Of a stretch of DNA of 36,952 bases, positions 1 to 36,952 are shown piece after piece (the first letter of the stretch is position 1; every line of letters begins with the position of its first letter). Under the pieces are notes generated by a model. The model did not search any database. It was not told the origin of the DNA and was given only the letters and a program-made list of their open reading frames with translations. The stretch is from Nitrospirota bacterium (GTDB lineage: Bacteria; Nitrospirota; Leptospirillia; Leptospirillales; Leptospirillaceae), in NCBI GenBank assembly GCA_021828525.1, contig JAJZGM010000002.1, forward strand, positions 1 to 36,952. Direction: 5' to 3'. Made by a program: the position numbers and the translations under genes.

Positions 1-948
1 CCCTTTTTCGTCGCGGAAGCGGACGAAAGCGACGGATCGTTTCTGAAGCTCGAACCCCGGATCCGCGTCGTGACCAATATTGATCGCGAACACATGGACT
101 TCTACGGCACCTTCGAAACCCTGGTCGAGGCCTTTGCCACCTATCTCGATGCCGGAGAGATCGGGGGGATCGGCGTTCTCTGTATCGATGATCCGGGGAT
201 CGTTTCCGTGGTGGAGCGCCTTTCGAGCGTCCCCCTGACCTACGGGCTCTCCCAGGAGGCCCGAGTCCGGGCTGTGAACATCGCCTATGAGGGAGTGGGA
301 TCCGCCTTCGACGTCATGGTCGATGGATCCTTCTGGGGAAGATTTTCGCTCAAGGTGCCGGGGATCCACAACATCCTGAACGCCCTGGCGGCGATATGCG
401 TCGGAACCTGCCTTGAAATCGCACCCGAAACCATGCAAAAGGCCCTTGCCGGTTTTGTCAGCGTGGGACGAAGGTTCACGATTCTTGGAGAAAAGGACGG
501 TGTCCTGGTTGTGGATGACTACGGTCATCATCCCACAGAGATTCGGGCGACCCTGTCGGCGGCCCGTCTTGCCTATCCGAAGAGGCGCATCGTTGCCGTC
601 TTCCAGCCTCATCGCTTTACCAGGGTCAGGGATCTCCAGAACGCCTTTGTGGATGCCTTTGGGGATGCCGACAGGATTCTGGTGACGGAAATCTACGCGG
701 CGGGAGAGGAGCCGATTCCCGGAGTCGCCGGGGAAGGCCTCTACCAGAAGATGAGGGATCGCTGGGGCGAGAAGGTGGACTATGAACCCCGGCGGGAATG
801 CTGGATGGACCGTCTTGTCTCCCTGCTGAAGCCTGGGGACCTTCTCCTGACGCTGGGCGCGGGGGATATCACTCGCCTTGGAAAGGAATTCCTTCTGTGG
901 GAGCCGGTCTCAGTTGCAGCCCGCGAATCCGACCCTGTGAACGTCTGA
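1..948 (+). CDS. murC: UDP-N-acetylmuramate--L-alanine ligase, C-terminal part (5' end outside window)
   Basis: Open from base 1 (PFFVAEADESDGSFLKLEPRIRVVTNIDREHMDFY); Mur ligase motifs HNILNALAA, DDYGHHPTEI, FQPHRFTR; followed by murB and ddl. Confidence 0.95.
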   Translation, partial: PFFVAEADESDGSFLKLEPRIRVVTNIDREHMDFYGTFETLVEAFATYLDAGEIGGIGVLCIDDPGIVSVVERLSSVPLTYGLSQEARVRAVNIAYEGVGSAFDVMVDGSFWGRFSLKVPGIHNILNALAAICVGTCLEIAPETMQKALAGFVSVGRRFTILGEKDGVLVVDDYGHHPTEIRATLSAARLAYPKRRIVAVFQPHRFTRVRDLQNAFVDAFGDADRILVTEIYAAGEEPIPGVAGEGLYQKMRDRWGEKVDYEPRRECWMDRLVSLLKPGDLLLTLGAGDITRLGKEFLLWEPVSVAARESDPVNV

Positions 949-1856
949 GCCGCTTTTCCTCAATCCGGATCGGAGGCCCTGTCTCGGCCGTCATCTCCGT
1001 GTCGGGTCTTCCGGAAATGGAAGAGGTTTTCTCCCTGAGAAGCCGGGAGGAGATCCCGGGACCTCTCCATTTTGTCGGACGGGGAAGCAATATCCTTTTC
1101 CCGGACCGTGGCCTCGAGGGAACACTGGTGCGACTTGAAGCGGCGGATCTTTCCTCGGCCTGTCGATGGAGGGAGGGAGGAGAGGTCTATGTCGAGGCAG
1201 GCTATCCCCTTCCGGCCCTTGCCCGTGAGGCGGCCCGACGCGGGATAGGGGGCTTCGAATTCCTCTCCGGAATTCCGGGAACGGTCGGCGGCGCAACGGT
1301 CATGAACGCCGGCGCCGGCGGCCGGGAATGGGCAAGCCTCTGCAGAAGTGTGACGATCATGACTCCGGCGGGATCGCTGGAAACCCTTCCGGCCGAAAGC
1401 ATGGCCTACGGATACCGAACCTCCCTCTTCGGCCGGAAGAGGCCATCCGGTCCGGAAGAAACCGGTTCCGGACATCTTCCGGAAGGCAGCGTCGTCGTGG
1501 GGGCCCTTCTGTCGGGATTTTTGGCTCGTCCGGAGGAATGCCAGGCCGGTCTGGCCCGCCATCTTGAATATCGGAAAAAGACCCAGCCGATCGATGAGCC
1601 AAGTCTTGGCTCCGTTTTCAGGAATCCTTCAAAGGGGCCTCCGGGTTACACGGCAGGGCGCCTTATCGAGGAGGCGGGTCTTAAGGGAGAGTTCCGGGGA
1701 GGAGTTATGGTGTCCCGTCGCCATGCCAATTTTTTTGTCAATGCGGGCGGGGGATGTGAACGGGATTTTCGGGAGCTTCTGGATTACGTTTCCAGTCGTG
1801 TCAGGGAACATTGGGGAATTGTCCTAGAGCCTGAGGTGAAGGTGTGGAACGCGTAA
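897..1856 (+). CDS. murB: UDP-N-acetylenolpyruvoylglucosamine reductase
   Basis: ORF 798..1856; RIGGP, GRGSNILFPD, GFEFLSGIPGTVGGATVMNAGAGG, GSVFRNP, AGRLIEEAGLKG, HANFFVN. Start uncertain; GTG at 897 proposed, overlapping murC. Confidence 0.93.
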   Translation: MGAGLSCSPRIRPCERLSRFSSIRIGGPVSAVISVSGLPEMEEVFSLRSREEIPGPLHFVGRGSNILFPDRGLEGTLVRLEAADLSSACRWREGGEVYVEAGYPLPALAREAARRGIGGFEFLSGIPGTVGGATVMNAGAGGREWASLCRSVTIMTPAGSLETLPAESMAYGYRTSLFGRKRPSGPEETGSGHLPEGSVVVGALLSGFLARPEECQAGLARHLEYRKKTQPIDEPSLGSVFRNPSKGPPGYTAGRLIEEAGLKGEFRGGVMVSRRHANFFVNAGGGCERDFRELLDYVSSRVREHWGIVLEPEVKVWNA

Positions 1857-2821
1857 CGGTATCGATGGTCAGGGAAAAGGGGATAAACAAGGTTGCGGTT
1901 CTCTGCGGGGGAGAATCGGAGGAGGCCCAGGTCTCACGTGTTTCGTCGCAGGCGGTCTCCGGAGCCCTTTCGCAGGCGGGTTTCGAAGTCCGGGAATTCG
2001 AGGCGGACAGGACGCTGGCCCACCTCCTCCCGGAATTTTCTCCGGATGTGGCCTTTCTCGCCACCCACGGGGGAGTGGGGGAGAACGGGACCCTTCAAGG
2101 TTTTCTGGAAACGATGAAAATCCCCTACACAGGATCCGGAGTCCTCGGGTCGGCGATCGGAATGTCCAAGATGCGCTCAAGGGCTCTCTTCCGGGAAAGG
2201 GGTCTGGCCGTTCCCCTGACATATGCCCACAGGATGGGCGCCTCTTTCCGCACCGACAGCATCTCATTCGATCCTCCCTACATGGTCAAGCCCGAATCGG
2301 GAGGATCTTCCATCGGGGTCCGCCGGATCGATCGTCGGGAGGACCTGTCCGAGGCTGTTCTCGAGGCCGGGCAATATTCTGCCTGGGTCCTTGTCGAACA
2401 GTGCATTCCCGGCAGGGAGATCCAGTCCGCCGTGCTCTCCGACAGATTTCTGGGGGCCATCGAGATCATTCCCCGGGGGGACGAGCCCTTCTACACCTAT
2501 GCCTCCAAATACGCTCCCGGAGGCTCCAGACATATTTGTCCGGTTCCCCTGTCCGGATCTCTCATGGAGGATCTGTCAGAGGCTACCCTGGAAGCCCACA
2601 GGATTCTCGAGCTCAGGGGGTGCAGCCGCCTCGACACGATCCTGAATGAGGAGGGTGTCTTCGTCGTCCTTGAGGTCAATACTCTCCCCGGTCTGACGCC
2701 GACCTCCCTGTTGCCGGAGATTGCCTCCCACGCGGGCCTCTCCTTCGCCGATCTTCTCCTGGAACTGCTCTGGACAGCCCGTCTTGATGGTGACCGCTCG
2801 GCTGTCCACGCCCAATTCTGA
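1844..2821 (+). CDS. ddl: D-alanine--D-alanine ligase
   Basis: VAVLCGGESEEAQVS, ATHGGVGENGTLQGFLE, PYTGSGVLGSAIGMSK, MVKPESGGSSIGV, EVNTLPGLTPTSLLP. Confidence 0.95.
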   Translation: MERVTVSMVREKGINKVAVLCGGESEEAQVSRVSSQAVSGALSQAGFEVREFEADRTLAHLLPEFSPDVAFLATHGGVGENGTLQGFLETMKIPYTGSGVLGSAIGMSKMRSRALFRERGLAVPLTYAHRMGASFRTDSISFDPPYMVKPESGGSSIGVRRIDRREDLSEAVLEAGQYSAWVLVEQCIPGREIQSAVLSDRFLGAIEIIPRGDEPFYTYASKYAPGGSRHICPVPLSGSLMEDLSEATLEAHRILELRGCSRLDTILNEEGVFVVLEVNTLPGLTPTSLLPEIASHAGLSFADLLLELLWTARLDGDRSAVHAQF

Positions 2822-3666
2822 TGGGAGCCGGGGATCCGGTCCCGGGAAAATCGGCATTTCTCCGCCCCGGATCAGGCCGATACATTCTTCTTGCCTTTTT
2901 CTGGGTTGTGTGGGGAATGGTCTTTCTTCGGGGATATGCCGGGCTGAAAGAGGCGCCGCTGGATGTCGTGGTCCTGGGCCCTGAGGTTCTGGACAGGGAG
3001 CTTGTGGGGGGCTGGTTTACGAGAGTCCGGTACAGAACACTGCCCTACCTCGACAGGGTATCTCTCGAAAGGCTTATGAGGACTCATCCCTGGATCGAGT
3101 CTGTCAGCGAGAAACGGGTCCCCGGGACGGGAAGGGTGATCCGGGTCAAGGTCTGGACGCCGGTGGCTCTCCTGCGGCCGGCCTATGGACTCATGGCCTT
3201 TCAGGAACCTTCACCGACGGCCGTCCCCGCCCGCGTCTCCTATCTCAATGACCAGGGATTGTCCCTTTTAGGACGTTCCTATCCCGGAACAGGCCTCCTC
3301 CCCCAGGTCATTGTCCGTTCTCCCCTGACCAGGGAGGCCGGGGTGCGCCTTGTCCGGACGATCCGGACCGTTCGGACCTGCCGCTCGGAAGGGGCTCCTT
3401 CCGGAATGTGGTTCAGCCTGAACGGACCCCATGAGGTCCGCTTCTATCCGGACCACAACCAGCCGGTCCTTCTCCTCGGGACAGACCTCGGATGCGCCCC
3501 TTTCCGTCTTTATCGGTCCTACATGAAAAATATCGACCATCTCTCCCCTGAAAAACGTCCCGAAGGGATCGACCTGAGATTTTCGGGGATGCTCATCCTC
3601 CGTCCCTCCCTGGAAAAAACCCCTCCCGCCCCGGACAGCTCCGGAAAAAAAGAGGTCCGTTCCTGA
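2821..3666 (+). CDS. ftsQ: Cell division protein FtsQ
   Basis: N-terminal TM segment (YILLAFFWVVWGMVFLRG), POTRA-like 'HPWIESVSEKRVPG..IRVKVWTPVALLRP', position between ddl and ftsA. Confidence 0.85.
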   Translation: MGAGDPVPGKSAFLRPGSGRYILLAFFWVVWGMVFLRGYAGLKEAPLDVVVLGPEVLDRELVGGWFTRVRYRTLPYLDRVSLERLMRTHPWIESVSEKRVPGTGRVIRVKVWTPVALLRPAYGLMAFQEPSPTAVPARVSYLNDQGLSLLGRSYPGTGLLPQVIVRSPLTREAGVRLVRTIRTVRTCRSEGAPSGMWFSLNGPHEVRFYPDHNQPVLLLGTDLGCAPFRLYRSYMKNIDHLSPEKRPEGIDLRFSGMLILRPSLEKTPPAPDSSGKKEVRS

Positions 3667-3782
3667 AAAAATCTCTGCCCTGAGATCTGTTGAGACCCTC
3701 TGTCCGTTGTGAGAAAATGGGCAAGCGCCAGGAATGGCCCGGGACCGGAACGTTCAATTCTCATGGGAGACAGAGGAAGTCA

Positions 3783-5072
3783 ATGACCGAGCAACCTGTT
3801 TTTGCGGCAATCGATTTGGGTTCGACGAAGGTGTGCGTTGTCCTGGGACAGGCGATCGATGAGGACAGATTTGAAATTGTCGGGATCGGGAGCGCGTCAA
3901 CTCAGGGGGGTATGAGGAACGGGACAATTGTGGATGTCCAGCAAACTGTGGCAGCCATCCGGAAAGCGGTGGATGTGGCCGCCAGGAAGGCCAGTTGCCA
4001 GGTTTCCCGGGTGGTGGTCGGCTTTGCCGGGGGAGAGATCGAGGGTCAGGACCAGAAGGTCATGATCGCCCTCAAGGATCGCGAGGTGATGGCCTCGGAT
4101 ATCGACAGGATCCTTCAGGAAGCGCGGACGATGATGGGATGCTCGGCCTCCGAACTCCTCCATACGATTCCCAAGTCCTACCGGATTGACGAACAGGGGG
4201 GCATCCTGAACCCCGTCGGGATGGTGGGAGCTCGTCTCGAGGCCCTCGTCCACGTGATAAGGGGCTCCGACATGGTGCTGGCCAACCTCAAGCGAAGTGT
4301 CGAGAGGGCCGGACTCACGGTCCGGGACGGCGATTTCATCCTGCAGCCGCTTGCCAGTGCCCGGGCGGTCCTGACGGAAGATGACAAGGAACTGGGAGTC
4401 TGCGTCGTTGATATCGGGGGCGGAACCACCACGATGGTCCTTTACCAGAACGGAGCTCTGTCTGGGGTCAGGATCATTCCCCTTGGCGGGGCGGCAATGA
4501 CCAAGGACCTTGCGGCAGTCATGCGCATCTCCCAGTCGGATGCCGAACGCATCAAAAAGGAGGTCTTCACCACTCCCGGCCAGGGTCCGCTTCATGAACC
4601 GCTGGATGAGGAGGCCGGAACCCCCTCTCCTCCGATCCCCGAGGAGATCAGTCCCGGAGCCGGCCGACGGACCCAGGTCAGGGAGGTTGTCGAGGCGAGG
4701 CTTGAGGAGATTCTGACACGGGTCAAGGGAGACCTCGACCGCTTGCGCCAGAATGCCTTCCTCGCCCGGGGTGTCGTCCTGGTCGGAGGAGTGGCCCGGA
4801 TGCCGAACATTGTGCCCTTTGCGGAAAAGATCTTCGAGATGCCCGTTTCTGTCGGGCAGACCGCAAGCAGGGTCCAGGGCCTCGTCGATCAGGCCTCTTC
4901 TCCTGAATATGCCTCGGCGATCGGGCTTCTTTACTTTGCCCGGGACCAGTGGGGGCCGGAGGATCTGGCCCGTCAATCCGAGTCCAGGCCTGACGAGACC
5001 CTTGAAGGGAGAAGTGGAACGGGGCCCGCTCCCGGTCTCAGAATCTGGAACTGGCTCAGGGAAATCATCTGA
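3783..5072 (+). CDS. ftsA: Cell division protein FtsA
   Basis: AAIDLGSTKVCVVLG actin-fold phosphate-1 motif, VVDIGGGTTTMVLY, VVLVGGVARMPN, C-terminal amphipathic GLRIWNWLREII; ATG at 3783 preferred over upstream start 3690. Confidence 0.94.
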   Translation: MTEQPVFAAIDLGSTKVCVVLGQAIDEDRFEIVGIGSASTQGGMRNGTIVDVQQTVAAIRKAVDVAARKASCQVSRVVVGFAGGEIEGQDQKVMIALKDREVMASDIDRILQEARTMMGCSASELLHTIPKSYRIDEQGGILNPVGMVGARLEALVHVIRGSDMVLANLKRSVERAGLTVRDGDFILQPLASARAVLTEDDKELGVCVVDIGGGTTTMVLYQNGALSGVRIIPLGGAAMTKDLAAVMRISQSDAERIKKEVFTTPGQGPLHEPLDEEAGTPSPPIPEEISPGAGRRTQVREVVEARLEEILTRVKGDLDRLRQNAFLARGVVLVGGVARMPNIVPFAEKIFEMPVSVGQTASRVQGLVDQASSPEYASAIGLLYFARDQWGPEDLARQSESRPDETLEGRSGTGPAPGLRIWNWLREII

Positions 5073-5209
5073 ATCGTCTGGCCCAGTGGTCCGAAAGGGG
5101 TCTCAATCTGGAATGCTGGGTCCAGGATATTGCGGGAACGTCCTCTTCCCCCTCGCCGTGCGGCTCTCTCCCTTATGGAAGAGACGGCAGAAAGGGAGGG
5201 GGCTGGGAT

Positions 5210-6442
5210 ATGCCGGAAACCTATCATTCCGGAGCCGGGCAGGCTCCCTGGAGAACGGATATGGATTCAGAGTGGGGCGATGAGCCCTTGATCGACTACA
5301 AACAGTCCGGAATTCTCGGGGCCCGAATCCTGGTCATCGGAGTCGGAGGCGGAGGGTGCAACGCGATTCACACCATGATCATGTCTGATCTGAAGGGCGT
5401 CGAGTTTGTGGCTGTCAATACCGACCTTCAGGCCTTGAACAGGATCGATGCCCACAGGATTCAGATCGGAAATTCCGTAAGCCGGGGCCTGGGGGCCGGA
5501 GCCAATCCCGAAGTGGGGCGAAGATCCGCTCTTGAGGACGTCGACAAGATCCGCGCCGTGGTGACCGGGTCGGACATGGTCTTTGTAACAGCGGGGATGG
5601 GTGGCGGAACAGGAACCGGTGCGGCCCCTGTCATCGCCCAGGTGGCCCGTGAATGCGGAATCCTGACAGTGGCTGTCGTGACGACTCCCTTCGGGTTCGA
5701 GGGCCCGAAACGGTGTCGGAACGCCGAGGAGGGACTCCGGGAACTCCGTCGTTTTTCAGACACGCTGATCGTGATTCCCAATGACCGTCTCGAATCTGTG
5801 GTCGACCGGGGCACGCCTCTCATCGACGCTTTCAAGAAGGCGGACGATGTCCTCAGGCAGGGTGTCCAGGGAATTTCGGACATCATTACCCGACCGGGCC
5901 TTATCAATCTGGACTTTGCCGATGTGAAGACGACCATGGCCAACATGGGACGGGCGGTCATGGGAATCGGCACGGCCACGGGCCCAGACAGGGCGTTGAT
6001 TGCGGCCAGGGCAGCCATCAACAGCCCTCTGTTGGAAGACAGTTCGATCCGGGGTGCCAAGGGAATCCTGGTCAACTTCCGGGGGGGATCGGACATGACC
6101 TTGAATGAAATCACCGGAGCCTCCCGGCTCATCGAGGAGGAAGCGGAGAAAGGCTCTGCCAATCTGATCTTTGGGACTGTGGTCGAGGACCACCCGATGG
6201 AGGAGATCCATATCACGGTTATTGCAACAGGCTTCGATCAGCCCTCCGAGCGCGGACAGGCGAAGGAGGAGGCCAGTTCTTCAGAGACTCCACCGCCGGA
6301 AGGTCTGGAGGAGATCCCGGCCTATCTGAGACGCCAGGGGGGACAGCCGGTCCGTCCGCTCCTTCGGGAATCCTCCCCGGAGGAGGAGAGTCCTGGCGAC
6401 CAAAGTGAACGTCCCGCCATCTGGAGAAAAAGGGGCGAATGA
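5210..6442 (+). CDS. ftsZ: Cell division protein FtsZ
   Basis: VIGVGGGGCNAI, FVTAGMGGGTGTGAAPVIA, NLDFADVKTTM; C-terminal peptide EEIPAYLRRQ. Alternative ATG at 5261. Confidence 0.97.
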   Translation: MPETYHSGAGQAPWRTDMDSEWGDEPLIDYKQSGILGARILVIGVGGGGCNAIHTMIMSDLKGVEFVAVNTDLQALNRIDAHRIQIGNSVSRGLGAGANPEVGRRSALEDVDKIRAVVTGSDMVFVTAGMGGGTGTGAAPVIAQVARECGILTVAVVTTPFGFEGPKRCRNAEEGLRELRRFSDTLIVIPNDRLESVVDRGTPLIDAFKKADDVLRQGVQGISDIITRPGLINLDFADVKTTMANMGRAVMGIGTATGPDRALIAARAAINSPLLEDSSIRGAKGILVNFRGGSDMTLNEITGASRLIEEEAEKGSANLIFGTVVEDHPMEEIHITVIATGFDQPSERGQAKEEASSSETPPPEGLEEIPAYLRRQGGQPVRPLLRESSPEEESPGDQSERPAIWRKRGE

Positions 6443-7101
6443 GGATGTATCTTCGCCATCCTCTTCTTTCCTCACTTGGAGTGGACCACGGGTTCGGGAC
6501 AACCGGGAGCGACCTTCGCCCAACGTGTCTGACAGTCAATCAGGTTCATGGCACGAAGATTGTCTCTTCTTGTGAATACCGTGACTGTGAAGGAGCGCCC
6601 GAGGGAGACGGGATGGTCACAGGGGAAAAAGAGATCGAAGTCGGGGTCTGGACAGCCGATTGCTTGCCGGTTCTTTCCTCGACGGAATCGGGGACCTTTG
6701 TGGGGGCCTTCCATGCCGGATGGCGCGGAGCCTCGGCCGGGATCGTTCCTTCAGGACTTCAGAAAATTTCGGGGGAATCCCGGGTTCCGGTGTCGGAGCT
6801 CGTGGTTGTTCTGGGGCCGGCCATCGGTCCCTGCTGCTACGAAGTGGGTCCGGAGGTCTGGGGGGCCGTCCGTTTGAAGACGCCAAGCTATACCCAGCGT
6901 GCGGAACGCACCCTCGACCTCTGGGGCCTCGTCACCCACCAGCTTCTCCTGGCTGGGGTCCCGGAAGAAAATATCGGGTGCATCTCTCTCTGTACCCGTT
7001 GCCATCCTGAGCTTTTCTATTCCCACAGGGGGTGGGGAAAGCTAAGGGGGAAACGCTCCATGCTGAACTATATCCGTCCGGCCAATGATGATCGGCACTA
7101 A
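6439..7101 (+). CDS. pgeF: Peptidoglycan editing factor PgeF / YlmD-YfiH family (laccase domain)
   Basis: VNQVHGTKIV, DGMVTGEKEIEVGVWTADCLPVL, VGAFHAGWRGASAGIV, LGPAIGPCCYEVG, CTRCHPELFYSHR; directly after ftsZ. Confidence 0.9.
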   Translation: MRMYLRHPLLSSLGVDHGFGTTGSDLRPTCLTVNQVHGTKIVSSCEYRDCEGAPEGDGMVTGEKEIEVGVWTADCLPVLSSTESGTFVGAFHAGWRGASAGIVPSGLQKISGESRVPVSELVVVLGPAIGPCCYEVGPEVWGAVRLKTPSYTQRAERTLDLWGLVTHQLLLAGVPEENIGCISLCTRCHPELFYSHRGWGKLRGKRSMLNYIRPANDDRH

Positions 7102-7771
7102 TGTCGAGGCTGTCCGGGTCCGTATGGCCGAAGCCGCCCGGAAGGCCGGGCGAGAGACCCTTCCCCGGCTCGTGGGCGTGACAAAAAAACGTTCGCTTGA
7201 GGAAATCCGGGAGGTGGTCCGGGCCGGAGTGTTTCACCTTGCGGAAAATCGATGGGAGGAGTGGGATACCAAATGCAGGAATCTGGATGCCGGAATCTCC
7301 TGGCATTTTCTCGGAACGATCCAGAGCCGGGGCCTCCGGAAGTTTTACCGGCCGCTTTATCGGATTGACTCCTTGGACAGCCTTCCCCACGCAGAGCTTC
7401 TTGCCACCCTGTCCGGCCAGCAGGGAGGGAGGCAGGCCGTTCTTCTCGAGGTGAATTTTCTCCGGGAGCCCGGGAGGGCCGGGTATCTCCCCCAAGATAT
7501 CGAACAGGAACTTGAGATGGTTGCCTCCCTTGACGGACTCGACATTCAGGGACTCATGGTCATGGGACCGGTTCCAGAGCCTTCCGGCAACACGGACCGG
7601 ACACGCAGGGTCTTCGAGGAGGCCAGGGATTTCTGGACAAGACTCAAGGGGGGCTGGCCCTTCCTCGAAGAGCTCTCCATGGGGATGTCCGAGGATTTCG
7701 AGGAAGGGATCAGGTGCGGTGCCACGGAGGTGAGGATCGGCCGACTTCTCTTTGAGGGGGGACGCGTGTGA
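7085..7771 (+). CDS. YggS/YlmE family pyridoxal-phosphate-binding protein (PLPBP)
   Basis: LVGVTKKRSLEEIREVV, LAENRWEEWDTK, WHFLGTIQSRGLRKF, LSMGMSEDFEEGIRCGATEVRIGRLLF. Confidence 0.9.
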   Translation: MMIGTNVEAVRVRMAEAARKAGRETLPRLVGVTKKRSLEEIREVVRAGVFHLAENRWEEWDTKCRNLDAGISWHFLGTIQSRGLRKFYRPLYRIDSLDSLPHAELLATLSGQQGGRQAVLLEVNFLREPGRAGYLPQDIEQELEMVASLDGLDIQGLMVMGPVPEPSGNTDRTRRVFEEARDFWTRLKGGWPFLEELSMGMSEDFEEGIRCGATEVRIGRLLFEGGRV

Positions 7772-8676
7772 AGGACGCCCGTAAGTCAGGGAAAAAAAAC
7801 CCTAAAAACCAGAAAAACGGTCTTGTGCCGGGATCCTTCGCTCAAGGGGATGATCCCCAAACGGTCTGGGTGGTCGGCGGCGGACAAATGGGCGGGGTGA
7901 TTGTCCGCCATATGGCGGGTCAACGCCCGGGAATCAGACCTTCTGTCGCCGTTGTCGACCCCAGCCCCGAAATCCTTAAGACCATGAAGCAGGAAGGAAT
8001 CGAGGCCGATGCCTCCCTTCCGGGAATGATGAGAAAGGGAGGAAGTCCTGACCTGGTTGTCCTTGCGGTCAAGCCCGGCATCTTCCAAAAGCCGGATTCC
8101 GAAGTGGCGGGAGCCCTGTCCGGGCTTCCGCCGGGGATCCTTGCGATATCCGTCATGGCGGGCGTCTCCCTGTCCCACCTGAGGGACAGGGCTCCGAATC
8201 TCCGGTGGATACGGGTCATGACAAACCTCGCCCTTTCGGCGGGGAAGGGCATGACTCTGCTTGCCGCATCCCAAGATGTGTCACATCATGAACAATCCTT
8301 CGTCTACAGCCTTTTTTCAGGAATGGGACGGGCCCTCTGGCTTCCCGAGGACTCCTTCGATGCCGCGACCGCCATTGCAGGTTCGGGCCCGGGCCTCCTG
8401 GCCCTTGTCGCCGAAGCTCTTGCCGATGGTGGAGTCCGGGAAGGACTCTCCCGGGAAACGGCGACTCTCCTTGCCTCCTGGGCCCTTCTGGGAACGGGAA
8501 CGCTCCTTACGGACAGGGGGCACTTGCCGGAATTGCTGAAAGCCAGGGTCGCATCCCCGTCCGGAACGACAATCGAAGGGTTGGCGGTCCTTGAAAGACA
8601 GGGCGTCCGGGGCGCAGTCATCGATGCAGTGAGTGCCATGGCAGCCCGTTCACGGGAAATTTCCCGCAATCTCTAG
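7768..8676 (+). CDS. proC: Pyrroline-5-carboxylate reductase
   Basis: Rossmann VWVVGGGQMGG, VLAVKPGIF, SVMAGVSLSHLR, RVMTNLALSAGKGMT, ATAIAGSGPGLLALVAEALADGGVREGLSR, VASPSGTTIEGLAVLE. Confidence 0.92.
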   Translation: MKDARKSGKKNPKNQKNGLVPGSFAQGDDPQTVWVVGGGQMGGVIVRHMAGQRPGIRPSVAVVDPSPEILKTMKQEGIEADASLPGMMRKGGSPDLVVLAVKPGIFQKPDSEVAGALSGLPPGILAISVMAGVSLSHLRDRAPNLRWIRVMTNLALSAGKGMTLLAASQDVSHHEQSFVYSLFSGMGRALWLPEDSFDAATAIAGSGPGLLALVAEALADGGVREGLSRETATLLASWALLGTGTLLTDRGHLPELLKARVASPSGTTIEGLAVLERQGVRGAVIDAVSAMAARSREISRNL

Positions 8677-8697
8677 ACTGAATGACAGGAGGATCCC

Positions 8698-8934
8698 ATC
8701 GGCCTTTTCAATACTCTCCTCAACTTGTTTACCTGGATTGTCATCATACGCGCCCTCCTCTCCTGGGTGCACCCCGATCCGAACAATCCCATCATCAAAT
8801 TCATGGATTATATAACAGAGCCGTTCCTCCATCCGATCCGCCGGCTCGTTCCCCCGGAAAAGATGGGAGGGCTTGATCTGTCTCCATTCATCCTGATCCT
8901 CATCATTCAGGGGATCGAACGGTTCATCTACTGA
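8698..8934 (+). CDS. YggT/YlmG family membrane protein
   Basis: IGLFNTLLNLFTWIVIIRALLSWVHPDPNNPIIKFMDYITEPFLHPIRRLVPP..DLSPFILILIIQGIERFI. Provided ORF begins at TTG 8725; frame is open from 8686 and AGGAGG (8687-8692) lies 5 nt before ATC 8698. Confidence 0.88.
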   Translation: MGLFNTLLNLFTWIVIIRALLSWVHPDPNNPIIKFMDYITEPFLHPIRRLVPPEKMGGLDLSPFILILIIQGIERFIY

Positions 8935-8981
8935 CCTCCCCAAGACCCGCAAAAGGGTCCGAATGACAGAAAGGAGCCCGA

Positions 8982-9521
8982 ATGCTCGACCATACGAAGC
9001 TCAATGATCTTCGTGCCCGCGAGTTTGGAAAAAGCCTTCGCGGTTATACGCCGGGAGAGGTGGACGACTTCATCGAAAAGCTCCTCTTCGAAGTCGGCGA
9101 GCTTGTCGATACGATCGGGGTTCTCACCCAAAAGCTCAGGGATGTCGAAGGTGAAAGGGAGGAGTTGAAAAAACACGAGGAGCAGCTTGCTGCGACCCTT
9201 GTTGCGGCCCAGTCCACCGCGGAAGAGTGGAGGGCGATCGCCAAAAAGGAGAGCGAGCAGATCGTCCGGGAGGGGCATTTAAAGTCAGAGGAAATTCTTC
9301 AGCATGCCCAGAAGGAGGCCGAGGACCTTCTCCGTCAGGCCAGGGACAAGGCCCGGTTCGAGGAGGAAACGCGTTCAAGGCTTACCCATGAGACCTCCCT
9401 CACCGTTTCCCGGCTGAAGGGAGAGTTGGCCTCACTTAAGGAGGCCATGGAACGGTGGGAGCAGGGGATCATGAGAATAACCGGAAACCCTGATGCGACA
9501 CACAAAGAAATCCTCCCCTGA
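8982..9521 (+). CDS. DivIVA domain-containing protein
   Basis: MLDHTKLNDLRAREFGKSLRGYTPGEVDDFIEKL plus long coiled-coil; located in a ylm-like cluster. Confidence 0.9.
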   Translation: MLDHTKLNDLRAREFGKSLRGYTPGEVDDFIEKLLFEVGELVDTIGVLTQKLRDVEGEREELKKHEEQLAATLVAAQSTAEEWRAIAKKESEQIVREGHLKSEEILQHAQKEAEDLLRQARDKARFEEETRSRLTHETSLTVSRLKGELASLKEAMERWEQGIMRITGNPDATHKEILP

Positions 9522-9834
9522 TCCGGGTCCCGGGTCCCGGAAAAAGGCGCCGGAAAGATGGCGCCTTTTAATGAATGTCCGCCCCGGCCAATCAAGAATC
9601 TCCCTCGGGTTTGAGGAAAGGGGATGGATTCTTGGGGTCCGGGAGCCTGCCAGGGAAGGACGCGCCAACCATGGAATCGCAAGAGCATTGTCGGATTTTC
9701 TTGATGTCCCCCTCTCCTCCGTATCGATCGTCAGGGGGGAGGGAAGCCGGATCAAGTTGATCGAAATTGCCGGGATGAGCGAGGAAGAGGGGCTCAGACG
9801 ACTGAGAAGGGTATTACAGTCCTCTTCGTCATGA
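9493..9834 (+). CDS. DUF167 (YggU) family protein
   Basis: MNVRPGQSRISLGFEERGWILGVREPAREGRANHGIARALSDFLDVPLSSVSIVRGEGSRIKLIEI. Start may be ATG 9571 rather than 9493. Confidence 0.8.
   Translation: MRHTKKSSPDPGPGSRKKAPERWRLLMNVRPGQSRISLGFEERGWILGVREPAREGRANHGIARALSDFLDVPLSSVSIVRGEGSRIKLIEIAGMSEEEGLRRLRRVLQSSSS
9542..9569 (+). terminator. Terminator-like hairpin between divIVA and the DUF167 gene
   Basis: Perfect 10-bp inverted repeat AAAAGGCGCC-ggaaagat-GGCGCCTTTT, 20 nt after the divIVA stop. Confidence 0.55.
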
Positions 9835-9888
9835 TTTCCCGCCCTGGTCCGGACTGGATTAAAGAGACACACGGATGTGTGTGTGGAA

Positions 9889-10500
9889 TCAGTCGAAGGT
9901 GACGGTCTCGTTTCTGATTTCATGGCCATCGTCGATACGCATCTTGATGGTGATGGAATAGACGGGAGAGCCGCCGAGCCAGAAGGCGCGTGATGTCTCC
10001 TCCTTGGGTGCAAGAGGTTCGAACATCAGATAGGCGGGGGGGAGTTTGAGTGGAACCTCCGATCCATTTCCAATCTTGTAATGGGCCCCCAGCATCTGGA
10101 GTTTGATGGGGGCTCCCTCAACCGTGTATTTCATGTAGGCCACGGAAGGGGAGAGGAGCATGGAGATGTTGAGTCGCCATCCCTCACCCTGGATGCTCTT
10201 GAAGGTTGTCCGGGTGCTGATGCTTCGCTGGGAGACGATCTTGTGAGGCTTTCCCAGGGGGCCGGCCTTGAACCCGATGATGGACCCGCCGATTCCTGCC
10301 ACGAGAAGAAGTCCGATGACGATATAAATGGCAATGGTGACCGGGCTGAAGCCCTGCTCTTCCTTCGGGCGTGACGGACTGTAAAGCTCCTCGTATTCCG
10401 TGGGAGCTTTATCGGGAGAGGCTTCCGGAGCGCCTTGTTTTTCTGAGGCCGATCTTCTGGGACCACCTTCCGGTCCTGCGCCTTGTCTTGGTGCGGTCAT
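9889..10500 (-). CDS. Uncharacterised single-TM protein
   Basis: ORF 9889..10545 minus; ATG at 10500 preceded by GAGGAG; one strong TM (VTIAIYIVIGLLLVAGIGGSIIGF) followed by a soluble domain. Confidence 0.65.
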   Translation of the reverse strand: MTAPRQGAGPEGGPRRSASEKQGAPEASPDKAPTEYEELYSPSRPKEEQGFSPVTIAIYIVIGLLLVAGIGGSIIGFKAGPLGKPHKIVSQRSISTRTTFKSIQGEGWRLNISMLLSPSVAYMKYTVEGAPIKLQMLGAHYKIGNGSEVPLKLPPAYLMFEPLAPKEETSRAFWLGGSPVYSITIKMRIDDGHEIRNETVTFD

Positions 10501-10612
10501 GGACAGAAACTCCTCGGTTCTTCCGGGCCTTGCCGGCCCCTGCAATGTGGATGGCAGGACCGGTCAAACACATCTTTTAATTTTACTTCATGAACCCGGT
10601 TTGGGGCAAGAA

Positions 10613-11455
10613 TCACCGAGGGAATGCTGATTCAGGAGCGGGAGGGCCTTCTTCCATCCGGACATCGGCCCATTGGCTGATCCCTTGGGGGCAGGCCTCC
10701 TGGTCGATCCAGAATTCGGAGGGGTGCAGCCGCACTTCCGCCTCCTTCAGGACCCACTGGGTGGGCAGATTGCCTTGAGGGTTGAGGACGGTGGCAAGAA
10801 TGTCGTGTTTTTCCTTCCCTGTCACAAGGAAAATTCTTGCCCCTGCTTCGGCCAGTGTCCGGTAGGACAGGGAAATCCTGGCGATTCTCCCGGGAACTGG
10901 GGGGACGGCAAGAACCACCCGATGCCGGTCTTCTTCCGGAGACGTTCCCGGAAAGAGGCTGGCCGTGTGTCCGTCGGGTCCGACCCCGAGAAGGGCGATA
11001 TCCAGGGCAGGTGGGTGAGGGAGAGGAGTCCCAAGAGCCTCCGCGAGAACCTTTTCGTATCTGAGGGCTTCCCGTTCAGGGTGGGGATTTTCCCCCTGGA
11101 TTCTGAAAACGGATTTCTCCTGAATTTTTCCAGGAATAAGGAGAGTCTCCCGCGCCATCCTGTAATTGCTCTGGTCGCTCTCAGGAGGAACGCACCGTTC
11201 GTCGGAAAAAAACCAGCGAATCCGGGATTTGGTCTCCTCGGGCCAGGAGGCTATCTTTTTTGACACGGCCCTGAAAAACGGGATAGGGGTCTTGCCTCCC
11301 GAGAGGCCGATCGAGACGACACTCTTTTTGACGAGAAGCCCCTCGACTCTCTCGAGAAAGCTGTCCGCTCCTTTTTCAGTCCAGGCGGATAGGGAGGGGA
11401 ATACACGAACGAGAACGGTAGGAGAAGCATCTTCGAGCTCGGTGAGTCGGGTCAT
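10613..11455 (-). CDS. pgl: 6-phosphogluconolactonase
   Basis: VSIGLSGGKTPIPFFRAV, RWFFSDERCVPPESDQSNYRMARETLL, LDIALLGVGPDGHTASLFPG. Confidence 0.92.
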   Translation of the reverse strand: MTRLTELEDASPTVLVRVFPSLSAWTEKGADSFLERVEGLLVKKSVVSIGLSGGKTPIPFFRAVSKKIASWPEETKSRIRWFFSDERCVPPESDQSNYRMARETLLIPGKIQEKSVFRIQGENPHPEREALRYEKVLAEALGTPLPHPPALDIALLGVGPDGHTASLFPGTSPEEDRHRVVLAVPPVPGRIARISLSYRTLAEAGARIFLVTGKEKHDILATVLNPQGNLPTQWVLKEAEVRLHPSEFWIDQEACPQGISQWADVRMEEGPPAPESAFPR

Positions 11456-11472
11456 CGGAATCTCCCTCGATT

Positions 11473-12498
11473 TTAGGACCCGGGAACACTTCGTGAGGCC
11501 AGCTGGCAGGCCCCCAGAAGTCCTGTTTCCGGGTTGTTGACGATATGGACCGGGATTTCCGAGAGAAGCGTCCTGTAGCGGCCCTTGTTGACAAAATGGG
11601 CCATGAAGGAGGATCTCAGGAGGAAAGGCTCGATCTTTCCGGGAATTCCCCCCGCCAGGTAGACGCCGCCGGTGGCCAGGGACTTGAGAGCCAGATTCCC
11701 GGCTTCCTGCCCCAGAAACCTGCAGAAGTTTTCGAGGATCATGGTGCAGAGTGGGTCATGTCTTGACAGGGCGGCATGGGTCAGGGCGGCAGGAATCTCC
11801 TCCTCCGAAAGGCCGGGGTCAAGCGGAAGACTTGCGGGAGGCTGTCCGAGAGTATGGAAATGATACAGATTTGCCAGTCCCTGGCCGGAAACGACTCGTT
11901 CACAGCTGACATGTCCGAACCGCGACCACAGGTGGGTGAGAAGGGGGATATCGGAAAGGGATTCGGGGGCCCAGTCCGCATGGCCTCCTTCAGTCGGAAT
12001 GACAAGGGGGCCCTGCTCGGAGGGAATCAGGATCGATTCACCAAGGCCCGTCCCGGGGGCGACCACGATCCTGGCTCCCTGGGGATCGGGTCGCCCCGTA
12101 TTGAGGAGGGTGGTATCTTCCTCTCCCAGAAGGGTGGTGCCCCAGGCGGTGGCCACGAGGTCATTGACAAGGCGGATATTTATTTTCGGAAGTTTCAGAA
12201 GTTGGGCCAGGGTGTCTGTTTCTACGACCCAGGGGAGGTTGGTGGTCTGGCACCTGCCGTTCACGACGGGGCCGGCGATTCCAAAGGCTGCACTTGCAAG
12301 GGAGAAGCTTTTGGAATAGTCGGATCGAAGGGTTTCAAGAAATTCTTCCAGGACCTTTTCAAGGGAGTTATAGTTTCTGGAGGGGTATTCCTTCTTGAAA
12401 ACCTTTCCGGGGCTCTTGTCCACCCCTTTGTTTTCCGGAAGAAGAGGAAAACACCCCAGGAGGGTTTTTGTCCCTCCGATATCTCCGGCAAGAATCAT
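11473..12498 (-). CDS. glk: Glucokinase
   Basis: MILAGDIGGTKTLLGCF, INIRLVNDLVATAWG, VVAPGTGLGESIL, PTEGGHADWAPES, GGVYLAGGIPGKI; ATG at 12498 inside longer ORF 11473..12783. Confidence 0.92.
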   Translation of the reverse strand: MILAGDIGGTKTLLGCFPLLPENKGVDKSPGKVFKKEYPSRNYNSLEKVLEEFLETLRSDYSKSFSLASAAFGIAGPVVNGRCQTTNLPWVVETDTLAQLLKLPKINIRLVNDLVATAWGTTLLGEEDTTLLNTGRPDPQGARIVVAPGTGLGESILIPSEQGPLVIPTEGGHADWAPESLSDIPLLTHLWSRFGHVSCERVVSGQGLANLYHFHTLGQPPASLPLDPGLSEEEIPAALTHAALSRHDPLCTMILENFCRFLGQEAGNLALKSLATGGVYLAGGIPGKIEPFLLRSSFMAHFVNKGRYRTLLSEIPVHIVNNPETGLLGACQLASRSVPGS

Positions 12499-12633
12499 CC
12501 TGGGATGAAGGGTCGGGGCCGGAGATCCGGCAAAAGAATCAGCCACTCTTCCTCCTTCTCCACGAATTCTTCTTCGGAACTCGGGTTTCAAGGTTAGTTG
12601 CCCTTCGGACAACGAGCAGTGCCGCCGTTTTCC

Positions 12634-12662
12634 TTGACAGGGACTGGCCCGGATAATATGAT
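12634..12662 (+). promoter_or_regulatory. Sigma70-type promoter for hpnH
   Basis: TTGACA (12634-12639), 17-nt spacer, TATGAT (12657-12662), about 100 nt upstream of ATG 12763, in the divergent glk/hpnH intergenic region. Confidence 0.7.
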
Positions 12663-12762
12663 CATAGAATGTTGCGGCATTAATGTCATCCATCTTCGTT
12701 CCGTCCGCAACCAAACAAGAGACCCATGCCTTGAATCCCCAGAATGAAAGGCACCCAATCCC

Positions 12763-13779
12763 ATGGCGATCCCTCTCCAGCAAGCCCTGAAAGTCGGGGC
12801 ATATGTCATGCAGAAAAAATGGAAGAAAGAAGAGAAATATCCTCTCGTCCTGATGCTCGAACCCCTATTCCGATGCAATCTTGAGTGCGCCGGATGTGGC
12901 AAGATCCAATACCCGGAAGAAATCCTTAAGAAGAGGCTGACTCCGGAGGAATGCTTTCATGCGGTTGAAGAATGCGGCGCCCCTGTCGTCACCATTGCCG
13001 GGGGAGAACCCCTCATCCATCCTGAGATCGTCGAGATCGTATCGGGGATGATCGAGCGCAAGAAGTTCGTCTACCTTTGCACCAACGGCATCCTCCTCGA
13101 GAAATACATCGACCGATTTTCGCCCTCCCCTTACCTGACCTTCAGTATCCACCTCGATGGTCTCCGGGAGACGCATGATCGCCTCGTGTGCCGGGAGGGG
13201 GTCTTCGAAATGGCCGTCAGGGCCATCCGGACCGCCACCGCCCGCGGCTTTCGCGTGACCACGAACACCACCGTCTTTGAGGGAGAAGATCCCGCCGAAA
13301 TCCGGAAATTTTTCGACTATGTGAAGGAGTTGGGAGTGAACGGGATGATGATTTCCCCGGGATATTCCTATGACTGGGCTCCGGATCAGGAACACTTTCT
13401 GAAGAAGGACCGGACCCGCAACCTCTTCCGGATGATACTCGCCGATCGGGCCGGCAAGGGCTGGAACTTCAATCACAGTCCCTTTTACCTGGATTTTCTG
13501 GAAGGGGAAAGGGATTACGATTGCACTCCCTGGGGAAGCCCGAACTATTCGGTTCTCGGATGGCAGCGTCCCTGTTATTTGTTGAACGAAGGTTATGCCG
13601 CCACCTTCAGGGAATTGATGGAAGAGACCGACTGGAGCCAATACGGACCCTCTTCTGGCCACGCCAAGTGCCGGGACTGTATGGTTCACTGTGGTTTCGA
13701 GCCCTCTGCCGTGGGAGATGCCACCTCCTCGATCAAGAATACCCTCCGTTCCATTTCCAGTCTCCTTCCGGCCGGTTGA
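12763..13779 (+). CDS. hpnH: HpnH-type radical SAM protein (adenosyl-hopene synthase of hopanoid pathway)
   Basis: [63 protein letters not shown]; CxxxCxxC radical SAM motif; [25 protein letters not shown]. Confidence 0.92.
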
Positions 13780-13800
13780 TTCCGGGAGGAAGGAGCCCGG

Positions 13801-14475
13801 ATGTCAACATATGTGGTGGGTGATCTGCACGGTCAGTTTTCGCTTTTGCTCGATCTTCTGGGAAAGATTCTCTTCGATAAAAAGCAGGATCGGCTGATCG
13901 CCGTCGGAGATGTGCTGGACCGGGGATCCCGGGTCGGCGATCTCCTCTTGTTTCTCCATGAAGCCTCCCAGGAGGGATGGTTCCATTCCGTCAAAGGAAA
14001 TCATGAGGAATCATTCCTGCGTGTCCGCGCCGGGGAACCCCTCTCCTGGTACACCTCTCCCGAGTTCGGTGGCGGTGTCACCCTGTCCTTTTTCCAGGGC
14101 CTAGGGGCGCAAAACGCCCGGCTTTTGGAAGATTGGATCGGGTCCTGGCCCCTTGTCTGGTCCAACGAACAATCAATCGTGGTTCACGGAAGTCTTCCTT
14201 CTGTTCCGGGAACAACCCTGGGAGACCCTGATCTCTGCGAAACCCGGATCTCGTGGGGCGGGGGAGGTCACGAATGCCTGGATCTCCGGCCTCCGAATCT
14301 TTACCCTTCCTGGGATGGCCGTCTTGTTGTCTCCGGGCACACGATCGTCCGCAAGGCCGGCTTCTGGAAGGAAGGGATTGCGATGGTGGATACGGGGGCT
14401 TTCAGGACGGGCATCCTCTCCGCCCTTTGTCTGGAGACAGGCCAGTTCCACAGGGTGTCGGGAGCTCCAGCCTAG
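13801..14475 (+). CDS. PPP-family metallophosphoesterase / serine-threonine phosphatase-like
   Basis: VVGDLHGQF, AVGDVLDRGSR, VKGNHEESFL, VVHGSLP, VVSGHTIV, VDTGAF: classic GDxHG/GDxxDRG/GNHE series. Confidence 0.88.
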   Translation: MSTYVVGDLHGQFSLLLDLLGKILFDKKQDRLIAVGDVLDRGSRVGDLLLFLHEASQEGWFHSVKGNHEESFLRVRAGEPLSWYTSPEFGGGVTLSFFQGLGAQNARLLEDWIGSWPLVWSNEQSIVVHGSLPSVPGTTLGDPDLCETRISWGGGGHECLDLRPPNLYPSWDGRLVVSGHTIVRKAGFWKEGIAMVDTGAFRTGILSALCLETGQFHRVSGAPA

Positions 14476-14484
14476 AGGCGGGTG

Positions 14485-15891
14485 TCAGGCTTCCGGCGGG
14501 CTCGCAAGAATTCGCCGTGCAGTTTCGATCCCTGAGGTGAAGCTTTGGGAGACTGAAACCCCTGATAGATAAGCTCCGGCCAGGTAGAGTCCGTTTGGAA
14601 GAGCCTGGGCTATCCTCTCGATCCGGCTCCGGTGGCCGGGGGTGTATTGGGGAATGGCGCCTTCCCACCGCTGAATGCGGAGAAAGTCCGGCTTTCCCTT
14701 TGTTCCCAGGATTGTCTCAACTTCCCGTCCGACGATTTCGATCAGGTCCTCATCAAAGGCAAAGGCCAGCTTCGGATTCGACATTCCTCCGGCGAAAACC
14801 GTCAGGAGGACCTGGCCTTCCGGAGCCTTGTCAGGAAAAAGAGAGGACGAAAAGAGAATCCCCAGAATTTTCCGCTTTTCTCTGGAGGGGACAAGCAACC
14901 CGAATCCATCAAGTGGGTGGTCCACATTTTTCCTTGAAAATCCCAGAGAGATCACCGCAATCGGGGCATAAGGAATTTCTGTCATCGGACCAATGGCTTC
15001 GGGGCAGATCTCCTGCAAAAGTTCCGAGGACTGGATCGCGTTTCCGGCAAGAACCACATAACGGGAATGGAGGTAATAGGTCTCCTCGTCAAAGAGAAGC
15101 GCTGTCCGGAATCCGTTTGGAGTCCGGGTGATTCCGATGACGTCGGCATTTGTCCCGGCGTCGGTGCCAAGAAGCTCCGAGAGGGCCCCTGGAAGTCGGC
15201 CCATTCCTCCCTGGAAGGAAAAAATGGAACGGGTGAGGGGGGATCGAGGGGGTTTGGGACCGAACTGCATGGCCACGGCTCCCCTGAGGATCGATCCGTA
15301 GCGGTCTTCCATCGCGGTGAGACGGGGAAATGTGTCTTCCATGGAGAGAATCTCGGGACTCGAGGCGTAGACCCCCTTCACAAAAGGATCGATAATCCAG
15401 TCGAGAAAATCGGGTCCGAAACGACGTTCGACGAACTGGGCGACAGTTTCTATGGCCGGATCTTCGGGAAAGGTTGGGTCGTAGGGAGGGATAAAGGCTT
15501 CCCGGAGAACTCGCATTTTGCCCAAGACTGAGAGAACGGGAGTTGTGATTCCTTCCAGGATTGACCCGGGAAGCGGAACGGGTTTCCCCTCCTTCAGGAT
15601 AAAACGCCTTTTTCCGGCGCGGCCGGCCAGGACTGCCTCCCGCTCGAGCCCCGTTTGATGGATGTATCCGAGCAGAGGGTCTTCAGGTCTCAGGAAAAGA
15701 CTGTTTGGGCCTGTTTCTATCCGGTATCCGGCTTCGTCGAGCGTCCGTATGACGCCCCCTAGCCGATCGTTCCTCTCCACGAGGCGGACAGTCCGGCCGT
15801 GACCTTTGAGATGGACGGCGCAGGCCAAACCTGCGATCCCCCCTCCCACGACAAGAGTTTCGATATCATTCGCTGTCAATCTATTCTCCAT
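14485..15891 (-). CDS. hemY: Protoporphyrinogen oxidase (HemY/PPOX type flavoprotein)
   Basis: IETLVVGGGIAGLACAVHL dinucleotide fold, ERNDRLGGVIRT, GYRIETGPNSLF, FVKGVYAS, LYLAGAYLSGVSVSQSFTSGIETARRI. Confidence 0.9.
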   Translation of the reverse strand: MENRLTANDIETLVVGGGIAGLACAVHLKGHGRTVRLVERNDRLGGVIRTLDEAGYRIETGPNSLFLRPEDPLLGYIHQTGLEREAVLAGRAGKRRFILKEGKPVPLPGSILEGITTPVLSVLGKMRVLREAFIPPYDPTFPEDPAIETVAQFVERRFGPDFLDWIIDPFVKGVYASSPEILSMEDTFPRLTAMEDRYGSILRGAVAMQFGPKPPRSPLTRSIFSFQGGMGRLPGALSELLGTDAGTNADVIGITRTPNGFRTALLFDEETYYLHSRYVVLAGNAIQSSELLQEICPEAIGPMTEIPYAPIAVISLGFSRKNVDHPLDGFGLLVPSREKRKILGILFSSSLFPDKAPEGQVLLTVFAGGMSNPKLAFAFDEDLIEIVGREVETILGTKGKPDFLRIQRWEGAIPQYTPGHRSRIERIAQALPNGLYLAGAYLSGVSVSQSFTSGIETARRILASPPEA

Positions 15892-15986
15892 CCGGGTCTT
15901 GGGCTGGTTGTCGGGAGCAGTTGAACAGGCCGGATAACTTTAAACGCTCGGAGGGACAAGGTCAATATTGGGGTGTTGTCCGGCAA

Positions 15987-16009
15987 GGCCCCTGGGTGTC
16001 CCGGGGGCC
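15987..16009. promoter_or_regulatory. GC-rich inverted repeat in the hemY/tig divergent intergenic region
   Basis: GGCCCCTGGG-TGT-CCCGGGGGCC (10-bp arms, one G-T pair), immediately upstream of a TATAAT at 16019-16024. Confidence 0.5.
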
Positions 16010-16018
16010 GGATTTTGT

Positions 16019-16024
16019 TATAAT
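16019..16024 (+). promoter_or_regulatory. Possible -10 element for tig
   Basis: Perfect TATAAT upstream of tig; no convincing -35 hexamer at 16-18 nt. Confidence 0.35.
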
Positions 16025-16202
16025 CGGGAGACTTCAGTCCTCTGACCTCAATTTGAGAATGCTTTCCGGTCGTTCTCCCCTTTTTTTGGGACAGACATTC
16101 ATTTACAATAAAAAGAATTTGGATCCGGACCGACGCATTCTCAGCGTCGCCGGAAGATGATGTTCCCGAACAAAAATCATTCCCAGGAAGGAAAAAACGC
16201 TG

Positions 16203-17594
16203 ATGGATGTCCTGATTGAGCCTCTCGAGGGTGCCCAACGAAAATTTCGGGTTGTCTTCTCCGACGAGGATGTGCGTACGAAGGTGGAAAAGGAAATTCG
16301 GTCTGCCATCAAGGACCTGAAGGTTCCGGGTTACAGGGTCGGGCATGTTCCCGCTTCCTATATCCGCTCTCGTGCCCCGTTTCTGGCCTCAATCCATGAA
16401 TCCGTGACCGAGGCGCTCCGTCAGTCTGCAATCGACGCACTGGTTAATGAAGATTCCGGAACGGTTGTCTTTCTGGATCCGGAACCCTTTTCGGTGACGG
16501 GAGAGCATGAAAAGTCCGGGATAACCGTTTCCGGAACCCTTGAGTGTTTTTCCCTTCCTGAAGGATTTGTCTGTGAAGGGATCTCTCTCTCGCCCGAATC
16601 CGCCTCAACGGTGACCCGGGATGAAATCGAGAGGGAAACCGAATCCCTTTCGAAACGGGCCGGAACCCAGTTCAAGCAAGATCTTCCCGAAGAGACGACG
16701 ATCGAAGAAGGGGATCTGGTCTCTTTTTCCTTTTCATTCACCCATCCCGATACCGGACTTCCATACGAGAACAGGCAGACGATTAATGTGGGGGACCCGT
16801 CCCATCCGGAAGCCCTGACCCGTTCCTTGATTGGAAGGAAGGTTGGAGAATCCTTCTCGGAACGCCTTCCTTTCAATATTCCGGCCAAAAAAAAGGGAGA
16901 CAGGTCCCGGGTGGAAACTCTTGACTCCCAGATCCGCATCGAGAGCCTGAAACGTATCGAGCCGGCGACACGGGAGGAGCTTTTCAAGGCCCTGAGTGCC
17001 GGGCAGGGGGAAGAGGCCGACCGGGGAACCTTGGAGGATCTTGTCGAAAAAAGGATTCTGGAGCGAAAGGTTTCGGAAGCCCTGACCCGAAAGCTTGAAG
17101 AGCTGGTTCTAGAGGTTCTCTCCCGCAATTCGATCGCGGTTCCTGAACGCAGGATTGCCCTTGAGATCGATCGCATGGTGTCGTCAGGGATGGCCGCCAA
17201 TGAAATCGATAAGGAACAGGTTCGCCGGGATACCCTCTGGTGGTTCATCCTTGACGATCTTTCAAGGAAAATGGAGATTCAGCCCGACATGGGGCGCGTC
17301 GAGCAGGAATATCTTGCACTCGTTCGCCGGAGCGGAGACCCCGAAAAGAATGAATCCCGACGAAGGGAATATGTCGAACAGGCCTTTCTTTCGGCCCGCC
17401 GTCGGCTGACTGAGGAAATTCTTCTCAAACAATCCACTTTTTCTGGCTGGGATGAGTTTTTCGGCCCCGATGGGCTGCTCCAGAAGCTTGGATGGAAATC
17501 TTTTGGTGTTCGTCCTGAACCGCATGATACCGCCTCCCATGACCACCACGACCACGATCACGAGCACGAGCATGACCATGGTCACCACCACTGA
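16203..17594 (+). CDS. tig: Trigger factor with His-rich C-terminal tail
   Basis: Ribosome-binding N-domain 'RKFRVVFSDEDV..VPGYRVGHVPASYI', PPIase-like domain, long helical C-domain; followed by clpP and clpX. Ends DHHDHDHEHEHDHGHHH. Confidence 0.92.
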   Translation: MDVLIEPLEGAQRKFRVVFSDEDVRTKVEKEIRSAIKDLKVPGYRVGHVPASYIRSRAPFLASIHESVTEALRQSAIDALVNEDSGTVVFLDPEPFSVTGEHEKSGITVSGTLECFSLPEGFVCEGISLSPESASTVTRDEIERETESLSKRAGTQFKQDLPEETTIEEGDLVSFSFSFTHPDTGLPYENRQTINVGDPSHPEALTRSLIGRKVGESFSERLPFNIPAKKKGDRSRVETLDSQIRIESLKRIEPATREELFKALSAGQGEEADRGTLEDLVEKRILERKVSEALTRKLEELVLEVLSRNSIAVPERRIALEIDRMVSSGMAANEIDKEQVRRDTLWWFILDDLSRKMEIQPDMGRVEQEYLALVRRSGDPEKNESRRREYVEQAFLSARRRLTEEILLKQSTFSGWDEFFGPDGLLQKLGWKSFGVRPEPHDTASHDHHDHDHEHEHDHGHHH

Positions 17595-17657
17595 AACAGG
17601 AGAGATCCCCAAGGTCCTGTCCACTTTCTGATCATTCATCAAAAAGGAACGTTCATA

Positions 17658-18263
17658 ATGCTGATACCGATGGTAGTAGAACAGACAAACAGGGGAGAGC
17701 GCGCCTATGACATTTATTCCCGCCTCCTCAAGGACAGGATCATCATTCTCGGAACTGCAATCGACGACAATGTGGCAAATCTGGTCATTGCCCAGATGCT
17801 TTTTCTGGAATCTGAAGACTCAGCGAAGGATATCAATCTGTATATCAATTCTCCGGGAGGAATTGTCACGGCAGGCCTCGCAATTTATGATACGATAAAA
17901 TTCATCAAGCCTGATGTTTCGACCATATGCATCGGTCAGGCTGCCAGCATGGGAGCCTTTCTTCTGTCGGCCGGGACAAAGGGAAAGCGCTTTGCACTTC
18001 CGAATGCCCGGATCATGATTCATCAGCCGATGGGAGGATTCCAGGGTCAGGCAACGGATATAGAGATTCATGCCCGGGAAATTCTTAAGCTCAAGGCCGA
18101 CCTCAACAGGATGCTTGCCGACCATTGTGGTCAGCCGATCGAGAAGGTTGCGCTGGATACAGACAGGGATTACTTCATGTCCTCAGTGGAGGCAAAGGAC
18201 TATGGCCTGATCGATTCTGTCATTACGGCCCATCGTCCGGAAGGCAAGACCGGGTCAGTATAA
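17658..18263 (+). CDS. clpP: ATP-dependent Clp protease proteolytic subunit
   Basis: [81 protein letters not shown]. Confidence 0.98.
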
Positions 18264-18291
18264 TCTGTAATTTTTTGTAAGCGAGGATGCG

Positions 18292-19599
18292 ATGGCAGGA
18301 AAAGACCGAAAGGATAAAAACAATGTCGGGGAAAATGGGGTCGCCTGTTCCTTTTGTGGAAAGAGCCGCGAGGACGTGCGACGCCTGATATCCGGCCCGG
18401 GTGTCTATATCTGTGATGAATGCATCGAGCAATGCTCCGCGATCATTTCCGAGTCCTGGGAGGAAGAGCAGGAAAAGGTTTCCGCTCCCAATCTCATGAA
18501 GCCTGCTGAAATCAAAAAAGCCCTCGACCAGTATATCATCGGCCAGAATCGGGCCAAGAAAATTCTGTCTGTGGCGGTCTACAATCATTACAAAAGGGCC
18601 CGTGCGAACAAGATTGCCGAAGAAGTCGAACTTCAGAAGGGCAATATCATCATGCTGGGTCCGACAGGAACGGGCAAGACGCTTCTCGCCCAGACCCTGG
18701 CCCGCATTCTCGATGTCCCCTTTGCTATTGCTGATGCCACAACTCTCACTGAGGCCGGCTATGTGGGAGAAGATGTTGAAAATATCATTCTGAAGCTTCT
18801 CCAGGCCGCCGACTATGATGTTGAGAAGGCCGAATGGGGGATTATCTACATCGATGAGATCGACAAGATAAGCCGAAAGTCCGAGAATCCCTCCATTACG
18901 AGGGATGTCTCGGGTGAAGGGGTGCAGCAGGCCCTTTTAAAGCTTGTCGAAGGGACGATTGCGAATGTCCCTCCCCAGGGAGGCCGGAAGCATCCTCACC
19001 AGGAGTTCATCCAGGTCGATACGACGAACATCCTCTTTATCTGTGGCGGAGCCTTTGTCGGTCTCGATTCGATCATCTCCCAGCGTCTTTCGAGGAAAAC
19101 CATGGGGTTTGGGGCGGAAACCTCCCCTGCCCAGGACAGGACCCTCTCCGGGAAGCTGCTGATGGAGGCCCGTCCGGATGACCTTTTGAAGTATGGAATC
19201 ATTCCCGAGTTTATTGGCCGTTTTCCGGTCATGGCCATTCTGGAGGATCTTGATGAGGCGGCCTTCCTTCAGATTCTGACGGAACCGAAAAATGCCCTTG
19301 TCAAACAGTTTGAAAAGCTGTTTGCCATCGAAAAAGTCAAGCTGCGATTTACGGAAGGGGCTCTCAAGGCTGTGGCCCACAAGGCCTTTACCCAGAAAAC
19401 AGGAGCTCGGGGCCTGCGTGCAATCCTTGAAGAGGTGATGCTTGACCTGATGTATGAAATCCCGTCTCTCCAGAATCTCTCGGAGGTCATCATCTCAGAG
19501 GCGACCATCAACGAACGCGAGGCGCCGACACTGATCTGGGGGGAGAAGAAAAAGGATGTTTCCGAACCGGAGAATAATCGTGGATCGCTTTCTGCATGA
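18292..19599 (+). CDS. clpX: ATP-dependent Clp protease ATP-binding subunit ClpX
   Basis: N-terminal zinc finger ([15 protein letters not shown]), [36 protein letters not shown]. Confidence 0.98.
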
Positions 19600-19617
19600 A
19601 AGGTTAAAGATCCGTGG

Positions 19618-20241
19618 TTACTTCTTCGGAGAAGGGTTCTCTTTCGGCTGGATGGGGCGCTTCAACGTAAAAAGGATATCCGGGAAGGCCTGGGTATTCA
19701 GGGCCATGTGTGCAAACTTGACCACAAAGGATGTGGGACCCTGGACAAACCTGGGAAACAGAAGAATCCCCGTGCGCTCATATCCCGGGAACAGTCTGGC
19801 TGACGGAATGTAGGTCATGCTGATCAGTTTCCTTGCGATTCTGATCGGCTTGGCAGAGCCCAGGAAACCGTTTGAAACGGCGTCCTGGGCTTCGTCTGCA
19901 CTCAGGGCGCGTTCAACCTGTTTTGGCCCCCTTTCAAGAAAAAAATCCATCGGATCGAAGTCAAGGTAGCCGGTGCCATTGTTTTTGATCGTGACGAGAA
20001 AGGCATTGAATTCAGCGCTCACCAGGGAGTTGTAATAAGGGGATCCCTTGGGAATGAAGCTTATGCTGAAGGAAATGCCGTTTAGGGTCTGGCTCGGAGG
20101 AATGACGACATAATTCGTGTCGACGAGATGGAACCCCTTCAGGTAAAAAAGGCTCGTGGCTATCCTGTTACCGATGGAGACGAGGATGATGATAAGGATG
20201 GCAACGATCAGGACGAGGGTATAATTGATCTTGGGCTTCAA
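19618..20241 (-). CDS. Uncharacterised membrane-anchored protein
   Basis: MKPKINYTLVLIVAILIIILVSIGNRIA (one TM) plus beta-rich soluble domain; TTG start preceded by AGGAAGG on the minus strand. Confidence 0.65.
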   Translation of the reverse strand: MKPKINYTLVLIVAILIIILVSIGNRIATSLFYLKGFHLVDTNYVVIPPSQTLNGISFSISFIPKGSPYYNSLVSAEFNAFLVTIKNNGTGYLDFDPMDFFLERGPKQVERALSADEAQDAVSNGFLGSAKPIRIARKLISMTYIPSARLFPGYERTGILLFPRFVQGPTSFVVKFAHMALNTQAFPDILFTLKRPIQPKENPSPKK

Positions 20242-20268
20242 TAGAACAATCCTTCCTGTTAGAAAAAC

Positions 20269-21630
20269 GTGAAAAATTTTCTCAGATCGCTGGCCGCAGG
20301 GACCCTTTTCTCGGTCGGTATTTTTTCAATCTTCCTTCTGGCCGGTTGCGCTCATTCCGGCAGCATTCATCCTTTTCGCTCACAAAAAGGGCTTCTCGCC
20401 CCTGTCGGCAATCCGGACTTTCTCGTTCCCGACCCCGTCTCCCTTTCCCTTTATCTGGGAGATGTCTTCAATTCCAGGAGAGAGGGGGGGACGGTCCTTT
20501 ATGGTCATCGTCTGGAGGAAAAGCTCCACAAACTGATGGGAAGACAGGTTCTGGAAGTCTGCCAGACCCTTCCATGCTATGCCGACGCGGCCCGAAAACT
20601 GCACCTTAGTTTCATTCTATCCGCAACCATACGCAAGGATGATGAGCCTTCAAAATCGAGAGGAATCCTGACTCTGACGCGATGGTCAGTCGATCCGTTA
20701 TTTCCGGAAATGACAGTTCCCCTGGTCTTTTCACTTGCCAACGGGAGACCTTCCTATGAAAGGCTTGTCGACAGAGCCGTGTCCAGTATGATGATCCGTG
20801 TCGAGGCTCGCTCCGGGTCTAAGAGGAAGAGATCCAGTTCCGGCAAGGCCGCCAATCTAAGGCGTCTGGTTGCCGAAGGGAAAATTGATCAGGCACTGAG
20901 ACGGGCAGAGGCACTATTTCGCAGCCACTCAAACCATTCCCTGTCCCGGGAATTCTACTCGACATTGTACCGCCTTGAAATGAGTGCTGGCAAACCTGAA
21001 ATGGCCCATATTGTGGGCGAGGCAGCGATCAGAAACCATCATGCCTCGACAGGACTGATTCTGCAAATGGCCAGCGATGCGTTGAGGACCGGCCACTTGA
21101 ACAGGGAACGGAACATTCTCTATCAGGGCCTGACCCTCTACCCCGATAACCGGTTATTCTGGCAGCAGCTTGTTGTGGAATATATCCATAGAAAAGACTT
21201 TGCCCAAGCCTTCAGTGTCATTCGTATGTATGTCAAAAGGAATCCCCAGACTCAGGGCCATCCGCGCTTCCGTGGTGAGATCTATGCCTGTCTTGTGGGA
21301 TTGGGAAGAGGAGATGAGGCTGACCTCTGGTTTCGGCGCTATATCCTAAAGACCAGGATGGGTCTGGCCACGCCCAGGCCCTATCTGGCCCATGCCATGA
21401 TCAGTCGCGACTTGCAGAAGGGGGAATGGAGAGCCGCAGAGGAAAAGGCCCGGGGTCTCATCGCCATGGGGGTTCATTCAACCAGTCTGTACACCGACTG
21501 GATGACAGCCCTGGGAGCCAGCAATAATCCTATCGGGGAAGCCCGCGTGGCAAGGGAGGCCATCTCTAAAGGGTTCGCCTCCCGTTGGATTCGGGATCAG
21601 CTTGCCTATCTCGAGCAAAAGGGGTACTGA
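20269..21630 (+). CDS. Putative lipoprotein with TPR-like repeats
   Basis: Signal peptide with lipobox LLAGC; helical repeat-like C-terminal half (KIDQALRRAEALFRSHS..., RNILYQGLTLYPDNRLFWQQLVVEY...). Confidence 0.7.
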   Translation: MKNFLRSLAAGTLFSVGIFSIFLLAGCAHSGSIHPFRSQKGLLAPVGNPDFLVPDPVSLSLYLGDVFNSRREGGTVLYGHRLEEKLHKLMGRQVLEVCQTLPCYADAARKLHLSFILSATIRKDDEPSKSRGILTLTRWSVDPLFPEMTVPLVFSLANGRPSYERLVDRAVSSMMIRVEARSGSKRKRSSSGKAANLRRLVAEGKIDQALRRAEALFRSHSNHSLSREFYSTLYRLEMSAGKPEMAHIVGEAAIRNHHASTGLILQMASDALRTGHLNRERNILYQGLTLYPDNRLFWQQLVVEYIHRKDFAQAFSVIRMYVKRNPQTQGHPRFRGEIYACLVGLGRGDEADLWFRRYILKTRMGLATPRPYLAHAMISRDLQKGEWRAAEEKARGLIAMGVHSTSLYTDWMTALGASNNPIGEARVAREAISKGFASRWIRDQLAYLEQKGY

Positions 21631-21636
21631 TTTCCA

Positions 21637-22191
21637 TTGACAATTCCAAATATTTTATCAGTCTTGAGGATTCTTCTGGCCCCGGTCTTTTTCGGCCTGG
21701 TGGCCTACAGGAACATGACATGGGCCTTTTGGGTCTTCTTTGCAGGCGGTCTGACAGACAGCCTGGATGGTCTTCTGGCCCGATTGCTGGATCAAAAAAC
21801 CAACCTTGGAAAAACGCTGGATCCTGTGGCCGACAAGGTGTTCCTGTCATCCTCGGCCCTATGTCTTGGATGGTATGGAATCATTCCACGTTGGGTGGTC
21901 ATAGTCTTTGTGACACGGGATATTCTCCTTGTCTCCGGAGTTGTTCTGTTAAAGCTTGTCGATAGTCCCATTCCTGTCGAACCCCACCTTCTCGGGAAGA
22001 CGACGACAGGGTTTCAGGTGTTTTATATCGGGTTTGTCGTCATGCATATTGCGGGTGTGAAATTCAGTGCTCTTATTTTTCCATTGCAGGTCGGATCCGT
22101 GATATTTTCTTTCGTATCTGGTGGATATTATATTTTTCGTGGGCTTTCCTGGGTCCAGAAGGAAAAAAATGGAAGCAATCGAAGCGCATGA
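21637..22191 (+). CDS. pgsA: CDP-diacylglycerol--glycerol-3-phosphate 3-phosphatidyltransferase
   Basis: IPNILSVLRILLAPVFF; CDP-alcohol phosphotransferase motif DGLLARLLDQKTNLGKTLDPVADK; TTG start. Confidence 0.9.
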   Translation: MTIPNILSVLRILLAPVFFGLVAYRNMTWAFWVFFAGGLTDSLDGLLARLLDQKTNLGKTLDPVADKVFLSSSALCLGWYGIIPRWVVIVFVTRDILLVSGVVLLKLVDSPIPVEPHLLGKTTTGFQVFYIGFVVMHIAGVKFSALIFPLQVGSVIFSFVSGGYYIFRGLSWVQKEKNGSNRSA

Positions 22192-23551
22192 TCAAGCGAA
22201 TGACACCAAGGTCTCTTCCGGCCTTTTGATCAAGGAGGTCTTCCCCGGGAGCCCGGCCATGGAGGCGGGGATCGAAGTGGGAGATCGCCTTGTCTCCATT
22301 AATGGATTTGTTCTCAGGGACCTGATTGATCTCGAGTTTTGTCAGTCCGACTCCGAAATATTGCTGGAATACAGAAGCCGGGGGCAGCGCCATCACGTCG
22401 AAATAGAAAAGGATCCCGATACATCTCTCGGGATCGTCGTTGACCCGCCTCCCATTCGTCGCTGTCCCAATGACTGTGCCTTCTGCTTTGTCGACCAGAT
22501 GCCGGAAGGGGCGAGAAAATCCCTTTATATTCGCGACGAAGACTATCGCTACAGCTTTCTGTACGGGAATTTCATCACGCTGACCAATCTCTCCGAGAAG
22601 GATTTCCTGAGAATCCTGGAGCAACGTCTGTCCCCCCTTTATATTTCCGTTCATGCAACGCCGTTGGATATCCGCCGCAAAATACTCAAGAACGAAAAGG
22701 CCCCGGACATACGACCACTCCTCAGGCGTCTTTCTGACGGGGGGATTACCCTGCATACCCAGATCGTCCTGACTCCCGGCATAAACGATAAGGAAGTTCT
22801 TGAAAGGACCTGGAGCGACCTATTGGAACTCTACCCGGGGGTTGGATCCCTGGCCGTTGTTCCTGTGGGCCTGACCGCCCACAGGGAGGGATTGCCCGAT
22901 CTTCCGATGATCGACAAGATTTATGCGTCGAGGATGCTGAAAGTCCTTGCGTCCCTGCAAAAGGCCTCCATGGAGAAAATCGGGGATCCCTTCATATTTC
23001 CAGCGGATGAGTGGTACGTCCTTGCTGGCCGCTCTTTCCCATCGCTTTCGCGCTATGGATCATTACCCCAGCTGGGAAACGGGGTCGGACTTGTCCCACT
23101 CTTTCAGCGCCAATGGAAAAAGGGAATCAGGGCCCTTCGTTATCCTCCTCCAGATCGCCTGGTCCTTGTGACCGGGATGGCATTTTCCCCGTATCTTCGG
23201 GAGCTGACCTCCCTCTTTGAGAAGTCCTGGAAAACGGAAAATGAAGGAGTGACGGTCCTTCCGGTGCTCAACAGGTATCTGGGTCCGAGCGTGACGGTGG
23301 CCGGTCTTCTGTCATCGCGTGATATCATTGCGGCTGTTCAGGCCAACCGTCTACCGGAAGGATCCTGTCTTTGCATTCCGGATATTTGTCTTCGGGAAGG
23401 AACGGATATTCTGATCGACGACGGGTCCATTGCGGAGATCGCCAGCCGGACCGGATTGAAAACTGTCGCTGTTCCCTCTTCGGCCCGGGAATTCGTGCAC
23501 TGGATGCGTGAAATTTCAGGAGAGGGGACCCTAAAGGAGGCTTCAGCCTGA
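22169..23551 (+). CDS. DUF512 family radical SAM protein with PDZ-like N-terminus
   Basis: PDZ-like VFPGSPAMEAGIEVGDRLVSINGF; CPNDCAFCFVDQMPEGARKSLYIRDEDYRYSFLYGNFITLTNL; ATG 22169. Confidence 0.88.
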   Translation: MEAIEAHDQANDTKVSSGLLIKEVFPGSPAMEAGIEVGDRLVSINGFVLRDLIDLEFCQSDSEILLEYRSRGQRHHVEIEKDPDTSLGIVVDPPPIRRCPNDCAFCFVDQMPEGARKSLYIRDEDYRYSFLYGNFITLTNLSEKDFLRILEQRLSPLYISVHATPLDIRRKILKNEKAPDIRPLLRRLSDGGITLHTQIVLTPGINDKEVLERTWSDLLELYPGVGSLAVVPVGLTAHREGLPDLPMIDKIYASRMLKVLASLQKASMEKIGDPFIFPADEWYVLAGRSFPSLSRYGSLPQLGNGVGLVPLFQRQWKKGIRALRYPPPDRLVLVTGMAFSPYLRELTSLFEKSWKTENEGVTVLPVLNRYLGPSVTVAGLLSSRDIIAAVQANRLPEGSCLCIPDICLREGTDILIDDGSIAEIASRTGLKTVAVPSSAREFVHWMREISGEGTLKEASA

Positions 23552-24459
23552 TGGCGACAAATACTTTGTACCTTCGAACTCCGGCTAAGATCAATCTGTC
23601 CCTTGTGGTCTTGGGAAAGCGACCCGACGGTTATCACGAACTCCTGACCGAGATGGTCATGATCGATCTATATGATGACCTGCTCCTTGAGAGAACCACC
23701 GATCCGGGACTCCATCTTTGCCTTTCCGGGAGACCTGTTGACGGGGACTTGGCCAGTAACCTTGTCCTCAAGGCCCTGTCTCTTTTGTGGGAGGCTGTGA
23801 AGAAAAAAGGTCTGAACCCGTCAGGGGGATTTGCCGCAGAGCTTACCAAGAGGATCCCTGTGGGGGCCGGTCTGGGAGGAGGCTCCTCCAATGCTGCGAT
23901 TTCTTTATGGGGAGCTAACAGGCTTCTGGGGAATCCACTTTCTGTTGACGAATTAAGAGAAATTGGGCGCGGTCTTGGGTCCGATGTTCCCTTTTTCCTG
24001 GGATCGCCAAGAGCAATGGGAGTCGGACGGGGCGATCTCCTGATTCCCCTCCCTCCCCCTGAACCCATGGTCATCCTTCTCTGGAATCCGGAAATCCCCT
24101 TGTCGACGCCCTCTGTTTACAAGGCCATCGATCCATCCTCCCTAGAGTTCAGGGGGACGGTCGAATTGACAGAAAAAGAGCGTTCTAATAGAATTGGTAG
24201 TCTTTTGAAATTTGGCAATCTTGTTAATAGCCTTGAGAAACCGGCAATCGGACTTTGTCCCCAAATTGGCAAGGGAATAGAATTTCTTGAGAAAATCAGG
24301 CCAGGGAATGTCCGGATGACCGGGTCGGGTCCAACGGTCTTTGCCAGATTCCCTGGGCGAGAACATGCTCTCGACGTGTCAAGGGAAATGAAGGCCGAAC
24401 TGGGGGGATGGGCAGGAGTGTTCAATCTCCTTGTGGAGGCCCCTGTCCCCGGAATGTGA
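23551..24459 (+). CDS. ispE: 4-diphosphocytidyl-2-C-methyl-D-erythritol kinase
   Basis: TPAKINLSLVVLGKRPDGYHEL, IPVGAGLGGGSSNAAISLWGANRL, VRMTGSGPTVFARF. Confidence 0.95.
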   Translation: MATNTLYLRTPAKINLSLVVLGKRPDGYHELLTEMVMIDLYDDLLLERTTDPGLHLCLSGRPVDGDLASNLVLKALSLLWEAVKKKGLNPSGGFAAELTKRIPVGAGLGGGSSNAAISLWGANRLLGNPLSVDELREIGRGLGSDVPFFLGSPRAMGVGRGDLLIPLPPPEPMVILLWNPEIPLSTPSVYKAIDPSSLEFRGTVELTEKERSNRIGSLLKFGNLVNSLEKPAIGLCPQIGKGIEFLEKIRPGNVRMTGSGPTVFARFPGREHALDVSREMKAELGGWAGVFNLLVEAPVPGM

Positions 24460-24507
24460 GCCTTTTTCAATGCGAGAGATCGTAATATGTTTTTTTGAAA
24501 GACTTCT

Positions 24508-24582
24508 TGGGGCGTCGACAAGCGGCAAGTCACGAGATTTTGGATCTCGCATTCCCAGGTTCGAATCCTGGCGCCCCAGCCA
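24508..24582 (+). tRNA. tRNA-Gln (anticodon TTG)
   Basis: Acceptor TGGGGCG/CGCCCCA, anticodon arm CGAGA-TTTTGGA-TCTCG, T arm CCAGG-TTCGAAT-CCTGG, encoded CCA. Confidence 0.95.
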
Positions 24583-24682
24583 GCTTGTAGATCAGTCGCA
24601 TGGTCTTGGTATTCGCGGAATGTTTGCTGTCATGGCGGTTAGGGGAAGATAATTCCGCTTGCTGAGGAGGCTCGATACGGTC

Positions 24683-25621
24683 GTGAGGGAAATCAAGATA
24701 TTTTCTGGAAACGCCAATATCGCCTTGGCGCAGGAGATTGTTTCTTACCTTAAGGCTCCTTTGGGAGTCGCAACCGTTGGGGCATTTTCCGACGGCGAGG
24801 TTCGGGTAAGGATTGATGAAAATGTTCGGGGAAACGATGTCTTCCTGATCCAGTCCCTTTCGCATCCTGTCAATACGCACCTGATGGAGCTCCTGGTCAT
24901 GATTGATGCTGTCAAAAGGGCTTCGGCGCAGAGGATTACCGCTGTTATCCCTTATTATGCCTATGCGCGCCAGGACAGGAAGGATCAGCCACGGGTTCCG
25001 ATCACCGCCAAGCTAGTCGCGGACCTGATCACCACTGCGGGTGCCTCCCGCATTCTGACCCTGGATCTACATACCGGGCAGCTGCAGGGATTTTTCAATA
25101 TTCCGGTCGACCACCTTCACGGGACCCCGGTGCTGATCGAACCGTTGAAAAAGATGTCCGGCGAAAACCTCGTCCTGGTTTCTCCCGATGCAGGGGGAGT
25201 TGAAAGGACAAGAGTCTTTGCCAAGCGTCTTCAGGCTCCCCTCGCCATTATCGACAAGAGACGGGAAGGTCCAAATCAGTCTCAGGTGATGAATATCATC
25301 GGGGATGTGGCAGGGAAGACTGCCGTCATCCTGGATGATATGATCGATACGGCGGGAACGATTACACAAGGAGCCCAGGCTGCTCTCGATGCCGGAGCCA
25401 AACGGGTTGTGGCCGTGGCCACCCATCCGGTTCTTTCAGGAATGGCCCTTGAACGGCTGAACAAATCGGTGATAGATGAGGTCATTGTGACGAATTCCAT
25501 TCCCATGGGCGGGAAGGATGAGGTCTGTCGCAAGCTACGGGTCTATTCGATCGCCCCCCTCCTGGGGGAGGCGATCAAGAGAATTCACGAAGATGATTCT
25601 GTGAGTTCATTGTTCATCTGA
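24683..25621 (+). CDS. prs: Ribose-phosphate pyrophosphokinase
   Basis: IKIFSGNANIALAQEI, FSDGEVRVRIDENVRG, YYAYARQDRKDQPR, LDLHTGQLQGFF, VSPDAGGVERTR, VILDDMIDTAGTI; GTG 24683 preceded by GAGGAGG, versus ORF start 24659. Confidence 0.96.
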   Translation: MREIKIFSGNANIALAQEIVSYLKAPLGVATVGAFSDGEVRVRIDENVRGNDVFLIQSLSHPVNTHLMELLVMIDAVKRASAQRITAVIPYYAYARQDRKDQPRVPITAKLVADLITTAGASRILTLDLHTGQLQGFFNIPVDHLHGTPVLIEPLKKMSGENLVLVSPDAGGVERTRVFAKRLQAPLAIIDKRREGPNQSQVMNIIGDVAGKTAVILDDMIDTAGTITQGAQAALDAGAKRVVAVATHPVLSGMALERLNKSVIDEVIVTNSIPMGGKDEVCRKLRVYSIAPLLGEAIKRIHEDDSVSSLFI

Positions 25622-25676
25622 GATCTGTCGGAATCATCTGCCTGCGCATCCGGGGGCAGCATAAAAGGAGGAAGAT

Positions 25677-26252
25677 GTGGATCACAGCAATCTGAAGGTC
25701 ATGGTCAGGGAAAAGAACGGAAAGGGAGTGGCAAGGTCGCTTCGGCGAACCGGCCATGTTCCGGCGGTCGTCTATGGAGGGGGAAAATCAAAGTCCCTTT
25801 CAGTCTCGTTGAAGGATGTGGAAAAGGCCCTGCATACACATGCGGGAAGAAACGGCCTTTTCGACCTCGAGATCAATGACGGAAAGAATGTCCATAAAGC
25901 CTTGACCCTTGTCCGGGATATCCAGAGGGATCCTATCACCGGAAAAATCCTTCACCTGGATTTTTTTGAAGTGTCCGAAAAGGCCAAGGTCAGGAATCGG
26001 GTTCCCCTTGAAGTCGTGGGTGATATTCCTGCTGGGGTCAAAAAGGGGGGGATCCTGGACTTTGTGATCAGGGAGCTGCATGTCGAATGTCTTTCCTTTC
26101 AGATGCCGGACCATATCAAGGTGGATGTCTCCGGTCTCGACATCAACCAGACACTTCACGTGAAGGACATCGTCCTTCCACCAGGCGTGGCTGTCCTTGA
26201 CGACGGAAACTCCGTGGCCATCCATGTCATTCCGCCAAAGGCCGAGGCCTAA
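25677..26252 (+). CDS. rplY: 50S ribosomal protein L25 (CTC type)
   Basis: GKGVARSLRRTGHVPAVVYGGGKSKSLSVSL, LHLDFFEVS, VPLEVVGDIPAGVKKGGILDFVIRELHVECL; GTG start, next to prs and pth. Confidence 0.93.
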   Translation: MDHSNLKVMVREKNGKGVARSLRRTGHVPAVVYGGGKSKSLSVSLKDVEKALHTHAGRNGLFDLEINDGKNVHKALTLVRDIQRDPITGKILHLDFFEVSEKAKVRNRVPLEVVGDIPAGVKKGGILDFVIRELHVECLSFQMPDHIKVDVSGLDINQTLHVKDIVLPPGVAVLDDGNSVAIHVIPPKAEA

Positions 26253-26302
26253 TCGGATTGACCGGTACAGGAATGGCCTGACGGGGCGGCGGAGGGGGGG
26301 GT

Positions 26303-26848
26303 TTGTCTTTTGTCATCATAGGGCTGGGAAATCCCGGACCGGAGTATGACGGGACCCGCCACAACGTCGGAAAGATGCTCCTGGACTTCTTTTCGGAAAA
26401 ATACGGCATTCCCCTGGGGAAAAAACAGGGAAACATTATTTATGGGGAAGGCGTATGGCGCGGCCATCGTCTTTTGCTTGTTTTTCCGGTGACATTCATG
26501 AATCTGAGCGGGAAAGTCGTCCCCTGGCTTAGGTTGAAGGGGGCGGAAGATCCTTCGCAATGGCTTCTCCTCCATGATGATCTGGACACTCCTTTCGGAG
26601 TGGTCCGTTTCCGTGAGAAGGGAGGATCCGGCGGACAGCGAGGCGTCGAGTCCATCCTTGGTGTCGCCGGCTCGAAGGAAATTTCAAGGATCAAGGTCGG
26701 GATCGGACGACCCGCTTTTGTGGGAGCCGATATCAGCGATTATGTTCTTTCTCGGTTTTCAAAAGAGGAGAAAGAAAGGCTTCCGACCCTTTTTGAGAAT
26801 GCCCTTGCCCTGACGGAAAAATGGCTGTTGGCAAGGTCTCGGCATTGA
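26303..26848 (+). CDS. pth: Peptidyl-tRNA hydrolase
   Basis: VIIGLGNPGPEYDGTRHNVGKMLLDFF, TFMNLSGKVV, LLLHDDLDTPFGVVRFREKGGSGGQRGVESI. Confidence 0.96.
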   Translation: MSFVIIGLGNPGPEYDGTRHNVGKMLLDFFSEKYGIPLGKKQGNIIYGEGVWRGHRLLLVFPVTFMNLSGKVVPWLRLKGAEDPSQWLLLHDDLDTPFGVVRFREKGGSGGQRGVESILGVAGSKEISRIKVGIGRPAFVGADISDYVLSRFSKEEKERLPTLFENALALTEKWLLARSRH

Positions 26849-26861
26849 CGGGGATGGTTGA

Positions 26862-27956
26862 TTGGGTCTTTCCTGCGGTATAGTGGGGTTGCCGAATGTG
26901 GGGAAGTCGACGCTCTTCAATGCGTTGACGGCCGCAACGGTTCCGGTGGCCAACTATCCTTTTTGTACAATTGATCCTCATTCGGGTATCGTTCCTGTTC
27001 CGGACAAGCGCCTGGACAGGCTTGCCGAGCTGTACAGACCTAAAAAGGTGACTCCTGCCACGGTGGAGTTTGTCGATATTGCGGGTCTGGTAAAGGGGGC
27101 AAGCCAAGGGGAAGGGCTGGGGAACCAGTTCCTGGGACACATAAGGTCCGTGGATCTGATCGTCCATGTGCTCAGGGGGTTTCAGGACGGTGAGATTACC
27201 CACGTCCATGGAGAGGTCAATCCCGTTTCGGATCTTGAAGTCATCGAAACCGAACTTCTCCTGGCGGATCTTGCCTCGTTGACCACCCGTCTTCCGAAAT
27301 TTGAAAAACAGTGGAAAACGGGGGGTAAGGAGGCCGAGGCCCAGAAAAGTCTTTTTTCCCTGATCTTGGAAGGACTTGAGAGCGGACGTCCGGCCAGGGA
27401 AATCTCTTCGGACTCCCTTGGCGATTCGTTCCGGCGGAGCCTCGGACTTCTGACCGACAAACCTGCGTTGTATGTGGCGAACGTCTCCGAGTCCGAAATT
27501 CATTCTCCATCCCCTCGGATTGAATCTCTGGAAAGGATTGTTGCGGAGAGGGGGGGAGCGCTCATTCCCATTTGCGCAAAATGGGAAGCCGAGATCGCTG
27601 AACTTCCGGCCTCTGAAAGAGCCGTTTTTCTCAAGGAACTTGGACTTGAGCGGTCCGGACTGGATCGCCTGGCCTTCGAGGGATACCGCTCCCTTGGTTT
27701 GGTGACCTTTCTGACAGCCGGAGAGATGGAAGTTCGTGCCTGGCCCGTCCTGAAAGGCACTTCCGCGCCGAGGGCCGCATCGGAAATCCATTCCGATATT
27801 GAAAGAGGGTTCATTCGGGCCGAGGTCATGCGTTATGAGGATCTCGACCGGCTTGGCTCTGAAAAGCTAGTCAAGGAGAAGGGGCTCCTTCGCCTTGAGG
27901 GCAAGGAGTATGTCATTCAGGACGGAGATGTCGTGTATTTCCGTTTTCATGTCTAG
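26862..27956 (+). CDS. ychF: Redox-regulated ATPase YchF (Obg-related GTPase family)
   Basis: CGIVGLPNVGKSTLFNALT, NYPFCTIDPHSGIVPVPD, EFVDIAGLVKGASQGEGLGNQFLGHI, VMRYEDL, YVIQDGDVVYFRF. Confidence 0.97.
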   Translation: MGLSCGIVGLPNVGKSTLFNALTAATVPVANYPFCTIDPHSGIVPVPDKRLDRLAELYRPKKVTPATVEFVDIAGLVKGASQGEGLGNQFLGHIRSVDLIVHVLRGFQDGEITHVHGEVNPVSDLEVIETELLLADLASLTTRLPKFEKQWKTGGKEAEAQKSLFSLILEGLESGRPAREISSDSLGDSFRRSLGLLTDKPALYVANVSESEIHSPSPRIESLERIVAERGGALIPICAKWEAEIAELPASERAVFLKELGLERSGLDRLAFEGYRSLGLVTFLTAGEMEVRAWPVLKGTSAPRAASEIHSDIERGFIRAEVMRYEDLDRLGSEKLVKEKGLLRLEGKEYVIQDGDVVYFRFHV

Positions 27957-27978
27957 ATGAATCGAGAGGTGGGTGCCA

Positions 27979-28362
27979 ATGAATTTCTATGAATGTGTTC
28001 TGTTGCTGAAACCAACCCTTTCGGAAGAGGAATCCTCCTCCGTTGTGGGGAAATTCGAAAAAATCGTCGTGGAGAGGAACGGAACCGTCCATGCGGTTCA
28101 ACATCTTGGAAAAAAGAAACTGGCTTATGAGCTGAAGAAAGAACGGAAGGCCGAGTATGTTATCCTATACATCGAATTGCCGAATGCCTCCGACGAGCTT
28201 GAGCTCGAACGCTCGGCCCGTCTTGATGAAAGGGTGCTCAAGAGCATGATCCTCAAACGGAAAAAACTTGTCATTCCCCAGACAGAGGGGCCTTCCGAAC
28301 AGGCGACGGGGGCTGAATCTTCCTCAGAGGGTGTTTCTGAGGTTGAAGGAGCAGCAATTTGA
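27979..28362 (+). CDS. rpsF: 30S ribosomal protein S6
   Basis: MNFYECVLLLKPTLSEEE, HLGKKKLAYELKKERKAEYVILYIELP; followed by ssb and rpsR. Alternative GTG 27973. Confidence 0.95.
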   Translation: MNFYECVLLLKPTLSEEESSSVVGKFEKIVVERNGTVHAVQHLGKKKLAYELKKERKAEYVILYIELPNASDELELERSARLDERVLKSMILKRKKLVIPQTEGPSEQATGAESSSEGVSEVEGAAI

Positions 28363-28787
28363 GCAGCTTCAACAAGGTCGTTCTCATGGGAAATCTGACC
28401 CGGGATCCGGAGATGCGGGTCACGGGCGGAGGCATGTCCGTCGGGACCTTTACGCTCGCCATCAACAACCGTGTGAAGGGAAACGACGAAAAGGAAGACG
28501 TCAGTTTCATTGATTGCGTAGCCTTCGGTAAACAGGCCGACTTTGTCAAGGAATATCTGGGGAAAGGCATGCCGATCCTTCTCGAAGGGCGTCTCCAGCA
28601 GAACCGCTGGGAGCAGGAAGGGCAAAAGCGCTCGAAAATCGAAGTCATTGTACAGACTCTGACTTTCGTGGGCCCCCCCAAGCGCTCCTCAGGATCCGCT
28701 CCTGATTCTTCCCACCGTCAGGAATCCTATCCGGATCCGGGTGGAGATTTGATAATGGGACAGGGGGAATCAGACATTCCCTTTTAG
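28359..28787 (+). CDS. ssb: Single-stranded DNA-binding protein
   Basis: FNKVVLMGNLTRDPEMRVTGGGMSVGTFTLAINN, acidic C-terminal tip ESDIPF; TTG start overlapping rpsF stop. Confidence 0.96.
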   Translation: MSSFNKVVLMGNLTRDPEMRVTGGGMSVGTFTLAINNRVKGNDEKEDVSFIDCVAFGKQADFVKEYLGKGMPILLEGRLQQNRWEQEGQKRSKIEVIVQTLTFVGPPKRSSGSAPDSSHRQESYPDPGGDLIMGQGESDIPF

Positions 28788-28841
28788 AAAAAACGTATTC
28801 GTCACGTCACCGGGAACCGAATCAACGAAAGGAATTCAGGC

Positions 28842-29072
28842 ATGGCAGGTCAGGCTCGTTCTTTCCAGAGAAAAAAGGTGTGCCGTTTTTGCACAGAAAA
28901 CCTCCTCATCGATTTCAAGGATCAGGCCACGCTTCATTCCTACCTGACCGAACGTGGAAAAATCCTTCCGCGAAGACTGACAGGGACCTGTTCTCACCAT
29001 CAAAGGGCGGTCTCAAAGGCGATCAAGCAGGCCAGGAATGTTGCATTTCTTGCCTTTGCCGAGGAAAGCTGA
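28842..29072 (+). CDS. rpsR: 30S ribosomal protein S18
   Basis: RKKVCRFCTENLLIDFKDQATLHSYLTERGKILPRRLTGTCSHHQRAVSKAIKQARNVAFLAF. Confidence 0.97.
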   Translation: MAGQARSFQRKKVCRFCTENLLIDFKDQATLHSYLTERGKILPRRLTGTCSHHQRAVSKAIKQARNVAFLAFAEES

Positions 29073-30225
29073 ACTGAACACTCCGTTTCCCGTCGCACCA
29101 TTCCTTTCGACGGTCTCTTTTTCGACGGCTCTTTATCTCTCCCTGCTTGCCCTGCCGCGAGTCGGAATACTTGTGGCCATGTTTTCCGGTGTTCCCCTTG
29201 TGCTGGCCCAGCTCCAATTTCCCTCCCAGCTTTTGGGAACGGGGGCCATGGTGACATCGGGGGGTCTCATTTTCCTTCTGGGATCACTTCTCCATAATCC
29301 GATTCCCGGTCTCCAGGTTCTGATCTATGTCGGATGGTGCGGCCTGCCGGCTCTTCTTACGGCAGAGTTCCTGCGAAGACAGGTCCGGGTTCTCCCGATG
29401 GTTTTTTCCACCTCATTTCAGATTCTTTTTTTTCTGGGTGGGGTCGCCTTTTTTCTCTATATGAAAACCAATGGCCAGATATGGACAGGAATTGCCCAGA
29501 GCATCCATGGGGCGGTCGATGTCGTCATGAACACGGCCATCAAAAATTCCCATTCGACCCTGAGTCCCGCCGACCAGGCCCGTCTTCTTTCCCTCGAACC
29601 ACTCATTTACAGGACCTTCCTTGATCTTCTTCCCGGGCTTTTTGCCAGTCTGGCCCTCCTGACAGCCATCACCTTGTGGGCAACGAGTGTCGGGCTTCTT
29701 GAGAACCGGCAGCTATCTCCCGGACAGCCGGGGATTGATCGATGGGTTCTCCCCGATCATCTTATCTTTGCCCTGATTGCCTCCATGGCTCTTCTTCTCG
29801 TTCCGTCCTTCGAAATGCGTGTTCTGGGAACAAATCTCCTGATGGTTTTCGGAGTCCTCTATGTGGGACAAGGGACAGGAGTTTTGTTAAGCTATGTAAG
29901 AAAAAGAAAGCTGGGAGGATGGTTCTGGCTGGTTTCGGGAGTCTTCCTCCTCATTCAGCCGATGTTTCTCATGATTTTAGGACTGGTCGGCGTTATCGAC
30001 ATATGGGCGGATTTCCGGGAGCTCAGGGGAAAGCCGACGGGAGGAAACGGATCAGGTGAAAAAGGTCGATATGTGGAAAAGAAAATGGATGACCTGTCTG
30101 ACGGGGATGGGAGCCATCGCGACTCTTTCCGCACTTTCAGCCTGTGTCAGTACATCAGGGGGTCCCGTCTCCTGGGGGCATTCCGGGGGAGCGCGTCCAT
30201 ACGGGGAAAAGTTCGGCCAGCCTGA
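29038..30225 (+). CDS. DUF2232/YybS-like polytopic membrane protein
   Basis: Multiple TM segments; C-terminal core ends '..LILGLVGVIDIWADFRELRG'; sits immediately after rpsR. Last ~57 codons overlap rlpA out of frame. Confidence 0.75.
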   Translation: MLHFLPLPRKAELNTPFPVAPFLSTVSFSTALYLSLLALPRVGILVAMFSGVPLVLAQLQFPSQLLGTGAMVTSGGLIFLLGSLLHNPIPGLQVLIYVGWCGLPALLTAEFLRRQVRVLPMVFSTSFQILFFLGGVAFFLYMKTNGQIWTGIAQSIHGAVDVVMNTAIKNSHSTLSPADQARLLSLEPLIYRTFLDLLPGLFASLALLTAITLWATSVGLLENRQLSPGQPGIDRWVLPDHLIFALIASMALLLVPSFEMRVLGTNLLMVFGVLYVGQGTGVLLSYVRKRKLGGWFWLVSGVFLLIQPMFLMILGLVGVIDIWADFRELRGKPTGGNGSGEKGRYVEKKMDDLSDGDGSHRDSFRTFSLCQYIRGSRLLGAFRGSASIRGKVRPA

Positions 30226-30799
30226 TTTTTCCGTCATGGAAGGCCGGGTCGGAATGACGGAGGTCGGACGGGCCTCCTGGTATGGGCCGACCTTTTATGG
30301 TAAGCGCACCGCCAGTGGAAGCATCTTCAGGAAGCATGCCTTTACGGCCGCTCACCGGACTCTTCCTCTGGGAACCATGGTCAGGGTGACAAATCTTGCC
30401 AATGGACGCTCCGTTGATGTTCTGGTCAATGATCGGGGCCCCTTTGTCTCGGGCCGGATCATCGATCTCTCCTGGGAAGCCGCCAACAGGCTGGAAATTA
30501 TTGGCCCCGGAACAGGACTCGTCAAGCTGACCGTTCTTTCTGTCCCGGGCGGGGGTGGGCATCGCGGGACGGGGTATTACGCTGTGCAGGTGGCCTCCTT
30601 TACAAGTTACGACAAGGCCTTGCGATACAAGGAAAAACTTGGTCGTTACTCCCATATCAGGATCCAGCGGGCACATTTCGGCAGCCAGCCGGTCTTTCGT
30701 GTCCAGCTCGGGCAGTTCTCCAATCCCGGGAAGGCTCGTTCCTTTGCCCGGGAGGTGAAGGCGGAGCTCGGGAATGCCTTTATTGTTCAATCGGAATAA
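30056..30799 (+). CDS. rlpA: Septal ring lytic transglycosylase RlpA family lipoprotein with SPOR domain
   Basis: Lipobox LSAC; GRASWYGPTFYGKRTASG..AAHRTLPLGTMVRVTNLANGRSVDVLVNDRGPFVSGRIIDLS; SPOR-like YYAVQVASFTSYDKA..FRVQLGQF. ATG 30071 alternative start. Confidence 0.92.
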   Translation: MKKVDMWKRKWMTCLTGMGAIATLSALSACVSTSGGPVSWGHSGGARPYGEKFGQPDFSVMEGRVGMTEVGRASWYGPTFYGKRTASGSIFRKHAFTAAHRTLPLGTMVRVTNLANGRSVDVLVNDRGPFVSGRIIDLSWEAANRLEIIGPGTGLVKLTVLSVPGGGGHRGTGYYAVQVASFTSYDKALRYKEKLGRYSHIRIQRAHFGSQPVFRVQLGQFSNPGKARSFAREVKAELGNAFIVQSE

Positions 30800-30828
30800 G
30801 ACCCTTTACCATTTTTGAAAGGATTACG

Positions 30829-31038
30829 ATGATGTCTGAATCAAAAATCGAAAATCTTGAAAAAAGGCTGACCCTCACCAAGGAAATGCTCCAGAAAAAA
30901 AAGGGGGAAGTCTCAAGCGAGACCAGAAAGGCGGATGGGGAACTCCGGCGTCTCAAAAAGATCGTCCGGAGAGTTGCCAACAAGAAGAGGAGACTCTCCT
31001 CTCCTTCCGTTAAAGGTGCCACTCCGAAAGAGAGCTGA
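30829..31038 (+). CDS. Small charged coiled-coil protein, uncharacterised
   Basis: MMSESKIENLEKRLTLTKEMLQKKKGEVSSETRKADGELRRLKKIVRRVANKKRR; co-directional between rlpA and the DUF4177-like ORF. Confidence 0.55.
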   Translation: MMSESKIENLEKRLTLTKEMLQKKKGEVSSETRKADGELRRLKKIVRRVANKKRRLSSPSVKGATPKES

Positions 31039-31039
31039 C

Positions 31040-31207
31040 ATGCCGATGATCTGGGAATACCGCGTGGCTCCCATCAGCCGGGAACAAGTGGAGAACCAGC
31101 TTAATTTTCTGGGCGAGGAAGGATGGGAACTCGTCCAGATCATTGTCATGAACAGCCCGGAGATTCCCTATCAGGGGATCTTCAAAAGGATCAAGGCCTC
31201 CCGGTAA
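31040..31207 (+). CDS. DUF4177-like small protein
   Basis: MPMIWEYRVAPISREQVENQLNFLGEEGWELVQIIVMNSPEIPYQGIFKRIKASR; 'LN.LGEEGWELV' pattern. Start at ATG 31040 inside ORF 30935..31207. Confidence 0.75.
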   Translation: MPMIWEYRVAPISREQVENQLNFLGEEGWELVQIIVMNSPEIPYQGIFKRIKASR

Positions 31208-31219
31208 TCCGTCAGGAGG

Positions 31220-31675
31220 CTATTGGGAGTTTTTGAGAATCAGCTTGCGGGTTTTCTGATCGGCGGTATTCAAAATCTTGATGGCGTCCTTGTCGAGATG
31301 GGCCAGTTTTTCGGAGGCCTGCTCAAGGTCTTGCGAAAGGGCTTCGATGTCGGAAGGCGAAATCCGGCTTCCCGGGGTCCCCTTAAGGTATTTTCTCGCC
31401 GAATCCACGGCAATCCGGGCCTCGCCGAAATTTTGGTCGAGAGTATCGTGAATTGCTGCCTCGATACTGGTTTCTGCCATGTGAAGATCAAGTGAACGAT
31501 GTAGACGCTGGTAGGACTGGCTGAAGTTCTTTCCCTGCAAGTTGATCTGGGATTTGAGGGCGTCCATCTGGGACTTGAGGTCATTGACCTTGGCGCTGTC
31601 CTGTTTCATTCCCATGGAATAGGCCATGGCAATGGCCAGCACGATGACCATGGCTATCAGCAAATTTCTTATCAT
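31220..31675 (-). CDS. Uncharacterised single-TM, helical protein
   Basis: MIRNLLIAMVIVLAIAMAYSMGMKQDSAKVNDLKSQMDALKSQI..: N-terminal TM then heptad-like helices. Confidence 0.65.
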   Translation of the reverse strand: MIRNLLIAMVIVLAIAMAYSMGMKQDSAKVNDLKSQMDALKSQINLQGKNFSQSYQRLHRSLDLHMAETSIEAAIHDTLDQNFGEARIAVDSARKYLKGTPGSRISPSDIEALSQDLEQASEKLAHLDKDAIKILNTADQKTRKLILKNSQ

Positions 31676-31797
31676 TATTTTACCCTTTGAGATCTGTGTT
31701 TGAGGGGAAGGGTGCCATCACAGGCTCCGATTGTATCATGCTGGAAAGAGGCTTCCTATGCAGTGTGAGATGAGACTTTCATGACGGACGGTCAAGG

Positions 31798-33156
31798 ATG
31801 AAAAGGAAGATTCACTGGAATGAAAAAACTGTCGGGATTGTGAGTCTCGGGTGCCCGAAGAATGCCTCCGATACAGAACGCATGATCAGCGACCTTTCCG
31901 GAAGAGGATATTCGGTTGTTCCCGACCTCGGTGAGGCAGAAATCCTCCTCGTGAATACGTGCAGCTTTGTCACGGATGCGCGGCAGGAGTCGATCGACAC
32001 CATTCTGGAACTCTCCCGGTACAAGGAGGAAGGAAAGGCGAAATTCCTGGTGGGGGCTGGATGTCTTGTCTCCCGTTACAGAGATCAGATGGGAACGCTC
32101 ATCCCCGAAATGGATCTTGCCCTGACCACCTTCGATGAAGGACGATTGGGCGAGATCCTCGACGAAGTGGGAGGAATCGCCCCAACGGCCAAGCCTCTCC
32201 TGACATTTCCCTTGGCCGAATCTCGACTGACTCCCTCCCATCGGTCGTATGTCAAGGTGTCGGAGGGATGTGACCATCCCTGTACTTTCTGCTCGATTCC
32301 CCTTTCCAGAGGCGGACAGGTCAGCCGCCCTCAGGAGGATATTCTTGCCGAAATCCGTCACCTCTCCTCCCGTGGAGTGAAGGAGGTCACCCTCATTGCC
32401 CAGGACCTGACCCGTTATGGCCACGATCTGGGATTTTCCGAGGGACTGTCGACCCTTCTCGACCGCATTGATCGCGAGGGGGAAATTCCCTGGGTTCGTC
32501 TCCTCTATGCCTATCCCACCCTGGTCACGGAGACTCTCCTTAGGACGATCCGGGAATCGAAAAATATTCTTCCCTACCTCGACATTCCCCTTCAGCATGT
32601 CGATGAAGGCCTCCTGGGTGCCATGAAAAGACCGGGCAGCGTCGATTTCATGAAACGACTGGTTGACCGGATCCGTGACGCTGTTCCGGGGATTGTGCTT
32701 CGGACAACCTTTATCGTGGGCTTCCCCGGTGAGGGGGAAAAAGAATTCGAAGCCCTTCTCAGATTTGTCGAATGGGCCCGGTTCGATCACGTCGGGGTGT
32801 TTGCCTTTTCCCGGGAGGAGGGAACGCCTTCCTACAATCTTCCCGGCCAGGTTCCCCACAGGGTCCGGATGCGCCGGAGGAAGGACCTGATGGCCCTCTC
32901 CTCAAAAATTGCCCTGGACAAAAACCGGACCCTCGAAGGCATGATCTTGCCGGTTCTGATCGAAGGTCTCTCCGAGCAGTCGGATCTTGTCCTTTCCGGA
33001 CGCATCAAGGGAATGGCCCCGGACGGAATTGACGGGGAGGTGCTGGTGCTTTCGGGGCAAGGCCGACCGGGGGACATTGTGGATTGCCGGATCGTGAAGG
33101 CCCATCCCTATGATCTCGAGGCATGGGAAATCGGCGTCCCGGAGCCGGAGCAGTAA
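31798..33156 (+). CDS. rimO: Ribosomal protein S12 methylthiotransferase
   Basis: VGIVSLGCPKNASDTERM, LVNTCSFVTDARQESIDTI, VKVSEGCDHPCTFCSIPLSRGGQVSRP, DIPLQHVDEGLLGAMKRPG, TFIVGFPGE. Confidence 0.95.
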   Translation: MKRKIHWNEKTVGIVSLGCPKNASDTERMISDLSGRGYSVVPDLGEAEILLVNTCSFVTDARQESIDTILELSRYKEEGKAKFLVGAGCLVSRYRDQMGTLIPEMDLALTTFDEGRLGEILDEVGGIAPTAKPLLTFPLAESRLTPSHRSYVKVSEGCDHPCTFCSIPLSRGGQVSRPQEDILAEIRHLSSRGVKEVTLIAQDLTRYGHDLGFSEGLSTLLDRIDREGEIPWVRLLYAYPTLVTETLLRTIRESKNILPYLDIPLQHVDEGLLGAMKRPGSVDFMKRLVDRIRDAVPGIVLRTTFIVGFPGEGEKEFEALLRFVEWARFDHVGVFAFSREEGTPSYNLPGQVPHRVRMRRRKDLMALSSKIALDKNRTLEGMILPVLIEGLSEQSDLVLSGRIKGMAPDGIDGEVLVLSGQGRPGDIVDCRIVKAHPYDLEAWEIGVPEPEQ

Positions 33157-33210
33157 ACAGTCAAGAGGCTCCGGGGGGGGTGAGGGCAGAATTCTAGGAC
33201 TTTTGTACTA

Positions 33211-33294
33211 TGGTGCGAGAGGGGGGACTTGAACCCCCACGGGGTTACCCGCCAGATCCTAAGTCTGGTGCGTCTGCCATTTCGCCACTCTCGC
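33211..33294 (-). tRNA. tRNA-Leu (anticodon TAG)
   Basis: Minus strand GCGAGAG...CTCTCGC acceptor, anticodon arm CCAGA-CTTAGGA-TCTGG, variable arm, T arm GGGGG-TTCAAGT-CCCCC, encoded CCA. Confidence 0.95.
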
Positions 33295-33308
33295 AATGAC
33301 AGCCTTGT

Positions 33309-33337
33309 ATTCTAGGAGGTTTCGTTTCCTTTGACAA
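33309..33337 (-). promoter_or_regulatory. Sigma70-type promoter of tRNA-Leu
   Basis: Minus strand TTGTCA (33337-33332), 17-nt spacer, TAGAAT (33314-33309), 14 nt upstream of the mature tRNA 5' end. Confidence 0.75.
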
Positions 33338-34185
33338 TTGCAGGAAGGAAAGGGTTCCGCCTTTTTCTTCTCCTATTCTCCCTGGGAAACAGCCTCTTTG
33401 CGGTCCTCCTCTACGCCCTGACACGCCCCTCCCTCTCCACCCCCCTTTTTGAATTTCCCCTTCTGGCAAGCCTTCATGCCCTGGTTCTCGGAACCCTCCT
33501 TCCGCTTCTTCTTGATGGGCTCTATCGTGATTCCCCCCTTTTTCGGGTGGCCTCCCTTTTTGTTTGTACAGGCGAGCTGGTTTTGGTGTCAGGGTTCCTG
33601 ACCCTCCCACGGTCAGAACTCCCTTATGATGGCGGGATGATGGTGACAACAGGACTCCTGTTGGCGGCATTTCTCCTGAAACCCGGAAGCTGGCGGTTCC
33701 TCTACTGGATGGCCCTGGGAGGATCGGCCGGACTGGGCATCCTTCTTGGAGAGGTCCTTTCCCGGCCGACCATCGATCCCATTCCCTTTTCGATGATTGC
33801 GGCCCACGGGCTTTTGGGAGCGGGACTGGGCCTCTACCCCCTTTTCTGGGTCAGGAAGGATCAAGAGATTCGAGCGAAGCTTCCGGTGATCGCTCTCGTC
33901 GGGGCTGTCCTGATTTTCCTCACCCTAGTCCTGAAAGAGACCCTGATCAGAGGATCGATGGGGGCTCTTTTCGTCGGGATGGCGATTCTTGCCGCCTCCG
34001 GTCTCGGGAGAGAAGGCCGTCTTTTTGGCCTTCTTTGCGTCGGAGGGGCCGTGATCCTCTGGTTTTCAGGAAGGTTTCTTCCCGGAGAAGGAATGTCCCT
34101 TCTGGGTCTCCTTCTTCTGGGCGGCTGCCTTGTCGGACTAGTCAGAAATCGCCAGGGTCTTCAGGGGGAGCCTGCGGCGGACTGA
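33331..34185 (+). CDS. Uncharacterised polytopic membrane protein
   Basis: 284 aa, about 8 hydrophobic segments; TTG start with AGGAGGT (33314-33320) upstream. Confidence 0.7.
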   Translation: MTIAGRKGFRLFLLLFSLGNSLFAVLLYALTRPSLSTPLFEFPLLASLHALVLGTLLPLLLDGLYRDSPLFRVASLFVCTGELVLVSGFLTLPRSELPYDGGMMVTTGLLLAAFLLKPGSWRFLYWMALGGSAGLGILLGEVLSRPTIDPIPFSMIAAHGLLGAGLGLYPLFWVRKDQEIRAKLPVIALVGAVLIFLTLVLKETLIRGSMGALFVGMAILAASGLGREGRLFGLLCVGGAVILWFSGRFLPGEGMSLLGLLLLGGCLVGLVRNRQGLQGEPAAD

Positions 34186-36952
34186 GATCCGGCGGTGGCC
34201 GGAGCCCCTTCGGAAAGCTCGAGATGGTTGTCCATGATCCCGATTCTGAAAAGGCTTTCTGGAGTCATTGAGGATGCCTGGATCTCCAGGTTTTTCAAAA
34301 CGGGAAGGATCATGGCCTGAATTTTCCGGTTTAGCTCGGATACGGTGATCGTTGCCGGATCAACCTGGTGGGTGAAGAAGGCGGGAATTTCGGGGTCCAC
34401 ATCGAGAATTCCCCTGATCGGATGCTTTTCGAGGAATCGGGATAGGGTCTCGTAAAGGGTGCGGCGAGAGATGTCTTCGATGTCTGTCTCGCTGTAGGCC
34501 GGGAAGGGAACAATCAGGTCGAGGGAGCTCAGTGTTTCCCGGCTGAAGACAGGAAGAAAGGCCAGACGCCGGTTCTTCTCGGAAAGTTTTTCAAGAATCA
34601 TCTCGACCCTGTTTCCGTGTCGGGCTGACTCCATTTCATCCCCGGAAAAGAGTGAAGTGCCGAGGATCAGTGTGCTCCGGGGAACAGAAAGGGGTTTCCC
34701 GCCGGCGTTGATGACTCCTTCGTTCAGGAAGAAAGGGAGGAAATCCCAGGCTGAGGGATGGGCCTGCTCGATGTTGTCAAGGTAGAAAACGGCCTCCGGC
34801 CTTTCTTCGAGGAGGGTCCGGATTCCTTCCGGAACCGGACTCGACTTGGACGAACCGAGCGGCCTCTGGAGCACCATGCTCGCAAACAGACGGTCTGCAT
34901 AGAGCCCCATATCCCGCACCACAAGCCGGCCCTTCCCGGGGTCGAGATGATGTGCGATGGCCTGGGCCGCTTCCAGCTTTCCCGTTCCTTTCGGCCCGGC
35001 GAACAGGAAGGCGCCCCGTATGCCGGATCCCCCCTTCTTGATGTTGTAGGATCCGGCGTCGAGAATGGACCGGATTTCCTCCTGAAGATCCCTTCGCCCC
35101 GGAAATCCCGTCAGGAACTCCGGTTCCGGCGGAGCCATCTGCAAGACCCCTTTTTCCTCGACTTCCTGCTCCTCATGGAGCTCTTCCTGGGGGGGCGCCT
35201 TAGGGGCATCGAGTTCGGAAAAATCGACCTTGTCGGCAGGAGTTCCTTCAAGAATCCGTCCAAGAGCGAACTCCTCAAGTTCGGAAAAGAGGGAGCGCCC
35301 CAGTTCGGTCAGGTCAAGAAGGGAGGAAAAACGCCTGGCGATGAAGGGGTCGATCCTGTTGATATCCTCGGCACCGGCAATAAGCCAGACATTCTTGTCC
35401 TCGTTGGTCTGGGCGAGTTCCATGACCTTCTGGTTGTAAATTTCGCCATGATAGCCGTAATTGGAAAGCTGGACCTTCGGAAAGAGTTCTTCGAGCGGGT
35501 CCACAAAAACCGTCGAAGGACGGTTTTTCCGGCTCTTCAGAAGTAGCGTCCGGAATTCGGTCCCGTCGAGCTTTTTGTCATCGGGAATGGTCATGAAAGG
35601 GAAGCCTACCTGCGCTGAAAGCTTCTCGGCGATCATTCGGCGCACCTGGCGGGTACGCCCGATAATCAGGATCGACTCGTGGGACTTCTTTTGCCGGTTT
35701 GAAAAGAGTTCTTTGGCCCGGTTGACGAGAAGTGGCCCCATCGCCTGGTCTGTGAGCCTCGACCGGACGATCTCCATGGGGCCGGCCGTCGGGTCCTTCC
35801 AGTTCTGGGCCTTTCGACGGATCGAGACATCGATATCGAGCTGCCGGAGGGAACGCCTCAGCTTTCTCGCATAGTCGCTGCTGTGGAGGACCACATCCCG
35901 GATGTCCTCCGGGGCGAATCCCTCCATGAGCACGGCTAGCTTGCCCATGTCGAACCCTGTGATCATGTCGGGGGTCAGGAGAGGGAGATTTCCGGGAAGA
36001 ATTTCGTTTTTCCTGGCCTCCTCCTGGAGAAACCGGGCCAGAAGGGCTTTCCTCATTTCCACCTCCGGCAAGGGAACAGGAACGATCCAGTGGATGATGG
36101 GGGGCGAGGTGAAGGGTTTCGGAAGATCGTCAGCCTTCTCGACAGAGGCGATCAGAAGATGGCTCCGATTTTTTGCGAGACGGGAGAGGAAAATCTGGAT
36201 ATTGTGCAGTCCCTGGGGATTGGTTTGGGAGGCGGTGGAAATGGTCCGACCGTAATTTTCGATATAAATGACCAGGGGGGCAAAGGGCTTGATCTTGAAA
36301 AGGAACCCTTTCCAATAATTGTCCAGCGCCGATCCGTCGACAGACAGGAGAGGCTCCAGCGAGAAATTGTAGAATGGACGTTTGTACTCTCCGGCAAGAG
36401 CCCGAGCAAAAATTGTCCGTCCGATCTGGGATGGTCCCGTCAGAAGGATCCCGTTTTGGACATTTCCGACCGATTTCTGGGCCGTTGCGACTTGGTAGAG
36501 AATCTGTGAAAGTTCGGCCTTGATCTCGGGATTTCCTGGGATCTGACTGAAATCCTCCCCCGGAACAAGAAGTCTGGTTTTTGAAACGATGACTCCCTCA
36601 TCTGCCAGTCCCATTTGGAAAAGGGCGACCAGCGAAAGGACCATGGCCCCGACCAGCCATCCTGCTCCCGTCCCCATGCTGATGATCGAGCTGATGGTGG
36701 CCGAGGGTTTCAGGATGGCTCCGGATATCAGGAAAAAACCTCCATAGATGATCGAGGAGCTCCAGAAATAAATCGCCTTGGGAGCCATGCGGACCGGATT
36801 GGGCTTGAAAACGATCTCTCCGTCGACGTTTTCGGAATGGACCTGGGACGGAATGAGGAGAAAGCCGAGGGCGGAGAGAAGGGTCACTCCCCCGACCGCC
36901 CAGAGGGAGAGGGCCAGGGGGGGGTCGGAGGAGCGGAACACGATTCCGGCTC
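34161..36952 (-). CDS. Membrane-anchored multi-AAA+ module protein (FtsH-like first module, ClpB-D2-like last module); 5' end may lie outside window
   Basis: Frame remains open to the window edge (ORF called from GTG at 36941). About 3 TM segments, then GILLTGPSQIGRTIFARALAGEYKRPF, IIGRTRQVRRMIAEKL...STVFVDPLEELFP, and FLFAGPKGTGKLEAAQAIAHHL...AVFYLDNIEQAHPSAWDFLPFFLNEGVI. Confidence 0.8.
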   Translation of the reverse strand, partial: AGIVFRSSDPPLALSLWAVGGVTLLSALGFLLIPSQVHSENVDGEIVFKPNPVRMAPKAIYFWSSSIIYGGFFLISGAILKPSATISSIISMGTGAGWLVGAMVLSLVALFQMGLADEGVIVSKTRLLVPGEDFSQIPGNPEIKAELSQILYQVATAQKSVGNVQNGILLTGPSQIGRTIFARALAGEYKRPFYNFSLEPLLSVDGSALDNYWKGFLFKIKPFAPLVIYIENYGRTISTASQTNPQGLHNIQIFLSRLAKNRSHLLIASVEKADDLPKPFTSPPIIHWIVPVPLPEVEMRKALLARFLQEEARKNEILPGNLPLLTPDMITGFDMGKLAVLMEGFAPEDIRDVVLHSSDYARKLRRSLRQLDIDVSIRRKAQNWKDPTAGPMEIVRSRLTDQAMGPLLVNRAKELFSNRQKKSHESILIIGRTRQVRRMIAEKLSAQVGFPFMTIPDDKKLDGTEFRTLLLKSRKNRPSTVFVDPLEELFPKVQLSNYGYHGEIYNQKVMELAQTNEDKNVWLIAGAEDINRIDPFIARRFSSLLDLTELGRSLFSELEEFALGRILEGTPADKVDFSELDAPKAPPQEELHEEQEVEEKGVLQMAPPEPEFLTGFPGRRDLQEEIRSILDAGSYNIKKGGSGIRGAFLFAGPKGTGKLEAAQAIAHHLDPGKGRLVVRDMGLYADRLFASMVLQRPLGSSKSSPVPEGIRTLLEERPEAVFYLDNIEQAHPSAWDFLPFFLNEGVINAGGKPLSVPRSTLILGTSLFSGDEMESARHGNRVEMILEKLSEKNRRLAFLPVFSRETLSSLDLIVPFPAYSETDIEDISRRTLYETLSRFLEKHPIRGILDVDPEIPAFFTHQVDPATITVSELNRKIQAMILPVLKNLEIQASSMTPESLFRIGIMDNHLELSEGAPATAGSQSAAGSP

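Follow-up and report, generated by a model that had tools for sequence, protein, structure and literature searches.

The window analysed here, a stretch of 36,952 nucleotides, is contig C244 of a 1.53-Mb draft genome that is 71% complete. Its last part is occupied by a long gene on the minus strand, designated AAA3 in this analysis. The frame of at least 926 codons claimed in the initial annotation was confirmed, as positions 34161-36950 are open throughout. The contig stops at 36952, which leaves about 97 N-terminal residues of AAA3 outside the window. This missing N-terminus, including the start ATG, was located on contig C71 of the same genome (G000:C71:4368-4820), which overlaps the window edge by 175 bp with 99.4% identity. 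The two contigs are separated by a break in the assembly, for which strain variation may be the reason. Intact orthologues in related genomes have a length of 1022-1030 aa, and the anatomy of the full-length protein was taken from these complete orthologues and not from the joined contigs. They consist of six transmembrane segments, two classic AAA modules of the p97/FtsH type and a ClpB-D2-like module. Residue numbers refer to the orthologue L005. The features of AAA3 within the window are as follows, from the N-terminal to the C-terminal side:

34161..36950, minus strand: AAA3 coding frame, open, 5' end truncated at the contig edge, leaving 929 of about 1024 codons
36849..36917, minus strand: TM4, from hydropathy and alignment to L005, with helices in a low-confidence model
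36714..36776, minus strand: TM5, from hydropathy and alignment to L005
36609..36677, minus strand: TM6, from hydropathy and alignment to L005
35904..36560, minus strand: module 1, classic AAA domain (p97/FtsH-like) with catalytic residues lost, from Pfam AAA and a PDB profile match to p97
36414..36437, minus strand: Walker A position of module 1, GPSQIGRT, lysine replaced
36252..36272, minus strand: Walker B position of module 1, VIYIENY, no DE
35748..35903, minus strand: linker between modules 1 and 2, RQLDIDVSIRRKAQNWKDPTxGPM, conserved, 46% of core columns invariant
35205..35747, minus strand: module 2, AAA fold without P-loop and most constrained module, from profile, model, Foldseek and dN/dS
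35409..35522, minus strand: near-invariant block RPxxxFVDPxExLFP[KR]VQLSxxxYHGExYNQKVxELxQ inside module 2, DP in place of the Walker B DE
35124..35204, minus strand: variable acidic linker between modules 2 and 3, zero invariant columns
34197..35123, minus strand: module 3, ClpB/ClpA D2-like domain with catalytic residues lost, from Pfam AAA_2 and a ClpB D2 match
34974..34997, minus strand: Walker A of module 3, GPKGTGKL, lysine kept in 18 of 19 sequences, following Thr/Ser lost in all
34773..34790, minus strand: Walker B of module 3, VFYLDN, catalytic Glu replaced by Asn in all members (LDN)
34524..34526, minus strand: arginine-finger position of module 3, Ser here and Arg in ClpB

AAA3 lies directly 3' of uvrC in all five genera that carry it. 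At the junctions that could be read, the two genes overlap by up to 4 nt or are separated by up to 2 nt; on contig C71, the start ATG overlaps the uvrC stop as TGATG. The order usp-phoH-ybeY-ftsY-uvrC-AAA3 is preserved where the contig permits. Outside the window's genus, an extra frame of about 430-570 codons is located between phoH and ybeY, and different genes follow 3' of AAA3. Such a housekeeping cluster alone is no indication of function; ftsY encodes the SRP receptor, and its closeness could at best suggest a link to membrane-protein biogenesis. Neither ftsH nor clpB was genetically linked to AAA3 in the neighbourhoods examined.

Other features of the window were recorded alongside. A convergent gene on the plus strand (33331-34185) encodes a multi-TM protein of 284 aa without a Pfam match; its 3' end overlaps that of AAA3 by 25 bp, and it is found beside AAA3 in the window's genus alone. 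A tRNA-Leu gene with a TAG anticodon (33211-33294, minus strand) is situated in the gap ahead of this membrane-protein gene, and a tRNA-Gln gene is present at 24508-24582. The minus-strand frame at 31220-31675 encodes a small protein of no clear family, which is 55-93% conserved in the genus; it has a single hydrophobic segment at the N-terminus and an extended region that looks helical. An RlpA-like protein with DPBB and SPOR domains is encoded on the plus strand (30056-30799), and its start overlaps the end of a DUF2232 membrane protein (29038-30225).

Hydropathy and alignment place six hydrophobic segments within residues 1-216 of AAA3, at about 2-23, 31-57, 79-98, 104-131, 146-173 and 188-208. 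The roughly three N-terminal hydrophobic segments described previously correspond to TM4-TM6 of these six; TM1-TM3 are encoded outside the window on contig C71. The loop at residues 55-79 contains seven K/R and zero D/E, so that, following the positive-inside rule, this loop, both termini and the AAA modules would be cytoplasmic. An even number of transmembrane segments with cytoplasmic AAA modules is consistent with this charge pattern. A profile search of the transmembrane domain against the PDB returned no meaningful match. Full-length AlphaFold2 modelling with 11 close orthologues gave a mean pLDDT of 44 and a pTM of 0.27, and this model was used for secondary structure alone.

The AAA homology of the three downstream modules is well supported by profile comparisons, with PDB profile matches of about 1e-24 for modules 1 and 3. 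Module 1 (residues about 225-443) matches Pfam AAA at 1.8e-15, p97 at about 1e-26 and the FtsH of its own genome with 42.8 bits over 175 positions, which agrees with the FtsH-like layout noticed earlier. Module 3 (residues about 704-1012) matches Pfam AAA_2 at 1.3e-9, and its previous assignment to the ClpA/ClpB D2 class is borne out by a match to ClpB D2 in the PDB at 3e-24 and by 85.5 bits against the ClpB D2 of its own genome, aligned along the module length including D[EN]IE.AHP. Module 2 (residues about 496-676) matches archaeal VCP-like/p97/Cdc48 proteins at 6e-11, and aligns to module 1 in hhalign with a P-value of 9e-5 and a probability of 60%. An AlphaFold2 model of this module built from 12 sequences has a pLDDT of 72.9 and a pTM of 0.70. 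Its best Foldseek hit in the PDB has an E-value of 5e-7 and a probability of 1.00 at a TMq of about 0.5, and the matching folds are the AAA domains of p97, FtsH (7zbh) and Ycf2-FtsHi (8xku/8xqw). The refuting case named in the initial annotation, a single real AAA+ fold, does not apply, as module 2 is AAA by both profile and structure.

Across the 19 sequences compared, the Walker A pattern [AG]xxxxGK[ST] is absent from all modules, as are a Walker B of four hydrophobic residues followed by DE and the HExxH metalloprotease motif. The last of these supports the earlier statement that the protein is not a simple FtsH. The description of three P-loop-like modules holds for their AAA homology but not for the P-loop itself, which is nowhere canonical. 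In module 1, R, Q or C takes the place of the Walker A lysine across the family, and Walker B occurs as IENY, IDNY, LENY, ITDY, IPDY or IVDY, the last three in other genera; profile alignment to the genome's own FtsH shows no counterpart of the FVGVG pore loop. Module 2 has no P-loop left (the window has GRTRQVRR there), DP replaces the Walker B DE in all members, and the module is shorter at the pore-loop region in profile alignments to the genome's own FtsH and ClpB D2. In module 3, profile alignment to the genome's own ClpB D2 places variable residues at the arginine finger (NR.DEI) and no counterpart at the GYVGY pore loop with its tyrosine, and the sensor-1 Asn is lost. Overall, all or nearly all members have lost Walker A and B and sensor-1, together with the majority of arginine-finger and pore-loop residues. 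As a control, the FtsH and ClpB encoded at other loci of this genome were compared, and both have canonical Walker A and B motifs. Judged from these motifs, all three modules look catalytically dead. The initial annotation had left this loss unremarked.

These losses bear directly on the main idea of the initial annotation, in which AAA3 would be a divergent but active AAA+ unfoldase or remodelling motor. The AAA fold of all three modules and the GxxxxGK retained by module 3 in 18 of 19 sequences fit such a motor. However, the Walker B glutamate is absent from every module of every member, and module 3 lacks the Mg-coordinating Thr/Ser, sensor 1, the arginine finger and the pore-loop tyrosine altogether. 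An active motor is accordingly regarded as highly improbable, and an ATP-driven unfoldase role appears very unlikely. From the functions suggested previously, unfoldase and membrane remodelling are not supported, given the loss of catalytic and pore residues, and a scaffold alone fits.

Module 3 could still serve as a nucleotide-gated sensor that binds ATP or ADP without hydrolysis and thereby switches the shape of a membrane assembly. Substitutions of the Walker B glutamate are used experimentally to obtain ATP-binding, non-hydrolysing states, and the P-loop lysine is the part of the site that was kept while the rest decayed. Against this, the lysine is Arg in L029, the sole exception among the 19 sequences, and the residue that follows it is L, R, M, I or K, with T/S in none of the 19, so that Mg-ATP binding would be weakened. 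Such a sensor is therefore considered improbable, yet the conserved lysine means that module 3 may bind nucleotide, which counts against a purely scaffolding protein.

Sequence comparison indicates that AAA3 is under strong, long-term purifying selection. Pairwise Nei-Gojobori dN/dS values for nine pairs from three genera are 0.065-0.107 for the whole gene. For module 2 they are 0.012-0.075, below those of modules 1 and 3 in each pair, and the acidic linker is much less constrained than the modules. Within module 2, 22 of the 35 positions in the stretch 571-605 are invariant, and this stretch corresponds in the FtsH alignment to the Walker B strand plus the HDEREQTLNQLLVEMDG segment after it. 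The linker that precedes the module has the near-invariant family form RQLDIDVSIRRKxQxxxDPTxxPM. Since module 2 has no nucleotide site, its constraint suggests a role in binding, and the main binding surface would probably lie in the near-invariant FVDP...YHGExYNQKV block.

AAA3 was found in all 21 genomes sampled of its family, apparently Leptospirillaceae (its own genome and 20 relatives), with one copy each. Within the genus (13 genomes), identity is 67-94%, whereas the 7 genomes of four further genera have 36-39%. In G012, one of the 13, the gene is divided between contigs C44 and C69, and the C-terminal piece has a frame of only 197 codons, which ends either at a contig edge or at a genuine break. 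Searching with a profile of the transmembrane region recovered the gene in all 21 genomes and returned one weak match in 275 other genomes of the phylum, which contains an internal stop (E-value 1.2e-4) and was taken as spurious, and the generic AAA matches in other genomes are FtsH- and Clp-sized frames. A contig search with single-sequence patterns, a weak test beyond the phylum, recovered close relatives alone at 66-96% identity. In plasmid records, generic AAA matches alone were obtained, none of which spans 80% of the query.

The loss of all catalytic motifs might also be expected of a decaying pseudogene or of a fusion created by misassembly. A pseudogene or chimera was rejected because length and architecture are equal and internal stops are absent across five genera, synteny is conserved, and dN/dS is about 0.1 or lower. 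Misassembly was rejected because the gene is present in independent assemblies, a single-contig genome among them. The probability of either is practically negligible.

No Pfam or NCBIfam entry describes the whole of AAA3, in line with the earlier impression that no standard family could be named. The NCBIfam FtsH models scored 34.9-40.7 bits against cut-offs of 600-1008, ClpB 44.5 bits against 1232, and TIGR01243 (Cdc48/p97) 26.8 bits against 802. By significant profile and structure matches to the fold, AAA3 belongs to the AAA+ superfamily, and with Walker A and B lost in all members under continued selection it has the sequence characteristics of an AAA+ pseudo-ATPase. FtsH has one or two transmembrane segments, one active AAA domain and an HExxH protease (PMC9020784). 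AAA3 shares with it the membrane anchor and a classic AAA module placed after the membrane helices, but has six transmembrane segments, three dead AAA modules and no protease, and lacks the Walker A GxxxxGKT, Walker B DE and SRH arginines of an active FtsH. Modules 1 and 2 resemble p97/Cdc48 as tandem classic AAA domains with p97-type proteins as best PDB matches. Unlike AAA3, p97 has active Walker motifs in both domains, an N domain and no membrane anchor; in AAA3, the transmembrane region takes the place of the N domain, Walker motifs are missing from modules 1 and 2, and a Clp-type third module is added. Module 3 resembles the D2 domain of ClpB, ClpA and ClpC and can be aligned to that of ClpB along its length, but has lost the catalytic Glu, arginine finger, sensor 1 and pore-loop Tyr; the two active domains (D1 and D2) of Clp/Hsp100 proteins are reduced to this one D2-like module, without Clp N domain, middle domain or D1. 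A literature search joining Leptospirillum, AAA ATPase and FtsH found no paper on AAA3, and an AAA3-like protein is not described in the parts consulted of a paper on acidophile proteostasis (PMC10490939). AAA3 is a combination of known parts, an AAA pseudo-ATPase and a membrane anchor, for which no match was found.

Catalytically reduced AAA proteins include the clamp-loader delta' subunit and some dynein modules. Chloroplast FtsHi proteins retain an intact AAA domain and have lost the protease alone (PMC8197885). Like AAA3, the FtsHi/Ycf2 complex is membrane-bound, FtsH-derived and catalytically reduced, and its structures 8xku/8xqw match the fold of module 2. FtsHi are the nearest analogue in spirit; unlike them, AAA3 has lost the ATPase itself in all modules. 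LAP1 combines a membrane anchor with an AAA+ fold that lacks nucleotide motifs, and it activates torsin, a true AAA+ protein, by an arginine finger (PMC4358337). AAA3 resembles LAP1/LULL1 in its anchor and missing motifs, although it has three modules in place of one and no conserved finger at the aligned positions.

The main rival to a scaffold is a regulatory pseudo-subunit that inserts into or caps a true AAA+ ring (FtsH at the membrane, ClpB or ClpC) and tunes the enzyme, as LAP1 does with torsin or the FtsHi/Ycf2 subunits with FtsH12. The alignment of module 1 with membrane-anchored or classic AAA domains, including the genome's own FtsH, the match of module 2 to the FtsH and Ycf2-FtsHi structures, the presence of genuine FtsH and ClpB in the same genome and the LAP1 precedent itself are in favour of it. 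However, LAP1 donates an arginine finger, and the corresponding positions are unconserved in modules 1 and 3 and in module 2 of the window's genus. A chain of three modules is not easily accommodated in a single-tier FtsH ring, and ftsH and clpB are not genetically linked to AAA3. Overall, this reading is judged rather unlikely. Arginine-finger donation in the manner of LAP1 was rejected, as it is unsupported at the aligned positions in the window's genus. In other genera, module 2 has one Arg or Lys at the aligned finger position, and four sequences have one arginine (FGR/FSR) at the position of R359 in p97. In these four, residual trans-activation may occur, which would also count against a scaffold.

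The anchoring segments, AAA folds, catalytic loss and constraint described above are best combined in the reading of AAA3 as a polytopic inner-membrane pseudo-AAA+ protein, probably a scaffold or partner subunit, whose three modules lack the residues for ATP hydrolysis, with the customary pore-loop grip missing from two or more of them. The modules would retain an AAA surface, and AAA3 could form a static, probably oligomeric platform on the cytoplasmic side of the membrane. This platform may organise or dock an active machine, for which FtsH or a Clp ATPase would be natural candidates, or alternatively present membrane clients to it. Partner binding would occur through module 2, and module 3 may optionally hold a nucleotide in a structural or sensing role.

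ATP-driven work is what defines AAA+ proteins, and pseudo-AAA subunits are usually one dead part beside live ones. AAA3 unites dead copies of two AAA branches and six membrane helices in one polypeptide that is kept family-wide. Its emptiest module is also the most conserved, and the protein is a clear example from which to learn what use the AAA fold has without ATP. Tentatively, AAA3 might form a three-tiered membrane AAA+ assembly without ATP hydrolysis, a permanent ring-like platform of former motors. In these extreme acidophiles, which matter for bioleaching and acid mine drainage if the family is indeed Leptospirillaceae, it might be required for the biogenesis or quality control of membrane proteins.
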